Of a DNA stretch of 64,000 nt, positions 1 to 64,000 are shown in pieces. This DNA is from Kibdelosporangium persicum (GTDB taxonomy: Bacteria; Actinomycetota; Actinomycetes; Mycobacteriales; Pseudonocardiaceae): the NCBI RefSeq assembly GCF_013280595.1, contig NZ_JAAATY010000008.1, positions 1 to 64,000 on the forward strand, read 5' to 3'. The notes beneath the pieces were generated by a model. It was not told the DNA's origin. It saw only the letters and a list, made by a program, of their open reading frames with translations, and did no database searches. The stretch's first letter is position 1. Every line of letters starts with the position of its first letter. The position numbers and the translations under genes were made by a program.

Positions 1-3000
1 CGGACGCTGCGTCGCGAACGTCGTCGTCTCCGTCGGACCATAAACATCCGCCACCATCAACCCAGGACACGCGTCCAACACCCGGCGAATCGCCGCCGCA
101 GGCACAACCTCCCCACCAGTCCAAACCTCACGAGCACCCGTCAGGCAATCCGGCCCGTCCTGCGCCAACATCCGGAACAACCCGGACGTCACGAAGATTC
201 CGGTCACGCCGTGGTCGATGATCATCCGCCGCATGACCTCGGCGTCCAGGTCGCCGGGTGGCGCGACGACCACCTGGTCGCCGTTCAGCAGGGGCACCCA
301 CATCTCGTACGTGGTCGCGTCGAACGCCTGCGCCGAGTGGAACAGCACCCGGCTGTGCCCGCCGCGGAACCGCCGCTCGAATGCCAGACCGACGACGTCA
401 CAGTGCCGGACCGCGACGCCTTTGGGCTTGCCCGTCGATCCCGACGTGTACATCACGTAGGCAAGGTTCTCGGGAGCCAGCGAAACGGACGGGTCCTCAG
501 TGGACTTGTCAGCCGGTGCGGTCGAGAGAATGTGTCCGTTGTGGATTCCTTCGGCCGTGGGCCGCCATTCGGCGTCGGTGATGAGGATGTCCGCACCGGC
601 TTCGCCGAGGACCATCCGCAGCCGGTCGGCCGGTGCCCGGACGTCCAGCGGTACGTACGCGCCGCCCGCCTTGACCACGGCGAGTTCGGCCACGAGCAGG
701 TCCACCGACCGTCCCATCAGGACGGCGACCGGGTCTTCCGGCCGGAGACCGAGCTTGATCAGCCGGTTCGCGAGCCGGTTGGCTTGTACGTTCAGCTCCG
801 TGTAGGTGAGGCACACGTCGTCGGACACGACAGCAGGTTCGTCCGGCGTCCGGCGCACCTGGTCGGTGAACAGGCGCGGCAACGTCGCCGGCGGGATTTC
901 GTGCGCCGTGTCGTTCCACTCGGTCAGCACCAGGTCACGTTCCGCCGCTCCCAGCAACGAGAACTCGCGCAACGGCCGTGCGGGATCGTCCGCGATCGCG
1001 CCGAGCAGGACCTGGAGGTGCCCAGCCAGCCGCTCGACCGTCGCGGCGTCGAACAGTGCCGGGTCGTAGTCGAACTCGATCGCGATCTGCCTGCCCGGCT
1101 CGACCATCAGGGCCAACGGGTAGTTGGTCGGCTCCGCGGCCCGCACGTCGTGGATCCGCAGGCCGTACTCGGCGAAGGTGTCCGCGTCGAACGGGTAGTT
1201 CTCGAACACCAGGATGCTGTCGAACAGCTTGCCCCCATGGGGGACGTCGGTCCGGCTCTGCAGCCGGGCGAGCGAGATGTGCTCGAACCGCCGGGCGTCG
1301 GCCTGTCCGGTTTGCAGGTCGTGCAGCCAGCCGAGCATGTCGCGCCCGGCTCGGACGGTCAGCCGGGTCGGCAACGTGTTGATGAACATGCCGATCATCG
1401 ACTCGACGCCCGGCAGGTCGACCGGCCTGCCGGACACGGTGGTGCCGAAAACGACATCCGAGGCCCCGCTGTAGCGGGACAACAGCAGCCCCCACGCGCC
1501 TTGCATGACCGTGTTGACGGTCAATCCGTTGCGCTGGGCGACGTCCCGCAGTCGCTCGGTCTGTTCCACCGGCAGCGTCACGCGAATGGTCGCGCTGGAT
1601 TCTGCGCGATGTGTCTCGACCGGCGGACGGTCGTACGGCAGCGCGGTCGGCGAATCGAACCCGTCAAGTGCGCGACGCCAATACCGTTCGGCTTCACCGG
1701 AATCCTGATCAGCCAGCCATCGCAGGTAGTCACGGAACGGCGGCCGTTCGCCGACCGGTGCCCGCACACCGCGCATGATCATCGCGTACTGACGGCAGAC
1801 CTCGGTGAAGATCTGTGCTGCGCTCCAGCCGTCCACCAGCACGTGATGGAAGGTCCAGACCACCAGGACCTCGGCATCGGGCAGGGCGGCGATGGCCACC
1901 CGGGTCAACGGCGGCGCCGCCAGGTCGATGCCCTCGGCACGGTCGCGTTCGAGGTAATCCCCCAGCCGTTCGTCACGGTGCTCGGGCGTCAGATCCGACC
2001 AGTCAAGATGGACGACCGGCATCGTGATGTCGCGGCGCACGACCTGCACCGGATCGTCGAGTTCTTCCCACACCACACCGCTGCGCAGGACGGGCGTGCG
2101 TTCGGTGACCCGTTGCCACGCGGTGCCGAGCGCCCGGGGATCGGCCACTCCGGACAGTCGGAACTGGACCTGGTTGAAGTAGGAGCCCGACGGGTCGCCC
2201 TGAGCCGCGCCGACCAGGCTGTGGAACACCATGCCTGCCTGCATCGGGGTGAGCGGGTAGATGTCCGTCACCGCCCGGCCGTCACCGGCGAGCCGGTCGA
2301 CCGTCGCCTGGTCGAGGCGCACCAACGGGAAGTCGGACGGCGTCCGGCCGCCCGCGGTGGGTTCGGCACAGTGGCCGACGATCTCGCGCAGCGCCTCGGC
2401 CATGCCCTCGGCCAGCCGCCGCACGGTGTCCTCGGCGTGGATGTCGTTGGAGTAGTACCAGGTGAGTTCGAGGCGATCGTCGTCGATCGCACCGACCACA
2501 TCGAGCAGATGACTCCGAGTGTTCCGAGTGCCCGCGTCAAGCCGCAGCCCATCGAGCGTACCGCTGGAAAAGCCTTCCGTGGAGCCAAGTCCGTCGAGGT
2601 GGCCGAGGTAGTTGAAGCTCACCTCGGCGCGCACCGCGAGGTCGGCCCGGTTCGCGAGGTACCGCAGTGCGCCGAAGCCGATGCCCCGCCGGGGCACCGC
2701 CCGCAACTGCTCCTTGACCGCCTTGAGCGTCGGGCCCCACGTGGTCTCCGGCACGTCGAGCACGACCGGGAACATCGACGTGAACCAGCCGGCCGTGCGG
2801 GAGAGGTCCACGTCGGCCAGCACGTCCTCACGACCGTGACCTTCCAGATCCAGCAACACCCGGTCGTGACCGGTCCACCGCCCCAGTACCCGGCCGAGGG
2901 CACTGAGCAACACGTCGTTGACCTGCGTTCGGTAGGCGCCAGGCACGTTGTGCAGCAACGCTTTGGTGGTGTGCTCGTCCAGCGTCACCGTCACCGTCCG

Positions 3001-6000
3001 GGTCGACCCGGCCGTGTTGCGGCCCGGTCGGTCCACCGGGAGTTCGGGCACAGTGGTGTGGGCGACCGCTGTCCAGTGGTCGAGTTCGTCGTCGAATCCA
3101 CCGGCCGTGGTGTGGTCAGCCAATCGCGTCGCCCACTCGCGGAACGATGTCGTCTTCGCACCGAGGTTGATTGGCAGGCCGTGCACGGCTTGCTGGTACG
3201 CGGTGGCAAGATCCTCCGACAGGATCCGCCACGACACACCGTCGACCACAAGGTGGTGCGCTGCCAGCAACAACTGGCGGCCGGAGAGCACGGCCTTGAG
3301 CAACGGACCGTCAGTGAGACTGATCCCGTCGACGGACGGCGTTTGAATGTCCCGCCGCTCCAACACGTCCGCGGGTTCGACCGGCTCGTTGTGCTGGCGT
3401 CGGCCGTCGTAGCGCATCCTGAGGCCGTCGTGATGTTCCATCAGAGCGCGGAAAGCCCGGCGCAGAGCGGTTTCGTCGATGTCGGTGGTGAGCTGAAGAC
3501 ACAACGACTGCGTGAAACAGTCCGGCTCCGCCTCGTTGTACTCGAAGAACCAGTGCTGGATCGGAGTGAGCGGAACGTCGCCGCTGACTGCTCCCTGCTC
3601 GGCGGCGACCGGCGCGGCCCCTGTCATTCCCGCGGCCAGCGCGGCGACAGTCGGCTTGCGGAACAGGTCGCCCGGCGTCAACGTCAGCCCGGCCCGGCGG
3701 GCCCTGGCGACGACCTGGATTCCGAGGATCGAGTCACCGCCCAGCTCGAAGAAGTTGTCCTCGACGCCGACCCGGTCAAGACCCAGCAGCTGCGCCCAGA
3801 TCCCGGCGAGCGTGGCCTCCACGTCGTTGCGAGGCGCGACAATGCCGCCGTTGACCGTGTTCCAGTTCGGTGCGGGCAGCGCCCGCTGGTCGACCTTGCC
3901 GTTGGCGTTCAGCGGCAACGACTCCAGCACGACGAACGCGGAAGGCACCATGTAGTCCGGCAGCGTGCGGCCAAGGAACTCACGGAGAGTCGCGCTGTCG
4001 GTCTGCCGGACGGCGGTCAGATAGGACACCAGGCGTTTACGGCCACCATCGTCAAGCCGGACGACGGTGAACGCCTGAGCGACGTCGTCACACCGCATCA
4101 GGGCGGCGTCGATCTCACCGGGCTCGATCCGGAAGCCCCTGATCTTGACCTGGTCGTCGGTGCGGCCGACGAAGACCAGGTCACCGCGGGCGTTCCACTT
4201 GACGAGGTCGCCCGTCCGGTACATCCGGCTGCCGGGAGCGTCGAAGGGGTTGGCGACGAACCGTTCCGCGGTCAGCCCTGGCCGGCGGGAGTACCCACGG
4301 GCGAGCCCGGCACCGGCGATGAACAACTCGCCGGTCACGTCGACGGGAACCGGCCGCAGGCCCTCGTCGAGCACGTAGACGCGCATGTTGTCCAGGGGAC
4401 GGCCGATCGGCACCATGTCCGGCACCGCCTCGGCGTCCGGCATCCGGTACGAGGTCGCGAACGTCGTGGTCTCGGTGGGACCGTAACCGTCGACGACCAC
4501 CAGCCCGGGGCACGCAGCCAGCACACGGCGCACCGCGGCGGCCGGAACGACGTCTCCGCCGGTCCAGACCTCTCGCAGGCCGTTCAGGCAGTCCGGTGCT
4601 TCGTCGACGATCGCCCGGAAGAGCCCAGCGGTCAACCACAACGCCGTCACACCGTGCTCGGCGATCACCGTGCGCAGGACGTCCGCGTCGACGTCCCTCG
4701 CCGGCGCGACGACAACCTGGCCGCCGTTGAGCAACGGCGCCCACATCTCGTACGTCGTGGCGTCGAACGCCTGCGCCGAATGGAACAGCACGCGTTGGTG
4801 GCTGCTGGTCCGGAACAGCCGATCGGACGCGAGGGCGACCACGTCGCAGTGGCGTACCGCGACTCCCTTCGGCTTGCCGGTCGACCCGGACGTGTACATC
4901 ACGTACGCGATGTTCTCGGGGTGCAGCGGAACGCAGGGATTCGTGACCGGCCGCGCGGACAGGTCCTCGGCATCGACCATAATCGACTGTCCGCTGTGGA
5001 TCGCACTGACCATGCCCGACCACTCCTGGTCGGTGAGGACGACCATGGCGCCGGCCTCGTCGAGGACCACGCGCATGCGCTCGGCGGGCGCACGCACGTC
5101 CACCGGTACGTACGCCGCACCCGCCTTGACCACGGCCAGTTCCGCTAGGACCACGTCAGCGGACCGGCTCATCAGCACGGCCACCGGGTCCTCCGGACGC
5201 ACGCCTGCCTCGATCAACCGGTGGGCGAGTTGGTTGGCACGCGCGTCGAACTCGGCGTACGTGTACGCCGAGCCTTCGGACACCACCGCAGTGGCCTGCG
5301 GAGTGCGAGCGACCTGTTCGGCGAACAGGTACGGCAATGTGGCCCACGGAGCCTCGTGGGCGGTGTCGTTCCACCTCTCGAGCACCAGGTCCCGCTCAGC
5401 CGAGTCCAATAGGGACAACTCACCGAGCGGTGCGTCGGGTCTCGTGGTGATCGCGTCAAGCAGCGCGTGCAGATGGCCGCCCAGCCGGTCGATCGTCGCC
5501 GCGTCGAACAGGTCGGTGTTGTACTCCAGTGCCAAAGTCAGCGAATCGCCGCGCGGCCAGAACTCCACCAGCAGGTCGAACCGTGCCGAGGCGCGTGGCA
5601 GGTCGTACTCGGTGACGGCCAGCTCACCGGCCTGACGGGCGGGCACCATCTCCTGTTGCAGCACGATCGCGGCCTGAACCAGTGGCGTCCGGCTGGGATC
5701 GCGCTCCGGCCGTACCGCGTCGACCAACTGCTCGAAGGGCACCTGGTCGTGCGCGAACGCCTCCAGCATGGTCTCGCGGACTTCGGCGACGAACCGCTCG
5801 AACGGCATCGAGTTGTCCACCGTGGACCTGAGGACGAGCGTGTTGACCAGGAACCCGACCAGGTCCTCCAGTTCCGGGCGGTCACGGCCGGAGGTCACGG
5901 TGCCGACGGCGATGTCCCGCTGGTTGCTGTACTTGGCCAGCAACAACTGCACCGCGGCGGTGAGCGTCATGAACAGCGTGGCACCGTTGCGCTGTGCCAG

Positions 6001-8535
6001 CTTCGCCAGCCGGTCCACCAGATCGGCGGGTAGCTCGCGGCGGCAGACCGCGCCCGAGGTCGTCCGTACGCTCGGACGCGGACGGTCGGCGGGCAACTCC
6101 AGCGGCTCGATCCCGGCCAGCTTGCGCCGCCAGTACTCCAGTTGCTCTTCGACAACCGTGTCACCGAGGCGATCTCGTTGCCACAGGGCGAAATCCGCGT
6201 ACTGCAAAGCAGGCGCGGGCAGGCTGGCCGGACCGTGCGCGTACAGCTCGACCAGTTCGTCGACCAGCACGCGGATCGACCAGCCGTCCGTGACGATGTG
6301 GTGCTGGTTGAGCAGCAACACGTGGTCGTCATCGGCCAGCCGGATCAGCAACGCCCTGGCGAGTGGCCCGTGCCTGAGGTCGAACGGCGTCCGCAGTTCG
6401 GCGGTGACCAGCGCATCGATCTCGTCCACACTGGACGCTTCGGCGGTGCTGAGCGGTATCCCGCCGGTCGGTGCGATCACCTGGACGCCCCGGCCGTCCA
6501 CCGAGTCGAACGTGGTCCGCAGTGCTTCGTGCCGTTCGGCCAAGGTGTTCAGCGCGGTGCGCAGCGCGTCGACGGACAACGCCCCGGACAACCGGATTCC
6601 CACACCGGTGTTGTACTCGGTGCTTCCGGGACTCACCTCGTTGAGGAACCAAAGCCGTTGCTGCACCGGTGAGATCGGGATCAGATCCGGCCGTTGACCG
6701 GTGATCCGGCCGGTCGTGCCCGCGGCCGGCTGGGTGGGCAGCAGGTCCGCGAGGCGGGCGACGGTCCGCGCGTCGAAGATCGTCCGGGTGGACAACGCGG
6801 TGCGGAACCGGGCTCTGATCCGGGACGTCAGCCGGATGGCGGTGATCGAGTCGCCACCGAGGTCGATGAAGTCGTCCTCGACCCCGATCTGCCGCACGCC
6901 GAGCGCCTCGGCCCACAGCGCGGCCAGTGCCCGCTCCGGCTCGGTTCGCGGTGCCACGTAGTCGGTGCGCGCGAGGGTGTTCCAGTCCGGTTCCGGCAAC
7001 GACCGTCGATCGACTTTTCCGTTGCCGCTCAACGGTAGTTCGTCCAGCGTCACGAACGCGGACGGCACCGTGTAGTCGGGCAGCGACCGCAGGACCGATT
7101 CCCGCAGCCCGCCGACGGACAGCTGCTGCCCGGAGGCCGCGACCACGTAGGCGACCAGGCGTTTGCGCCCGGTCCGGTCCTCCCGTGCGACCACCGCGGC
7201 CTGGGCGATCCCGGGATGACCGGCCAGCACCGACTCGATCTCACCGGGTTCGATCCGGAATCCGCGGATCTTGATCTGGTCGTCGGCGCGGCCGAGGAAC
7301 TCGATGACGTCACCGGTCCGCCGCACGATGTCCCCGGTGCGGTACATCCGCTCCCCTGGCGGGCCGTACGGATTGGCGACGAAACTCCGTGCGGTCAGCC
7401 CAGGCCTGCCCAGGTAGCCACGGGACAGTCCAGCACCGGCGACGTACAACTCGCCAGCCGCGCCCTCGGGGACCGGGGCCAGCGTCTCGTCGAGGACGTA
7501 CGCCCACATGGCGTCCAGTGGCGCGCCGATCGGCACCACATCCGGCACCGACGCCGCGTCCGGCATCCGGTACGAGGTCGCGAACGTCGTGGTCTCAGTA
7601 GGACCGTACCCGTCGACCACGACCAGCCCGGGATTGGCCGTCAGTACCCGGCGGACCGCGGCCGCGGGCACGACGTCACCGCCGGTCCACACCTCACGCA
7701 CGCCCGCGAGACATTCGGGCGAATCCTGCACCAGAATCCGGAACAACCCGGCGGTCAACCACAATCCCGTGACGCCATGCCGCGCGATCGACTTGCGCAG
7801 CACGTCCGCGTCGACGTCTCCCGGCGGGGCGACGACGACCGTGCCGCCGTTGAGCAACGGCACCCACAACTCGTAGGTCGACGCGTCGAAGGCTTGCGGC
7901 GAATGCAGCAGGACACGGTCGTGCGCGCCGTTACGGAACCGGCTGTCCGCGGCGAGCGCGGCGACGTCCCGATGCCGGACCGCGACACCCTTCGGCGTGC
8001 CCGTCGAACCGGACGTGTACATGACATAAGCCAGGTTGTCGGGATGCAGCTCCACGTGCGGGCTCGTCCCGGATTCCCCGGTGAGCGAACCGGGTTCCAC
8101 CAGCACGACAGGTCCGGAGTGGACATCGCGGACCAGGTTCTCGTTGGCGTGGTCGGTGATCACCACCGACACACCCGCCTCGGCGAGCACCAGCCGCGTC
8201 CGCTCACTCGGTGCCCGCGTGTCCAACGGCACGTAGGCGCCACCGGCCTTGGCGATGGCCAACACCGCGACCACCAGCTCAGCCGACCGCTCCACCTGCA
8301 GCGCGACCGGGTGCTCAGGCCGAACTCCCAGCCGGATCAGCCTGTGCGCCAGCCGGTTCGCTTGACGGTCCACAGTGGAATAGCTCAGTTCGGCCCGGCC
8401 GGCGGTGATCGCCGTCGCCTCGGGGGTTCGCCGTACCTGGCCGGCGAACAGGGCCGGCAACGTCAAGAGGTCCTGCGTCCGCGGTAAGGCGGGGTCCACG
8501 GCGAGAGTCGTCGCGGTCGTGTCTGGAGAGCCCAT
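1..8535 (-). CDS. Nonribosomal peptide synthetase, N-terminal part (A-T-C-A-T-E-C-A...), partial at window edge
   Basis: The frame starts at ATG 8535 and stays open to base 1, so at least 2845 residues are present and the C-terminus lies outside. Approximate domain order by residue: A1 25-515 ([10 protein letters not shown] near 8000, [10 protein letters not shown] near 7020), T1 525-595 (LGGDSI near 6850), C2 610-1045 (HHIVTDGW near 6290), A2 1050-1550, T2 1555-1630, E 1640-2080 ([10 protein letters not shown] near 3245, FNYLG near 2610), C3 2095-2535 (HHVLVDGWS near 1835), A3 2540 to the edge. There is no starter C domain, so this is an initiation module with a free amino end. Reading the ten Stachelhaus positions by eye against GrsA gives DAYWWGGTFK for A1 and A2 (valine-like) and DAYFWGVT for A3 (aliphatic, Ile/Val-like). 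The predicted start is Val, D-Val, Ile/Val. Substrate calls are inference; the domain calls are firm. It lies 63 nt downstream of the serine hydrolase and is probably co-transcribed with it. Confidence 0.97.
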
Positions 8536-8598
8536 ATCGGTGTCGACCTTTCGAACGCGGCGCGACCGGCCGCGTGAGATCAGCGGGAGAGAGGAGGA

Positions 8599-9897
8599 TC
8601 AGGCGACTTCCTGGACGCGGCGCCTGCGGCTGGCCACCCGTCCACCCACCTGGACACGGTCGATGCGGCCGCGCGAGTCACACAGGAACCGCCCTGGCCG
8701 CGCCCGTTCGCCGGTGGCCAGGTCGATCATGCTGAACACCAGGCCGTCGTGCGGCACCAGCTTGGCCGCCGGGTCACCGTCGACGGTCAGCAGCAGGTCG
8801 CCGTCCCGGACGGTCACCGAATACTCGATGAGACCGTTGAAGTACGTCCCGAGGCAGTCACGGGGCGGCGGCACCCGGCGCCCCGGCATCTCACGGTCGC
8901 GGCAGTCACCGACAGCGATACCGGCCGTCCGCAGTTCGGCGACGAGCTCGTGCCATAAACCCGTCCCCGTGTTGGCGTTCGTCGTGAGCGCGACGACCGT
9001 GCCCGTCGCCGGGGAGATGCGCAGGTAGCAGGCGGTGCCGTCGGCCATGCCGTCGTGGCCGATCCAGCCGTCCCCGAACACCGCGAAGCCCAGACCCCAG
9101 CCGTCCGCGAGGCCGAACGGGTCCGCTCCGGCGACCGGCGTCCGCATCTGCGCCAGGTCATCGGGGCTGACGAGGTGGTCGGTGCTCCCGCCGTGCTCAG
9201 GTCGCAGGTGCATCCGGCTGAGCGTCACGAGATCGGCCGCGCTCGCCGCGAGCGCGCCCGCCGGGGCCTCCACCGGTTCCAGCGCCTGGCCGACCGGCCG
9301 GCACCGGTGGTGCACCGAGTGCCCGGACACCGTCGGCGCCAGCCCTGGCCGACCGACGAAACACGGCTCGATCCGCAGCGGTTTGAGCAGGATCGCCGTC
9401 GCGGCCTCGTGCCACGGCATCCCGGTGATCGCCTCGACAACCTCGCCGAGCAGGCAGTAGCCCAGGTTGGAGTAGGAGAAGTCCGATCCGGGCGGCCGCA
9501 CGGTGTGCAGGTCGCCCAGGTGACGCCCGGCCCGGACGGTGTGGGTGGCCTCGGAGGCCAGCCCACCGGTGTGGCTGAGCAGGTGACGCGGCGTCAGCGC
9601 GCCGGCCAGCTCCGGGGAGAGCCGCCGCAGGTCCGGCAGGTAGTGGCCGAGCGGCTCGTCCAGGTCGATGTCACCGTCCGACACCAGCGCCATCACGAGC
9701 GTCGCGGTGAACAGCTTGGTGATCGAGCCGACCGGAACCTGGGAATCCCGGGTCATGGCCCGGCCGCCGGCATATTCCTCTTCACCGGACTCGAACACCC
9801 GAATGTCGCCCCGATGCAGAAGGGCGAGCTGTGCGCCGGGCACACGGCAGGCCTTCGCCAGGGTTCCCAGACTCGTACCCAACTGGTCGAGATCCAT
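8599..9897 (-). CDS. Stand-alone serine hydrolase of the class C beta-lactamase fold, likely PBP-type thioesterase/peptide cyclase of the NRPS
   Basis: The protein has 432 aa and no signal peptide, so it should act in the cytoplasm. It has the full serine-hydrolase set: S58-I-T-K61, Y142-S-N144 and H281-D-G. After about residue 342 follows a small beta-rich, lipocalin-like C-terminal domain (GTYFNGLIEYSV, then a DGDLLLTVDG stretch). This layout, a transpeptidase domain plus a lipocalin-like domain of about 450 aa encoded beside an NRPS, is that of the SurE family of penicillin-binding-protein-type thioesterases. Those release and macrocyclise NRPS peptides in trans. The start at 9897 is supported by GAGGA at 9902-9906. 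It sits upstream of the NRPS in one transcription unit. The alternative is a D-aminopeptidase or esterase-type resistance or tailoring enzyme. Family membership is clear; the cyclase role is inferred from context. Confidence 0.85.
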   Translation of the reverse strand: MDLDQLGTSLGTLAKACRVPGAQLALLHRGDIRVFESGEEEYAGGRAMTRDSQVPVGSITKLFTATLVMALVSDGDIDLDEPLGHYLPDLRRLSPELAGALTPRHLLSHTGGLASEATHTVRAGRHLGDLHTVRPPGSDFSYSNLGYCLLGEVVEAITGMPWHEAATAILLKPLRIEPCFVGRPGLAPTVSGHSVHHRCRPVGQALEPVEAPAGALAASAADLVTLSRMHLRPEHGGSTDHLVSPDDLAQMRTPVAGADPFGLADGWGLGFAVFGDGWIGHDGMADGTACYLRISPATGTVVALTTNANTGTGLWHELVAELRTAGIAVGDCRDREMPGRRVPPPRDCLGTYFNGLIEYSVTVRDGDLLLTVDGDPAAKLVPHDGLVFSMIDLATGERARPGRFLCDSRGRIDRVQVGGRVASRRRRVQEVA

Positions 9898-10844
9898 CTT
9901 TTCCTCGCAGTCGAAGATATGTGGGCGCGGACCGTCGACGCCACCACCCGTGCGGTGCAGGCGTGCCTAAGCGATGTGCGGCCGGCTACTTCAGCATTCG
10001 GCGAAGAGAACCGAAGTCGTCACCTTCGACAGCGGTGATGTTTTATGTCTGTTCACCGGACCGTGATTCGTCCATCGGCGATATTCGGATGGACCAGCCG
10101 ATATCACGGGCCAGGGCGCGACAAATACGGCGACATATTCAGGCATGATCAGGAGGCACCTTCCATGCGTGTGTGATTTTCCACCGCGCGCCCGGCCTAC
10201 AGTGGGCAAAGACCGGCCACGACGGCTTGTTCGATCATCTACTCGGTAACGCGGAGCCCGGTCGAGAGGGACATCGACGGTGCACGCGCCCGACCGCAGG
10301 ACAGGTATCACGAAGTACCGGATCCAAAACCTGCCGAAGAAAAACGGTGATTCGAAGAGAGGACCGGGCGGACGCACTGCGCTTGCGGCGACCCGCCATG
10401 AACGCGCTGTACCCGCCGTCCCCACCACCGGGCGCGAAGCGCGCAGCCCGGCGTAACCCCCCTGATATCCCCGGCCTCAAGGATCCCGGTAACACCCGAC
10501 ATGTACCTTTCTCACCCTCGGCACGCGTCCCCACGACGCGACCCGACTCCCAACGCGTCCCCCACCTTGCAACGGTGTGCTAATCGTTGATACCGCCATT
10601 AGGGGAATCGTCATTTCGGTCACGGGTTCGTGAAATTACACTGACCTATGAACGGCTGCGCTCCGCAGCGGCGAGGCCCGGGAAAGTACCTCGTCCGGCC
10701 GCGTTTGGACCGGATGGTGACCGGGAACCGGGTCGTTGATCGACACGTGGCGTGAGCCATCGCGTTGATCTCCCCAGTGTTACAGATAAATTCAGGCTAT
10801 CGCCCGGAGCGCGGCTGCTGTTTTGTGGCATCTAGACTGGTGAC
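9898..10844. promoter_or_regulatory. Non-coding stretch between divergent genes, presumed NRPS operon promoter region
   Basis: About 950 bp separate the minus-strand hydrolase/NRPS unit from the plus-strand TVP38 gene. Open frames here are short or have arginine/proline-rich compositions typical of antisense GC-rich sequence, and none has a convincing ribosome binding site. The part near 10020-10180 and 10560-10640 is more AT-rich than its surroundings, which fits promoters firing outward on both sides. No clear operator or terminator was recognised. Confidence 0.5.
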
Positions 10845-11594
10845 ATGCCGCGAGTACGTACCGCGCTGGCTGTCGGTCTGCTCGCGGTGTTGATCACCGC
10901 CGCGTTCGTGTTGCCTGTTCCGGGGCCGGGCGACGTGCGGGCCTGGGCGCTCGGCGCTGGAGCGGCCGCGCCGCTCCTGATGTTCCTGACCTACGTCGTG
11001 GCCACGATCATGCCGGTGCCGCGCACAGTGTTCTCGCTTGCCTCGGGGCTTCTGCTCGGACCCCTCCTCGGAGTAATCGTGGCGATGTGCGCCACCGCGG
11101 TCAGTGCGATCCTGGGTTTCGCACTCGCGCGATGGGCAGGCCGAGGACTGGTGGCTCGTCACCTGGACAAGACGGCCGTCAGGACGGTCGACCAGAAGCT
11201 CAGCGGCGGCGGGTGGCTGGCGGTCGCCTCGCTACGGCTCATCCCGCTCGTCCCGTTCACACCGATGAACTACTGCTGTGGCGTTTCGTCTGTCCGGATG
11301 CGGCCGTTCCTGGCCGGGACCGTGGTGGGCAGTCTGCCGGGCACGACCGCCGCCGTGCTGATCGGCGACACGCTCACCGGATTCGGCAATCCCGCCGGGC
11401 TGATCGTGTCCGGAGCGTGTGCCCTCGCCGGCGCGGCCGGATTGCTGCTGGTGATCCGGCGGTCGGCTACCGCTCCGGCTCAGGCCGGCCCGTCGACAAA
11501 ACCCCACGCGGGATCGCCGAGGCCGATGTCCGGCACCGCGGCGCGCAGAGCCGCGTGCACAGCCGACCGTGAGCCGACGACCCCGGGGTCGTAG
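10845..11594 (+). CDS. TVP38/TMEM64 (DedA-like, SNARE-associated) family membrane protein
   Basis: The 249-aa protein has hydrophobic segments at about residues 7-25, 40-60, 62-92, 125-145, 158-180 and 185-205. The conserved core of the VTT domain is visible: a re-entrant loop region (LASGLLLGPLLG, residues ~65-76) and the motif RLIPLVPFTPMNY at about 133-145. The family is thought to handle lipids such as undecaprenyl phosphate in the membrane, but the substrate here is unknown. The last ~38 residues are proline/alanine/arginine-rich and are encoded on the strand opposite the truncated gene at 11480-11662. The protein probably acquired this tail by a rearrangement. A SNARE-associated role proper to eukaryotes is not implied. 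Confidence 0.85.
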   Translation: MPRVRTALAVGLLAVLITAAFVLPVPGPGDVRAWALGAGAAAPLLMFLTYVVATIMPVPRTVFSLASGLLLGPLLGVIVAMCATAVSAILGFALARWAGRGLVARHLDKTAVRTVDQKLSGGGWLAVASLRLIPLVPFTPMNYCCGVSSVRMRPFLAGTVVGSLPGTTAAVLIGDTLTGFGNPAGLIVSGACALAGAAGLLLVIRRSATAPAQAGPSTKPHAGSPRPMSGTAARRAACTADREPTTPGS

Positions 11595-11662
11595 TCCGGC
11601 GGCAACTGCTCGACGGATTCGAGGTCGTCCGGCACACGCATCAGATAGGCGTCCCAGCTCAT
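11480..11662 (-). pseudogene. Truncated small actinobacterial protein (N-terminal part only)
   Basis: A 60-aa frame starts at ATG 11662 with a well-ordered sequence (MSWDAYLMRVPDDLESV..., then DIGLGDPAWGFVDG near the end) and then stops abruptly at 11480. It looks like the N-terminal half of a short actinobacterial hypothetical family that I recall as roughly twice this length. That recollection is not verified here. Its missing 3' end coincides with the point where the convergent TVP38 gene runs 115 bp into it antisense, so a deletion may have joined the two. It lies 11 nt downstream of the SRPBCC gene and may be co-transcribed. It could also be a genuinely short protein. Confidence 0.5.
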
Positions 11663-11673
11663 GCGACCCGAAT

Positions 11674-12105
11674 CTAGTCGGCCAGCTCGGCCAGTCTCTC
11701 CAGGGATCTGTGCAGGTCGCTCTTCAGCGTCCGGCCCACCGCCGCGGAGATCGGCCCGAACATCCCCGGGCCGGTGAACTCCACGTCGAGTTCGCCCTTC
11801 GCGCCCTCGCCGTCCGGGCGCAGCTTCAGCTCCAGCGACGCCTTCACGCCCGCCTTGCCCTCGCCGGACAGCGCGATGCCGTTCGGCGGGTCGTAGGAGA
11901 TGACCGACCAGGTGATCCGGTTGCGCAGGCCTTTCACCGACACCACCGACGTCAGTACTGTGCCCGGCTTGATCTCGCTCGGCACATCGCCTCGCCAGCC
12001 CTCGTGCAACGCCAGCCACTCGCCGAAGCGGGACAGGTCCGACGCGGTCGCCCACGCCTTCGCCGGCTTCACGGGCATCGAGGCGGAAACGCTCACCTTG
12101 GTCAC
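11674..12105 (-). CDS. SRPBCC-fold protein (polyketide cyclase/dehydrase, Rv0910-like)
   Basis: The 143-aa protein begins MTKVSVSASMPV and shows the START/Bet v1-like pattern: an N-terminal beta strand, the W-x-x-x-S-D-L-x-x-F-x-x-W-L helix (WATASDLSRFGEWLALH, residues ~18-34), alternating strands (LRNRITWSVISYDPP), and a C-terminal amphipathic helix (SDLHRSLERLAELA). Such proteins bind hydrophobic ligands. The closest named relatives are mycobacterial Rv0910-type proteins. No catalytic function can be assigned. It lies between menC and the truncated small gene on the same strand. Confidence 0.75.
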   Translation of the reverse strand: MTKVSVSASMPVKPAKAWATASDLSRFGEWLALHEGWRGDVPSEIKPGTVLTSVVSVKGLRNRITWSVISYDPPNGIALSGEGKAGVKASLELKLRPDGEGAKGELDVEFTGPGMFGPISAAVGRTLKSDLHRSLERLAELAD

Positions 12106-12166
12106 AGGCTTCCTCCTTACGGTCGCAAGGACGGTACCGCCAATCGGCCGACCGCGCCTGCCTCGA

Positions 12167-13123
12167 TCAGGCGATCATGATCGCTTCCACCCGGTCGAGC
12201 CGCGCCCGCCACCACGCCACCCGCTCCGGCGAGGACTCCTCGAACCGGCCAGGGACAGGCGGGCCGGGCGTGCGGACGTCGATGTACCCGTCGACCGGGA
12301 CCAACGAGTCGTCCACGACATCGCCTGCCAGCAAGGACAACGTGCCCAGACCGCACGCGAAGTCCAACGACGGCAACGCGGCGGCCAGAGCGACCTGCGC
12401 GGCCAAGCCGATGCTGGTCTCCAATGCGGACGACACCACGCACGGCAGGCCGGCGGCTTCGGCGACCTCCAGGGAACGCCGGACACCACCCAGCGGCGTG
12501 CACTTGATCACCGCGATGTCCGCGGCGCCGGCGACCGCGACCCGCAACGGGTCCCCGGCCCGGCGGATCGACTCGTCCGCGGCGATCCGGACGTCGACCC
12601 GCCTGCGCACCAAGGCGAGTTCGTCGATCGTCGCACAGGGTTGTTCGACGTACTCCAGACCGCCCGCGGCCTTGTCCAGCGCGCGGATGTGCGTGACCGC
12701 GGTGTCCACATCCCACACCGCGTTGGCGTCGACACGGATCTTTCCCGCCGGTCCCAACGCATCCCGGACCGCCTCGACCCGGGCGACGTCCTCGGCGAGG
12801 GACTCCACATGGTCCGCGACCTTGATTTTCGCGGTCCGGCAACCGGAACCGGCGGCGATCTCGAACGCACGGGCGGGGTCCACGGCGGGAACCGTGCAGT
12901 TGACCGGAATCCGGTCGCGGACCGGTGACGGCCAGCCCACAGTGCACTGTTCCACCGCGGTGGCCAGCCACCACGCGGCCTCGGCGTCGGAGTACTCGGT
13001 GAACGGGCAGAACTCGCCCCAGCCCGCCGGTCCTTCGAGCAGCATGCCCTCGCGCACCGTGATGCCCCGGAACCTGGTGCGCATCGGGATCGAGTAGACC
13101 CGGGCCTGGCCGAACCGGCTCAC
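12167..13123 (-). CDS. menC: o-Succinylbenzoate synthase (menaquinone biosynthesis, enolase superfamily)
   Basis: The 318-aa protein has all enolase-superfamily active-site elements of MenC: the K-x-K pair in TAKIKVAD (residues ~118-125), metal ligands in RVDANAVWD, EYVEQP and AADES, and the second catalytic lysine in AVIKCTPLGG. It dehydrates SHCHC to o-succinylbenzoate in menaquinone synthesis. The start is GTG 13123, which overlaps the glutathione peroxidase stop codon as GTGA, so the two are translationally coupled. Its length matches actinobacterial MenC (about 315-325 aa). No other men gene is in the window. Confidence 0.93.
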   Translation of the reverse strand: MSRFGQARVYSIPMRTRFRGITVREGMLLEGPAGWGEFCPFTEYSDAEAAWWLATAVEQCTVGWPSPVRDRIPVNCTVPAVDPARAFEIAAGSGCRTAKIKVADHVESLAEDVARVEAVRDALGPAGKIRVDANAVWDVDTAVTHIRALDKAAGGLEYVEQPCATIDELALVRRRVDVRIAADESIRRAGDPLRVAVAGAADIAVIKCTPLGGVRRSLEVAEAAGLPCVVSSALETSIGLAAQVALAAALPSLDFACGLGTLSLLAGDVVDDSLVPVDGYIDVRTPGPPVPGRFEESSPERVAWWRARLDRVEAIMIA

Positions 13124-13593
13124 CTCAGCTGGGACTCGATGGCGGAGCGGATCTTCGGGTCGCCCGGCTCGACGGCCGGCCGGAACCGCGCCACCACCTC
13201 ACCCTTGGCCGACAGCAGGAACTTCTCGAAGTTCCACTGCACGTCACCGGCGTTGCCCTCGTCGTCGGGGTGCTCGGTCAGCTCGGCGTACAACGGGTGC
13301 TTGCCCGGCCCGTTGACCTCGAGTTTCTCGGTCATCGGGAAACTGACGCCGTACGTGGTCGAGCAGAACGTCTGGATGTCGCCGGCACTGCCCGGCTCCT
13401 GGCCGCCGAACTGGTTGCAGGGCACGCCGAGCACAGTGAACCCGCGCGGCCCGTACTCCCTCTGCAACTGCTCCAGCGCGGTGTACTGCGGCGTCAGACC
13501 GCACTTGGACGCCACGTTCACCACCAGTGCGACCTTCCCACCGGTCAACTCGTCCAGTGTGGTGGCCGTGCCGTCCAGAGTCGTGATCTTCAC
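13120..13593 (-). CDS. Glutathione peroxidase family thiol peroxidase (Cys type)
   Basis: I start the protein at GTG 13593, because GAGGGAGG ends 6 nt upstream; the upstream ATG at 13626 has no such site. This gives 157 aa. The family motifs are present: ASKCGLTPQY with peroxidatic Cys in place of selenocysteine, NQFGGQEPG, and WNFEKFLL with the catalytic Trp/Asn. In actinomycetes, which lack glutathione, such enzymes usually use thioredoxin or mycothiol. The resolving-type Cys in FCSTTYG is present. The stop overlaps the menC start by 4 nt. Confidence 0.92.
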   Translation of the reverse strand: MKITTLDGTATTLDELTGGKVALVVNVASKCGLTPQYTALEQLQREYGPRGFTVLGVPCNQFGGQEPGSAGDIQTFCSTTYGVSFPMTEKLEVNGPGKHPLYAELTEHPDDEGNAGDVQWNFEKFLLSAKGEVVARFRPAVEPGDPKIRSAIESQLR

Positions 13594-13652
13594 GTGCCGC
13601 CTCCCTCGTCCTCGTGGGTGTCCCACCCTAGAACACCCACGAGATCGAGGAT

Positions 13653-14525
13653 CTAGAACCTGACCTTCGCCAGGTACTCCTGCCCTCTGCGGGCGGTGAG
13701 CAGCGGGTCACGCGGCGCGTCGTGCTCCACCACGTACTCCCGGACCCCCGACTGGGCGTACCGGGCGAAGATCCGCGGGAAGTCGATCGTGCCGTAGCCG
13801 AGGTCCTCGAAGGACCCGTCGGCCGCCATGTCCTTGACGTGGAACACCGGGAACCGGCCGGGGTAGCGCTCGAAGTACGCCACCGGGTCGTACCCGGGTT
13901 TCACGACCCAGTACAGGTCCAGCTCGAAGTTGACGAACCGCGGGTCGGTCTCCTCCACCAGGATGTCGAACAGCACCTTGCCGTCCACCGTGAGGAAGTC
14001 GACGTCATGGTTGTGGAAGAGGAACTTCATCCCCGCGCTGCGGCACCTGATGCCCCATTCCTGGAACTTCGCGGCCGCGTGCGTGTACCCGGCGACGGTC
14101 CGCAGCGAAGCGGGCAGGGACGGCACCACCACGAACCGGACGCCCAGAATCCGGGCGATCTCCAGCTCCCGCTGGACGTTCGCGTTCATCGCGTCCCAGC
14201 TGGTGTGTGTCAGGACCGCGCGCACGCCGCCGACGTCGAGCATGTCGCGGAACTTCTCCGGTGCGTGTCCGTAAAGGCCACTGACACCGACGGTCGCGTA
14301 GCCCATGTCACCGAGGGCGTTGAGCGTCCCTTGTGGATTGATCGTCATGATGCTGCGGACGGTGTACAGCTGGATTCCGATGTGGTCGAGCGGCACCGAG
14401 TGCGGCGGCGGATCGTCCGCCGCCGCCACACCCGGGACCTGCAGACCACCCGCGACCGCCGAGAAACCCAGCACAGTGGTTCCCAGGGCAGCTGCCCTGA
14501 GAAGCCCGCGTCGAGAGGTAGTCAT
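13653..14525 (-). CDS. Tat-exported TIM-barrel sugar phosphate isomerase/epimerase-like protein
   Basis: The 290-aa protein starts at ATG 14525 with GGGAG upstream. Residues 1-37 form a twin-arginine signal (TSRRGLLRAAALG, hydrophobic core, AAA cleavage region). The rest is a xylose-isomerase-like TIM barrel (AP-endonuclease 2 family): GIQLYTVRS, a metal-site region FLFHNHDVDF, FELDLYWVVKPG, FHVKDMA and a terminal EYVVEHDAP. These secreted barrels are common partners of ThuA-domain proteins in sugar or cyclitol use. The gene begins 12 nt after the ThuA gene ends. The substrate is unknown, but 3-keto-sugar or inosose chemistry is a reasonable guess. Confidence 0.88.
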   Translation of the reverse strand: MTTSRRGLLRAAALGTTVLGFSAVAGGLQVPGVAAADDPPPHSVPLDHIGIQLYTVRSIMTINPQGTLNALGDMGYATVGVSGLYGHAPEKFRDMLDVGGVRAVLTHTSWDAMNANVQRELEIARILGVRFVVVPSLPASLRTVAGYTHAAAKFQEWGIRCRSAGMKFLFHNHDVDFLTVDGKVLFDILVEETDPRFVNFELDLYWVVKPGYDPVAYFERYPGRFPVFHVKDMAADGSFEDLGYGTIDFPRIFARYAQSGVREYVVEHDAPRDPLLTARRGQEYLAKVRF

Positions 14526-14536
14526 CGTCGACTCCC

Positions 14537-17500
14537 TTAGGAGACTGTGATCAGGACTGTGTTCGAGCTGTGCGCACCGGTGTTGTCCGTTGTGGTCAGT
14601 CGCGCCGTGTAGACGCCCTTGCGGGTGTACTGGTGCGTCACCGACGGGCCGGTACCCGCCGCCGTGTTGTCGCCGAAGTCCCACGAGTACCCGGTGATCG
14701 TGCGGCCCGCCGGCGGGTTCACCGCCGAGGTGAAGGACACGTTCAGCGGTGCCGCGCCGGTCCTCGGCGTCGCCGTGATCACGATTCCGGTCTGGGTGCC
14801 CGGCTTCGCCATGCCCTCGCCGTTGAACTGCAACCAGTCCACCGACATCAGGTCGGGCGAAGTGGGTGTCCACGCGGGATTCGTGAAGACCGCGTACAGC
14901 TTGACCGTACGGCCCGGGTCGGTCAGCGGCACCGTCGGCGAGATGACGTTGCCCCAGCCTCCCGTGTTCGGGATCGCGACCGAACCGAGCACCTGACCGG
15001 TCGGCGAGTCGGCACGGAACTCGATCGTGCCGCCGAGGCCGCCGGACGCCGCGCCGACCGTGACCGAGTCGATCTTGTGCAGGTGCACCGGGTCGTAGGC
15101 GACCCAGTCCCCGTGCTCGATCTCCCCGAGTCGCTTGCCGGCCGAGGCATCGCTGTTGTTCACCACGACCGGTCCACTTTGGGCACCGCCGACACCCTCG
15201 TGGTGCTCGGCCTCCTTGCGCTTGGGCTCGAGGACGAGGTGCGCGGAGCCGGTCAGCGACGGCACGCCACGCGGTCCGCCGTTGTCGGCGTACTGCACGG
15301 CCACCGCCACGTAAAGGTTCTGGCCAGGACCATGGCTGGCACCCTGGTCGGTCTTGATCTCACCTCGGCACCCGGTGACGTTGTCCATCGGATGCAGGTG
15401 CGAGTCGTGCCCGAGCTGGGACTGCACCACGACCTTGGCGCAGTCGATCCGGCCGTCCTCCCGGTCGGTGACCCGGACTTCGAACGGAATCGTGTCGCCC
15501 CAGTCGAACGCGCCGCCGTTCACCGGCGTCACCACCCGGACCTCGGGCCTGGTGTTGCCCGCGGTGATCACCGTCGCCGCGATCCCGTCCAAGCCGTTGC
15601 GCCGGCTCTTCACCGAAAGCCGGGCGTCGTACTGGCCGGGCTCGGCGTACGTGTGGGTCGGGTTCGGCTCGGTCGAGTCGATCGTGCCGTCGCCGTCGAA
15701 GTCCCAGAAGTAGTCGATCGGCTCGCCGTCGCCACCCGCGGACCCGGCACTGGAGAACTTCACCGTCAGCGGATAACGCCCGGAGTCCACATCGGTCTGG
15801 AGCTTCGCGACCGGCCTGCGGCCGTTGGCCACGTAGTCGATCCGGTAGATGCCGGCCCCGTCGTTGCTGCCGCCGCGGCCGGTTCCGCTGCCGGACCCGA
15901 AGTCGATCACGTACATCGAGCCGTCCGGGCCCATGTGCGCGGAGAACGCCTGGATCCAGCTCATGTTCGTGAACACCTTGTTGATCGACTGCAGATCACC
16001 CTGCTTGACCGCGGGGAAGCGCGGATTGGCGAAGGTCTGGTCCTCGCGCTGGAACGAGAACGTCTTGAAGAAACCACGAGTCAGCTCGTAGCCGAACCAC
16101 TTGCCGTGGTAGTACTCGGGGAACTTCGTGACCAAGGGGTTGTTCGGGTCGTACTGGTAGACCGGCCCCGCCATCGGGCCACCGCCACCGGTGCCGAGCT
16201 CCGGGAACTCGGCGGAGGCCGAGTAGGCGTACCAGACCGTCGCCGGGTCGGCAGGCGGCAGGTCGCGCAGACCGGTGTTGTTCGGCGAGTCGTTGACCAG
16301 GTTGGCGCAGTCGAACTTCGGGCCCGACGTGCCGGTCGCGAAGTCGTAGTCGTTGAACGGGGTGTTGTTGCCGATGCAGTACGGCCAGCCCTGGTTGCTC
16401 GGCTTGGTCAGCCGGGTGAACTCGACTGTCCCTTCCGGACCGCGGTTCGGGTTCGCCGCCCGGGCGTCCGGCCCGTAGTCGGCGACCATCACCGCGTCCG
16501 TGATCGGGTCGATCGTGATCCGGAACGGGTTGCGCATGCCCATCGCGTAGATCTCGGGCTTGGTCTTCTCGGTCCCCGGCGGGAACAGGTTGCCCTGCGG
16601 GATGGTGTACGTGCCGTCCGGCTGGGGCGTGATCCGCAGGATCTTGCCCCGGAGGTCGTTGGTGTTGCCGGACGTGCCCTGCGCGTCCAGCGCGCGACGG
16701 CCAGGCCGCTCGTCGATCGGCGTGAACCCGTCGGAGTTGAACGGATCGGAGTTGTCACCGGTCGCGACGTACAGGTTGCCGTGCTTGTCGAACTGGATCG
16801 AGCCGCCCATGTGCGAGTTCGCCCGGAACTCGTCGCGGAACGTCGGGATCTCCAGCAGCCGCTTCTCACTGGCCATGTCGATCTTGTCGCCGGCCAGCGT
16901 GAACCGGGACAGGTTCTGCCGTTTCTCGACCTTGTCCGAGTACAGCAGGTACACCCAGTTGTTGCGCGCGAAGTCGTTGTCCAGCGCGATGCCCAGCAGG
17001 CCGTCGGACTGGCTGGTCATCTGCGGGGTGTACGCGAAGTCCAGCGCGGTCGAGATCTTCAGCGTGCGCTGGTCGAGGATCTTGAGCGCACCGGTCCGCT
17101 GGACGTAGAACACCCTCCGGTCCGGCGCCACGGCCAGCTCGAACGGGTCGGCGAGGCCCTGCGTGACCAGCGGGACCTTCTGGAACATGGTGTCCTTTGT
17201 GGCCGAACAGTCCCCCGGCTTGGCGCCGGAGGCCCATTCGATACCGCCGAGGAGGTGTCGCAGGTACGCCGGGTCGGCGAACCGCGCGGCGCCGTGGCCC
17301 AACGAGGTGTACCAGGACCGGCCGCCGTCGTAGTTCTGGCACCACGAGATCGGGTGGTCCACCCCCTGGTTCAGGCCCTCGATGCCGTCACGCAGCTTGA
17401 CCTGCGCGAGCGTGTGCACCTTGCCGGTCGGGTTGGCCTTCCAGTTGTACCACTCCTCGCCTTCCAGCTCCCACAGGTCCGGCAGGTGCTGAGTGGACGG

Positions 17501-17983
17501 GTGCACGTGGTCGAGGACCTTGACGCGGCCCGGCTGGATCGGCGGGTGGAAGTCGAAGATCGCCCCGGCGAGGCCCTCGAACCAGGTCCAGTCGCGTTCG
17601 CTGGCCGTGGCGGCGTGGATTCCGGTGAACCCGCCGCCCGCGCGGATGTACCGCTGGAACGCCGCGCGCTGGTCCGCGTTGAGCAGGTCACCGCTCTGCG
17701 GCGTGGAGTTGGTGTTGTTGAAGATGACCGTGGCGAACCTGGCCAGGTTGGCGTCGGTGAACGCCGCCGAGTCCTCGGTCGCCTCGACCGTGAAGTTGTG
17801 CTCCTGGCCCAGTTTCTGGATCGCGGCGACGCCGGCGGGAATCGAGTCGTGCCGGAAGTTGGTCGTCTTGGAGAACACCAGGACGGAGAACCGCGGCTCG
17901 GCCGCGGCCGCGGGCACCCCGAAGGCACCCACCAGCAGAAGGACAGCGCAGAACAACGCCCGCAGGCGTGCGGCGGGATTCAC
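14537..17983 (-). CDS. Secreted multidomain protein: ThuA + PQQ-type sugar dehydrogenase propeller + PKD + carbohydrate-binding + PKD
   Basis: The 1148-aa protein has a Sec signal peptide (residues 1-28, ending AAAA). Domains by eye: ThuA-like (about 30-250; TTNFRHDSIPAG, GGGFTGIHAAT), a glucose/sorbosone-dehydrogenase six-blade propeller (about 275-690; QSDGLLGIALDNDF, GKILRITPQPDGTY, MGMRNPFRITIDP), a PKD domain (about 705-795; YFWDFDGDGTIDS), a region with an Ig-like look (about 800-900), a CBM6/35-like module (about 905-1040) and a C-terminal PKD domain (about 1055-1148; GYSWDFGDNTAAGTG). ThuA proteins act with keto-sugar metabolism and the propeller oxidises sugars with PQQ. The fusion suggests extracellular oxidation or trimming of a polysaccharide or disaccharide. 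It starts 10 nt after the upstream secreted gene. Confidence 0.9.
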   Translation of the reverse strand: MNPAARLRALFCAVLLLVGAFGVPAAAAEPRFSVLVFSKTTNFRHDSIPAGVAAIQKLGQEHNFTVEATEDSAAFTDANLARFATVIFNNTNSTPQSGDLLNADQRAAFQRYIRAGGGFTGIHAATASERDWTWFEGLAGAIFDFHPPIQPGRVKVLDHVHPSTQHLPDLWELEGEEWYNWKANPTGKVHTLAQVKLRDGIEGLNQGVDHPISWCQNYDGGRSWYTSLGHGAARFADPAYLRHLLGGIEWASGAKPGDCSATKDTMFQKVPLVTQGLADPFELAVAPDRRVFYVQRTGALKILDQRTLKISTALDFAYTPQMTSQSDGLLGIALDNDFARNNWVYLLYSDKVEKRQNLSRFTLAGDKIDMASEKRLLEIPTFRDEFRANSHMGGSIQFDKHGNLYVATGDNSDPFNSDGFTPIDERPGRRALDAQGTSGNTNDLRGKILRITPQPDGTYTIPQGNLFPPGTEKTKPEIYAMGMRNPFRITIDPITDAVMVADYGPDARAANPNRGPEGTVEFTRLTKPSNQGWPYCIGNNTPFNDYDFATGTSGPKFDCANLVNDSPNNTGLRDLPPADPATVWYAYSASAEFPELGTGGGGPMAGPVYQYDPNNPLVTKFPEYYHGKWFGYELTRGFFKTFSFQREDQTFANPRFPAVKQGDLQSINKVFTNMSWIQAFSAHMGPDGSMYVIDFGSGSGTGRGGSNDGAGIYRIDYVANGRRPVAKLQTDVDSGRYPLTVKFSSAGSAGGDGEPIDYFWDFDGDGTIDSTEPNPTHTYAEPGQYDARLSVKSRRNGLDGIAATVITAGNTRPEVRVVTPVNGGAFDWGDTIPFEVRVTDREDGRIDCAKVVVQSQLGHDSHLHPMDNVTGCRGEIKTDQGASHGPGQNLYVAVAVQYADNGGPRGVPSLTGSAHLVLEPKRKEAEHHEGVGGAQSGPVVVNNSDASAGKRLGEIEHGDWVAYDPVHLHKIDSVTVGAASGGLGGTIEFRADSPTGQVLGSVAIPNTGGWGNVISPTVPLTDPGRTVKLYAVFTNPAWTPTSPDLMSVDWLQFNGEGMAKPGTQTGIVITATPRTGAAPLNVSFTSAVNPPAGRTITGYSWDFGDNTAAGTGPSVTHQYTRKGVYTARLTTTDNTGAHSSNTVLITVS

Positions 17984-17992
17984 TGCTGGTCC

Positions 17993-18955
17993 TTACAGAT
18001 CCGCGGGCCCGTGTGCCTTGGCCGCCGCCTTCGCGGCGCTCTTGCGGCTCTCGACGTCCGCCGACCGCTCGTGCGCTCCGGCCGAGACGGCAGCACGGCC
18101 CGCGGCTTCCGGAGCGAGATTGACGAACTGGCCCGAAGTGGTGCCTCGGACACGGTTGTTGGCACCGGTCGGCGCCGGGTCGTTGTCCACGCCGGCGAGG
18201 TTGCCGCGCACGATGTTGTTGCTGACGTTCACCGTGGCCTTGTTGCCCGAGACCGTCAGGTTGCCCGCCCAGTAGCTGGCCTGCTCGCAGCCCACGATCG
18301 GGCCGTTGGCCCCGATCTGCAGCGCGTTCGAGTTGCCGGTGTAGCTGCCGTTGCCGTAGACCTCGCTGGCGCAGAGCACCGCGCCGAGCTTGGCACCGGT
18401 CACCGTGACGTCCTTGGCCACCACCGAGTCGACCAGGTCCACGTAGGCCACATTGGTGCCGCTGACATTGCCGTTGAAGTTCACGGACTGGCCGTACACC
18501 TCGCCCACAGAGGACGTCAGATCACCGTCCACAGTGGCGCCGTTGAAGTACGCGTACGTGCCGCGGTCGGGGTACTTGTCGGCGCTCACCTTCACGGTGC
18601 CGACCTTGCTGCCACCGGCCAGGTAGAAACCGAAGCCGTCGACCGACGTCAGCGAGCCCGTCAGGGTGGTGCCCTGGGCGTCGAAGAAGCCGTCGTCCAG
18701 AATGGACACGTTACCGGTGAACGTCCCGCCGTTGACGACCAGGCTGGCGCCCGCCTCGACCGTCACGGTCCCGGACACGTCCACATCGGTTAAGACACAG
18801 GATTTCGCCGCGGCGACTCTCAGGTCGCCCGGGACGGTCACCGATTCGGCTTCACCTTCACAGTAGGTGGTCAGTCCAGCGCTTGCCGGTAGTGCGACGG
18901 CGATGGACGCCGAAGCCACTGCGGCCGCGACAGCCAACACGGAACGAGCCCTCAT
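17993..18955 (-). CDS. Secreted repetitive protein, probable right-handed beta-helix
   Basis: The 320-aa protein has a Sec signal (1-26, ALPASA-G) and a start supported by GGGAGG just upstream. The mature part consists of short repeating beta/turn units rich in Gly, Val, Thr and Asn (for example VSGTVTVEAGASLVVNGGTF, TGNVSILDDG, GNLTVSGNKATVNVSNN), as in polymer-binding or pectate-lyase-like beta-helices, but no catalytic motif was recognised. Three or four Cys residues could pair outside the cell. The C-terminal ~40 residues are Ala/Lys/Arg-rich and low in complexity. It heads the secreted ThuA/TIM-barrel unit, so it may help bind the same carbohydrate. This is inference from context only. 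Confidence 0.75.
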   Translation of the reverse strand: MRARSVLAVAAAVASASIAVALPASAGLTTYCEGEAESVTVPGDLRVAAAKSCVLTDVDVSGTVTVEAGASLVVNGGTFTGNVSILDDGFFDAQGTTLTGSLTSVDGFGFYLAGGSKVGTVKVSADKYPDRGTYAYFNGATVDGDLTSSVGEVYGQSVNFNGNVSGTNVAYVDLVDSVVAKDVTVTGAKLGAVLCASEVYGNGSYTGNSNALQIGANGPIVGCEQASYWAGNLTVSGNKATVNVSNNIVRGNLAGVDNDPAPTGANNRVRGTTSGQFVNLAPEAAGRAAVSAGAHERSADVESRKSAAKAAAKAHGPADL

Positions 18956-19004
18956 TGGATCCTCCCAGGTGCTTGCGCTTTGTCGACGGGTTCAGATCGG
19001 CACT

Positions 19005-19820
19005 TCAATCAGCACTGGTGGCGGCGCCCAGCAAATCGCGGATGCGGCCGGTGGCCCGGGCGAACTCCGGGTCGGCCATGGTCCTGCCGTAGTCGCGGTC
19101 GACCGGCAGCTCGACGGGGATCAGCTCGTCGATGGTGCCCGGCCGCGCCGACATGACCACCACCCGGTCGGCGAGGTAGACGGCCTCGGGGATCGAGTGG
19201 GTGACAAGGAGCACGGTTGTGCCTGTCTCGCGCCAGATCCGGCGCAGTTCGATGTTCATCTGCTCACGGGTGAGCGCGTCCAGCGCACCGAACGGCTCGT
19301 CCATCAGCAGCACCGGCGGACGGTGCAACAACGCCCGGCACAGCGCCACACGTTGTTGCATACCACCGGAAAGCTCGTGCGGGTAGGCGTCCTCGAAACC
19401 GGTCAGGCCGGTCATCGCGATCAGCTCGTCCGCCCGGTCCCGCGCGGCGGCCGAGGGCATCCCGCGCATCTCGGCCTGCAGCAGGATGTTCCTGCGGGCG
19501 GACCGCCATTCCAGCAACGCGGCGCGCTGGAAGACGTATCCGATGTCCCGCCTCGGGCCGTTGACGTCGTCCCCGAGCAGCCTGATCCGCCCCCTGGACG
19601 GCTTCAGCAGACCGGACACCAGTTTGAGCAAAGTGGACTTGCCGCAGCCCGACGGGCCCACGATCGCCACGAACTCGCCTGACGCGACGCTCAACGACAC
19701 GTCATGCAGGGCCGTGACGTCCTTTTTCTTGGTACGGAAGCGAACGGCCACGTCCTCGATCTCGACGCTGGTGTCCATCTGAGCGGGTGCCTGTGTCGGG
19801 CTGCTGGCGGGCATCCTCAT
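19005..19820 (-). CDS. ABC transporter ATP-binding protein (SsuB/TauB/ThiZ type)
   Basis: The 271-aa protein has Walker A (GPSGCGKSTLLK), Q-loop (YVFQRAALLEW), signature (LSGGMQQRV), Walker B with catalytic Glu (VLLMDEPFGALD) and switch His (VTHSIPEAV). The order and the QRAALLEW Q-loop fit the nitrate/sulfonate/taurine/HMP importer ATPases. Start ATG 19820 overlaps the binding-protein stop as ATGA, so translation is coupled. It is the last gene of the permease-binding protein-ATPase operon. Confidence 0.95.
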   Translation of the reverse strand: MRMPASSPTQAPAQMDTSVEIEDVAVRFRTKKKDVTALHDVSLSVASGEFVAIVGPSGCGKSTLLKLVSGLLKPSRGRIRLLGDDVNGPRRDIGYVFQRAALLEWRSARRNILLQAEMRGMPSAAARDRADELIAMTGLTGFEDAYPHELSGGMQQRVALCRALLHRPPVLLMDEPFGALDALTREQMNIELRRIWRETGTTVLLVTHSIPEAVYLADRVVVMSARPGTIDELIPVELPVDRDYGRTMADPEFARATGRIRDLLGAATSAD

Positions 19821-20839
19821 CCCTTCGGCGCGAAGCTGACATCCCAGTACGCCGACGGCTCCTGGGCCTTGGAGATCACGCCTGCCTCGGCGAACACCTG
19901 GATCGTCCTGCGCCAGTCGGCCTCGTCGTTCACGCCGGGCGCCTTGCCGGTGGTCTTCTCCGTGTGCAGCAGCTTGACCGTGTTGTTGAACTGCTCGGTG
20001 AGCACCGTCTCGGACGGCAGCTGCTCCGAGGCGCCCTTCATCGACTGCACCGCGGCGCTCGCGTTGCCCTGCGCGGCGGTCCACGCCTCACTGGTCGCGG
20101 CGACCATCCTGGTCACCAGGTCCTTCTTCTCGGTCAGGTTCTTCTGCGAGGTGAGCAGGCCGTTGGAGTAGAAGCTCAGCCCGTGGTCGGCGAACTTCAG
20201 GTAGGAGACCGGTTTTTTGCCCTTCTCCTGGATGGTCGGGCCCTGGTCGGTGGCGAAGCCCAGCAGCGCGTCGGTCTGACCGGACAGCACGGCGGCCATC
20301 TTGCCCGCGGCGTCCAGGTTCTGCAGCTTCACGTCGGCGTCCGACAACCCGTTGACCTTCAGGAACGCCGGGAACGTCTTGCTCAGCGCGTCACCCGCGG
20401 TGCTCGCGATGGTCTTGCCCTTGAGGTCCTCGGGCTTGGTGATGTTCTTGTCGCTGAAGAACTGCACGGCCGACGGCGTGGTCTGCAGGAACACCCCGAC
20501 GCTCTTGACCTGCATGCCCTGGCCGACACCGGCCAGCAACGCGGGGGTGTCCGCCCAGCCGAAGTCGGTCTGCCCCGCCGCGGTGGCCTGGATGGTCTTC
20601 TGCGAACCCTGTCCCGCCTGGATGGTCAGGTCGATGCCGTGCTTCTCGAAGATCTTCTGCGCCTTGCCGTAGTAGAACGGCGCGTGCTCACCGTACGGAT
20701 ACCAGTTCAGCATGAGGGTCGCCTTGTCGAGCTGCTTACCCTCGGCGGTGGTGGTCTTCTGTTGCTCCGATCCGCCGCAGCCGGCGGCCAGTGCCAGCAC
20801 CGGCACCAGAGCGGCGGCGAGGAGATGGCGGAACCTCAT
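19817..20839 (-). CDS. NMT1/THI5-like ABC transporter substrate-binding lipoprotein
   Basis: The 340-aa protein has a lipoprotein signal (ALVPVLALAAGC, lipidated Cys at about 21). The mature start LMLNWYPYGEHAPFYYGKAQ is the typical first lobe of NMT1/THI5-like binding proteins, which capture pyrimidine, sulfonate, riboflavin-type or aromatic ligands. ATG 20839 is chosen because the signal peptide begins there, with AAGGGGAG upstream. It lies 14 nt after the permease gene and overlaps the ATPase gene by 4 nt. The ligand is not determinable, but the enolase-type enzyme across the promoter suggests a carboxylate that is then isomerised. Confidence 0.93.
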   Translation of the reverse strand: MRFRHLLAAALVPVLALAAGCGGSEQQKTTTAEGKQLDKATLMLNWYPYGEHAPFYYGKAQKIFEKHGIDLTIQAGQGSQKTIQATAAGQTDFGWADTPALLAGVGQGMQVKSVGVFLQTTPSAVQFFSDKNITKPEDLKGKTIASTAGDALSKTFPAFLKVNGLSDADVKLQNLDAAGKMAAVLSGQTDALLGFATDQGPTIQEKGKKPVSYLKFADHGLSFYSNGLLTSQKNLTEKKDLVTRMVAATSEAWTAAQGNASAAVQSMKGASEQLPSETVLTEQFNNTVKLLHTEKTTGKAPGVNDEADWRRTIQVFAEAGVISKAQEPSAYWDVSFAPKG

Positions 20840-20853
20840 GGGAACTCCCCTTT

Positions 20854-21708
20854 TCACAGGCTGGTCGTAGCGGCGTCGATACGGCGGCTGGCGTGCCACG
20901 GGAGGACGAAGTACTCGAGGACCTCGACGAGGGCGAAGAGCAGGATGCCGAGGACCGACATGATGACGAGGCCGGCGAACAGGGTGGGCGTGTCGAAGTT
21001 CCCGTTCGCCTGCTGGATGACGTAGCCAAGGCCCTCGTTCGACCCGACGAACTCGCCGACCACGGCGCCGGTGACCGCGAGCGTCGCACCGATCTTCAAG
21101 CCGGAGAACAGATGCGGCAGCGACGCCGGCAGCCTGATCTTGTAGAAGGTCTTGACCGGGCCGGCCCCCATGGTCGCCGAGAGCTGCAACATCTCCGGGT
21201 CGATCGACTTCAGCCCGGTGACCATCGAGATCACCACGGGAAAGAACGCCATCAACAGCGCCACCAGGATCTTCGGCTCGACGCCGAACCCCAGCCACAC
21301 CACGAACAGCGGGGCCACCGCGATCTTCGGGATCACCTGTGCGAACAACAACAAGGGGTACAGCGTGCGCTCGATCGTCGTGGAGTACACCATGATCACG
21401 GCGGTCACCACGCCGACGAGGCTGGCGAGCAGGAAGCCCGCCACGGTCTCCCAGAGCGTGACGAGCGTGTGCTCCCAGAAGTAGTCGGACTTCTCCGCGA
21501 TGGTGGCGAACGTGTCGCCCGGCGAGGCGACCAGATAGGGCTGGACCAGTCCGGTCGCGGTGATCACCCACCAGGCGACGAACAACAGCGCCAGCAGCGC
21601 GACCGGACGCCACGCCTGCTGGACGAAGCCGAGAGCGCGCTCGGCAGTGCGGGGACGGTTGCGCTCGGCCACCCCCGCCGGCGCCTCCTGCGTGCTTTCC
21701 ACCGCCAT
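20854..21708 (-). CDS. ABC transporter permease (SsuC/TauC/ThiX type)
   Basis: The 284-aa protein has a cytoplasmic N-terminal tail of ~30 residues and six hydrophobic segments. The EAA-type coupling loop is visible as MLQLSATMGAGPVKTFYKIR followed by LPASLPHLFSGLKIG, the standard site of contact with the ATPase. It is first in the operon permease-binding protein-ATPase, facing the LacI-type operators at 21747-21814. One permease gene implies a homodimer. Confidence 0.94.
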   Translation of the reverse strand: MAVESTQEAPAGVAERNRPRTAERALGFVQQAWRPVALLALLFVAWWVITATGLVQPYLVASPGDTFATIAEKSDYFWEHTLVTLWETVAGFLLASLVGVVTAVIMVYSTTIERTLYPLLLFAQVIPKIAVAPLFVVWLGFGVEPKILVALLMAFFPVVISMVTGLKSIDPEMLQLSATMGAGPVKTFYKIRLPASLPHLFSGLKIGATLAVTGAVVGEFVGSNEGLGYVIQQANGNFDTPTLFAGLVIMSVLGILLFALVEVLEYFVLPWHASRRIDAATTSL

Positions 21709-21746
21709 GCCCTCCGCCTTCCCGCTCCGGGAAAATCCTCATCCGT

Positions 21747-21757
21747 GAAAGCGCTTA
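21747..21757. promoter_or_regulatory. Imperfect LacI-family operator half-match near the permease gene
   Basis: GAAAGCGCTTA matches 10 of the first 11 bases of the two perfect sites at 21790 and 21803 and carries the same central GCGC dyad. It lies 38 bp upstream of the permease start, where binding would block transporter transcription. Confidence 0.5.
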
Positions 21758-21789
21758 CCCGCAGCTCGTAGCGCCTGTCACCTGGAATA

Positions 21790-21814
21790 GAAAGCGCTTT
21801 CAGAAAGCGCTTTC
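21790..21814. promoter_or_regulatory. Two adjacent perfect LacI-family operators
   Basis: The 12-bp palindrome GAAAGCGCTTTC occurs twice, at 21790-21801 and 21803-21814, separated by one base, so the two centres are 13 bp apart. The central CG dyad and flanking A/T are typical of LacI/GalR-family operators. The pair lies between the divergent permease (start 21708) and lacI-type regulator (start 21865), so one repressor could control both directions. Confidence 0.85.
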
Positions 21815-21864
21815 TGCGCTAGAGTAGACACGCCCGGCACGGCGGGTCAAGAAGTGGAGAGCCG

Positions 21865-22899
21865 ATGGCCGAACGGACGCACGTGACGTTGCAGGACGTC
21901 GCCCGCGCCGCCGCAGTGTCACCCGCGACCGCGTCCCGGGTGCTCAACGGCACCGCCAAAGTCCGCGACGACCTGCGTGAACGAGTGCAGGACGCGGCGG
22001 GGAGGCTGGCGTACGCGCCGAACGCGCACGCCCAGGCACTGGCGGGCGCGTCCAGACCGACCGTCGGTGTCATCTGCCACGACGTCAGCGACCCGTACTT
22101 CGCCGTGATCGCACGGGGAATCATGCGGGTGGCTGGGGACAACGGCCTGCTTGTCATGCTGGCCAGCACTTTCCGGGACGCCGATCGTGAGGTCGCGTAC
22201 GTCTCGATGCTACGGGCCCAGCGCGCCCCGGCGATTCTGCTGATCGGCTCAGGCTTCGAGGACAAGACGTGGGAACGTTCGCTCGCCGCCGAACTCGGTC
22301 CGTACCTGCGTGGCGGCGGCCGGGTGGCGGTGGTGTCGCGGCACCGCAGCCTCCGTGTGGACAGTGTGCTGCCGGAGAACCGTGCGGGGGCAGCCGCTCT
22401 GGCGAACGCGTTGCTGGAAATGGGGCATCGGCGGTTCGCCGTGCTGGCCGGGCCGCGCGCGTTGACCACAGTGGCCGACCGGATCGCGGGATTCCGGTCG
22501 GCACTGGCCGGCGCCGGTGTCCCGCTGTCCGAAGAGGACATTGTGGAGTGCGGGTTCACCCGTGACGGTGGGTATGCGGGCATGTCCTCGTTGATCGACC
22601 GGGGCATGCGGGCGACCTGCGTGTTCGCGGTGACGGACGTGATGGCGATCGGCGCGCTGACCGCGTTGCGTGACAAAGGGTTGTCAGTGCCGGGGGACGT
22701 GTCGGTGGCCGGCTTCGACGACATTCCCATCGTCCGGGACCTGACACCACCGTTGACCACGGTGGCGTTGCCGTTGGAGCAACTGGGTGAACAGGCGATG
22801 GAGCTGGCGCTGCGGGAGAACTCCGGGCGGCGCAGCCGGATCGTCCGGGTGGAGGGGCGAGTGGTGATCCGCGAGAGCACGGGAAGGGTACGTTCATGA
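21865..22899 (+). CDS. LacI-family transcriptional regulator
   Basis: The 344-aa protein has an N-terminal LacI helix-turn-helix (VTLQDVARAAAVSPATASRVLNG, residues ~7-29) with hinge helix (NAHAQALAG), then a periplasmic-binding-protein-like effector domain (TVGVICHDVSDPYFAVIARG, ... FAVTDVMAIGAL, VSVAGFDDIPIVRDLTPPLTTV). GGAG lies upstream of ATG 21865. It probably binds the GAAAGCGCTTTC sites 50-75 bp upstream and represses both itself and the divergent transporter. It shares an ATGA overlap with the downstream enolase gene. The effector is probably the transported or isomerised carboxylate. Confidence 0.95.
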   Translation: MAERTHVTLQDVARAAAVSPATASRVLNGTAKVRDDLRERVQDAAGRLAYAPNAHAQALAGASRPTVGVICHDVSDPYFAVIARGIMRVAGDNGLLVMLASTFRDADREVAYVSMLRAQRAPAILLIGSGFEDKTWERSLAAELGPYLRGGGRVAVVSRHRSLRVDSVLPENRAGAAALANALLEMGHRRFAVLAGPRALTTVADRIAGFRSALAGAGVPLSEEDIVECGFTRDGGYAGMSSLIDRGMRATCVFAVTDVMAIGALTALRDKGLSVPGDVSVAGFDDIPIVRDLTPPLTTVALPLEQLGEQAMELALRENSGRRSRIVRVEGRVVIRESTGRVRS

Positions 22900-24023
22900 G
22901 CCTGGCCGGACTGACCATCGACCGGGTCGAGACGTTCGCGGTGCCACTGCCGACGTTGCGTCCTTTTGGCGTGTCAGGCGGATCTGTCGCCGTGATGGGC
23001 AAGCCCAGCGTGCGGATCCTGGTCAAGGTGACGGCCGGTTCCCACTTCGGCTGGGGCGAGGCGACGCCGATCCCGGCGTGGACGTACGAGACGCGGGAGT
23101 CGATCGTCAGCACGATCGACGGCTACCTGGCGCCCGCGATCACCGGCCGGCCGGTGTGGGACCTGGACGGCGTGACTTCGGCGTTCGACCGGGCGATCAA
23201 CCGCGGCTTCAGCATCGGCTCCCCGTTGGCCAAGGCGGCCGTCGACGTCGCACTGCACGACCTGGTGGGGCACGCGCTCGGGCTTTCCGTCGGCGAACTG
23301 TGGGGGCAGCGGCGGGTTTCGTCGATCCAGCTCGGGTGGGTCGTCTCCGGGCAGGGACCCGCCGAGGTCGCCGACGCCGTGGCCGAAGGCCGGTCACTCG
23401 GCTACGAGGCGTTCAAGGTGAAGATCGGCCTCGGGCCTTCGGACCTGGAGATCGTGTCAGCGGTCCGCGACGCCGCGCCGTCGGCGCCGTTGTGGGTGGA
23501 CGCGAACCAGGCCTACTCGGTGGCCGAGGCCGTGCGGATCTCCCGTTCGCTGGCGGCTTTGGGCGTGACGGCGTTCGAGCAACCGTTGCCCGCGAACGAC
23601 ATCGCCGGTCTGCGGCGGTTGCGTGACCTGTCCGCGGTGCCGGTGGCCCTGGACGAAAGCCTGCGGCACCCGACCGACATGTCGACATTCGTGCGGCTGG
23701 GTGCGGTGGACATCGCGATCGCCAAGGTGCAGCGCAGCGGCGGGCTGACGTTGTCGCGGCGGTTGCTGCAACTGGCCGAGGACAGCGGCGTCCGGTTGAT
23801 GGGCTCCGGGCTGACCGACTCGGACATCGGGCTCGCCGCGTCGCTGCACCTGTTCGCGGCGTTCGGGATCACCACGCCGGTCGACCTGAACGGGCGGCAG
23901 TTCGTGGACTCGGTGTACGCCGGTGAGACCGTGAAGATCTCCGCCGGTCGCGCCGAGGTGCCGACCGGTCCGGGGCTCGGCATCGAGGTGGACGAGGAGA
24001 AGGTCAGGGCGCTGGCTCTGTGA
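22896..24023 (+). CDS. Mandelate racemase/muconate lactonizing enzyme family protein (enolase superfamily)
   Basis: The 375-aa protein carries the MLE-subgroup active site: K-x-K in AFKVKIGLG (about residue 173), metal ligands in WVDANQAYS, FEQPLP and ALDESL, and the opposite lysine in IAKVQRSGG. The N-terminal capping domain is present (GWGEATPIP). K-x-K rather than K-x-H places it with cycloisomerases and epimerases, not with sugar-acid dehydratases. Substrate candidates are muconate-like diacids, N-acyl amino acids or dipeptides. It is co-transcribed with and overlaps lacI by 4 nt, and is divergent from the ABC importer, so the three probably form one uptake and catabolic unit. The 3' end overlaps the convergent small membrane gene by 20 bp. 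Confidence 0.92.
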   Translation: MSLAGLTIDRVETFAVPLPTLRPFGVSGGSVAVMGKPSVRILVKVTAGSHFGWGEATPIPAWTYETRESIVSTIDGYLAPAITGRPVWDLDGVTSAFDRAINRGFSIGSPLAKAAVDVALHDLVGHALGLSVGELWGQRRVSSIQLGWVVSGQGPAEVADAVAEGRSLGYEAFKVKIGLGPSDLEIVSAVRDAAPSAPLWVDANQAYSVAEAVRISRSLAALGVTAFEQPLPANDIAGLRRLRDLSAVPVALDESLRHPTDMSTFVRLGAVDIAIAKVQRSGGLTLSRRLLQLAEDSGVRLMGSGLTDSDIGLAASLHLFAAFGITTPVDLNGRQFVDSVYAGETVKISAGRAEVPTGPGLGIEVDEEKVRALAL

Positions 24024-24165
24024 CCTTGTTCCAGGCCCGGTCTTCTTCGGGTTCCTGGCTTTCCGGCGCCCCGGCCTTCCGGCGGGTCGCCAGGGCCGTG
24101 ATCGCGGCGCCCGCGAGGAACGAGACCAGGCACAGCAGGAAGACCTGGGCGGCAAGCCACAGCAC
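24004..24165 (-). CDS. Small single-pass membrane protein (ArfB-like accessory)
   Basis: A 53-aa frame starts at GTG 24165 with AAGGAG ending just inside the stop of the upstream BON gene, which begins only 6 nt before. Residues 2-25 form one transmembrane helix (LWLAAQVFLLCLVSFLAG...), followed by ATRRK and a charged cytoplasmic tail. Size, topology and position after a BON protein recall the mycobacterial ArfB/ArfC small proteins that accompany the pore protein ArfA. The similarity is by architecture only. The 3' end overlaps the convergent enolase gene. Confidence 0.7.
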   Translation of the reverse strand: MLWLAAQVFLLCLVSFLAGAAITALATRRKAGAPESQEPEEDRAWNKVTEPAP

Positions 24166-24171
24166 AGTACG

Positions 24172-24792
24172 TCACTCCTTGGTTTTCGTCTGGTCGACCA
24201 CGGCCTTGTCGCCGAACAGGCGCTTGAACGCGGTGATGATCGCGGTCCGGCGTTTCTCGTCCGGGATCGTGCCGGTGAGGGTGAGCTTGTCCGGCGTGAC
24301 GGTCACAGCCGTTTCCTCCGGCTGGCGGCTGAGCAGGGCGACCACCACTTCCGCGGCCTTGGTGGTGATCGGGAAGTCGGTGCCTTTCACGGCTTTCGTC
24401 TCGTCGACGAGCTTCCGGCCGTTCAAGTGCCTGGTCAGCGCCTGCACGAACTGCCGCCGCCAGGCTTCCTGTTCGGTGCTTCCGGTGACCGTGATGCCGG
24501 CGGGCGTGAACTTCAGCCGGATCGGCGGCAGTCGTGGTTCCACAATGGACACCTGGCGGACGCCGGATGCCGCGTCGACCGCGGTCGCGACCTTGGCGGT
24601 CTGTTCGACCGGAACCCCGCTGACCGTGACGTCACGGCCGTCGACGACCACCTCACCCTGCCCCGCGGCCTTCCTGGCCGCGGCTTCCACCGCGCGCTCG
24701 ATCCCGGCGACCTGCAGGGCCAGCCCGATCGCGGTGACGGCGGCGGGCGTGGCGAAGGCGGCCAGGAACCACCAGCGGGGAAACCTCGGCAT
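24172..24792 (-). CDS. Membrane-anchored BON-domain protein (ArfA/OmpATb-like, without OmpA domain)
   Basis: The 206-aa protein starts at ATG 24792 (AGGAA upstream). Residues ~6-27 form an N-terminal membrane anchor (WWFLAAFATPAAVTAIGLAL), preceded by a few basic residues. Two BON-like repeats follow: EVVVDGRDVTVSGVPVEQ... and AVTVTPDKLTLTGTIPDE..., each with the G-x-V/T-x-x-x-x-x-x-A pattern. Mycobacterial ArfA has the same anchor and BON region but adds a C-terminal OmpA-like peptidoglycan domain, absent here. It is encoded with the following 53-aa membrane protein. The likely place is the cell envelope; the role is unknown. Confidence 0.75.
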   Translation of the reverse strand: MPRFPRWWFLAAFATPAAVTAIGLALQVAGIERAVEAAARKAAGQGEVVVDGRDVTVSGVPVEQTAKVATAVDAASGVRQVSIVEPRLPPIRLKFTPAGITVTGSTEQEAWRRQFVQALTRHLNGRKLVDETKAVKGTDFPITTKAAEVVVALLSRQPEETAVTVTPDKLTLTGTIPDEKRRTAIITAFKRLFGDKAVVDQTKTKE

Positions 24793-24865
24793 GGCCGCAG
24801 TTCCTACCCGGCGACCACTCCGGACACCAGCGAATCGCCGGCCGATCCCCCCAAGTTCACTCGAT

Positions 24866-25152
24866 CCGGTGCCCCACGCACACCCTTCCAGCCCTCCGAA
24901 ACACCCACTCCAGCACCCCGAGTTACACGTTCCAGCACCCCGAAACACCCACTCCGGCACCCCGAGTTACACGTTCCAGCACCCCGAGTCCCATCCGACG
25001 CCCCGACGGGGATCTCATGGTGCCGGAACGGTGGACACGGGGTACCGGAACGGTGGACACGCCAGGGCGCAACGGGCACTTCACCGTGCCGGAATGGTCA
25101 ACTCGGGGTGCCGGAACGGTGGACACGGGGTGCTGGAAAGGTGGACACGCCG
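24866..25152. repeat. Two inverted arrays of a ~22-bp intergenic repeat
   Basis: Bases 24866-24992 contain about five to six copies of a unit that on the minus strand reads GGGGTGCTGGAACGTGTAAC plus TC. Bases 25018-25152 contain about six copies of a related unit on the plus strand, core GGTGCCGGAACGGTGGACAC, with one degenerate copy near 25060-25085. Both share the core GGGGTGC(T/C)GGAA. The arrays therefore face each other around a short centre (24993-25017). The stretch between the BON gene and the SWIM gene (24793-25165) holds no credible gene. Function unknown. Confidence 0.8.
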
Positions 25153-25165
25153 TGGGGCTGGCCGG

Positions 25166-25648
25166 TCAGTCTTCCTCGTCCTCGGTGAGGGCGAGCAGTT
25201 CGTCGGCGAAGTCGGGGTCGGCGACGGCCTGGCGGGCGACCAGGTCCACCAGTTGGTCGAACGTCAGGGTCGCCGCGAGTTCCGCGAACCGTTCCTCGTC
25301 GTCCTCGTCGTCCTGCTCGATCACTGACGTGAACAGGATGCCGTCCTCGAGGGCCGCGAGCGTCACGGCGACGGCGTGGCCGCACAGCATGACCTCGGCG
25401 CCGGTCCCAGTGTCGTCGTCACAGTCGCATTCGCCGGTCAGCGCCCCGTTGACCACGCCGACCCAGACGTCGTACTCCTTGCGGGCGGAGTCGAGCACGA
25501 TCGCCGCCACCCCGCCGTCGTCCTCGCCGAGTTCGAAGACCCGGCCCGCGTCGAGATGTTCCCGCCCGATCCGGGCGAGGTCCGGTCCAACCAACGAGGA
25601 CACCGTGTCGGCATCAAGTCGTACAGCCACCGGGCCATCCAACACCAC
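25166..25648 (-). CDS. SWIM-type zinc finger protein, acidic C-terminus
   Basis: About 160 aa from GTG 25648, chosen because AGGGGG ends 7 nt upstream; the in-frame GTG at 25669 lies inside a hairpin. The centre contains C-x-C followed by about 14 residues and C-x-H (GECDCDDDTGTG... VMLCGHAVA), the SWIM zinc-binding pattern, here in a stand-alone small protein. A run of Asp/Glu (EQDDEDDEERF) and an acidic end (LTEDEED) follow. SWIM domains bind nucleic acid or protein partners. It lies downstream of mscR but is separated from it by the hairpin at 25659-25683. No specific function can be given. Confidence 0.7.
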   Translation of the reverse strand: MVLDGPVAVRLDADTVSSLVGPDLARIGREHLDAGRVFELGEDDGGVAAIVLDSARKEYDVWVGVVNGALTGECDCDDDTGTGAEVMLCGHAVAVTLAALEDGILFTSVIEQDDEDDEERFAELAATLTFDQLVDLVARQAVADPDFADELLALTEDEED

Positions 25649-25658
25649 GAGGCAACCC

Positions 25659-25683
25659 CCTGTGAGCACGTTTTGCTCACAGG
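25659..25683. terminator. 10-bp stem, 5-nt loop hairpin after mscR
   Basis: CCTGTGAGCA at 25659-25668 and TGCTCACAGG at 25674-25683 are perfect inverted repeats around a 5-nt loop. It lies 50 bp after the mscR stop on the minus strand and just before the SWIM gene. No T-tract follows, so a terminator without U-run, an attenuator, or an operator for the SWIM gene are all possible. Confidence 0.55.
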
Positions 25684-25735
25684 GCGTTGAACTGCGGGTT
25701 TCCGCGACACCCCGTTGCGGACCGCGACAGGCGGA

Positions 25736-26821
25736 TCAGAACACCACGACGGAACGCAGTACGTCACCCGTGTGCATCTTGTGGAAGGCGTCCTCGACGC
25801 CGTCGAGGGGGATCTCCTCGGTGACGAACGCGTCCAGGTCGAGCCTGCCCTGCTGGTAGAGGTCCACGAGCATGGGGAAGTCGCGGGACGGCAGGCAGTC
25901 GCCGTACCAGCTGGACTTCAGCGAGCCACCGCGGCTGAAGAAGTCGATCAGCGGCATCTCCAGGGTCATGTCCGGCGTCGGCACGCCGACAAGGACGACG
26001 GTTCCGGCCAGGTCACGGGCGTAGAACGCCTGCTTCCACGTCTCCGGGCGGCCGACCGCGTCGATCACGACGTCGGCGCCGAAGTCGTCGGTGAGCGCCC
26101 TGACGGCCTCGACCACGTCGTCCACTTCCCGGGCGTTGATCGAGTGCGTGGCGCCGAAGCCTTGCGCCCACTGGAGTTTGCGCGGGTCGACGTCCACCGC
26201 GATGATCTTGGCCGCGCCGGCCAGCCGCGCTCCGGCGACCGCGCCGCTGCCCACGCCACCGCATCCGATGACCGCCACGGAGTCACCACGGCCGACGTTG
26301 CCCGTGTTGATCGCCGCGCCGATACCCGCCATCACGCCACAGCCGAGCAGGCCGACCGCCGCGGCACGGGCCGACGGGTCCACTTTGGTGCATTGACCGG
26401 AGTGCACGAGCGTCTTCTCGGCGAACGCCCCGATCCCCAGCGCGGGCGACAGTTCCGTGCCGTCGGCCAGCGTCATCTTCTGCGTGGCGTTGTGCGTGTT
26501 GAAGCAGTACCACGGCCTGCCCCGCTTGCACGCCCGGCAGGCGCCGCACACCGCACGCCAGTTGAGCACCACGAAATCGCCCGGCTCGATGTCGGTCACG
26601 CCCTCGCCCACCGACTCGACCACGCCTGCCGCCTCATGCCCCAGCAGGAACGGGAACTCGTCGTTGATGCCGCCCTCACGGTAGTGCAGGTCGGTGTGGC
26701 ACACCCCGCAGGTCTGCACCTTCACCACGGCCTCGCCCGGCCCGGGATCGGGCACGATGATCGTCGTCACCTCGACCGGTTCGCCCTTGGCACGTGCGAC
26801 CACTCCACGGACCTCAGCCAC
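25736..26821 (-). CDS. mscR: S-(hydroxymethyl)mycothiol dehydrogenase (mycothiol-dependent formaldehyde dehydrogenase)
   Basis: The protein has 361 aa from GTG 26821, preceded by GGGAGG 6 nt upstream, and this is the usual length of MscR/AdhE2. The zinc alcohol dehydrogenase features are clear: catalytic zinc site [14 protein letters not shown] and GHEAAG, structural zinc Cys cluster ([15 protein letters not shown]), and Rossmann motif [11 protein letters not shown] followed by DVDPRKL. It oxidises the formaldehyde-mycothiol adduct with NAD and can reduce S-nitrosomycothiol. Its presence marks a mycothiol-making actinobacterium. The usual metallo-hydrolase partner does not follow; a SWIM protein does. 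Confidence 0.93.
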
Positions 26822-26892
26822 TCTTGTCCTCCCGCCTCGTTGCGTACGCAACCGAGTAGACATCGCGCATGGGTCCGGTGTCGAGAGGCGAT

Positions 26893-27669
26893 CTACAACA
26901 TCCCCCGAAGGAACTCGGCAGTGGCGTCGTCGGCCGGGAAGAACGACTCGATCGCCAGCTCCGCGACCGTGATGTCGGCGGGCGTGCCGAACGTCGCGAC
27001 CACGCTCAGGAAGGCCAGTTCCGTGCCCTGGTGCGTCATACGCAACGGCACCACCACGTCGTTGTCCAGATGCGGCTCAGGGTCGTCACACGGGTACGCC
27101 ACCAGCTCCTGGTAGAGCTCCCTCAGTCCTTCGTCCGCGGTCACCGAGATCTCCCGGCGCAACCGTCCGAGCAGGTGCGCCCGCCACTCCCCCAGGTTGC
27201 GGATCCGCGGCGCCAGCCCTTCCGGGTGCAGGCTCAGCCGCAGCACGTTGATCGGCGACCGCACCAGCTCCGGCGCCACGTCCGTGGTGAACAGCGTGGT
27301 CGCCGCGTTGCTGTCGACGAGGTTCCACCGCCGGTCGACCACGCACGCCGGATACGGGTCGTGCCCGGCCAGGATGCGGCGCACGGCGGACCTCACCGCC
27401 GCCATCTCGGGCGCGTCCAATGAGGTCTCGCCGTAGACGGGCGCGTACCCCGCCGCCAGCAGCAACCTGTTGCGGTCACGCAACGGCACGTCCAGTTCCT
27501 CGGCCAGGTGCAGCACCATGTCCCGGCTCGGCGCCGACCGGCCGGTCTCCACGAAACTCAGGTGCCTGGTCGAGATGTCCGCCCGGATGGACAGGTCGAG
27601 CTGGCTGAGCCTGCGCTGCTCCCGCCACTGTCTGAGCAGCTCACCCACCGGTCGTTGCGTCAAGGTCAC
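26893..27669 (-). CDS. XRE-family regulator with MmyB-like ligand-binding domain
   Basis: About 258 aa from GTG 27669 (the start is uncertain; GTG 27678 is also possible and no strong ribosome site is visible). Residues ~6-65 are an XRE helix-turn-helix ([38 protein letters not shown]). The rest matches the MmyB PAS-like domain ([36 protein letters not shown]), which binds fatty acid-like ligands in characterised family members. It lies upstream of mscR by 71 bp on the same strand. The target genes are unknown. Confidence 0.88.
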
Positions 27670-27741
27670 AGCTGCCACGCTACGTGCCACGTCGAAACCC
27701 CGGCCATTATCCCCGAGGTAATGCCGACCACCCCTCTCCCT

Positions 27742-27787
27742 CTCGTGAGTGTTTATCAGGGTTAGAACACGGATAAACACTCACGAG
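27742..27787. repeat. Dispersed 46-bp hairpin element, copy 1
   Basis: CTCGTGAGTGTTTATC (27742-27757) and GATAAACACTCACGAG (27772-27787) are perfect 16-bp inverted repeats around the 14-nt loop AGGGTTAGAACACG. A second copy with the loop in reverse complement lies at 49385-49430. It starts 6 bp after the monooxygenase stop codon on the minus strand, a position expected for a terminator. Confidence 0.85.
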
Positions 27788-27793
27788 GGGTCG

Positions 27794-28849
27794 TTAAGAG
27801 GCAACCAGTTCACCGGAGTTGAGCAGTGCGCGGATCTCGCGTGCTGCCGTTCGGCCAGCACGGTTCGCGCCGACCGTGCTGGCCGACGGTCCATATCCGA
27901 CCAGGTGCAGTCTCGGTTCGGCGGCCACGCGGGTGCCGTCCATCACGATCCCGCCGCCCGGGGCGCGCAATCCCAACGGCGCCAGGTGATCCAGCGCGGC
28001 ACGGAACCCGGTCGCCCACAGGATGGCGTCCACGTGCAACTCCGAACCGTCCCGCCATCGCACGCCGTCCGGGGTGAGTTCGTGGAAGATCCGCCGCCAC
28101 GGCAGGCTTTCCAGCCGGGCACGCACATCCGGCGGAGCCCAGAGCCCGGTCACGCTCACCACGCTGAGCGGCGGCAGGCCCGCACGGACCCGCTCGTCCA
28201 CTTTGGCCACGGCCTCGCGGCCGACGTTCTCGGTCCATTCCTCGTCCCGGAACACCGGCCTGCGGCGGGTGATCCACGTGACGTCGGCGACCTCGGACAG
28301 TTCGAGCAGCAGGCCGGTCGCGGACGAGCCCGCGCCGACCACGATCATCTTCCTGCCACGGAACTCCTCGACGTCCCGGAAGTCCGCGGTGTGCAGCTGA
28401 CGTCCCCGGAACGACGCCATGCCGGGGTAGTAAGGCCAGAACGGCCGCGTCCACGTGCCGGTGGCGTTGATCACGGCGCGAGCCGCCCACTGCCGATCGT
28501 GTCCCGCCGACACCACCAGCCGGTCGTCAGGGCCGTACTCGACCGAGGTGACCTCGACAGGCCGGATCACGTGCAGGCCATGGTGACGTTCATAGGCGGC
28601 GTAGTACTCGCTGACGACCTCTGAAGCGGGGAGATCCGCGTCGGCGTCCACGGGCGGGAAGCCAGGCAACGGGTAGATGCCGTTCACCTTGCCCAGCCGC
28701 AGGGACGGCCAGCGGTGGCGCCATGCCCCTCCGGCGCCGTCGGCGGAGTCGAGCATGACGTAGTCGTCGATCCCGTAGTGCCGCAGGTAGTACGCGCTGG
28801 ACAGCCCGGCCTGCCCGGCTCCGATGACCACAACGTCGGTTTCCCGCAT
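27794..28849 (-). CDS. FAD-dependent flavin monooxygenase-type oxidoreductase
   Basis: The 351-aa protein has an N-terminal FAD Rossmann motif (VVVIGAGQAGLSSAYYLR, residues 6-23), a second NADPH-type Rossmann motif (IVVGAGSSATGLLLEL, about 169-184), and the late ATG motif (AILWATGFRAAL). The pattern fits flavin-containing/Baeyer-Villiger-like monooxygenases of the short class. It begins ATG 28849. Neighbours give no pathway; it is a single gene between two hairpins (28915 and 27742), so probably monocistronic. The substrate is unknown. Confidence 0.88.
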   Translation of the reverse strand: MRETDVVVIGAGQAGLSSAYYLRHYGIDDYVMLDSADGAGGAWRHRWPSLRLGKVNGIYPLPGFPPVDADADLPASEVVSEYYAAYERHHGLHVIRPVEVTSVEYGPDDRLVVSAGHDRQWAARAVINATGTWTRPFWPYYPGMASFRGRQLHTADFRDVEEFRGRKMIVVGAGSSATGLLLELSEVADVTWITRRRPVFRDEEWTENVGREAVAKVDERVRAGLPPLSVVSVTGLWAPPDVRARLESLPWRRIFHELTPDGVRWRDGSELHVDAILWATGFRAALDHLAPLGLRAPGGGIVMDGTRVAAEPRLHLVGYGPSASTVGANRAGRTAAREIRALLNSGELVAS

Positions 28850-28914
28850 GTCCGGCCGAACGCCGGGGCGCGGCCGTCTTCTTCCCGATCGGCGGTGAGC
28901 CGTGCGTCACTGGA

Positions 28915-28961
28915 CCGAACGTGGTTTTCACGGACGAGGGCACCGGAAAAACCACGTTCGG
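28915..28961. terminator. 14-bp stem hairpin between DUF4360 gene and monooxygenase gene
   Basis: CCGAACGTGGTTTT (28915-28928) and AAAACCACGTTCGG (28948-28961) are perfect inverted repeats with a 19-nt loop. It lies 35-81 bp after the DUF4360 stop on the minus strand and upstream of the monooxygenase start. The ends are A/T-rich at the loop side only. A terminator for the DUF4360 gene is most likely; an operator of the monooxygenase is the alternative. Confidence 0.6.
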
Positions 28962-28995
28962 CGCACCACGCCGCCGCGGATCGGGTTAATTCACG

Positions 28996-29637
28996 TTAAC
29001 GAGGGCAGGTCTTCCAGTGGAAATGGTAGGTGGTTTTGATGCTTCCGTCTGTCGAATCCATCGCGATAAAACTCGTGGTCTTCGTCGGATCGGACGTCCC
29101 AGCACTCACCCGCAACTCCGTGTTGATGTTGAAGTTGCGCAACTCGCCGCACGGATGGTAGACCAGTGCCGCGATGTCGGTGGTGTCCGTGAATTGCCAG
29201 TTGTCACTGTACGAACCGGACAGTGGGTGACTGATGAACTGGGTCGGTGACATTCCCTGGAAATAGTAGTTCGCCCGTTCGAGACCGGTCGCGCCTCGTT
29301 CCAGATGGGCGAAACCACGGTAGTCCGCCTGGGCGATCGCGTAGGTGAAGCCAGACGGAACGTGCACTTTCAGGCTGATCTGGCAGTTCTTGCGCCAGTC
29401 GGTCGGCTCCGCACCGACGCCGACCTGTGCGAGGAACTCGCTGTACGTCACCGTGAAGGCCTCGTTGTCCTCGGAGACGGCAACGGCCGCGGTACCGGGC
29501 CGGCACCCGGAACCATTCACGGTGGCGACATCGATGATAATCTTGTCGGGTGGCGGTGTGGACGGCCACCCGGCGGCCTGAACTGGTTGTCCGACGATCG
29601 ATAAAGCGACGCCGGCAGCGGCCAACATATGAAGCAT
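28996..29637 (-). CDS. Secreted DUF4360 family protein
   Basis: The 213-aa protein has a signal peptide (1-22, QPVQA-A). The mature region has the signature of the DUF4360 family: VNGSGCRPGTAAVAVSEDN, FTVTYSEFLAQVG, the RKNCQI.. pair of cysteines, a VPSGFTYAIAQADYRGFAHL stretch and the RANYYFQG strand. Four Cys in the mature part (C47, C85, one in HPCGEL, and the C-terminal KTCPR) could form two disulfides. The family is secreted and beta-rich in actinobacteria and fungi and has no known function. It is probably transcribed alone. Confidence 0.88.
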   Translation of the reverse strand: MLHMLAAAGVALSIVGQPVQAAGWPSTPPPDKIIIDVATVNGSGCRPGTAAVAVSEDNEAFTVTYSEFLAQVGVGAEPTDWRKNCQISLKVHVPSGFTYAIAQADYRGFAHLERGATGLERANYYFQGMSPTQFISHPLSGSYSDNWQFTDTTDIAALVYHPCGELRNFNINTELRVSAGTSDPTKTTSFIAMDSTDGSIKTTYHFHWKTCPR

Positions 29638-29827
29638 CAGATACCTCCAAATGCGTCACACGCGACTCGCGGCGGTGACCAACCGTATCGCGGTAATCAC
29701 AGTTCAAAACCCGCTGAACGGACTAACACGTCACCTTCACCCCAGCAGAACTGGGAAAGGATGATAGGACGGCCGGCGAGACCAAAAGGTCCCATGATCA
29801 ATGAGGAAACCCGCCGGCCTGCCGGAA

Positions 29828-30481
29828 TCAGCGGCGCCGGCCCATCCGGACGGTGTCCCGCCCTTCGCGCTTGGCGACAAGCAGGGCGGCATCGGCTTCG
29901 AGGACCAGATCGGTCAATACTGGTTCCATTCCACGGGCTGGGACATAAAGCGCCACACCGATGGACACGGTCAGTCCGGTGAGCGTGGTCCTGGTGCCCT
30001 TGTCCACGTCCGGGACGCCGATCTGCAACGCGCGCACGCCGTCCAGCACCCGCGTGGCCACGGCCATGGCCCGGTCCCGGTTGGTCATCGGCAACAGGAC
30101 GAGGAACTCGTCACCGCCGTGCCCGCCGTACCGGCCGACGACGTCGTTCTCCCGGCAGGACGCCCGCAGCACCTCGGCCACGGCATGCAGGACCATGTCG
30201 CCGGCCACGTGGCCGTACCGGTCGTTGATCTCCTTGAAGTGGTCCAGGTCCAGCAGCAGCAACGCCAACGGCTGGCGCTGCTCGTGCGCGCGCCGCAGGG
30301 TTTCCGGCGCATACGTGTCCCAGCCCCACCGGTCCAGCAGGCCGGTGAGCCGGTCGACGGCCCAGTAACCGATCGGCTGGCCGCAGGTGCCGCACCGCTC
30401 GTGGTCCTCGTGGTGCTCGTGGCCGCGGCTCGGCAACGGGATCAGCGGCGCGCGCTCCCAGGCACTCGACGCAGTGGTCAT
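29828..30481 (-). CDS. GGDEF-domain protein (diguanylate cyclase-like) with an insertion before the active site
   Basis: The 217-aa protein has an N-terminal short region with a Cys pair (RCGTCGQP) and a GGDEF domain from about residue 40 (DRLTGLLDRWGWD, LLLLDLDHFKEINDRYGH, ... SIGVALYVPA). The active site reads RYGGHGGDEFLVLLP: compared with the usual RYGGDEF it has three extra residues (GGH) directly before GGDEF. An R-E-N-D I-site-like motif precedes, but shifted by three residues. There are no transmembrane or sensory domains. ATG 30481 overlaps the DUF917 stop codon by 4 nt, so it is translationally coupled as the last gene of the hydantoin-type operon. Whether it makes c-di-GMP is uncertain. 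Confidence 0.88.
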   Translation of the reverse strand: MTTASSAWERAPLIPLPSRGHEHHEDHERCGTCGQPIGYWAVDRLTGLLDRWGWDTYAPETLRRAHEQRQPLALLLLDLDHFKEINDRYGHVAGDMVLHAVAEVLRASCRENDVVGRYGGHGGDEFLVLLPMTNRDRAMAVATRVLDGVRALQIGVPDVDKGTRTTLTGLTVSIGVALYVPARGMEPVLTDLVLEADAALLVAKREGRDTVRMGRRR

Positions 30482-31548
30482 TGTTTACCCCCAACGGAAA
30501 TCGGCATGTAGTCGTGGTCGTAGCCGAACGCCCGCGGCCCGGTCAGCCGCAGCCCTTCCGGCGTCGTCCACCGGCTGTCGCACGGGACGCCGAGGACGGC
30601 GACCCGGTTTCCGTAACGCATCCCCTCGGTGGTGATCGGATCACCGGTTTCGTTGTCCAGTACACAGATCAGATCGGGTGTGCTGGTCACGATCTCGCCG
30701 TCGCGTTCGGCGACGAGGTGTTCGTTCTGGAACGAGAGCGTCATCCGCATGCCCCGGCAGGCACCGATGCCCTCGATCCTGGCCTGTCCCCTGGCGAAAC
30801 CGCCGGTGGTGGCGCGGTTGACGTCCACGACCTTGCCGGTGATCAGCAGTCGCCCGTCGAGCAGGGCCGCCGCGGTCGCCACCGGCTCGGGCGAGAGCCG
30901 CACGGCCCGGCCGAGTTTGTGCGCCAACGTCAGCGTTCCGGCGACCAGGCCTGCTTTCAGCTGCCTGCCGTTCAGGACGGTGTCGGCGGTGAAGACCGAG
31001 CACCCGGCTTCGGTGCACGCCGCGCGGGCGAACCGCTCGGCCCATTGGTTGCTGACGGTCTCGAGCACCATGGTGTTGCCCTTGTCGTCCACGATCACCA
31101 TGGGCGTGCAGCTCACCCCGATCAGCGTGGGCAGCACCATGTGCGCCTCGGGGAAGGCACGGCCCATCGCGTCGCCGTCCACCAGCGGCAGGCCGGTCTC
31201 GGCCGCCGCGGCGATCGGGATCACCGAGTTCACGCCACCGATCTCGATCGGCACCAGGTGGGTGGCCTTGCGGCCCATCACCCGTTCCAGCGCCCGCAAC
31301 GCGGTGATCGCCTCGTGCCCGGACGGCAGTTTCTCGGTGCCGACGGTCGGTGCGCCCATCGAGGAGACCGGCACCACCACCGCGTCCGGCGGGACGTCGC
31401 CGATGTCCACGACGGACACCGGGCCGTGCTTCTCGATCGCCACCTCGGCCAGCAGTTTGCCGACGTACGGATCACCGCCGCCGCCCGCGCCGAGAATCGC
31501 CGCGCCACGGGCGATGTCGTCCATATCGGACAGCCGGATCTCACGCAT
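30478..31548 (-). CDS. DUF917 (S-methyl thiohydantoin desulfurase-like) protein, copy A
   Basis: The 356-aa protein begins MREIRLSDMDDIARGAAILG and has the DUF917 glycine loop LGAGGGGDPYVGK, then VGTEKLPSGHEAI, PIEIGGVNS and DGDAMGRAFPEAHM, and ends in LTGPRAFGYDHDY. Relatives accompany hydantoinase/oxoprolinase genes, and one was linked to thiohydantoin breakdown. It overlaps HyuA copy A by 8 nt upstream and GGDEF by 4 nt downstream. It probably forms a complex or sequential step with HyuA on a cyclic amide substrate. Confidence 0.9.
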   Translation of the reverse strand: MREIRLSDMDDIARGAAILGAGGGGDPYVGKLLAEVAIEKHGPVSVVDIGDVPPDAVVVPVSSMGAPTVGTEKLPSGHEAITALRALERVMGRKATHLVPIEIGGVNSVIPIAAAAETGLPLVDGDAMGRAFPEAHMVLPTLIGVSCTPMVIVDDKGNTMVLETVSNQWAERFARAACTEAGCSVFTADTVLNGRQLKAGLVAGTLTLAHKLGRAVRLSPEPVATAAALLDGRLLITGKVVDVNRATTGGFARGQARIEGIGACRGMRMTLSFQNEHLVAERDGEIVTSTPDLICVLDNETGDPITTEGMRYGNRVAVLGVPCDSRWTTPEGLRLTGPRAFGYDHDYMPISVGGKQ

Positions 31549-33124
31549 CGCCCGCTCCCAGCCGCCGCAGGTCGAGCTGCCCGATCGCCTTCACACGGAC
31601 CCGGACCGCGCCGCCGGGCACGTACGCGAGCGGCACTTCCTCCACGTCGACGACGCGGATGCTGTCGGGCAAGGCCCCCGCCGACTCCGCGCGCTCGATC
31701 GCCTCCAGCTTGACGTCCTCCAACACCTTGTCCCGCTTGCCTTCGCCGACGCGCACGACCCGGTCGACCTCGCCGCCGACTTCCGCGATCGCCGCACCGA
31801 CCGCGTTGGCCACCGCGAAGTTCTCCGGCCGGACGATGTCACCGACGCCGTCCAGTCCTGGCAGGACATCCGGCACGAGCACACTGCCGCCGCCGACCAC
31901 GAGGACTGGCAAGGGATCTGGCGACGTCCGCATCCGGTCGACGGCCTCGGCGATGCGTTCGCCGACGGTCTCGAGCACCGCCGCGGCCTGGCTCTTGTCC
32001 AGGTGCCCGACCAGCGCGGGATCACCGAGGTCGACCATTCCGGCCGCGACCGCCAGGTCGGTCAGCGTCAAGTCGTTGCCGCCGAAGACAAGCGCACGCT
32101 CGGTGAGTTCGTAGCCGACACTGTCGGGCCCGAAGTCGTCTCCCCGCACCAGGCTTCCGCCGCCGATACCGAGCGACAACAGGTCCGGCATCCGGAAGTT
32201 GGTCCGTACCCCGGCGAGCTCGGTGACCGCGCCCGCTTCCCGGGGGAACCCCGCGGCGACGACGCCGACGTCGGCGGTGGTCCCGCCCACGTCGACCACC
32301 GCGCAGTCACTGAGCCCGGCCAGGAAAGCCGCGCCCCGCATGGAGTTCGTCGGCCCCGAGGCGAAGGTCGCGACCGGGAACCGGCGGGCGTACTCGACGT
32401 CCATCACGGTGCCGTCGTTCTGGCTCAGCAGCAGCGGCGCCGTGATCCCCGCGCCGCGCAGCGCCGAGGTGAGCGCGTCCGAGATCTGCCCGGCGAGCTC
32501 GATCAGGGCCGCGTTGAGGACGGTGGCGTTCTCCCGTTCCAGCAGCCCGACCCGGCCGAAGTCGTGCGAGCACGAGATCCGCAGGTCCGGGACCTCGGCA
32601 CGGAGGATCTCCGCGGCCCGCAGCTCCATCTCGCTGTTCACCGGCGCGAACACCGACGAGATCGCGACCGACCGCAGGCCGCGTTCGGCCACGTCGGCGG
32701 CGACGCGCTTGATCTCGTCAGGGTCCAATGTGGCCAGTTCGGTGCCGTCGTACTCGTAACCACCGTGGACGAGGTAGTGCTTCTTGCCGATCGCGGCACG
32801 CAGCACCGGCGGCCAGCCCGTCAACGGCGGCAACGCCCCGGTCGCGGGCAGCGCGAGCCGGACCACCGCGGTCGGGGTGAGGCCGCGCTGCTGCACGATC
32901 GCGTTGGTGAAGTGCGTCGTGCCGATCATCACGGCGGACAGGTCGCTGATCCGTTCGATCGCACCGGAGGCCGCGGCCGCGGCGAGCAGATCGGTGACCG
33001 CCCAGGCAACTCCGTCGGTGACGTCCGGCGTCGTCGGCGTTTTGACCGACGCGAGCAGCCGGTTGTCCCCGGAAAGAAGGACAGCGTCGGTGTTCGTACC
33101 GCCTACGTCGATGCCGATTCGCAC
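31541..33124 (-). CDS. Hydantoinase/oxoprolinase family protein (HyuA-like), copy A
   Basis: The 527-aa protein has intact ASKHA-type phosphate motifs: N-terminal MRIGIDVGGTNTDAVLL and internal AVVDVGGTTADVGVVAAG (about residues 277-295), plus HyuA motifs GTTHFTNAIVQQRGL and RENATVLNAALIELAG. It is expected to hydrolyse cyclic amide or hydantoin rings with ATP. GTG 33124 starts it, and it overlaps the permease gene by 22 nt and DUF917 copy A by 8 nt. Compared with copy B (34446-35861), all nucleotide-binding residues are kept here, so this is the likely catalytic paralogue. Confidence 0.92.
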   Translation of the reverse strand: MRIGIDVGGTNTDAVLLSGDNRLLASVKTPTTPDVTDGVAWAVTDLLAAAAASGAIERISDLSAVMIGTTHFTNAIVQQRGLTPTAVVRLALPATGALPPLTGWPPVLRAAIGKKHYLVHGGYEYDGTELATLDPDEIKRVAADVAERGLRSVAISSVFAPVNSEMELRAAEILRAEVPDLRISCSHDFGRVGLLERENATVLNAALIELAGQISDALTSALRGAGITAPLLLSQNDGTVMDVEYARRFPVATFASGPTNSMRGAAFLAGLSDCAVVDVGGTTADVGVVAAGFPREAGAVTELAGVRTNFRMPDLLSLGIGGGSLVRGDDFGPDSVGYELTERALVFGGNDLTLTDLAVAAGMVDLGDPALVGHLDKSQAAAVLETVGERIAEAVDRMRTSPDPLPVLVVGGGSVLVPDVLPGLDGVGDIVRPENFAVANAVGAAIAEVGGEVDRVVRVGEGKRDKVLEDVKLEAIERAESAGALPDSIRVVDVEEVPLAYVPGGAVRVRVKAIGQLDLRRLGAGDA

Positions 33125-34449
33125 GCCTCCTCCTTCCCCTTCGGGTCGTCCGCCACAGGCACCTCGCTGATCGCCCGGACCAGGCCGAGTTTTCCGGCTG
33201 TCAGATACAGCAGTCCGGCCAGGAGTAACGAGTTCAGCGAGCCGATTCCGAGTGCCTCACGTTCACTCCACCAGCCGAACCACGCGGACACCGCCCAGAT
33301 CACCAGCGTCACCGGGATCAATGTCGGCTCGGTGGCGGGCAGCACACCGCGCTGCCGCGATTCGTCGAGCTCGCCACGCCACCGTTTGACGATGTAGTAC
33401 TCGGCGACCACGATCCCGGCGATCGGCGGCAGTGTGACACCGAGGATCATCAGGAAGTCGACGAACCGGTCGAGGATGCCGGCCGCCGACAGCGTGGTCC
33501 CGGCGATGCCGATGATCAGCGTGGCCCACACGCGGTTGACCTTGACGCCGGTCAGCGTGTCGATCGCGTTCACGATCCCCAGCGACGAACTGTAGAGGTT
33601 CCAGTCGTTGATCTTCACGACCGCCGCGACGAGGGTGATCACGCCGATCACGCCGACCGTGCTGGTCAGGATCGCGACGGCGTCCTGGCCCTTGACCGCG
33701 TAGGCCAGCAGGACGCCGATCAGGCCCATCACGTACTGGCCCAGCGTGATGGACAGGACGCTCTGCTTGACGACGTCCCGCGCGTTGCGGTTGAACCTGT
33801 TCATGTCGGGCATGATCGTCGCACCGGCCATGTAGGAGCCGGCCACCAGCGTCGCTCCCGCGGCGATCGTCATCGGCTCGCCCAACGGGCCCGCGGAGAA
33901 CAGCGCGCCGACGTCCACCTTCGCGAATTCGGTGATCACCGAGTACGCGATGACGATCTGGAACGCGGGCACCGCGGCGACCGCGACCCACCGCATCGCA
34001 CGGAATCCGTACATCACGAAGACCGTGATCACCACGCCGGTGATCAACGACCACACCCAGGGGTCGAGCACTGGCGCGATGGCGTTCATGCCCAGCGCGA
34101 ACACGCCGTTCTGGATGCCGAACCAGCCGATCAGGCTGATCGAGATGATCAGGCCGAGCAGCGCCGAGCCGTACCGGCCGAAGCCGGTCCAGCGGGTGAG
34201 TACCGAAGTGGACAGTCCTTCCCGGCACCCGGCGATCCCGACGAACACGGCGACCAGTTCCAGCACGACCGAACCGAGCGTCAACGCCCAGAAGGCGCCC
34301 CAGAAGGACAGCCCGGCGCCGAGGATGACACCGGTGGAGAAGGTGATCAGGTCCGAGATCTGGCCGAACTGCTGGACCGCGACCCACCCCCAGCCGTACC
34401 TGGCTTTCGCGGGAACCCGGCTGAGGGAGTAGTCGTCCTGGGGCGTCAC
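33103..34449 (-). CDS. NCS1-family nucleobase/hydantoin permease (CodB-like)
   Basis: The 448-aa protein has about twelve hydrophobic segments and the NCS1 N-terminal region GWGWVAVQQFGQISDLITF, with the substrate-site area SLIGWFGIQNGVF (residues ~104-116) and the conserved NDWNLYSSSLGI. Such carriers import cytosine, purines, allantoin or hydantoins with Na+ or H+. It sits between the two HyuA genes, with a GTGA overlap to the preceding gene. Together with PucR it points to a purine- or hydantoin-like substrate. The short C-terminal tail is charged (DDPKGKEEACES). Confidence 0.93.
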   Translation of the reverse strand: MTPQDDYSLSRVPAKARYGWGWVAVQQFGQISDLITFSTGVILGAGLSFWGAFWALTLGSVVLELVAVFVGIAGCREGLSTSVLTRWTGFGRYGSALLGLIISISLIGWFGIQNGVFALGMNAIAPVLDPWVWSLITGVVITVFVMYGFRAMRWVAVAAVPAFQIVIAYSVITEFAKVDVGALFSAGPLGEPMTIAAGATLVAGSYMAGATIMPDMNRFNRNARDVVKQSVLSITLGQYVMGLIGVLLAYAVKGQDAVAILTSTVGVIGVITLVAAVVKINDWNLYSSSLGIVNAIDTLTGVKVNRVWATLIIGIAGTTLSAAGILDRFVDFLMILGVTLPPIAGIVVAEYYIVKRWRGELDESRQRGVLPATEPTLIPVTLVIWAVSAWFGWWSEREALGIGSLNSLLLAGLLYLTAGKLGLVRAISEVPVADDPKGKEEACESAST

Positions 34450-35861
34450 CTGGTTCCTCCGTCTCTCGGCGGGCCGCCCGCTCGTACCCGCATCACCACG
34501 GTCGGCTCGGACAGGTAGGCCAGCGGTTTCTCGTCGGCCGACACGATCGAGACGTTGGCCGGGTCGGCGCCCGCACGCATCGCCGACGCCCGCGCGGCCT
34601 CCCGTACGGCGGCTCGGATCTCCTCAAGCCCAGGGCTGTTCAACGGCACGATCCGCCGGGCCTCCCCGACCACCGGCGCGGCGGCCGCGCCGACCGCGGC
34701 GGCGGCCTCGGCGGCCACCGGCGACTCGACCTTCACGGTCCCGGCCAGTGCCGTACCGACGATCCTGGGCGACTGCGGTTTCAGCGACTTGACGAAGGTC
34801 CGCGCGCCCGGGCCGACGAGCAGCAGCGGCAGGTCACCCGGGGCTTCCTTGGCCCGGTCGATCGCCTCCTCGACGGACGCGTGGATCGGGACCAGCGCGG
34901 GAACACTCAGACCTGTCGGCACACCGGCCACTTTGGTCTGTCCCACGGTCATCCTTGGGCCGCAGTCGGTGAGCGCGCACACCGCGCGCACGCTTCCGTC
35001 CACATTGGTCAATCCGACGAGCGCGTCCTTCTCCCCCGCGAGCACCGACGCGCCGACGACAGCCGTCGCATCGGTCGCGCCGAGCAGCGACAACGGATGC
35101 GTGACCGCGTTGTCCAGCGTGGCAATGGTTCCGTCGCTGCGAGCGAGGAAGACTTCCGCGTTGTTCATGCCACGCCGGTTGACCGCGTTCAGCAGCTTGG
35201 CCGCCTCCTCGGCGACCGGCGCGGTCAACGCGGCCTGCAGGATCGTCGCGTTCTCCCGCTCGACCAGGCCGAGCCCGCCGTACTCGTGGGACAACAGGAT
35301 GGCGCCGCAGGCCCCCATCTCGGCACGGAGGACTTCGGCCGCCGCGAGCTCGTGGCGGGGCGTGACCGCCGAGAAGACGCCGGTGATCGCGACCGCGCCG
35401 GCAACACCGGAGATCTGCCGGGCGAACGCCTGAAGTCCCTCGAAGTCAAGGGGTTCGTAGTCGCTGCCGTCCAGCATCGCGCCGCCGGACAGGCAGGTCG
35501 ACGCGACCACGACGCGTTGCTGCAACTCCTGCGGCCACAACGTCAACGGCGGAACGGATGTGGTCGCCGCGCCCAGCCGCACCGCCGCGACCCTGGCCAG
35601 ACGGCCCGGCCAGCCGCGCCAGGAGCCCGTTTCCGCGGCCAGGTCGTTCATCACGCGCAGATCCGTCACCGCGAACATGACGTGGTCGATGTCGCCGGCC
35701 CTGATGCCGTGCGGCTCGGCTGCGTCTAGCACCGCGTCGAGCACGTCGCCCGGGGTGTCGCTCCCGAGTTCGACCGTGACCACCACGCGTCCTTCGGGAT
35801 CGAGGATCGCCGCGGACGTCCGGCTGCCGGGAAGGGCGACGCCGAGCCGATAGCCCGTCAT
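34446..35861 (-). CDS. HyuA-like protein, copy B, with degenerate nucleotide-binding motifs
   Basis: About 471 aa from ATG 35861, overlapping the DUF917 copy B stop as ATGA. The fold-defining segments are shared with copy A (VERENATILQAALTAPVAEEA, AVTPRHELAAAEVLRAEMG, SIVSADEKPLAYL). However, the first phosphate motif reads LGVALPGSRTSAAILD where copy A has IGIDVGGTNTDAVLL, and the second reads DCGPRMTVG where copy A has DVGGTTADVG. Both acidic/Gly/Thr elements needed to hold ATP-Mg are lost. It may be a structural partner of copy A rather than an enzyme, or a substrate sensor. Translation is coupled on both sides. Confidence 0.88.
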   Translation of the reverse strand: MTGYRLGVALPGSRTSAAILDPEGRVVVTVELGSDTPGDVLDAVLDAAEPHGIRAGDIDHVMFAVTDLRVMNDLAAETGSWRGWPGRLARVAAVRLGAATTSVPPLTLWPQELQQRVVVASTCLSGGAMLDGSDYEPLDFEGLQAFARQISGVAGAVAITGVFSAVTPRHELAAAEVLRAEMGACGAILLSHEYGGLGLVERENATILQAALTAPVAEEAAKLLNAVNRRGMNNAEVFLARSDGTIATLDNAVTHPLSLLGATDATAVVGASVLAGEKDALVGLTNVDGSVRAVCALTDCGPRMTVGQTKVAGVPTGLSVPALVPIHASVEEAIDRAKEAPGDLPLLLVGPGARTFVKSLKPQSPRIVGTALAGTVKVESPVAAEAAAAVGAAAAPVVGEARRIVPLNSPGLEEIRAAVREAARASAMRAGADPANVSIVSADEKPLAYLSEPTVVMRVRAGGPPRDGGTR

Positions 35862-36925
35862 CGCACCACCAGCGGGTGGTAGTCGAGGTCCAGGCCGAAC
35901 GCCCGGGGGCCGGCCAGGTCGATCCCCGCGGGCTGCCGCCACAGCTCCGGGCACGGCAACGCCAGCACGACCACACGTTGCCCGTAGCGCAACGAATCGG
36001 TGGCCACGACGTCGCCGCTGTAGACGTCGAAGAGGGTGATGATGTCCGGCGTCGTGGCCTTGACCTCGCCGTCCTCCAGGATCGCCAGGTACTCGTGGCC
36101 GACCTCGACACGCAGGCAGCGGCCGTCGTCGTTGTTGATGCCGTCCATCACCGCGGTGAACCGCTGGTTGGCCGCGAAGGTCGACGCCGCGCTGGTCTGG
36201 ACCGGCGAGACCGAACTGATCTTGCCTTCCATCAGGCAGATCCCGCCCGTCTCCGAGGCGAGCCGCCGCACGGCCGCCACGACCGGCATGCCCGCGCAGT
36301 CCGAGAGCAGCTTGCCGATCCGCATCGCACGGCTGATCGACCCGATGACCACGCTTTTGCGGGCCTGTTCGACCGTCATCACGTACTCGGCGCTCACCCC
36401 GGTGTCGCCGAAGGCCGTGACCGCGCCGCGGGCCAGGCGTTCCAGCCAGTCACCGGTGTCGGCTTGGACGAGGACAACGTGATCGTGGTCGTCCGCCAGC
36501 ACCGAAGGGCCCGGATGCACGCCCGCGACCTGCATCGCGACCTGTTCGATGCCGGGGAAGGCGCGGCCCATGCCGTCCGCGTCGGCCAACGGCAGGCCCG
36601 CGTTGGCCGCCAGCGCCACCGAAGCCGGGCCGTTGCTGCCGCCGATCTCCGTGCACATCATCGCCACGACCTCGGCGCCGAAGTGCTGTTCGACCTGTCG
36701 TCGAATGGCGATGCTCTCGCGCCCGGTGCCGATCCGCTCCACCCAGACGGCGGGCGACCCGAGATAGGCGCACGGCATGACCAGACCATCCGGCGGAAGG
36801 TCGTCGAGATCGACGACCTCCACGGGCCCCTGGGCATCCAGCGCGACCTGCGCCATCGGTACGGTTCCCGTCGCGTAGCCGCCACCGCCGGCCGCGAGCA
36901 CGTCGCAGCCCCGGGCGAAGTCCAC
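35858..36925 (-). CDS. DUF917 family protein, copy B
   Basis: About 355 aa from GTG 36925, which has GGGGG 7 nt upstream. GTG 36949 would add eight residues (VRLNGGCL) and would match copy A in length, so the start is undecided. DUF917 markers: FARGCDVLAAGGGGYATG, CAYLGSPAVWVERIGTG, CTEIGGSNGPAS, DADGMGRAFPGIEQ, and the terminal LAGPRAFGLDLDYHPL. It is the first gene of the operon, divergent from pucR. It is the paralogue of 30478-31548 and is paired with the degenerate HyuA copy B. Confidence 0.9.
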   Translation of the reverse strand: MDFARGCDVLAAGGGGYATGTVPMAQVALDAQGPVEVVDLDDLPPDGLVMPCAYLGSPAVWVERIGTGRESIAIRRQVEQHFGAEVVAMMCTEIGGSNGPASVALAANAGLPLADADGMGRAFPGIEQVAMQVAGVHPGPSVLADDHDHVVLVQADTGDWLERLARGAVTAFGDTGVSAEYVMTVEQARKSVVIGSISRAMRIGKLLSDCAGMPVVAAVRRLASETGGICLMEGKISSVSPVQTSAASTFAANQRFTAVMDGINNDDGRCLRVEVGHEYLAILEDGEVKATTPDIITLFDVYSGDVVATDSLRYGQRVVVLALPCPELWRQPAGIDLAGPRAFGLDLDYHPLVVR

Positions 36926-36949
36926 CAGGCAACCCCCGTTAAGTCGCAC

Positions 36950-37063
36950 GAGTGAATGGTAGTAAGACAGCCACTCTGAGTATTTGTCCTTGCCCAATAG
37001 AATCCAAGCCCCGGCTATCCCCACCGCACAGTCACCCCGACACTGTCCGCCTACGGAGGCCCC
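36950..37063. promoter_or_regulatory. Divergent promoter region between the DUF917/HyuA operon and pucR-type regulator
   Basis: About 110-140 bp separate the two starts. The part 36950-36990 is AT-rich relative to its surroundings, and GGAGG lies just before GTG 37064. A PucR binding site is expected here by position, but no clean dyad was found by eye. Confidence 0.5.
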
Positions 37064-38569
37064 GTGAGCCACGTTCCGCTCCGCGACCTGCTCGCTGGTC
37101 CAGACCTGAACATGCTGACGGTGCTGACCGCGTCACCAGGGCGGATGGTGGGCTCGGTCCGGGTCGTCGACAAGCTGACCGACCTACGGTCAGTGCCCCG
37201 CGACAGCTTCGTCGTGGTGTTGCCAACTGCGTCGGCACAGGCCCGGGGGCACCTGTTCGACATCGCGATGCGTGACGCGGCCGCCTCCGACGTGGGCGCG
37301 ATCGTGCTGAACGGGATCGACGCGACCACGGTCGAGTCCACGGCGGTGCGGATCGCCAACCGGAACGCCGTTTCACTGCTGCTGGCGCCGGTGAGCCTCG
37401 AACCGACCCGGCTGATCGTCGCCGTGGCCGAGGCTTTGGCGGGCGACGCGACAGCCGCGCTCGCCCGGATCGACGCGGCCCGGCGGCTGATCGCGTCGGC
37501 CGAGATGCGTACCCACGACCGCAAGGCCGCCGTGCTGTTGGCGGCGTCGGACGCCTTGGGCGTTCCGGTCACGGCCCGTCAACCGGCACACGGCGAACCC
37601 GCGGCGCCGGTCCTCGTCGATGGTGCCGTGGACACGTTCGTCGCCGCCGAGGTCTCGCCGGACGCTCGCGGCTCTTGGGTGGTCGCTGCTCGTGCCGTGA
37701 CGGCGTTGACGGCCGACGCCTACGCACGGGTGATCGGGGACGAGCGGCGTACCGAGCTCGCGCCGCTGGCCGACCGTGGACGCCTGCTCGGAGAACTGTT
37801 GCTGGCGCCCGACTCCGAACGCGTGCAACTGGTCTCCCACGCCCGATCGGTCGGGCTTCCGGTCGACGGCTGGCACCAGGTGTTGCGGTTCGAACTGTCG
37901 TCCTCTTTGGACTCCGGCGCGACGGTCAGCGCCGACCAGGTCGACGCCATCAGCGTGGCGATGCTGCACGCGGTCCGGGCGGAAATAGACGCCAAGTGGC
38001 ACAGCACCCGCATCGGCGGCGAACCCCTGCTGGTGCACAGCGTCGACGCCGACCCCGGCCCGTCCGCCGCCCGCACGGCGCTGGCGGCGGCGAACACCGC
38101 ACTGGCCGCCGCCCGCAAGCGTTTCCCCGGCATAGTCGTCCGGTGCGGTATCGGAGCCGTGCACCGGCAGGCGGAAGGGCTGCGAACCTCGGCGACGGAC
38201 GCGAAAGCGGCACTGGCCGTGACCCGCCAGGCCAAACCACAGCGGGACGTGGTGGCGATCGACGCGCTGGGCCTCAACCGGATGCTGGTCGAGTGGTACG
38301 CGTCGGACAACACCCGGGCTTCCGTCGACGACCTGCTCGCCCCGCTCGTGGACCTCGGGCCGGCGGCCGCGGAAGAGGCGATCCGGACCTTACAGGCCTA
38401 TTTGGACCACCAGAACTCCCCGGCCCGGGCGGCGGAAGTGCTGCGGGTGCACCGCCAGACCGTCCACTACCGGCTGAACAAGATCACCCGCCAGCTCGGG
38501 GTCGACCTGGCCGACCCCGAGCAGCGGCTGGCGCTCCAGCTGGCATGCCGCGCCTGGCTGATGCGCTAG
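37064..38569 (+). CDS. PucR-family transcriptional regulator
   Basis: The 501-aa protein has an N-terminal PucR domain (VPLRDLLAGPDLNMLTVLTAS), a middle GGDEF-like sensor-type region (about 280-400; ACGIGAVHRQ-like RCGIGAVHRQAEGLRTS), and a C-terminal helix-turn-helix at about residues 450-485 (ARAAEVLRVHRQTVHYRLNK). PucR regulators govern purine and allantoin breakdown in Bacillus and related uses elsewhere. It is divergent from the six-gene operon, the expected target. Start GTG 37064 has GGAGG 4 nt upstream. Confidence 0.92.
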   Translation: MSHVPLRDLLAGPDLNMLTVLTASPGRMVGSVRVVDKLTDLRSVPRDSFVVVLPTASAQARGHLFDIAMRDAAASDVGAIVLNGIDATTVESTAVRIANRNAVSLLLAPVSLEPTRLIVAVAEALAGDATAALARIDAARRLIASAEMRTHDRKAAVLLAASDALGVPVTARQPAHGEPAAPVLVDGAVDTFVAAEVSPDARGSWVVAARAVTALTADAYARVIGDERRTELAPLADRGRLLGELLLAPDSERVQLVSHARSVGLPVDGWHQVLRFELSSSLDSGATVSADQVDAISVAMLHAVRAEIDAKWHSTRIGGEPLLVHSVDADPGPSAARTALAAANTALAAARKRFPGIVVRCGIGAVHRQAEGLRTSATDAKAALAVTRQAKPQRDVVAIDALGLNRMLVEWYASDNTRASVDDLLAPLVDLGPAAAEEAIRTLQAYLDHQNSPARAAEVLRVHRQTVHYRLNKITRQLGVDLADPEQRLALQLACRAWLMR

Positions 38570-38647
38570 CGGGCGCCGATGCCGACCCCCACGGCGACAT
38601 CGATCCCCTGCCCTCCCGGGCACACGGGACCGTAACGCCGATCGCTT

Positions 38648-41600
38648 TCAGTTCCCTTTCACCCGCCCGACGATCCCGCCGGCATGCCGCTCACCGCGAC
38701 GACACCCGAACTCCCGGAACATCTCCAGCGCCTGCCCGGCAGCCGCAAGCGCCTCACCGGAATCGCCTTGATCCGCCTTGACCTCGGCCAACGCCGCCAA
38801 CGCCTTCGCCTCCAACAACCGCATCCCGTGCTCGCGGGCGAGCGCGACCGCCTTCTCAGCGAACCCGGCCGTGCCACTGGCCAACGTCATTCCGGCCAGT
38901 GCTTCGACTTCGACCGGATAGGCAACCAGGCCTCTCACCAGATCAAGGGCCTGCCTGAAGTGGCTCAGCGCCAGTTCACGTTGCCCTTCAGCCAGGCAGA
39001 TGGTGCCAAGCACAACGGCCGCTTCGGCTTCGTGCTTGCGATAGCCCCGGCTGCGGGCCCCTTCCAGCGCCGTGATCGCGTACGTCCGCGCGAGTTCCGT
39101 CTCCCCTCGATCGCAATGCACCCGGGCGATCATGATGTTCGCCGGATCGTGCGCGTAGTACCGAGCCAAAGTGGACTCCAGCACGAAGCGGGACACGGCG
39201 AGCGCCTGATCGGCGTCACCGAGTTCTCGGTGGACCTGGCTGAGGTATCCACACGTCACGATCTCACCCGTCGGGACCTCGAGGCGGATGGCCAGCTCTC
39301 TTGCTTCCACGAGAGTCTCCAAGGCATCTCGTAGCCGGCCCACACCGTAGTAAGCCACACCGAGGTTCGACAGCACCGCCAGCTTGCGTTGTTCGCCTTG
39401 CTCCACCCCCCGATCGACGAGTTCGCGTCCCTCCTCGGCAGCTTCAACGGCTTTCTGTGGCCACCCTGCCTCGTGATAGGCAACGGCCGTGGTGAGCACC
39501 GCACTGGCGTATATCCCGGTCTCGCCGATCACGGCGGCGATCCTCCGACACTCGGCGAAGTCGTCGACCGACTCGTCGAAATGGCCGGCCACGGCCTTCG
39601 ACGAACCGAGCACGAGGAACATGATCGCTTGTCCTCGTTGGTCACCAACCTGACGAGCAGCGGCCAGTCCAAGGCCGGCCATGCGGTTCAGATCATCTGT
39701 GCGGTAACTGTGGTAAAGGTCGGGTCGGGCCGCATCCGTCAACTGCCAGGCGTACCTGAGGGGTCCGTAGGCCGCGGTGTGTTCGATGAGGGCCATGTAG
39801 TTGTGCCGCTCCGCGTCGAGCCACCGCATTGCCTCATCCGTGGTCTCGAACACGAGCGGCACAACATCCGCGGGCGCGGGGCCCAGCCGCGAGACGTAGA
39901 CCGACGCGATCGGAGCGACCGCCGCATATACGGAGTACAGGTACCAGTCCGCCAACCGGCGCAGCGCTTCGGCACTGTCATAGTCGTTCGCCCGCGCCGC
40001 TGCGTACACCCGGATCAGGTCGTGGAACCGGAATCGATCCTCGGCCTGGCGCTCCAGGAGGTTCGCCGCCACCAACCGCTCGAGGATGTCGCCAGCCTCA
40101 TCGATGTCGCATTCGAGCAGTGCGGCGGCGCCTGCCACACTGATGTCCATTCCAGGCACCACGCCAAGCAGACCGAACGCTCGCTGGTCCACTTCGCTCA
40201 GTGTGGCGAACGAACCGTCGAACACAGCGCGGATGCCGATGCCGCTGGTCTTGAGTTTCGCTAACCGGTCACCGCTGCGCAGATCTTCGGCGTACCGGGC
40301 GATGCGCAGGCCAGGCCGGCTGGCAAGGTTCGACGCGGCGATGCGCAGTGCCAGCGGCATTCGTCCACACAGGTCGGTCAGCACGGTCGACGCTCCGATG
40401 TCTTCGGCGCACCGGGCCCTTCCCGCGATCCGGGCGAGGAGGTCGTAGGCGTGACGACCGGAGAACGGCTGGAGCGAGATGCGGTTGCCGCCGTAAAGAA
40501 CGGACAACCCACCGAGTTCTGACCGGCTGGTCACCAGCACGGCACTTCCCGGCCGCCCCGGCAGCAAGGGCGCCACCTGCTCGACTCCAGCCGCATCGTC
40601 CAGGACAATCAGCACTCTGCGCTCCGCGAGACGCGATCTCAGCAGACTTGCCCGGGCGTCGACGTCGGCCGGTATCGAGGTCGGATCCACGCCCGCGGTC
40701 CGCAGCAGTTCAGCCAGCAGGTCATTCGCCGGGCGCGGCGCCGGGCTCGCCCCTTTGAGCCGGAGAAACCACTGCCCGTCCGGATACTGCTCGATCAGCC
40801 GATGCGCGGCACGCACCACCAGGGCGGACTTGCCCATGCCAGGCGGACCGCTGATGGTCATGATCGGCACCGTGGTTCCCGGACGCATGGACTCCAGCAC
40901 GTGGGCGAGTTCGTCGTCGCGGTTGGTGAAATCGCCGATGTCGATGGGCAGCTGACATTCCACACGCCAGCCACTGTCCTCCTCGCCTGCCAGCACAATC
41001 TCGTGCGCCTTCCGCAGATGAGCGCCCGGTTCGACACCCAACTCGTCGACAAGCCGTTGCCGCACAGCGGAATACGCCCGCAACGCTTCCGCCTGCCTCC
41101 CAGCACGGAACAGCGCAAGCATCAACAACGCCCAGAACCGTTCCCGCAGAGGATACTCAGCTGTCAGTTCTGTCAGCTCCGGCAGTGCGACCTGGTGCTG
41201 ACCAGCATTCAGATCCAGTTCGAGTTTCCGCTCAAGCGCCTGCAAGCGTCGCTCGGCCAGCGGCTCAGCCATCCTCCGCAAGTAGTCGGACGGCACATCC
41301 GCGAACGGCTCACCACGCCACAGTTCAAGCGCCTGCCGGAGGACTTCCGTTTCCCCCTCACCCGCCGTCCGCGCCGCGGCTATGCCCCCTTCGAACCGTT
41401 TGACGTCAACCTGGCCCTCGTCGACCACAATGCGGTAACCATCGCCGCCCGCCTCGATGTCAATGTCTTTGAGGACACTACGCAGCCGCGTCACCAACGT
41501 GTAGACAGCAGGACGCGGATTCGCCGGAACCGACTCACCCCAAACGGCCTCCACCAATTCGTCGAACCTGACAACCTTGTTGGCACGAACCAGCAACGCG

Positions 41601-41692
41601 GCGAGCAAACAGCGCAATCGCGCCGAGCCAATTGGAATCACCCGGCCGCCCGCGACGACTTCGATCGGCCCCAGAACCCGAAACTCCACCCT
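38648..41692 (-). CDS. AfsR/SARP-type regulator: DNA-binding + BTAD + NB-ARC + TPR
   Basis: About 1014 aa from GTG 41692 (GGGGA upstream; GTG 41716 is an alternative). Domains: OmpR-type winged helix (VEFRVLGPIEVVAGG..., about 1-90), BTAD (about 95-240; RERFWALLMLALFRAGRQAEAL, LVDELGVEPGAHLRKAH), NB-ARC with Walker A GPPGMGKSALV near residue 285, VLIVLDDAAG Walker B and GRMPLALRIAA, and TPR repeats to the end. It is a typical cluster-situated activator. Its position after a LAL regulator and LanM suggests control of the lanthipeptide-like locus. The 3' end converges with pucR. Confidence 0.92.
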   Translation of the reverse strand, partial: RVEFRVLGPIEVVAGGRVIPIGSARLRCLLAALLVRANKVVRFDELVEAVWGESVPANPRPAVYTLVTRLRSVLKDIDIEAGGDGYRIVVDEGQVDVKRFEGGIAAARTAGEGETEVLRQALELWRGEPFADVPSDYLRRMAEPLAERRLQALERKLELDLNAGQHQVALPELTELTAEYPLRERFWALLMLALFRAGRQAEALRAYSAVRQRLVDELGVEPGAHLRKAHEIVLAGEEDSGWRVECQLPIDIGDFTNRDDELAHVLESMRPGTTVPIMTISGPPGMGKSALVVRAAHRLIEQYPDGQWFLRLKGASPAPRPANDLLAELLRTAGVDPTSIPADVDARASLLRSRLAERRVLIVLDDAAGVEQVAPLLPGRPGSAVLVTSRSELGGLSVLYGGNRISLQPFSGRHAYDLLARIAGRARCAEDIGASTVLTDLCGRMPLALRIAASNLASRPGLRIARYAEDLRSGDRLAKLKTSGIGIRAVFDGSFATLSEVDQRAFGLLGVVPGMDISVAGAAALLECDIDEAGDILERLVAANLLERQAEDRFRFHDLIRVYAAARANDYDSAEALRRLADWYLYSVYAAVAPIASVYVSRLGPAPADVVPLVFETTDEAMRWLDAERHNYMALIEHTAAYGPLRYAWQLTDAARPDLYHSYRTDDLNRMAGLGLAAARQVGDQRGQAIMFLVLGSSKAVAGHFDESVDDFAECRRIAAVIGETGIYASAVLTTAVAYHEAGWPQKAVEAAEEGRELVDRGVEQGEQRKLAVLSNLGVAYYGVGRLRDALETLVEARELAIRLEVPTGEIVTCGYLSQVHRELGDADQALAVSRFVLESTLARYYAHDPANIMIARVHCDRGETELARTYAITALEGARSRGYRKHEAEAAVVLGTICLAEGQRELALSHFRQALDLVRGLVAYPVEVEALAGMTLASGTAGFAEKAVALAREHGMRLLEAKALAALAEVKADQGDSGEALAAAGQALEMFREFGCRRGERHAGGIVGRVKGN

Positions 41693-41907
41693 GTTCCCCG
41701 GAAGGTCCGACAACACAACCAGCCGGACACACTACCGCGCGTCACCCCCAGTCACGCCAGAGCCGAGACTGGGGGTCGCTCTGGCGTGCCTGAGGCGTGT
41801 TCCCGGGATCGCAGTGCCAATGGATGCCCCTCCACGGCACTCCACCCCTTCCCAGGGACGCGTACACACCGTAGCGAGAACACCTTTCACCAAGCTTTCA
41901 CCAGAGG

Positions 41908-44835
41908 CTACTGGGCTTCGCCGTATGCGGACGCGGCGAAATCGCTGAGTTCCACCCGGTCGGCGACATCAGCCTTCATGATCAGGCTGGCCACGTGCTT
42001 TTCCACCGTGCGAGGCGAAATATGCAGGCGGTTCGCGATCGCCTTGTTCGTGAGCCGTTCCACCAGCAACTGCAGCACCTCGTGCTCCCGGACCGTCACT
42101 CCGATCGCACGTAGATCATCCGGCACCTGATCGATGCCCGTCCGACGCTGCTTGACCGAGGCGCCCGCGTGCCGCAGGAGCGAGCGGCATGCACCAGCGA
42201 CTGCCGGGACTGACAGTTGGTGGAAGTACTCCTCGGCACGACGAAGCCAAGCGATGGGCTCCCCCCACCCGTCAGCTATCGCCGCTTCAGCCGCGAGCCG
42301 GAGGACGATATGGCGGACCATTCCATAGATCTCAGAGTCTTGTTGCGCTGCTGCCGCCGCCGCGTTCGCCTCTTCGATCCGGCCCTCGCGTCCGAGCAGA
42401 ACGGCTTCAGCGAGTCGTACGAACTGGCGGTTCCACCGCATTGCGGCCTGAGCATCCGAGAGAACCGCCTGGTACTCACTCCATCCGGCTTCTTGCTCAA
42501 GTACGGCGAGGAAAAGGCACAAACCATGTCGGCCGGCAAGGTGGTAGTTGGACGGCAACCCCTCAGTAGCCGCCAACATCTTCGCCAGTTCGTCCCTGGC
42601 CAGACCTCGGTTCTCCTCGAGCAGGGCACAGAAGGCTCGCGCAAGTCCAAGCACCAACGGGAATTCGTGCGAGTGTTCGTCCTGCCACTCGGAGAACTCC
42701 GCGATCGCCTGATCCATCTCGGACCGCTTGCCCTGGTGCGCCGCAAGAATCGTCTGCACCATCAGCAGGTAACGAAGTTGGGGACGGAGGCGTAGCCGGA
42801 TCACGTCTTGCTTGTATTGCGCGATCAAATGCGAGGTCTTGGCAAAATCGCCTCTCAGCGCCGCATCCATGGCGATGTTGCCTTGGACCGTGTATCCCAA
42901 GGTCACGGCACCGACCCTCTGGGCCTCGTCCAGCGTGCGCTGATAGCCCGACGGGTCGCCGTCGGACAACCACGAATTGACGGCCAGGAGCACCAAGGCA
43001 TAGACCCGCCAGATCGGCAGCCGGTGGCCTTCGGCGATTTTCAAGCCACGCTGGAAACAATCAACCGACTCCGCCATGCTGCGGTCCCGCGCCAGTTCAC
43101 CGAGGATGAGCCAGGCTTCGCACAGCACATGAGGCGAATTCCCGCGCTCGGCTGAAGCTATGGCGCGCCGGGCCAACGCTTCCGCTTCCGCCGCGCGGTT
43201 ATCTCCTCGGCCGTGCCGTGTGAGACTGGCGGCGATCACATCTATGGCCGCGGTGTGCTCTTCCGGTGCGTCGCTACCGAGTACCTCTCTGGCCGCGATG
43301 ACTTGTTCCATTCCTTCAGCGAAGAGTCCGGCCAAGTAGTAGACGTTCGCCAGCCGCGTGTGCAGCGCCGCGCGAGTTCCCGGACTGAGACTGGCCCCGT
43401 TCAACTGCTCGTCCAACGTGTCGACCAGCATCCGTGCCCGATCGACCTGGCCGGCTTCCGCCAGTGCGTAGAGCAGCGTTTCCAAGATCCTGGCCTTGCT
43501 CTCCGCCGTCGACTCTCCCTGCAGGAGTGTGTTGGCCCGATCGAGCAGTTTGACCGAGGACTCGGACGCTCCATCCGCCAACGCCCTTCGGCCTGCCTCC
43601 GCGAAGAGAGTCGCGGCGCCCTGGATGTCACCCGAGTCCGCCTGCAACGTAGCTACCAGCTGACACCACTCCCCCGGCAAGTCCGGATGGAGAGCCTTGA
43701 CAGCGGCTGATGCTTGGCGGGAGTACTCCGCGCGGTCGGCGGGCGGCAAGCTTGACCTCAACGCCTCGGCCATGAGTGGGTGACGGAACGCGTACCAATC
43801 TGGAGACTCGTCGTCTGGTGCCACTATCTGGGCTGCGACAGCCGCACGTAGGTGGGACAGCATGCTGCGCTGGTCGAGCGCAGTCACCTGGCCGACCACC
43901 GACAGCGGGAATCTATCGCCGAGCACCGCTGCCACTGACAGCAGCATGCTGCCCTGCGGTCCCAACTGTCCGACCCTGTCGATGACTCCGCGCAGAACCG
44001 TCTCGGGGACGTCGGGACGCAGTGTGCCGATCACCCGCCAGCCAGCGGCGCCCTTGACCAACACACCGTCGCTGACGAGCTGGTGCAGGACCTCTTCGAT
44101 GATGAACGGGACGCCCGCGCTGTCCTCGGTGAGCCTGTCGACCACTTCATCCGGCAAGTCCTCGGGTTTGGCCTCCAGACACGCAGCAGCCAGCCTGGAG
44201 ACGTCTGCCGCAGTGAGGCGGCTGAGCGTCATCATCGATGCGGCATGGCGCTGAGTGGCCAAGCGAGCGAGGTCTCGGGCCGCGCAGGGCTCATCGCGGA
44301 TCGTCGCCACAAGCAGCACCGGGAGATCCGCGAGATTGTCGGTGAGGTACTCGACGATCGCGAGGGTCTCGGCGTCAGCGTGCTGCAGGTCCTCGAGGAT
44401 CAGCATGCAGCCGTGCGAGCGGCCAGCGAGGGTCACCAGCCGGAGGACGGCCTCGCCGAGAACTATCAACGAGTCGCCTACGTCGACGCCGCCCGGCTGT
44501 TGCAGGTCAGGAATGAGTCTGCCGAGAATTGGCCGATATGGTCCGAGCGCGACGTCATCTGGCAGATGGCCGCCTCGGAACAAGGCAAGAAGCGCCTCGG
44601 TCAATGGCCGGAAGGGCACAATGGGTCCGATCGTGCTGCCTCGTCCCCTGAGGACCCGGACGCCCGCGGCGAAGGCGATGCCCGCTGCTTCGGAGGCGAG
44701 TCTGGACTTCCCGATCCCCGCTTCACCAACGAGGAAGACCGCGCCGCCGCGCGATGCGCGTGCGGCGTCGATCGCCCTCGTCAGTTCGGCCACCTCACGA
44801 TCGCGGCCGATCACGAGCGGGGAGTGGGACACCAT
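41908..44835 (-). CDS. LAL-type (LuxR, large ATP-binding) transcriptional regulator
   Basis: The 975-aa protein has an N-terminal AAA-like ATPase domain (Walker A FLVGEAGIGKSRLA at about 36, Walker B MLILEDLQHAD), a long helical TPR-like middle, and a C-terminal LuxR helix-turn-helix (VTVREHEVLQLLVERLTNKA, RLHISPRTVEKHV). Start ATG 44835. It lies 64 bp after the 63-aa peptide gene on the same strand and is followed by the AfsR-like regulator. Such proteins often activate natural product clusters, so it is a likely regulator of the adjacent LanM locus. Confidence 0.93.
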   Translation of the reverse strand: MVSHSPLVIGRDREVAELTRAIDAARASRGGAVFLVGEAGIGKSRLASEAAGIAFAAGVRVLRGRGSTIGPIVPFRPLTEALLALFRGGHLPDDVALGPYRPILGRLIPDLQQPGGVDVGDSLIVLGEAVLRLVTLAGRSHGCMLILEDLQHADAETLAIVEYLTDNLADLPVLLVATIRDEPCAARDLARLATQRHAASMMTLSRLTAADVSRLAAACLEAKPEDLPDEVVDRLTEDSAGVPFIIEEVLHQLVSDGVLVKGAAGWRVIGTLRPDVPETVLRGVIDRVGQLGPQGSMLLSVAAVLGDRFPLSVVGQVTALDQRSMLSHLRAAVAAQIVAPDDESPDWYAFRHPLMAEALRSSLPPADRAEYSRQASAAVKALHPDLPGEWCQLVATLQADSGDIQGAATLFAEAGRRALADGASESSVKLLDRANTLLQGESTAESKARILETLLYALAEAGQVDRARMLVDTLDEQLNGASLSPGTRAALHTRLANVYYLAGLFAEGMEQVIAAREVLGSDAPEEHTAAIDVIAASLTRHGRGDNRAAEAEALARRAIASAERGNSPHVLCEAWLILGELARDRSMAESVDCFQRGLKIAEGHRLPIWRVYALVLLAVNSWLSDGDPSGYQRTLDEAQRVGAVTLGYTVQGNIAMDAALRGDFAKTSHLIAQYKQDVIRLRLRPQLRYLLMVQTILAAHQGKRSEMDQAIAEFSEWQDEHSHEFPLVLGLARAFCALLEENRGLARDELAKMLAATEGLPSNYHLAGRHGLCLFLAVLEQEAGWSEYQAVLSDAQAAMRWNRQFVRLAEAVLLGREGRIEEANAAAAAAQQDSEIYGMVRHIVLRLAAEAAIADGWGEPIAWLRRAEEYFHQLSVPAVAGACRSLLRHAGASVKQRRTGIDQVPDDLRAIGVTVREHEVLQLLVERLTNKAIANRLHISPRTVEKHVASLIMKADVADRVELSDFAASAYGEAQ

Positions 44836-44899
44836 GGCCGGACAGTACCCAGACTGCCCCGTTCGGTTGAAGTCCGGAACCCGGTAGATCTCACCGGGA

Positions 44900-45091
44900 C
44901 TAGTTGATCCCCACTGAGTCGAACTGCTCAATGCGGGCCATGCCAGCCGTTGTGAGCAAGGTCGCCATCCTTTCGAACCTGTATCCGGCGAGGGCACTTG
45001 CTCGTGAAGCGACGGGGCGGGCTGCGCTGAGGGCGATCTCGCCAGCGGGGTGGGGGGTGGCGGAGGCGCCAGACATCGTCAGAGCAGTCAT
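44900..45091 (-). CDS. 63-aa peptide beside lanM, candidate RiPP precursor without cysteine
   Basis: The frame starts at ATG 45091 with AAAGGAAAAG ending 8 nt upstream, a strong site; it lies 76 bp downstream of the lanM stop. The 63-aa peptide begins MTALTMSGASATPHPAGE and ends ARIEQFDSVGIN. The C-terminal half has Ser29, Ser32, Thr44, Thr47, Thr48 and Ser59 but there is no Cys in the whole peptide, so a normal lanthionine cannot form. There is also no Lys, so lysinoalanine is excluded. No GG leader motif is visible. Position and size make it the candidate substrate; the alternative is an unrelated small protein. No other peptide gene was seen near lanM. Confidence 0.7.
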   Translation of the reverse strand: MTALTMSGASATPHPAGEIALSAARPVASRASALAGYRFERMATLLTTAGMARIEQFDSVGIN

Positions 45092-45167
45092 GACGACTTT
45101 TCCTTTTCTTTACCAGAGAGGGGCATCTCTAGGAGCGGTGAGGAGAGCTGCAGGAGCGGGGTGGGGG

Positions 45168-48068
45168 TTAGCGGAGTGCTCCTGGGGTGGGTTCGAGCAG
45201 GAGGACTGAGGGGACGCGGCTGGCGAAGCCGAGGCGGAGCAGGCCGTAGCCGATGCCGGCGAGGCCGTTGAGCAGGCCGGCGGACACCACGCCGTGAGGA
45301 GTGCCACAGCGGACGCCGCCACGGTCGATCGCGCCGAGCAGGAGGCCGGCGTGGCGGGTCGCGGCGGCCGCGGCCTCGTAGTTCCCGCGTTCGCCGAGGA
45401 CCATCAGGGCTTCGGTCACGCCGAGCTCTCCGTGGCAGAGGCTCATGTCGCGCAGCGGATGGTGTTCGGCCAGGGTTCGGGACCACTCGTCGGGTGCGTC
45501 GCGGCGGGCCATGGTGAAGCCGGACAGGCCGCCGCACCAGCTCAGGTCCGTGCCGTCGGGCACTTCCGCGTCCAGGATCGCCTGGCCGACCTCGAAGTAG
45601 TGGTCGCCGGCTCCCGTTGCCGCGAACCGCTGCAGGGCCCAGCCGATTCCGGTGTGGCCGTGGGCGAATCCCGCCGTCGGCACGTCCATGCAGGTGCACG
45701 GCACCGTGTGCGCCTGCTCCACCAGCCGGTCGGCGAAGTCCCAGGCCAGGCGTCCCGCGGAGGGCAGGCCGGTTTCGGTGTGCACGGCCAGCATCGCCGC
45801 CAGCCCGCCGGCGCTTCCGGCCGCGAAACAGGCCAGCTCGTCGTCGGTCGCCGCCCGGGTCAGGTCCACCACCGCGGGCAGCCAGCTGCGGATCTCCGGG
45901 TCGTCCAGCAGGTTGCCCAGCCGGGCGATCGCGTAGCTGATCCCGCCGAGGCCGTGCGGGCCGCCGCAGCCGATGGTCACGCCGAGCTCGGGCTCGGTGA
46001 TCAGCTGGTCGATGAGGCGGGGCACTGGGCGGACCGCGTCCCTGGCGAGTTCCGCGTAGCGCTGCACGCCGGTCAAGTCGGCGAGCTGCGCGAGGAACAG
46101 CGCCACTCCGCAATACCCGTGGGCGAGGCCGGCGCCCATCGGGAGAACCGCCCAGTGCTTGTCGATGATCGGCTCGAGGCCGAGCCAGTTCGCACGGCCG
46201 TCTCCGTGCATCGCGCGGGCGCCGATCTCGTCCGCGATCCCGCACGCCGCGGACAGCAGCCGCTGCGGGTCGGGGATCGCGGACGTCCCCGCCCGCGGCC
46301 GGGTCTCGCCGGTGCGGTGGTCCACGGGCAGCGCCCGCGTGGCCAGCGCCGCCGAGATCAGCCATTCCTGGTCGTAGCGGTCGACTTCGTCCATCGCCGC
46401 GATCTTCAGCACCACCGTCGCCAGGCCGGGGCCTTCCAGCAGGTCCGGGAGGCATTCACCGTCGGCCGCCCACAGGTCGCGGGAACCCGGCTTGCTGGTG
46501 AACATCGGCAGGTCGCCTGCCCAGAGGTCGCTCAGCTCGCTCGGGATCAGCCGCTGGCGGGCCAGGTCGCACGCCGAGTCGATGGTCAGCGCGTCGAACA
46601 CGCGCTCCCGCTGCACGGCGTCGCGCAGCACGTCCGGGTGCGTGGACTCGTCCAGCAAGGTCGCGTAGACCTGGCTCGGCCGGGCCACGATCCGGATCTC
46701 GTCGTTGGTGCACGCGGTCAGCAGACCGATCAGTTCCGACCGGTGCCGCACGATCGCGTCGTAGCCCTCACGGAATCCGCCGAGCATGGCGGCCCGGTAC
46801 TCGGCCGGTTCGACGTCGATGTCGCCGAGCCGCGGCCGGTTCGTCGCGCCCTGGAACTCGCCGCGCCGGCGGACCAGACGCATCATGTCGGTGCCGACGC
46901 CGTCCCACGCGACGGTCTCGTCGGGATACTGGACGCCCTTGTCGCCGCCCAGTCCGGAGACGTCGACCGCGCCGTGCTCGCCGAGGAGCATCTGCGGCAG
47001 CAACGCCATTCGGTGCACAGAGGACGCGAGCACGCGCGCCGCGGGGTCGGGCCCGGTCGCGGTCGGCTGCTCGAGCATCGGGTGGAACAAGGTCTCGACG
47101 TCCACGAGCACCGGCTGGTCCCCGCACGCGACCAGGTTCTCGTAGTGGATGTCCGCGCCGTCCACGGCGTACAGCAGCGCCAGCAACGCGCCTTGCCTGC
47201 GGTAGAACCGGTCGACCTCGGCGAGCTGGGAGCACGGCCGGTGCTCGATGAACTCCAGCCAGCCGTAGCCGTCCCGCGCCAGCGAGTCGACGGTACGCAA
47301 CCCCAGGCCGAGGACCTTGGAGTTGAGCCAGCTGACCAGTCCGCTGAAGTGCCGGTGCAGGTCGAGTGATCGCGGCTTGTAGACGACCTTGCGGCCGTTG
47401 GCGAAATGCAGGATCGCGACGGTACGGCCACGCTGGTGCGAGTCGCCGGTGCCGGTCTGGATCTCCACCAGGTCACCCGGGTCGACGCCGCCCAGCAGCC
47501 GCGCCACGATCAGGTCGCGGTCGGCGCGGAACCGCTCAAGCAGCTCCACCTGTGCGTCGGCGCCGTGCTGGCACGCCTGGCCGAGCAGCCGCGCGAGCAC
47601 CGGGTACTCGGCGAACAGCGCGGTCAGCCGCTCGGAGCTGGCCTGGGCACGGATGAAGTCGGCGAACCGCTGCTGCGCGGTCGGGCCGGTGAGCCTGCCG
47701 GACACCCGCTCGACGTTGAGTTCGAGCACGAGGGTGCGGGCGGCCAGGCCGGCGAGGCGCCTGCCGAGCTGCCGGTCGAACGCGGCGGCCACGGCCTGGG
47801 CGTCGATCTTGCCTACCGAGGCGGCTTCGGTGACCCGCTCACGGGCGATGCGAACCAGCGGGCGGAACACCCAGGCGAAGGCGTCTGGCCAGTCGGACGG
47901 CACAGCCCCCTCGGCGCTGACCGGGCCGGTGGCCACTGCCTGGTCGATCAGCTCCGCCCAGCGCGGGCGGCCCTGGACCGTCCACCGGCGTTCGGCGGCG
48001 GTCAGCGCGCCGGTCCACCATGGTCCGGAGTTGATCCCGTTGTCGCGGTGCGAAATCGCTTGGCTCAC
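45168..48068 (-). CDS. lanM: Class II lanthipeptide synthetase (LanM)
   Basis: About 966 aa from GTG 48068 (VSQAISHRDNG; no strong ribosome site, so the start is uncertain). The N-terminal dehydratase domain keeps the kinase-like active site residues: K in RKVVYKPRS, D-x-H-x-x-N in GADIHYENL, LVDVETLFHP and RPSQVYATLL. The C-terminal LanC domain keeps zinc ligands in LSWCGGLSG and SLCHGELG and the HG-rich helices (AHGHTGIGWAL). It should phosphorylate and eliminate Ser/Thr and then cyclise Cys onto the products. It is on the minus strand upstream of the 63-aa peptide gene and the two giant regulators. No transporter or protease is adjacent. Confidence 0.93.
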   Translation of the reverse strand: MSQAISHRDNGINSGPWWTGALTAAERRWTVQGRPRWAELIDQAVATGPVSAEGAVPSDWPDAFAWVFRPLVRIARERVTEAASVGKIDAQAVAAAFDRQLGRRLAGLAARTLVLELNVERVSGRLTGPTAQQRFADFIRAQASSERLTALFAEYPVLARLLGQACQHGADAQVELLERFRADRDLIVARLLGGVDPGDLVEIQTGTGDSHQRGRTVAILHFANGRKVVYKPRSLDLHRHFSGLVSWLNSKVLGLGLRTVDSLARDGYGWLEFIEHRPCSQLAEVDRFYRRQGALLALLYAVDGADIHYENLVACGDQPVLVDVETLFHPMLEQPTATGPDPAARVLASSVHRMALLPQMLLGEHGAVDVSGLGGDKGVQYPDETVAWDGVGTDMMRLVRRRGEFQGATNRPRLGDIDVEPAEYRAAMLGGFREGYDAIVRHRSELIGLLTACTNDEIRIVARPSQVYATLLDESTHPDVLRDAVQRERVFDALTIDSACDLARQRLIPSELSDLWAGDLPMFTSKPGSRDLWAADGECLPDLLEGPGLATVVLKIAAMDEVDRYDQEWLISAALATRALPVDHRTGETRPRAGTSAIPDPQRLLSAACGIADEIGARAMHGDGRANWLGLEPIIDKHWAVLPMGAGLAHGYCGVALFLAQLADLTGVQRYAELARDAVRPVPRLIDQLITEPELGVTIGCGGPHGLGGISYAIARLGNLLDDPEIRSWLPAVVDLTRAATDDELACFAAGSAGGLAAMLAVHTETGLPSAGRLAWDFADRLVEQAHTVPCTCMDVPTAGFAHGHTGIGWALQRFAATGAGDHYFEVGQAILDAEVPDGTDLSWCGGLSGFTMARRDAPDEWSRTLAEHHPLRDMSLCHGELGVTEALMVLGERGNYEAAAAATRHAGLLLGAIDRGGVRCGTPHGVVSAGLLNGLAGIGYGLLRLGFASRVPSVLLLEPTPGALR

Positions 48069-48272
48069 GAGTAAACAGGCTGGCAGCGGGCTTGCGCGCG
48101 GACATGGGTATCGGTTCCCCACATTCGCGCCAGGCACCACCCGTATTAGGTAGTGGGGGTTCCCGGCCGCCTGAAGTACTCGACGGTACCGGGGCCGGCG
48201 ACGGCTGAGCGACCGCTGTCACCCATCCGGAACCTGACAGCAGGTGTCAGGCATGAGTGCCAGGATGAGCGG

Positions 48273-49391
48273 GTGAGCACAACGGTTGACCGGGCCCGGG
48301 TGCTGGCGTACCGGATCGCCCGGCAGGGACTGCCCGGCCGGAGCCGGGACCGGACCCCCACGCCCGTCGACGACCTGGACGTCGTGGATCTCGGCGTCCA
48401 GGACACACCGCCGGGCTCGGCCAGGCTGGCCCTGGGTGTCCGCACGGACGCCGATGTGGACGACCACAACCTGGTGCGTGCGTGGACCTTGCGGGCGTCG
48501 CCGTTCCTGCACCACGCCGAGGATCTGCCGAAGTTCGCCGCGGCGCTCTGGCCGCACAGCGAACGGGACGCGCTGGGCAAGGTCGCGTGGCAACGGTCGG
48601 TCATGCAGAAGAGCGGGATCACCGCGACGCAGGCGATCCGGTACACGGCCGAGGCGATGCAGGAATGCGTCACTGGCCCCACCGTGAAGGGCGCCGCCAG
48701 CGCGGCCGTCTCCAAGATCGTGCCGAAGGCGCTGGTCAGCTACTGCCGTGGCTGCCAGGCGGAGCACGTCTTCGAGTCGCTGTTCCGGCTGGCCGCGTTG
48801 CCCGGCGGGTTCCGGCTCGACCTCGACCGGTCGCCGCCGCTGCTCGTGCCCATCGAGAACTGGCCTGGCATCCCGGAAGAACAAGCCGGCACCGACGAGC
48901 TGATCATGCTGTACCTGACGTTCGCCGGACCGGCGAGCATCGGCGACGTCGCCGCGTGGCTGACCACGACCCAGAGCGAGGTCAAGCAGGTCTGGCCGGG
49001 CGAAGGACTGGTCGAAGTGGACGTCGACGGCCGTGCCGCCTGGCTGCCGGAGTCCGAACTGGACCTGCTGCTGGACCCGCCGGAGCCGCCGCGGGCCCTG
49101 CTGCTGCCCACATCGGATCCGTTCCTGCAGGAGCGCAACAAGCTGATGCTCGTGCCGGACAAAACGCACCACAAGGCGATGTGGCCGGCCATCGGCCAGC
49201 CGGGCGCGGTGCTTGTGGACGGTGACGTCGCCGGGATCTGGCGTACGAAGGCGTCCGGCCGCAAGAAGCTGGAGATCAAGATCACCGAGTTCAGGCCGAT
49301 CGAGCCGGACGCACGCGACGAGCTCGCCCGGGAAGCCGGCCGGATCGGCGCCCTGCGCGGCGTCGCCGAAACCACCCTGACCTTCTCGTGA
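48273..49391 (+). CDS. Winged helix DNA-binding domain family protein (YcaQ/AlkZ-like group)
   Basis: The 372-aa protein starts at GTG 48273 (VSTTVDRARVLAYRIARQGL). It has the layout of the PF06224-type proteins: an N-terminal helical region with the RVLAYRIARQGL opening, the middle ALWPHSERDA, repeated winged-helix-like segments (DELIMLYLTFAGPASIGDVAAWL), LLPTSDPFLQERNKLML and a C-terminal VDGDVAGIWRTKASGRK. Related members include DNA glycosylases for interstrand crosslinks, so a repair role is possible but the catalytic QxQ/D motif was not recognised. The stop codon lies inside the hairpin at 49385. It is divergent from lanM. Confidence 0.85.
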   Translation: MSTTVDRARVLAYRIARQGLPGRSRDRTPTPVDDLDVVDLGVQDTPPGSARLALGVRTDADVDDHNLVRAWTLRASPFLHHAEDLPKFAAALWPHSERDALGKVAWQRSVMQKSGITATQAIRYTAEAMQECVTGPTVKGAASAAVSKIVPKALVSYCRGCQAEHVFESLFRLAALPGGFRLDLDRSPPLLVPIENWPGIPEEQAGTDELIMLYLTFAGPASIGDVAAWLTTTQSEVKQVWPGEGLVEVDVDGRAAWLPESELDLLLDPPEPPRALLLPTSDPFLQERNKLMLVPDKTHHKAMWPAIGQPGAVLVDGDVAGIWRTKASGRKKLEIKITEFRPIEPDARDELAREAGRIGALRGVAETTLTFS

Positions 49392-49430
49392 GTGTTTATC
49401 CGTGTTCTAACCCTGATAAACGCTCACGAG
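49385..49430. repeat. Dispersed 46-bp hairpin element, copy 2 (bidirectional terminator position)
   Basis: CTCGTGAGTGTTTATC (49385-49400) and GATAAACGCTCACGAG (49415-49430) pair with one mismatch around the 14-nt loop CGTGTTCTAACCCT, which is the exact reverse complement of the loop at 27758-27771. It sits between two convergent genes, overlapping the stop codon of one (49389-49391) and 6 bp from the other, so a two-way terminator is likely. Confidence 0.85.
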
Positions 49431-49436
49431 GGGGTG

Positions 49437-50372
49437 TCAGTGGTATTTGGCCAGGTCCTCGACGGCTTGGCGGACTTCGGGGTGGTTGCGGCCGAGGATC
49501 TTGGTCTTGATGTCCAGCGCGCGCTGGGTCAGCCTGCCCGCGGCGGCGATGTTGCCCTTCGCGGCCATCAGCATCGCGAAGTCCGCGCACGCCACGGCCA
49601 GGTCGTAGTGGTTGGGCGGCAGCACGCGTTCGAAGGTGGAGATGGCCTTGCGGTACAGCTTCTCGGCCATGTCCAGGTTGCCCTGCCTGGCCAGGACCGC
49701 GGCCAGCATCGCGCGTTCGTTGGCGGTCGCGGCGTGGTTCGGGCCGAGCGTACGTTCCCGCAGCGTCAGCGCGCGCCGGGCGTACGTCTCCCCTGTCACG
49801 AACCGGCTGAGCATCAGGTCGAGTTCGGCGAGATGGTGCCAGACCACGGCTGAGGTCGGTTTGTCCGCGCCGACCAGGTCCAACGCCTGCCGGTAGAGCA
49901 CCTCGGCCTCGTCGAAACGGCTGGAGAACAGGTACACCGCGCCGAGCCCGCACATCAGCTCGGCCAGTTCCTCCGGGTGCGGCCAGGTGCCGTTCTCGGC
50001 CAGGTCCAACGCGGACTTGTAGAGCACTTCCGCGCTGCCGAACCGGTTACGGACCCGCTCGACCATCGCCAGGCAGCCGAGCGCCTTCACCCGTAACCGG
50101 ACCAGGGTCTCGTCGTTGCGGGAGTACTCCTCGGTGATCACGATCGAGCGGCGCGCGTACCGCTCGGCCTTCGTGTACTGGGAAAGACGTTCGTGCAGCA
50201 GGCTCAGCTCGATGCACGCGCCCGCGATGGCGGGGTGGTTCTTGACACCGGCGTGCTCGACGACCGCGAGCGCGGTCTCGGCGACCACGACCGCTTCCTC
50301 GGCCCTTCCCTCGTCGTAGAACCGGCGGGCCAAGCCGAGGCGTCTGCGCGCCTCAGCTATCGGATCGAGCAT
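49437..50372 (-). CDS. Tetratricopeptide repeat protein
   Basis: The 311-aa protein is built of about six to seven TPR-like helix pairs, each ~40-45 residues, with the canonical A-x-x-x-x-x-x-L/Y... pattern (for example FGSAEVLYKSALDLAENGT, FDEAEVLYRQALDL, LDMAEKLYRKAISTFERVLP). They resemble the kinesin-light-chain-type TPR of bacterial regulators, including the ~42-residue spacing. No catalytic domain or DNA-binding domain is attached. It is encoded alone, convergent with the winged-helix gene. The partner protein is unknown. Confidence 0.88.
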   Translation of the reverse strand: MLDPIAEARRRLGLARRFYDEGRAEEAVVVAETALAVVEHAGVKNHPAIAGACIELSLLHERLSQYTKAERYARRSIVITEEYSRNDETLVRLRVKALGCLAMVERVRNRFGSAEVLYKSALDLAENGTWPHPEELAELMCGLGAVYLFSSRFDEAEVLYRQALDLVGADKPTSAVVWHHLAELDLMLSRFVTGETYARRALTLRERTLGPNHAATANERAMLAAVLARQGNLDMAEKLYRKAISTFERVLPPNHYDLAVACADFAMLMAAKGNIAAAGRLTQRALDIKTKILGRNHPEVRQAVEDLAKYH

Positions 50373-50566
50373 CGCCGGCGCTGCACATCTCGTTCTCTCC
50401 TACCGTCCATGTGTGGCCATCATGATGGCAGGACGGCTGGACGTAAATCACCCGCTTCGTGGCCTCCGGCGCCCCCTGGACGCCGAAGGCCACGCTCTAC
50501 CGGCGGGATCGTGCCTGGTCAGTGCGGGTCGCGGACAGCTGCCCGCGAATCTCCGCCCCGGAGGAA

Positions 50567-51604
50567 TCAGCCGATCACGGAGTCCGCGATCTTCGCGCGC
50601 AGCGCGCGGCCGCTCGCGCCGAACGCCTCCAGCCACTGGGCTCGCTTGTACAGCCGGTGCAGGATGTGTTCCCAGGTCATGCCCACACCGCCGTGTACCT
50701 GGATGGAACGCTCGCACGCCGTGACGGCCGCCTCGGTGGCCGCGGTCTTGGCCGCGGCGACGGCCACATCGGCCTGCTCGTCGCCTTCGGCCAGTGCCCA
50801 CGCCGCCCAGTAGGTCAACGACCTGGCCAGTTCGAGGTCCGCGTACGCGTCCACGAGCTGGTGTGAGACCGCCTGGTAGGTGCCGATCACCCGGCCGAAC
50901 TGCTCACGGGTGGACGCGTGCGCGATGCCGTCCTCCAGCGCGCGCCGCCCGACGCCGAGTGCCTCCGCCGCGGCGAGCACAAAGGCGCGGTTCTCGATTT
51001 CGCCGAGTACGGAACCGTCGCCCAAAGCCTGCGAAGGCGCCGCGTCGAACTCCACTTCGGACAGCCGACGAGAACGGTCCGAAGTGGACAATGGCGTCAC
51101 GGTGGCGTCGGCCGTCCGGACGAGCCGGAGTTCCGGTCCGGCCACGGTGACCACGAGCGCGTCGGCGAACGTGGCGTCGGGCACGAGGACCTTGCGGCCG
51201 GTGACGCGACCGTCCGCGTCCACAGTCGTGGCCAGGCCGGTGTCCGCGATGCCCTGCGGACGGCCGGATTCCGCCCACGCCAACGACAGCTTGAGCTCAC
51301 CGGACGCGACCGAAGCCACGAGATCCTTGTCGTGCCGGATCGCCGGCAGGGCGAGGGCTATGGTGCTGAACAGCGGCGCGGGCAGCAACGCGGCGCCCGT
51401 CTCCTCGAACAGCACGACCTGGTCCAGCAGGGTCAGCTCGTCGTCGGTCCAGCCGAGGTCGGCCAGCTGCTTCCAGCTGTCCGGCCGCCAGCCCGGCTCG
51501 CCGTCGATGATCGCGGGCAGGCCGGTCAACGGGTGCTGTTCGGCCAGGAACTCCCGGGCGGCCGTGCGCAGCATGTCCTGTTCGGACGAGAAAGCGAAGT
51601 CCAT
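50567..51604 (-). CDS. Acyl-CoA dehydrogenase family protein, short subunit (FadE)
   Basis: The 345-aa protein has the ACAD fold: DFAFSSEQDMLRTAAREFL at the N-terminus, VLFEETGAALLPAPLFS, LVAAAEALGVGRRALEDGIAHASTREQFGRVIGTYQAVSH, and IQVHGGVGMTWEHILH near the C-terminus (the ACAD C-terminal FAD/CoA motif). It is shorter than the usual ~385-400 aa and is paired with the 390-aa subunit, 22 nt upstream. That pattern is the one known for two-subunit alpha2beta2 acyl-CoA dehydrogenases of actinobacterial steroid and branched-substrate degradation. Confidence 0.9.
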   Translation of the reverse strand: MDFAFSSEQDMLRTAAREFLAEQHPLTGLPAIIDGEPGWRPDSWKQLADLGWTDDELTLLDQVVLFEETGAALLPAPLFSTIALALPAIRHDKDLVASVASGELKLSLAWAESGRPQGIADTGLATTVDADGRVTGRKVLVPDATFADALVVTVAGPELRLVRTADATVTPLSTSDRSRRLSEVEFDAAPSQALGDGSVLGEIENRAFVLAAAEALGVGRRALEDGIAHASTREQFGRVIGTYQAVSHQLVDAYADLELARSLTYWAAWALAEGDEQADVAVAAAKTAATEAAVTACERSIQVHGGVGMTWEHILHRLYKRAQWLEAFGASGRALRAKIADSVIG

Positions 51605-51626
51605 TTTTCCTTACACCGGCCCTGTG

Positions 51627-52799
51627 TCAACGACTGCGGGGAAGGCCGAGCACACGCTCGGCGACGATGTTGCGCAGGATCTCGGAGGTTCCCGCTTCGA
51701 TGGTGTTGCCCCGGCTGCGCAGCTGGCGGTACTGCCAGTAGCCGTCCCACACGCCGCCCTCGTCGTCGAGCATCGTCGACAGGCCCTGCAGGCCACGGGC
51801 GAGCTTGGTCAGCCGCTGGTTCGCCTCGCTCCACACGAGTTTCACGACAGAGCTCTCCGGCCCGGGCTGCCCCTTGGTCAGCAACGTCGTCAGAGTGCGG
51901 TAGTTGGTGAACGCCAACGACTGCAGCTCGATCCACTCGCGGGCGATCGCGTCGCGCACCACGGGATCGTCCGCGGGCACGCTGCCGTCCGGCGCGGGCT
52001 GCCTGGACAGCTCGACCAGACGCGTGAAGTGCTGGCGCAACTGGCCGACCAGGGCGAACGCCAGCGTGCCGCGTTCGTGCAGCAGCGTGGTCATCGCGAC
52101 TTTCCAGCCGTCGCCCGGCTTGCCGAGGATCGAGTCCTTCGGCACGCGCACGTCGGTGAAGAAGATCTCGTTGAACTCCGGGTCACCGGTGATCTGGCGC
52201 AACGGCCGGACTTCCACACCCGGCGCGTGCATGTCCACCAGCAGGTACGACAGGCCCTCGTGCTTCTTGGCGGCGGGGTCCGTGCGCACGACGAGGATGC
52301 ACCAGTCGGCGATGTGCGCCCAGGACGACCACACCTTCTGGCCGTTGACCACCCAGTGGTCGCCGTCCAGCACCGCGGTCGTGCGTGCGCCCGCGAGGTC
52401 GGACCCGCTGCCGGGCTCGGAGAAGCCCTGGCACCAGATCTCCTCGCCGGACAACAGCTTGGGCAGGTACCGCTGCTTCTGCTCCGGCGTGCCCCACGCC
52501 ATGATCGTCGGCCCGGCCATGTTCAGCCCGATGATGCCGATGTGCTCCGGCGCCTGGGCGCGGACCATCTCCTCGAAGTAGATGGCCTGGTAGCTGGGCG
52601 AAAGCCCGGCGCCGCCGTATTCTTCGGGCCACGTCAGCCCGACGTAGCCCGCGTCGAAGAGCTTGTGGCTCCACGACCGCATGAAGTCGACGTCCGGACG
52701 GCCCGCACCAGGGATCGCCGAGGGGTCGAAGTTCTGCCGGTACCAGTCGCGTAGCTTCGCACGGAACGCCGCCTCGGCGGCGGTGTCACGGAAGTCCAT
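51627..52799 (-). CDS. Acyl-CoA dehydrogenase, large subunit (FadE)
   Basis: The 390-aa protein starts at ATG 52799. It has the FAD/substrate motifs IWCQGFSEPGSGSDLAGART and VVNGQKVWSSWAHIADW, and the C-terminal GNTIEAGTSEILRNIVAERVL region. In single-subunit enzymes the catalytic Glu sits just before G-T; here the residue there is Ala, with a Glu one position earlier, as in other paired FadE proteins. It is followed by its partner (50567-51604). Two-subunit enzymes of this type act on steroid side chains or other large acyl-CoAs. Confidence 0.92.
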   Translation of the reverse strand: MDFRDTAAEAAFRAKLRDWYRQNFDPSAIPGAGRPDVDFMRSWSHKLFDAGYVGLTWPEEYGGAGLSPSYQAIYFEEMVRAQAPEHIGIIGLNMAGPTIMAWGTPEQKQRYLPKLLSGEEIWCQGFSEPGSGSDLAGARTTAVLDGDHWVVNGQKVWSSWAHIADWCILVVRTDPAAKKHEGLSYLLVDMHAPGVEVRPLRQITGDPEFNEIFFTDVRVPKDSILGKPGDGWKVAMTTLLHERGTLAFALVGQLRQHFTRLVELSRQPAPDGSVPADDPVVRDAIAREWIELQSLAFTNYRTLTTLLTKGQPGPESSVVKLVWSEANQRLTKLARGLQGLSTMLDDEGGVWDGYWQYRQLRSRGNTIEAGTSEILRNIVAERVLGLPRSR

Positions 52800-52800
52800 T

Positions 52801-52851
52801 GAGACATGTTTGCACTTTGACTCAAAACCGGTCAACCGTTTGATGTGTCTC
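52801..52851. promoter_or_regulatory. Dyad-symmetric operator between FadE operon and TetR gene
   Basis: Two nested inverted repeats share one centre (52826): GAGACA (52801-52806) with TGTCTC (52846-52851), and TTGAC (52817-52821) with GTCAA (52831-52835). It fills most of the 82-bp gap between divergent starts, the expected place for autoregulation by the TetR-type repressor. The spacing is unusually long for TetR, so it may hold two overlapping sites. Confidence 0.65.
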
Positions 52852-52881
52852 GATCGTGCGACGCCGGGTATCGTTGCCGGC

Positions 52882-53484
52882 ATGCCGGCCACACCGCTCA
52901 CCCGCGCACTGCGCGGACCGTCACCGGCGCCCAGGACGGCGCCCATCGACGCGTTCCGCCTGGCCAAGAAGTGGTTCCTGGCGGGGCGGCGGGTCGACAT
53001 GCAGCAGCTGGCGGCCGAGCTCGGCGTCAGCCGCGCGACCCTCTACCGCTGGTGCGGCAGCCGTGAACTGCTGCTCGGCGAGGTGATCTGGGCGATCAAC
53101 GAACGCGCCCTGCAGGACTGCCGCGGCAAGTCCCGCGGGTCCGGCCGGGTGCTGATCACCCGCGTGCTGGAACGTTCCCTGGCCCGGATTCGCGGTTTCG
53201 AGGCACTGCAGCAGTTCGTGGCCGAGGACGCGGAGTACGCGCTGCGGATCATCACGTCCAAGCAGAGTGTCGTGCAGGCCAGGCTGATCGAGTGGACCGC
53301 GGACTTCCTGCGCGAGCAGGTCGAGTTGCGCGACGACATCGACCTCGCCGACCTGGCCTACGTGATCGTGCGCGTGTGCGAGTCGTTCGTGTGGAGCGAC
53401 ATGATCACCGGCGCGCCGCCGGAGACGGACAAAGCGGTGAAGATCGTGGACCTGCTCATCGCGGCGGCCGAGGTTCAGCGGTAG
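52882..53484 (+). CDS. QsdR-family TetR-type transcriptional regulator
   Basis: The 200-aa protein begins MPATPLTRALRG. The N-terminal domain has IDAFRLAKKWFLAGRRVDMQ and the helix-turn-helix LAAELGVSRATLYRWCGSREL, the signature order of the QsdR group (F-R-L-A, then L-A-x-x-x-G-V-S-R-A-T-L-Y-R-W). The C-terminal domain is helical (LERSLARIRGFEALQQFVAEDAEY). It is divergent from the two-subunit acyl-CoA dehydrogenase operon and probably represses it until an acyl-CoA-like ligand binds. QsdR members elsewhere control lactone or lipid use. It overlaps the next gene by 10 bp at the 3' end. Confidence 0.9.
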   Translation: MPATPLTRALRGPSPAPRTAPIDAFRLAKKWFLAGRRVDMQQLAAELGVSRATLYRWCGSRELLLGEVIWAINERALQDCRGKSRGSGRVLITRVLERSLARIRGFEALQQFVAEDAEYALRIITSKQSVVQARLIEWTADFLREQVELRDDIDLADLAYVIVRVCESFVWSDMITGAPPETDKAVKIVDLLIAAAEVQR

Positions 53485-54083
53485 GTCAGCAGATCGCGGT
53501 GCCCGCCTTCGAAATGGGCGTGGTCGTTGTACGTGACCAGGCTCGTCCCCGACCGGCCGTGCACGAGTTTTGTGATGCCGCAGTTGACCGAGACCCGGTT
53601 GACGGCCACAAAACCGTTGGTGTCCAAGCCCCACAGGCTCGCGCAGACCGCCGCGATCACGCCGCCGGACGTGAACACGACCCCGGTCTGCCCACTGCCC
53701 AGGCTTTCGAGCAGGTCGCGGATCGCCTCGGTGACGGTCGCGCCGAACTGCTGAAGACCGTCCCAGTCCCGCAGGGCGCCGTCCAGGGCCTGCTGGAACG
53801 CCTGCGGGCTGACCGGATCCCCTTGCGCCTGGCGGACAAGGCCGATGTGGTCGAACTCGTTCCAGCGCGGGTCCTGCTGGAGATCCGCGTCCAGGCCGGC
53901 CGCGAGCGCGGTGTCCCGCTGGCGCTTCAGCGTGCCGCTCCACAGCTGGTCGGCTCGCACTCCGCGGCGCCGTAACTCCGCTCCGACATGCTTGCCCTGC
54001 GAGTGCCCGGTGGGCGAAAGGACGTCGTAGTCGTCGGCACCGAAGGACGCTTGCCCGTGCCGGATCAGGTACACCAGAGGCAT
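53475..54083 (-). CDS. Histidine phosphatase superfamily protein (phosphoglycerate mutase-like)
   Basis: The 202-aa protein opens with MPLVYLIRHGQASFG, the RHG motif holding the phosphorylated His (about residue 9), and has the branch-1 pattern LSPTGHSQGKHVGAELR (Arg/His sites), with a later acid EFDHIG and a FTSGGVIAAVCASLWG helix near the C-terminal His region (GGVIAAV). It should remove phosphate from a small metabolite or protein. It converges with the TetR gene by 10 bp. No operon partner is evident. Confidence 0.9.
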   Translation of the reverse strand: MPLVYLIRHGQASFGADDYDVLSPTGHSQGKHVGAELRRRGVRADQLWSGTLKRQRDTALAAGLDADLQQDPRWNEFDHIGLVRQAQGDPVSPQAFQQALDGALRDWDGLQQFGATVTEAIRDLLESLGSGQTGVVFTSGGVIAAVCASLWGLDTNGFVAVNRVSVNCGITKLVHGRSGTSLVTYNDHAHFEGGHRDLLTYR

Positions 54084-54248
54084 CAGTGAAACCTAGCCGT
54101 TCCCAGTTGCCAGTGATACGCCGTTCAGTCTAGCGACGCTGGGCCGGACGGCTCCGGATTATGGTCGTTGTGAACCTCCCGGCACGCCGGGCGGTACTGA
54201 TACTCTCTTTCACGTCTGCACAGGGGTCGGAAAGCTTCGCACTAGTCG

Positions 54249-55196
54249 GTGTCATACATGTCGGGGAACGCTGCACGGGGACAAATCCACAACTCGCACG
54301 CGGACAATCAGTTCGCCGAAGCACTACGCTCGGCCATTCGGTCCAGCGGGTTGAGCCTCGACCGAATACAAGCGCGCTTACGCGCGAGAGGCACCCCGGT
54401 CAGCATTGCGGCGCTGAGTTATTGGCAGTCCGGTAAGCGGCAACCCGAGCGCAACGACTCACTGACCGCACTCGGCGAACTGGAAAACATCCTGAAGCTG
54501 CCGCCCGGTTCACTGCTTGCCCTGCTGCCGCCGCCCCGCCCGCGCGGCAAACAGGCCGGTTCGGTCCCGCCGGTCACCGAGACGGTCCGGTTCGAACGCG
54601 ACGTCCTGCTCGGCCTGCTCACCGCCCTCGGCACCCCGAACGCCCTGGACCAGGAGCAGCAGCTCACCCTGGTCGGCCTGCACGACCGCTGCCAGCTCGG
54701 CGAGGACGGCGGCCAGCGGCTGATCACCACCAGGGCGGTGTTCGAGGCACGGACCGACGGCCAGGACCGGTGGCTGCTGATCTACAAAACGGACGATCCC
54801 GGCGCCGGGACACCGGCACTGACGACGATTCGCAACTGCCATCTCGGCCGTCAGCAGGTGGACGACGCGAATGGCCTGATGGTCGCCGAGCTGCTGTTCG
54901 ACCAGCCTATTAGACGCGGCGACACATACTTGATCGAGTACGAACTACGGAATGCCGGGCCGCCGTATCCGAAGTGCAACAGGACACACTGGCGCGAGTT
55001 CCGCAGACCGATTCGCGAGTACTTGCTCGAGATCCACTTCAATTCGTCCGGCACGCCCGGCCGCTGCCAGCAGTTCGCCCGCCCCGCCGGGCAGAAACAC
55101 GCCCGGATGCGAAACCTGACGCTGGACGCGTGCAAGAGTGTGCACGCGGTCGCGATAGATTTCGGGCCCGGCCTTTTCGGAATCGAGTGGGAATAA
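54249..55196 (+). CDS. XRE/HTH-like protein with a C-terminal domain of unknown function
   Basis: About 315 aa from GTG 54249; ATG 54258 gives 312 and neither has a strong ribosome site. Residues ~20-90 contain a helix-turn-helix-like segment (FAEALRSAIRSSGLSLDRIQ, RGTPVSIAALSYWQSGKRQPER, TALGELENILKLPPGSLLAL), recalling XRE regulators of Streptomyces. The C-terminal 200 residues include YLIEYELRNAGPPYPKCN, HWREFRRPIREYLLEIHFN and FGPGLFGIEWE, which I do not recognise. It could be a ligand-sensing domain. It stands between the histidine phosphatase and acyl-CoA ligase genes and has no clear operon. Confidence 0.75.
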   Translation: MSYMSGNAARGQIHNSHADNQFAEALRSAIRSSGLSLDRIQARLRARGTPVSIAALSYWQSGKRQPERNDSLTALGELENILKLPPGSLLALLPPPRPRGKQAGSVPPVTETVRFERDVLLGLLTALGTPNALDQEQQLTLVGLHDRCQLGEDGGQRLITTRAVFEARTDGQDRWLLIYKTDDPGAGTPALTTIRNCHLGRQQVDDANGLMVAELLFDQPIRRGDTYLIEYELRNAGPPYPKCNRTHWREFRRPIREYLLEIHFNSSGTPGRCQQFARPAGQKHARMRNLTLDACKSVHAVAIDFGPGLFGIEWE

Positions 55197-55276
55197 CGCC
55201 GACCGTCCACTTGTGATCAGCGGCGACGGACGCCGCCACGGCACCCTCGGTGCGTGCGGAGCTCCGGGGAGCACCG

Positions 55277-56887
55277 TCAGTCCAGTTCGGCCAGCTGGTT
55301 GCGCAGCAGCTTGCCGGTCGGGTTGCGCGGCAAGGAATCCAGGAACCGGACGTCCCGGGGAACCTTGTACCTGGCCAGGTTCGCCTTGACGTGGGCCCGC
55401 ACGCCTTCCTCGTCCAGTTCCACGCCCGCGCGCCGGACCACAAAGGCCCGTAACCGCTGGCCGAACTGCGGATCGGGCACGCCGACGACCGCGGCCTCGA
55501 CCACGCCCGGGTGTTCCGCCAGCAGGTTCTCCACCTCGACCGGGAAGACGTTCTCGCCGCCTGACACGATCATCTCGTCGTCCCGGCCGTCGATGAACAG
55601 GCGGCCGCCGGCGTCGAAGTGGCCGACGTCGCCGGTGGACAGCAGGCCGTCGATGATCTCCTTGTTCCGGCCGTCGGTGTATCCGCCGAACGCCAGGTCG
55701 CTGCCGACGAAGACCCGGCCGATCTCGCCGGGTTCGGTGACGCGGTTGCCATGGTCGTCGTACAGCTGCACGCGGCAGCCACAAGGAACCTTGCCGACCG
55801 TGCCCGGCGCGGCACGCCAGTCCTCGGGCGTCGCGACCGCGGCGACGGCCACTTCCGTTGACCCATAAAGGTTGTAGATCACGTCACCGAACACGGCGGT
55901 CGCCCGGTTGCCGAGTTCGGGCGACAACGCCGACCCGGCCGAGAAGATGATCCGCAGCGAAGACGTGTCGTACGAGTCCAGCACGTCCGGCCCGAGGTCG
56001 AGAATCCGTTGCAGCATCGTGGGAACGAGCACCAGCTCGGTCGCCTTGTTGTCCCGCACCATGCGCAGGCACGCCTCGGGATCGAACTTGCGGCGCACCA
56101 CCACCGTGCACCCCAAGGCGAACGACAGCACGAACTGCGACAGCGCCGTGCCATGGAACAGCGGCGCCGCCAGGACAGTGCATTCGTTGACACGCAACGG
56201 AATCCGGTCGAGGAACTGGGCTGCCGAGAGGCCCGACTTGACCTGCCGCGGCGCGCCCTTCGGCGTTCCGGTCGTCCCGCTGGTCAGCAGCACGAACCCG
56301 CCCGGCCGGGACGGATTGGGCAGCGGCCGGTCGTCGGTGTCGCCGATCAGCGCTTCGAGGGCCGGCTCGCCGGTGGCCGTGTCCGTCCAGGCCAGGTACC
56401 GCGGGATGGTGGAATCCGCCGCTTCCAGCAGCGGCGCGAACTCCTCGTCGTAGACCAGCGCCGTCACGTTCTCGCGCTTGATCACGTCAGCGAACTGCGG
56501 CTTGGCGAACCCGGTGTTCAGCAGCAGCACCCGCGCGCCCATCTTGCCGCTGGCGAGCATCGCGTCGATCAGGCCGCGGTGGTCGCGGCACAGCACGCCG
56601 ATCACCGAGTCCTCGGTCATGCCCTTCTGCCGCCACGCGCGGGCCAGCGCGTTGGAACGGCGCTCCAGCTGCTGGAACGTCAGCGGTCCGAGCTCGTCCA
56701 CCAGGCCGAGTTTGCCGGGGTCCCGCCGTGCCGACATCCGGACCGGCCCGGCGATCGCGCCGATCTGCTTGACGTACCGCAGCGCCCGGACACCCTCGTC
56801 GATGCGGGGCAACGGCACCAGTCCGGCACGGTGAAGGATTCTGATGCTCCGCAGCGTCTCCGGAACACGCGTCAGGACGTTGGGCAC
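55277..56887 (-). CDS. Acyl-CoA synthetase (AMP-dependent, FadD-type)
   Basis: About 536 aa from GTG 56887 (GGAGG 5 nt upstream). It has the P-loop-like motif LLTSGTTGTPKGAP, YNLYGSTEVAVAA, the GDVGHFDAGGRLFIDGRDDEMIVSGG hinge/A8 region and the terminal catalytic lysine in LPRNPTGKLLRN. These are complete, so it should activate a carboxylate with ATP and CoA. Substrate class cannot be told from the sequence; long-chain or aromatic acids are both possible. It lies near the FadE pair, so the two may belong to one degradation route, but they are not in one operon. Confidence 0.93.
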   Translation of the reverse strand: MPNVLTRVPETLRSIRILHRAGLVPLPRIDEGVRALRYVKQIGAIAGPVRMSARRDPGKLGLVDELGPLTFQQLERRSNALARAWRQKGMTEDSVIGVLCRDHRGLIDAMLASGKMGARVLLLNTGFAKPQFADVIKRENVTALVYDEEFAPLLEAADSTIPRYLAWTDTATGEPALEALIGDTDDRPLPNPSRPGGFVLLTSGTTGTPKGAPRQVKSGLSAAQFLDRIPLRVNECTVLAAPLFHGTALSQFVLSFALGCTVVVRRKFDPEACLRMVRDNKATELVLVPTMLQRILDLGPDVLDSYDTSSLRIIFSAGSALSPELGNRATAVFGDVIYNLYGSTEVAVAAVATPEDWRAAPGTVGKVPCGCRVQLYDDHGNRVTEPGEIGRVFVGSDLAFGGYTDGRNKEIIDGLLSTGDVGHFDAGGRLFIDGRDDEMIVSGGENVFPVEVENLLAEHPGVVEAAVVGVPDPQFGQRLRAFVVRRAGVELDEEGVRAHVKANLARYKVPRDVRFLDSLPRNPTGKLLRNQLAELD

Positions 56888-56959
56888 CGGCACCTCCAAA
56901 ACCTACTGGCGAGTTAACTTCGACCGTATCTGTCGTACCCCCGGGGCACAATCACCGGC

Positions 56960-58618
56960 ATGTTGGTGTTCGTCTGCCCAGGCCGTGACGGCGCAGGTCA
57001 CGTTCGCGTGGTGAACGCCACCACATCTGAAACGGTGGCTGACCACACCCCGGCCGACCTGGCCGGCTGGATGGCCGCCTTCGAGCGCGACGAACACCCG
57101 CGCTGGGTGCTGCCCGCGGTTGACGAGCTCTACCCACGGCTGCTCCAGGTGGACGTCCGGCTCGCCCGCTGCCACGACCTCACCCTGGCGGAAGGCCTGC
57201 TCCTGGCCCACGAAGGCCGGCACGGCAGCCCCCGCAACCCGGGCGCGGCCTGGGCCAGGCTGCACGGTCGTGCCGAGCCGGAGGACAAACCGCCACCGGC
57301 CAAGGACGCGCAGCCCGCCCTGTTCGAGCTCGACGAGCGGTTCTACTCCATCGACCAGCTCGTCGAGGTGTACGGCGACCAGCAGCGGCGCATCCGTGCC
57401 AGCGCTCACCCCGATCGGGTGACGTTACTCGTGGCGTCCGAGTCCGCGGGCGCCCTCGCGGCCGCCGAGATGAGCAACCACGGGCTGCCGTGGAGCGAGG
57501 AAGTGCACCTGGAGATGCTGGAGTCCATGCTCGGCCCGCGGCCGGCGCCGGGCGCCAGGCCCGCCAAGCTGGCCGCGCTCGCCGAACGGATCGCCGAGGC
57601 GTTCGGCGGCCGTTCGCTCAACCCGGACAGTCCGCCGAGCGTGGTCAAGGCCTTCGCCAAGGAAGGCATCGACATCCCGAACACCCGGGCGTGGGTGCTC
57701 AAGGAGGTCGATCACCCGGCCGTCGAGCCGCTGCTGGAGTACAAGGAACTGGCCAGGGTGTGGACCGCGCACGGCTGGAGCTGGCTGGAGTCCTGGGTGC
57801 ACGACGGCCGGTTCCGGCCCGAGTGGGTGGTCGGCGGCGTGGTCTCGGGCCGCTGGGCCACGCGCGGCGGCGCGGCCCTGCAACTGCCCAAGGCCCTGCG
57901 CAAGTCGGTCCGGGCGCTGCCCGGCTGGTCGCTGGTGGTGGCCGACGCGGCACAGCTGGAGCCGAGAGTGCTCGCGGCCCTGTCCGAGGACCGCGAGCTG
58001 GCGGCGTTCTCCACGGACGTCGACCTGTACGCCGGTCTGGCCGAGGACTCCTTCGACGGCGACCGCGGCAAGGCGAAGATCGCCATGTTGTCGGCCATGT
58101 ACGGCGGCACGTCGGGCGGCGCCGGTCCCCTGCTCGCCGTCCTGCGCAAACGCTTTCCCCAGGCGGTCGGGCACGTCGAGCAGGCCGCGCAGGCCGGTGA
58201 ACAGGGCCGGATGGTGCGGTCCCGGCTCGGCCGGACCTCGCCGTACCCGTCCGAGCGGTGGCGCTCGCTGATGGAGCGCAGCGACGGCACCGAGGAGGAG
58301 ATGCGCAAGTCGCGGCAGGCGGCCAGGGACTGGGGCCGGTTCACCCGCAACTTCGTGGTGCAGGCCAGCGCGGCGGACTGGGCGCTGGTCCTGCTCGTGG
58401 TGCTCCGGCGCCGGCTCGCCGCGCTCGCGCCCAAGGCGGAGATCGTCTTCTACCAGCACGACGAGTTCATGGTGCACTGCCCGGCCGACACCGCGGACCT
58501 GGTCGCGGGCGAACTGCTGGCCTCCGCCGCGGAGGCCACCGGACTCGTCTTCGGCGACACCCCGGTCCAGTTCCCGCTGGAGATCGCCACTGTGGACAGT
58601 TACGCGGACGCCAAGTGA
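56960..58618 (+). CDS. Bifunctional 3'-5' exonuclease/DNA polymerase (PolA-like)
   Basis: The 552-aa protein has a short N-terminal exonuclease-like region and a C-terminal family A polymerase palm: motif A VVADAAQLEPRVLAAL (catalytic Asp), the O-helix equivalent KAKIAMLSAMYGGTSG, and motif C IVFYQHDEFMVHCP. The usual acidic 3'-5' exonuclease residues were not located by eye, so that activity is uncertain; actinobacterial copies of this family are annotated bifunctional. It begins ATG 56960, 72 bp from the divergent ligase gene. It may act in repair or damage tolerance. Translation and codon use look like those of its neighbours. Confidence 0.9.
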   Translation: MLVFVCPGRDGAGHVRVVNATTSETVADHTPADLAGWMAAFERDEHPRWVLPAVDELYPRLLQVDVRLARCHDLTLAEGLLLAHEGRHGSPRNPGAAWARLHGRAEPEDKPPPAKDAQPALFELDERFYSIDQLVEVYGDQQRRIRASAHPDRVTLLVASESAGALAAAEMSNHGLPWSEEVHLEMLESMLGPRPAPGARPAKLAALAERIAEAFGGRSLNPDSPPSVVKAFAKEGIDIPNTRAWVLKEVDHPAVEPLLEYKELARVWTAHGWSWLESWVHDGRFRPEWVVGGVVSGRWATRGGAALQLPKALRKSVRALPGWSLVVADAAQLEPRVLAALSEDRELAAFSTDVDLYAGLAEDSFDGDRGKAKIAMLSAMYGGTSGGAGPLLAVLRKRFPQAVGHVEQAAQAGEQGRMVRSRLGRTSPYPSERWRSLMERSDGTEEEMRKSRQAARDWGRFTRNFVVQASAADWALVLLVVLRRRLAALAPKAEIVFYQHDEFMVHCPADTADLVAGELLASAAEATGLVFGDTPVQFPLEIATVDSYADAK

Positions 58619-58627
58619 GGCCGGCCG

Positions 58628-61246
58628 TCAGCGCGAGCTGCCCAAGCACACGAACGGCCTGCGGTACGGGTCGGCGGCGATCGCGTCCGCCAGTGCCACA
58701 GCGGGTTGCGCGCCCGCGGCCAGGCGGCGGTGGTAGTCGTCCATCGCCGCCGCCGCGGCCTGGTCGCCGACCTTGCTCAACGGCGCGACGACCGTCTGCG
58801 ATCCGCTGGCCAGCAACGCGCTCGCGAAACCCAACGCCTCGTCGCCCGGCCTGACCCGGTTCAACGCCAGTTCGCACGCGGCGAGCACGACCTGCTGCGG
58901 AGGACGCGCCAACCCGGCGATCTCGTGCGCGAACAGTGCGCCGTCGGCCAGGTCGAGCCTGGAGAACAAGGCGTTCTCCGGCTCGTGCACGCCGTGCGCG
59001 GCGATGTGGGCCAGCAGTGCGCCGTCGAGTGCCTTGAGCACGACCGAAACGGTGGCCTGGTCGCCCGACAGCAGCTCCACCGTGTGGTGGTGCGCCGCGA
59101 GTTTGTCGATTTCGCCGATGGCGGCGGGCAATCCGAGTCCCCGGACCAGAACCGCGCGGCCGTCTCGGCGCGTCGCACGTTCCGCGGCCAACCATGCCGT
59201 CGCCGAAGGCGCGACGACCGTCGGCCGTCCGTGCATGGACGGCAACACATTCCACGGCACACCGTAAAGTGCGCCAGTCGGCACGACCACAAGGTCACGG
59301 TCACCGATCACCTGCACCAACGGCCGCCCGATCAGACCATCTATCCGTTCGGCTTGTTTGCGCGCGGAGGCGGACACCACCTTCACCATCGGCGTGGGCA
59401 GTTGGTCCGGTGCCAACGCGTTGAGGTCGACGTTGAGCATTCGCGCGTGCTTCGCGGCCTCGGTGGCCGACCCGAGGTTCACCGTGCGGACCTCGCCGTC
59501 CATCAGCACCACAACCGCGAGTGAATCCTCGGATGCGACGAAGCTCATCAGCGCCCGGTCGCCCAACGCTTCGGCGACCTCCTCCGCCCGGGTGACCGGC
59601 CGTGGCCTTCCCCACCGTCCGGAGTGCCAGCCGAGCCGGTTGGCCTCGCGCAGCCGTTCGGTCCGGCGCGCCTGCAACGCGGCTGTGGGCAGCCCGTCGT
59701 GCCTGGCCTGGTGCACCGACTGGGTGAGGCTGCGGACCTCCGCGATCCGTTCGGCCAACGCCGGATTGTCCAGTCCTGCGAGTGGTTCGTAGCGATACGT
59801 CTGCGCCCGGGTGCGTTCCAGCCAGTCGAAGAGCCTGCCTGGCCGGGCGCCGCGCATCACCAGCCGGATCGCCAGTTCGCCGAGGTCCCGGCCGTGCAGC
59901 GCGGTCCCCGACAACAGTTCCAGCCCGCCCATCCGGTCCCGGACCTGGTCCAGTTCCGCCAGCCCGGCCTTGATCTCCCGCAGCGCCCGGGGCGCGTCGT
60001 CGTGCGCGACGGCCAGTTCGGCCCGGCAGAGCCGGCGCAGCATCCGGTGATCGATCGCGGTCAGCCGGCCGGGCCGGGCGACCCTGTCCATCAGCTCGGT
60101 CGCCCTGTCCAGGCGGCCGCGGCGGATCTCCAGCCGGACCGCGAGCATCCGTGCGGTCGCGGCCTGTTCGGTCAGCTTCGGCACCGGCAGGCTGTCGGCG
60201 AACCGGACAGCCTTCGCCGGCAGTGCGCCGGGGATCGTTGCGGACCGCAGCGCCAGCAGCGTGTCCACGCGCAGGCTGATCAGATTGGCGTTGGCCACGC
60301 AGGTCTCGCAGCCCCACTGCTTCATCCGCTGGTGCGCCGAGCGCGCCATGGTCCGCGCCAGGTCCAGGTCGCCGGTCAGCAGCGCGGCGGCGGCGCGGTA
60401 CAGCTCGGCGTCGGCGAGATCACGGGACGTGCTGTGCTGTTCCCGCATCACCGGCAAGGCCTCGTCGAGATGGTTACCCGCCTCGTCGGCCAGGCCGGCG
60501 GTCAGCAGCGCCTGCGCCTGACTCATCCGGAGCAGCGCGACAGTGTTCTCGCCGATGCCTCGGTAGACACGGTCGCACTCCTCATAGCGGCGCAGCGCGG
60601 CCGGAACGTCGCCGCTGCGCAGCTCCAACGTGCCCAGCATGCGCTCCAGATCTGCGGCCCGCGCGGGCAGGTCGTACTCCATGGCCAGGTCGATGGCCCT
60701 GGTCAGCGCGTCACGAGCACGCTGGAGCAAGCCGATGCGGGTGCAGACCAGGCCCACCGAGGCCAACGTCTTGACGAACGGGTCGACCATCGGCCGCGGG
60801 TCCGCGGTGCCCGCCATGCACAGTTCCTGGTGCGCCACGGAGGACTCGAACCAGTCGAGACTCTCCTCGTTGCGCCCGGCCCCCAGCAACAGGACGCCGT
60901 AGTTGTTGTCGACGTTGCCGGTCAGTTCCGCCCGGTCCAGCGGGTCGGCGACCGCGGCGATCAGGGATCTGACCTCGTCCAGCCGGGCCAGGCCCACGGC
61001 CAGCCCCTGGGACTCGGCAAGCAGTGCGGCGAGGCTGCACGACAGCCGGATCCTGGCGCGCAGCCAGTCTTCCCTGTCCCCAGGATCAACGGGCTCGACG
61101 GTGCCGAGCACCCGCATGCCCTGCCGCGCCAGCCGCACGGCCTCGCCCTGCCTGCCGACGCAGTGCGCGTCGACGGCCGCACGGTGAAGCTCACGTGCCC
61201 GAAGGATCACTTGCGGGTCGGCTGGCGGCGTCTTCGTCACAGGCAC
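58628..61246 (-). CDS. TPR-CHAT protease-like protein
   Basis: The 872-aa protein starts at GTG 61246. Residues ~10-480 are TPR-like helical repeats (for example ALRRYEECDRVYRGIGEN, AVAHDDAPRALREIKAGLAEL). The C-terminal ~300 residues form a CHAT (caspase-HetF-associated) domain with the catalytic pair His in AHIAAHGVHEPENALFSR and Cys in QQVVLAACELALNRVRPGDE. CHAT proteins are peptidases that cleave partner proteins or peptides. It is followed by the plus-strand polymerase gene and preceded by a 60-aa peptide gene on the same strand (61339-61521), a plausible partner. Confidence 0.9.
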   Translation of the reverse strand: MPVTKTPPADPQVILRARELHRAAVDAHCVGRQGEAVRLARQGMRVLGTVEPVDPGDREDWLRARIRLSCSLAALLAESQGLAVGLARLDEVRSLIAAVADPLDRAELTGNVDNNYGVLLLGAGRNEESLDWFESSVAHQELCMAGTADPRPMVDPFVKTLASVGLVCTRIGLLQRARDALTRAIDLAMEYDLPARAADLERMLGTLELRSGDVPAALRRYEECDRVYRGIGENTVALLRMSQAQALLTAGLADEAGNHLDEALPVMREQHSTSRDLADAELYRAAAALLTGDLDLARTMARSAHQRMKQWGCETCVANANLISLRVDTLLALRSATIPGALPAKAVRFADSLPVPKLTEQAATARMLAVRLEIRRGRLDRATELMDRVARPGRLTAIDHRMLRRLCRAELAVAHDDAPRALREIKAGLAELDQVRDRMGGLELLSGTALHGRDLGELAIRLVMRGARPGRLFDWLERTRAQTYRYEPLAGLDNPALAERIAEVRSLTQSVHQARHDGLPTAALQARRTERLREANRLGWHSGRWGRPRPVTRAEEVAEALGDRALMSFVASEDSLAVVVLMDGEVRTVNLGSATEAAKHARMLNVDLNALAPDQLPTPMVKVVSASARKQAERIDGLIGRPLVQVIGDRDLVVVPTGALYGVPWNVLPSMHGRPTVVAPSATAWLAAERATRRDGRAVLVRGLGLPAAIGEIDKLAAHHHTVELLSGDQATVSVVLKALDGALLAHIAAHGVHEPENALFSRLDLADGALFAHEIAGLARPPQQVVLAACELALNRVRPGDEALGFASALLASGSQTVVAPLSKVGDQAAAAAMDDYHRRLAAGAQPAVALADAIAADPYRRPFVCLGSSR

Positions 61247-61338
61247 ACCACTATGACAACACAGAACGTAGCGAAAGGAAGCCCTCCGGTCCGGGAGAAC
61301 CGGGCCGGAGGGCGGTCACGCCGGGTGTGGCACGCTAC

Positions 61339-61521
61339 CTACGCGCCCTTGTGGATGCAGCCGCCTGAGCAGTCCGGGGTGTGGATGTGCTCCTGGGTCT
61401 CGACCTGCTCCCGCTCCTCCTGCGGCTGCTCGACCGGAGCAGGCAGGATGGTGGTGCCGGCGATGGTCCGCACGGCGCCGTCCTCGCCCGGGAGAACGTT
61501 TTCTTTGGTGCTGCTGGTCAT
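61339..61521 (-). CDS. 60-aa peptide with His/Cys-rich end, upstream of the CHAT gene
   Basis: The frame starts at ATG 61521 with GGGGAGG at 61531-61537 (9 nt spacing), a very strong site. The first ~20 residues have no signal peptide; the middle is Glu/Gln-rich (PVEQPQEEREQVETQE) and the end is H-x-H-x4-C-x3-C-x-H (EHIHTPDCSGGCIHKGA). This could bind zinc or form a thiol-based modification site. It lies 92 bp from the CHAT gene start on the same strand. The protein is not like any family I know. Being cleaved by CHAT, or being a modified peptide, are both inferences. Confidence 0.75.
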   Translation of the reverse strand: MTSSTKENVLPGEDGAVRTIAGTTILPAPVEQPQEEREQVETQEHIHTPDCSGGCIHKGA

Positions 61522-61901
61522 GCTGATCTACCTCCCCTATCGATCTTGGCTTAGGCCAGACGTGAACACCGGAATCACTGGAAGTGACCTTTGTGTCCCC
61601 TGTTCGCACGCCCCTCGCGCCGCGAACGGCCCAATACTGACACAACGGAGCAATGATCGGGAAGAATTTCCTCACTGGATGGAGTGTGCCGTGAATCTCC
61701 CATCCGACGGGCCCAGTGCCCGGACGGTTCCCGGTGTACCCAAAAGGCCGTCCAATTGGACGGCCCTTTGGTGTTCTGGCATCTGCGACACGGCGCGACC
61801 GGCGGCACGCCACTGTGGATCGTCACGGTGCGTGGTCCCCGCGCGAACACGGTGCCGAGCCAGTCTTAAGTGGACACTTCGGCAGGCGTACGGCGTCAGG
61901 T
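61522..61901. promoter_or_regulatory. Intergenic stretch with a 20-bp perfect palindrome
   Basis: About 380 bp with no credible gene on either strand; presumably contains the promoter of the 60-aa peptide gene (its ribosome site is at 61531-61537). GGCCGTCCAATTGGACGGCC at 61746-61765 is a perfect palindrome, flanked by AAAA and CTTT. Placed after the small membrane gene start region it could be an operator or part of a terminator. Confidence 0.5.
61746..61765. promoter_or_regulatory. 20-bp perfect palindrome
   Basis: GGCCGTCCAATTGGACGGCC reads the same on both strands, with no loop, which fits a dimeric protein's operator better than a stem-loop. Flanks AAAA/CTTT extend the symmetry weakly (AAAAGGCC...GGCCCTTT). 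Confidence 0.6.
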
Positions 61902-62084
61902 TCAGCGGCGCACGGCCCAGACGATCAGCACCAGCCCGGCTGCCACGCACACCAGGCCGATGCTGGTCCACAACCGTTCGCCGGTCATGAAGCTACCGGT
62001 GATGTAGCCGAGTCCTTGGCCGGTCCAGACACCGCCGACCAGGATCAGCAGGGCACCCAGCACGATCGGAAGCCATTTGCGCAT
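61902..62084 (-). CDS. Small two-pass membrane protein
   Basis: The 60-aa protein MRKWLPIVLGALL... has two transmembrane segments (about residues 4-24 and 40-57), a short polar loop (GYITGSFMTGERLWT) and a basic end. Similar small proteins (MRKWLPIVLGALLxLVGGVWTxQGLGYI) recur in actinobacteria as I recall, with unknown role. It begins ATG 62084. No operon partner is clear. Confidence 0.75.
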   Translation of the reverse strand: MRKWLPIVLGALLILVGGVWTGQGLGYITGSFMTGERLWTSIGLVCVAAGLVLIVWAVRR

Positions 62085-62370
62085 CCCTCATGATGGCACC
62101 ATGAACTCCCGCACCATAAGCGGGCGCCGGCCACCCGGACATTTCCGATCCGCCCGGAGAGAGAATTGTCGATCCGCTGCCGTGCCCGGCCGCGCCAAGC
62201 GATGCCCGGCGGACCACTGAGGACCGCCCGAAGCCACTGTCCACAATGTATCGAAGAGATGCGGGGGCCGGGTCTGCAACCCGGCGTTCACCGGGAAAAG
62301 ACGTCCGCTCGGCGACACGGCCGGAAACCATTTCCGCAAAGCGAACTCCGGCCGAACGGAATGTGAACCC
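62085..62370. other. Intergenic stretch, nothing recognised
   Basis: About 285 bp between two minus-strand genes. Frames here are short and unsupported. It contains the leader of the small membrane gene and no clear dyad. Confidence 0.6.
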
Positions 62371-62730
62371 CTAGAGTCCGTACGCGTCACCGGACAGCGA
62401 GCCGTCCGGCAGCCGGGGCGGCTTGATCCCCGCCTGCGTGAACAACTCGCCGAGCTCCAGGTTCAGCCTGCCGACCAGCATCCGGTAGTCCGGGACCGGC
62501 CGCAACCTGTCGTGCGGCACGATCCTCGTGAAGGTCTGGACCTCCGAACCCCTGGTCGGCCGCAGCCGGTTGACGTCCAGCTGGAGCTCGGCGTGATCCT
62601 TGCGGCGCCAGATGGTCAGGCTCCACCACTCGCGCACGTCCCCTGACATCCCGCCGTGTTGCGGGCCCCGCGGTATGCGCCACGACCATGACTCGACCCA
62701 GCTGCGCAGCTGTTCGGGACTCACTTGCAC
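62371..62730 (-). CDS. Hypothetical protein
   Basis: About 119 aa from GTG 62730 (GGGAG just upstream; GTG 62763 would add 11 residues). The sequence has several aromatic-rich segments (SWVESWSWRIP, REWWSLTIWRRKDHAELQLD) and a predicted alpha/beta character, ending KPPRLPDGSLSGDAYGL. No family was recognised. It is preceded by the alpha-hydroxy-acid oxidase gene on the same strand with a ~160-bp gap. Confidence 0.6.
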   Translation of the reverse strand: MQVSPEQLRSWVESWSWRIPRGPQHGGMSGDVREWWSLTIWRRKDHAELQLDVNRLRPTRGSEVQTFTRIVPHDRLRPVPDYRMLVGRLNLELGELFTQAGIKPPRLPDGSLSGDAYGL

Positions 62731-62892
62731 GGCGCTCCCACCAGGGCGAGGGTGATCACTCACCGGAAGACTACAACGACCGCCGCTGATCTTCCTGGTT
62801 CGCCCGCACCCGCTACGAAGTGTGGTCGTTCGTTCGTGAGTCCACGGCTCGCGACGCCATCCTCACCGGCCGGCCCCGTGCCGGATCGATCT

Positions 62893-64000
62893 CTACGAAA
62901 CGCGGGACAGTGAGCCGGCGGTCAGCTCCGCGACGGATCGATGCCCCGACAACGCGACAGTGAGGTCGAAATCGGCGAGAATGCTCCGGACCACGTGCCG
63001 CACACCGGCTTCCCCGGCATGCGCGAGTCCCCAGACGTACGGACGGCCGAGCAGCACGGCCTTCGCCCCCAGTGCGAGGGCCTTGAAGACGTCCGCGCCC
63101 GTCCGGACCCCCGAGTCGAACAGGACTTCGAGCCGGTCGCCGACGGCGTTGACAATCGGAGGCAACGCGTCGAGCGACGCGATCGCGCCGTCGACCTGAC
63201 GGCCGCCGTGGTTGGAGACGACGATCCCGTCCATTCCCGCGTCGGCCGCGCGCCTGGCGTCGTCGACGTGCTGGATCCCTTTGAGCACAATCGGTCCCTC
63301 CCAGTGCTCACGCAGGAACGGCAACGCCTCCCAGTTCCGGTCGGTGCCGGTGAACATCGGGATCCACTTCAGCACCGCGGACGGGATGTCGTCCTCCGGC
63401 GGCTGGGCCAGGCCGTCGCGGAACACCGGGTCGGAGAACGGGATCGCGGTACCGGTTCCACGGATGAACGGCAGATACGCGTTGTCCAGATCGTTGGGCC
63501 GCCACGCCAGTGTCCAAGTGTCCAACGTGACCACGAGCGTGGAGAACCCGGCTTTGGCCGCACGGCTGAGGATGCTCACGCACAGGTCCGGGTCGTTCGG
63601 CCAGTACAGCTGGAACCACCGGGGTCCGGTACCGTTCGCGACGGCGACGTCCTCGATCGTGTTGGACGACGCGGTCGACAGCACCATCGGCACGCCCAGG
63701 GCGTTCGCCGCTCGTGCGGTCGCCAACTCGCCGTCCTCGTGCACGATCGACTGCACACCGACCGGCGCCAGCAACACGGGCGCGGGCATCCGCGTCCCTA
63801 ACACCGTCGTGGAGACGTCGCGTGCGGTGGCGTCACGGAGCATGCGCGGCACGATCCGCCACTTGTCGAACGCGTCGCGGTTGGCACGCATGGTCGCGCC
63901 GGAGCCGGCGCCGCCCTCGACGTACCAGAACGGCCCGGCCGCGAGGATCTCGCGCGCCGACTCGGCCAGCCTGGTCGGGTCGGTGGTGAACGGGGGCACC
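62893..64000 (-). CDS. FMN-dependent alpha-hydroxy-acid oxidase/lactate 2-monooxygenase-like, N-terminus outside the window
   Basis: The frame is open at the right edge, so at least 368 residues are seen; the family has about 390-400, so some 20-30 N-terminal residues are probably missing. Motifs: FWYVEGGAGSGATMRANRDAF, PVLLAPVGVQSIVHEDGE, the FMN-loop RWFQLYWPNDPD, LVVTLDTWTLAWRPNDL, and the catalytic His region GIVVSNHGGRQVDG with FDSGVRTGADV and ALALGAKAVLLGRPYVWGLA. These are typical of lactate oxidases/monooxygenases. The specific substrate is unknown; the AGGAG sequence around residue 27 matches the lactate monooxygenase group. Confidence 0.9.
   Translation of the reverse strand, partial: VPPFTTDPTRLAESAREILAAGPFWYVEGGAGSGATMRANRDAFDKWRIVPRMLRDATARDVSTTVLGTRMPAPVLLAPVGVQSIVHEDGELATARAANALGVPMVLSTASSNTIEDVAVANGTGPRWFQLYWPNDPDLCVSILSRAAKAGFSTLVVTLDTWTLAWRPNDLDNAYLPFIRGTGTAIPFSDPVFRDGLAQPPEDDIPSAVLKWIPMFTGTDRNWEALPFLREHWEGPIVLKGIQHVDDARRAADAGMDGIVVSNHGGRQVDGAIASLDALPPIVNAVGDRLEVLFDSGVRTGADVFKALALGAKAVLLGRPYVWGLAHAGEAGVRHVVRSILADFDLTVALSGHRSVAELTAGSLSRVS

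What the first reader, a model, noticed from the sequence alone, without database searches (positions are those of the whole stretch)
44900..48068. LanM with intact active sites beside a precursor-like peptide that has no cysteine
The LanM dehydratase (K in VVYKPRS, DIHYEN) and cyclase zinc ligands (WCGG, CHG) look complete, yet the adjacent 63-aa peptide with a strong ribosome site has six Ser/Thr in its C-terminal half and no Cys or Lys. Normal lanthionine or lysinoalanine rings cannot form. Either the product is a dehydrated or otherwise crosslinked peptide, or the true substrate lies elsewhere. No transporter or leader protease is adjacent.
Basis: partly seen in the sequence, partly recalled or inferred. 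Interest (0 to 1): 0.75.

Follow-up and report, generated by a model that had tools for sequence, protein, structure and literature searches.

The report
LanM peptide with paired LuxR receptor
In soil actinomycetes a lanthipeptide enzyme, a small peptide that usually lacks cysteine, and a large sensor-type gene switch sit together as a trio, and in Kibdelosporangium the peptide and the switch have diversified together while their neighbours stayed alike, as one would expect of a bacterial peptide signal and its receptor; the function is not yet tested.

Summary
In detail: 45168-48068 (-) is a LanM and 44900-45091 (-) a 63-aa precursor-like ORF without Cys or Lys. The ORF is real: all 8 genomes of the genus (Kibdelosporangium) have it beside LanM, 7 of 8 with a Cys-free core; 144 of 148 related LanM loci have a relative. 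Dehydratase residues are nearly invariant; cyclase residues are eroded in most relatives, and six Streptomyces-type modules have both zinc cysteines replaced.

In Kibdelosporangium, peptide and LAL form a divergence island (median identity 32% and 74%, dS about 1.4) between LanM (92%, 0.45) and conserved flanks; the LAL tree contradicts LanM and flanks, and peptide distances follow LAL. A promoter element found nowhere else in these genomes lies before lanM. Most likely LanM makes a dehydrated, ring-free peptide that is the specific ligand of the neighbouring LAL: a pherotype-like signalling module. Cys-free LanM precursors are already in print; this module was not seen in nine paper searches. 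Function is inferred, not shown.

The parts
45168..48068 (-). LanM (class II lanthipeptide synthetase): dehydratase domain DUF4135 plus LanC-like domain
44900..45091 (-). precursor peptide, 63 aa, leader ...HPAGEIAL...RASALAGYR, Cys-free core FERMATLLTTAGMARIEQFDSVGIN (leader/core border inferred)
41908..44835 (-). LAL regulator, 975 aa (start inferred): AAA_16 ATPase, helical solenoid (about 365-890), LuxR HTH (about 905-975); proposed receptor
48138..48156 (-). conserved promoter element CCACTACCTAATACGGGTG upstream of lanM; only match in this genome at up to 1 mismatch; proposed LAL site (inferred)
38648..41716 (-). AfsR/SARP-like regulator, optional divergent insert after LAL (full length in G000, G001, G002, G003; a fragment called in G006), about 57-65% identical; membership in the module uncertain

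Best explanation
The three genes are one module. LanM binds the conserved leader of the 63-aa peptide and dehydrates Ser/Thr in its C-terminal part (inferred from intact dehydratase residues). With no Cys the product is a peptide with Dha/Dhb and no thioether ring. The mature peptide is the specific ligand of the LAL encoded next to it, bound by the TPR-like solenoid; binding switches the ATPase regulator, which acts on the lanM promoter (conserved element) and closes a feedback loop. In Kibdelosporangium the peptide and the LAL sensor have diversified together into specificity groups (pherotypes), while LanM, the LAL DNA-binding domain and the promoter element stayed nearly constant. Shown by computation: the module, the eroded cyclase residues in relatives, the divergence island, the tree conflict and the correlated divergence. 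Inferred: dehydration, binding, direction of regulation, and whether the peptide leaves the cell.
For: Module: LAL on the same strand within 2.5 kb after lanM in 144 of 148 loci; 0 of 4 distant LanM loci and 0 of 3 other LanC-type loci have one in the fetched stretches. In the genus 15 LALs match at E<=1e-60, 13 of them beside a LanM (the other two looked at). Precursor relatives in 144 of 148 loci; 13 of 13 profile matches in the genus beside a LanM. In 143 LanMs dehydratase sites are invariant or nearly so, the acid His is kept in 31, an enolate residue H/K/N/Y in 3, the zinc triad in 135; six Streptomyces-type modules with Cys-free precursors have both zinc Cys replaced. Island, medians of 28 pairs (identity/dS): peptide 32%/1.43 and LAL 74%/1.46 against LanM 92%/0.45, upstream genes 81-91%/0.42-0.61, downstream genes 84-93%/0.54-0.86. 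LAL data reject the flank+LanM tree and the LanM tree (AU p below 1e-6) and flank data reject the LAL tree. Peptide distance follows LAL given LanM (r 0.61, p 0.003), three flanking genes given LanM do not; peptide with LAL-TPR given LanM also p<0.05 in g25 and one g11 group. Controls: in nine other groups the median LAL/LanM dS ratio is 0.91-1.30, and about 1 in the paralogous module of the same genus. Divergence in the genus is concentrated in LAL 481-800 (3 of 975 circular shifts reach it). LAL model pLDDT 87.5; Foldseek hits include a STAND-TPR protein (6mfv, first), 8bob of the maltose system (4th) and pheromone-bound Rap 8rst (36th). Element before lanM: one match per genome in 7 of 8.
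Against: No experiment. No dedicated exporter, protease or importer found beside the module, so how a signal would leave and re-enter is open. The peptide tracks the LAL ATPase part as well as or better than the TPR part in g8, g23 and one g11 group; in the genus the TPR link falls to p=0.06 once the ATPase part is also corrected for; and in g8 and two g11 groups the peptide also tracks LanM given TPR. Peptide and LAL are neighbours, so joint replacement by recombination could link them without specificity. Only 8 genomes show the strong pattern; some TPR excess is also seen in g25 and g8. The zinc triad is kept in most Cys-free modules, and the acid His is missing equally often with and without Cys in the precursor (24 of 113 and 6 of 29 keep it), so its loss is not tied to lack of Cys. 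Two Cys-containing modules also have a changed zinc ligand (L130, L205). Foldseek hits include many unrelated TPR proteins.
Confidence: 0.5

Rival explanations
1. Ordinary RiPP cluster: the modified peptide is an effector (antibiotic or surface-active peptide) and LAL is a pathway activator that answers another cue, not the peptide.
For: LALs often control biosynthesis genes (recalled); LAL follows lanM in 144 of 148 loci; precursors in several other genera are fairly conserved.
Against: No other gene cluster is widely shared with the module (the next is in 19 of 68 loci); peptide and LAL diverge together while LanM does not.
Confidence: 0.22
2. Cell-internal circuit: the LanM product binds LAL inside the producing cell and reports LanM activity or a stress; it is never a signal between cells.
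For: No peptidase or ABC transporter among the neighbours scanned; promoter element found only at lanM.
Against: Allele-like diversification of peptide and receptor is hard to explain without exposure to other cells or antagonists (inference).
Confidence: 0.15
3. The LanC domain adds an external small thiol (for example mycothiol) to the dehydrated residues, as LanCL adds glutathione in eukaryotes; the product is a thiol-conjugated peptide.
For: Zinc triad kept in 135 of 143 LanMs although 113 of the 143 have precursors without Cys in the last 30 residues; LanCL precedent (PMC9934072, passages).
Against: Acid His absent in 112 of 143 and an H/K/N/Y enolate residue absent in 140 of 143; both zinc Cys replaced in six modules.
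Confidence: 0.08
4. The peptide-LAL segment is a recombination hot spot without specificity; foreign alleles come in by chance.
For: dS in LAL is near saturation and its tree conflicts with the flanks; a SARP gene is an optional insert next to it; the next gene downstream also has a raised dS (median 0.86).
Against: The boundary lies between lanM and its own substrate gene; change is concentrated in the sensor and not the HTH; the paralogous module and nine other groups show no such pattern.
Confidence: 0.1

Closest known systems
Class II lanthipeptide clusters (LanM; CylM, LicM2)
   Same: LanM family and domain order; leader-core precursor beside it
   Different: precursor without Cys; cyclase residues eroded in most relatives; no LanT or leader protease found; a dedicated LAL gene
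LanM+LanKC clusters with Cys-free LanM precursors (PMC7268733, section 8 and passages; its reference 25 is not held)
   Same: LanM-associated precursors without Cys
   Different: only one LanC-domain match in the window; around six Streptomyces-type modules no further product over 700 aa was called besides LanM and LAL (genes not all scanned by family); a LAL instead
Prochlorosins/cyanotins (PMC7268733, passages)
   Same: diverse cores, some without Cys
   Different: precursor genes sit beside each LanM (several copies in 11 of 144 loci), none scattered in the genus, no Pfam match
agr/ComX-type pheromone systems (recalled)
   Same: modified peptide next to its receptor gene; hypervariable peptide-plus-sensor segment with conserved output domain
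   Different: modifying enzyme is a LanM and is not variable; receptor would be a STAND-LuxR protein, not a histidine kinase
RRNPP receptors (Rap, PlcR; recalled) and MalT
   Same: TPR sensor; Rap with pheromone (8rst) and 8bob among Foldseek hits
   Different: ligand would be post-translationally dehydrated; LAL carries an ATPase and a LuxR HTH

Membership tests
lanthipeptide (class II) | LanM synthetase | tested here: met
   TIGR03897 734 bits
lanthipeptide (class II) | leader-core precursor next to LanM | tested here: met
   144 of 148 loci
lanthipeptide (class II) | Cys in the core for thioether rings | tested here: not met
   no Cys in the window peptide; 7 of 8 orthologues Cys-free in the core; 114 of 144 loci without Cys in the last 30 residues
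lanthipeptide (class II) | cyclase catalytic residues | tested here: inconclusive
   zinc triad and acid His present in the window LanM, enolate position Gly; eroded in most relatives
lanthipeptide (class II) | LanT transporter or leader protease nearby | tested here: not met
   no ABC transporter or peptidase among 16 neighbours plus LAL scanned; two nearby genes not scanned
prochlorosin/cyanotin | one LanM, many scattered precursors | tested here: not met
   13 of 13 profile matches in the genus are beside a LanM
LanM+LanKC hybrid cluster | LanKC in the same cluster | tested here: not met
   only one LanC-domain match in the window
peptide pheromone system | signal gene beside receptor-regulator gene | tested here: met
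   (that LAL is the receptor is inferred)
peptide pheromone system | co-diversification of peptide and receptor | tested here: met
   strong in one genus only
peptide pheromone system | export and import route | tested here: inconclusive
   no dedicated gene found nearby; general systems not tested
peptide pheromone system | ligand binding and density-dependent response | not testable with these tools
   needs experiment

The most novel reading that the evidence does not exclude
A new class of actinomycete peptide pheromone: a LanM that acts mainly as a dehydratase makes a ring-free Dha/Dhb peptide which is the allele-specific ligand of a STAND-type LuxR (LAL) receptor encoded next to it, with pherotypes in Kibdelosporangium, and with a LanC-like domain turned to another role.
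Probability: 0.4. Interest if true: 0.92.

Novelty: new variant of a known kind. Interest (0 to 1): 0.8.

Why it matters
Cys-free LanM precursors of LanM+LanKC clusters were left out of a large survey because they were not considered lanthipeptides (PMC7268733, section 8). If the related precursors here are signals, a LanM family found in 132 of 390 genomes of this bacterial family at the threshold used gains a role. It would name ligands for a group of LAL regulators, whose ligands are mostly unknown (recalled), and add a peptide signalling system in a phylum where quorum sensing is called under-explored (PMC4748050, title, abstract start and passages). It is directly testable by promoter-reporter crosses between strains.

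Tried and rejected
Chance ORF: rejected (8 of 8 orthologues, genome-wide profile). Substrate elsewhere in the genome: no further profile match at E<=0.05 in the genus. Breakpoint artefact (everything past lanM foreign): rejected, because genes past LAL are syntenic with median identity 84-93%. General fast evolution of LALs: not supported by nine other groups and the paralogous module. A promoter element shared with other genera: none found upstream of lanM. TPR-only co-divergence: not established. Loss of the acid His as a mark of Cys-free modules: rejected, equally frequent with Cys. One g42 pair (L143-L220, LanM 83%, LAL 37%) stands outside the control range; LAL limits may be wrong there and it was not followed up.

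Rows dropped: one search scored two candidates per genome and listed 143 matches; 139 of these were fetched (not G191:C600, G229:C448, G251:C43, G012:C520), plus one more, giving 140, and 8 named loci (L082-L089; six Streptomyces, one Kitasatospora, one 'Actinobacteria bacterium OV450'), 148 in all. Residue counts use the 143 loci with LanM longer than 850 aa. Pairs with LanM dS of 0.7 or more were left out. In one search three g8 loci (L223-L225) and loci with short LAL or LanM were left out. 'No Cys' means the last 30 residues. The loci were chosen by similarity to the window LanM, so proportions are not a survey of all LanMs. The precursor profile was iterated on the loci it scored. A LanC protein near the C38 module (G000:C38:60901) was not used as a control.
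Full report
Observation. Window 45168-48068 (-) is a LanM (TIGR03897 734 bits, DUF4135 and LANC_like) and 44900-45091 (-) is an ORF of 63 aa without Cys or Lys; 76 nt lie between the LanM stop and its ATG. It matches no Pfam or NCBIfam family at E<=1. Named close relatives of the LanM are mostly Kibdelosporangium records, so I place the genome in that genus.

The peptide is conserved as LanM's partner. All 8 held genomes of the genus have LanM (the other seven 89-97% identical to the window's) followed by a peptide with a related leader and a variable C-terminus. In 7 of 8 there is no Cys after the AL(A/G)G(Y/H)R motif; G002 has one there, and G004 has one in the leader. A profile of 44 precursors finds 13 matches at E<=0.05 in these 8 whole genomes, all 13 beside a LanM; 11 of the 13 were in the profile. 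Across 148 LanM loci (140 from the bacterial family, 8 named loci outside it) 144 have a relative after lanM; the misses are L131, L216, L229 and L230. Many cores end in motifs such as TTVSAPG, DISTVVS or SPSVVS where other modules have TTCC; the Kibdelosporangium cores are more divergent. Of 162 peptides listed, 131 have no Cys and all 162 have at least three Ser/Thr in the last 30 residues. In an even sample of 394 genomes of the class, LanM at E<=1e-150 was found in 4 including this one.

A third gene. In 144 of 148 loci a LAL regulator follows on the same strand within 2.5 kb (median gap 328 nt). Of the 4 misses two are contig ends (L229, L230), one has a LAL 3.2 kb away (L148) and one has none in 5.5 kb (L226). 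Among the first 68 loci the next most shared gene cluster is in 19. Four distant LanM loci (about 30% identical) and three other LanC-type loci of the genus have no such LAL in the fetched stretches. LALs of this kind in the genus number 15 at E<=1e-60, 13 of them beside a LanM; the other two, in G004 and G006, have no LanM match nearby.

Enzyme. Mapped on CylM and its mutagenesis paper (PMC4550811, passages): in 143 LanMs D209 is D in 142, and H211, D306, H308, N311, D323 and R459 are unchanged in all; K231 is K in 110, R in 31, Q in 2; the T512 position is T in 130, S in 12 (window: S), P in 1. In the cyclase the acid His is kept in 31 of 143 and the enolate position is one of H/K/N/Y in 3 of 143 (roles from PMC9934072, passages). 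The acid His is kept in 24 of 113 Cys-free and 6 of 29 Cys-containing modules, so its loss does not follow lack of Cys. The zinc triad is kept in 135 of 143; six Streptomyces-type modules with Cys-free precursors (L083-L088) have both Cys ligands replaced (one reads His-His-His), and two Cys-containing modules (L130, L205) have one changed ligand. The window LanM has the triad and the acid His but Gly at the enolate position. So the dehydratase is under strict constraint and the usual thioether residues are not; why most keep zinc is unexplained.

Divergence island. Genes on both sides are syntenic in the genus. Medians over 28 pairs (identity / dS): four upstream genes 81-91% / 0.42-0.61; LanM 92% / 0.45; peptide 32% / 1.43; LAL 74% / 1.46; the next conserved gene, PucR-like by Pfam (37064-38569), 93% / 0.86; four further genes 84-87% / 0.54-0.65. 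In the closest pair (G001-G005) LanM is 99% / 0.13, peptide 35%, LAL 79% / 1.70. A SARP-like gene between LAL and the PucR-like gene is an optional, divergent insert. The LAL tree sets G000, G003 and G004 against the rest (support 100) and rejects the flank+LanM and LanM trees (AU 4.7e-7 and 9.7e-7). Peptides of these three end in SVGIN, SVGAN and AAGAN, although G001 of the other group ends in GATN. Peptide distance correlates with LAL distance given LanM (r 0.61, p 0.003) and not with three flanking genes given LanM (p 0.63-0.78).

Controls. In nine other groups the median LAL/LanM dS ratio is 0.91-1.30, with one outlying pair (L143-L220). In the paralogous, Cys-containing module of three Kibdelosporangium genomes LAL dS (0.49-0.55) is like LanM dS (0.45-0.58). 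In seven groups the partial correlation of peptide with LAL-TPR given LanM is positive in all, with p<0.05 in three (g1, g25, g11 SPSVVS); the ATPase part does as well or better in g8, g23 and g11 SPSVVS, and in g8 and two g11 groups the peptide also follows LanM given TPR. Relative to family-wide divergence the excess in Kibdelosporangium lies in LAL 481-800, with the HTH least variable; a milder TPR excess is seen in g25 and g8 and none in g14 and g11.

Regulator and promoter. The LAL model (pLDDT 87.5, pTM 0.66) shows an ATPase part, a long helical solenoid and a C-terminal HTH. Foldseek's first hit is a STAND protein with TPR repeats (6mfv, E 1.2e-12); 8bob (maltose system) is 4th and 8rst (Rap with a pheromone peptide) 36th of the 50 listed, among many other TPR proteins. 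The element CCACTACCYAATNCGGGNG occurs once per genome at up to 1 mismatch in 7 of 8 genomes, each time upstream of lanM; the eighth (G003) has a one-base insertion. It was not found upstream of lanM in other genera.

Reading. The simplest account is a signal-receptor module: LanM dehydrates the peptide, the mature peptide is bound by the LAL next door, and LAL controls the operon. Dehydration, binding and regulation are inferred. Weak points are the missing export route, the linkage of the two genes, the small number of genomes with the strong pattern, and the retained zinc site. On checking I lowered the probability of the boldest reading from 0.42 to 0.40, because loss of the acid His proved equally frequent with and without Cys.

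Prior work. Nine paper searches listed no paper whose title or abstract start describes a LanM-LAL signalling module; the listed papers were not all opened. PMC7268733 (section 8 and passages) states that LanM-associated precursors in LanM+LanKC clusters lack Cys and were not considered lanthipeptides, citing a paper of which a copy was not held under the identifier I tried. PMC11251773 (passages) mentions Cys-free companions in clusters with both cyclase types. The library lacks most subscription journals, so absence in print is not established.

Noticed in passing
G000:C38:50877-56911 (L120): Second LanM-precursor-LAL module in the same genome; LanM 53% identical, precursor with Cys (...TTPICSVSHH).
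   Followed up: partly
window 38648-41716: AfsR/SARP-like regulator directly after LAL, an optional and divergent insert (57-65% identity) among the 8 genomes.
   Followed up: partly
L084, L085, L086, L087, L088: Streptomyces modules with replaced zinc cysteines share a gene past LAL (cluster 14; P450 by Pfam in L086); an MFS gene is also there in L086.
   Followed up: no
L245 (G004:C1:4831744), L246 (G006:C30:528): Orphan LALs, 62-63% identical to the LAL of the C38 module, with no LanM match in the fetched stretch.
   Followed up: partly
L078, L079: Records titled Rhodococcus rhodnii NRRL B-16535 and Actinosynnema sp. ALI-1.44 carry this LanM at 96% and 93%; the first title looks like a mislabel.
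   Followed up: no
L118, L122, L125, L166, L168: Two or three precursor genes in tandem before one LAL, with different cores.
   Followed up: no
L143 and L220: Second module in g42: LanM 83% identical but LAL 37%; a possible second case of receptor replacement or a wrong gene limit.
   Followed up: no
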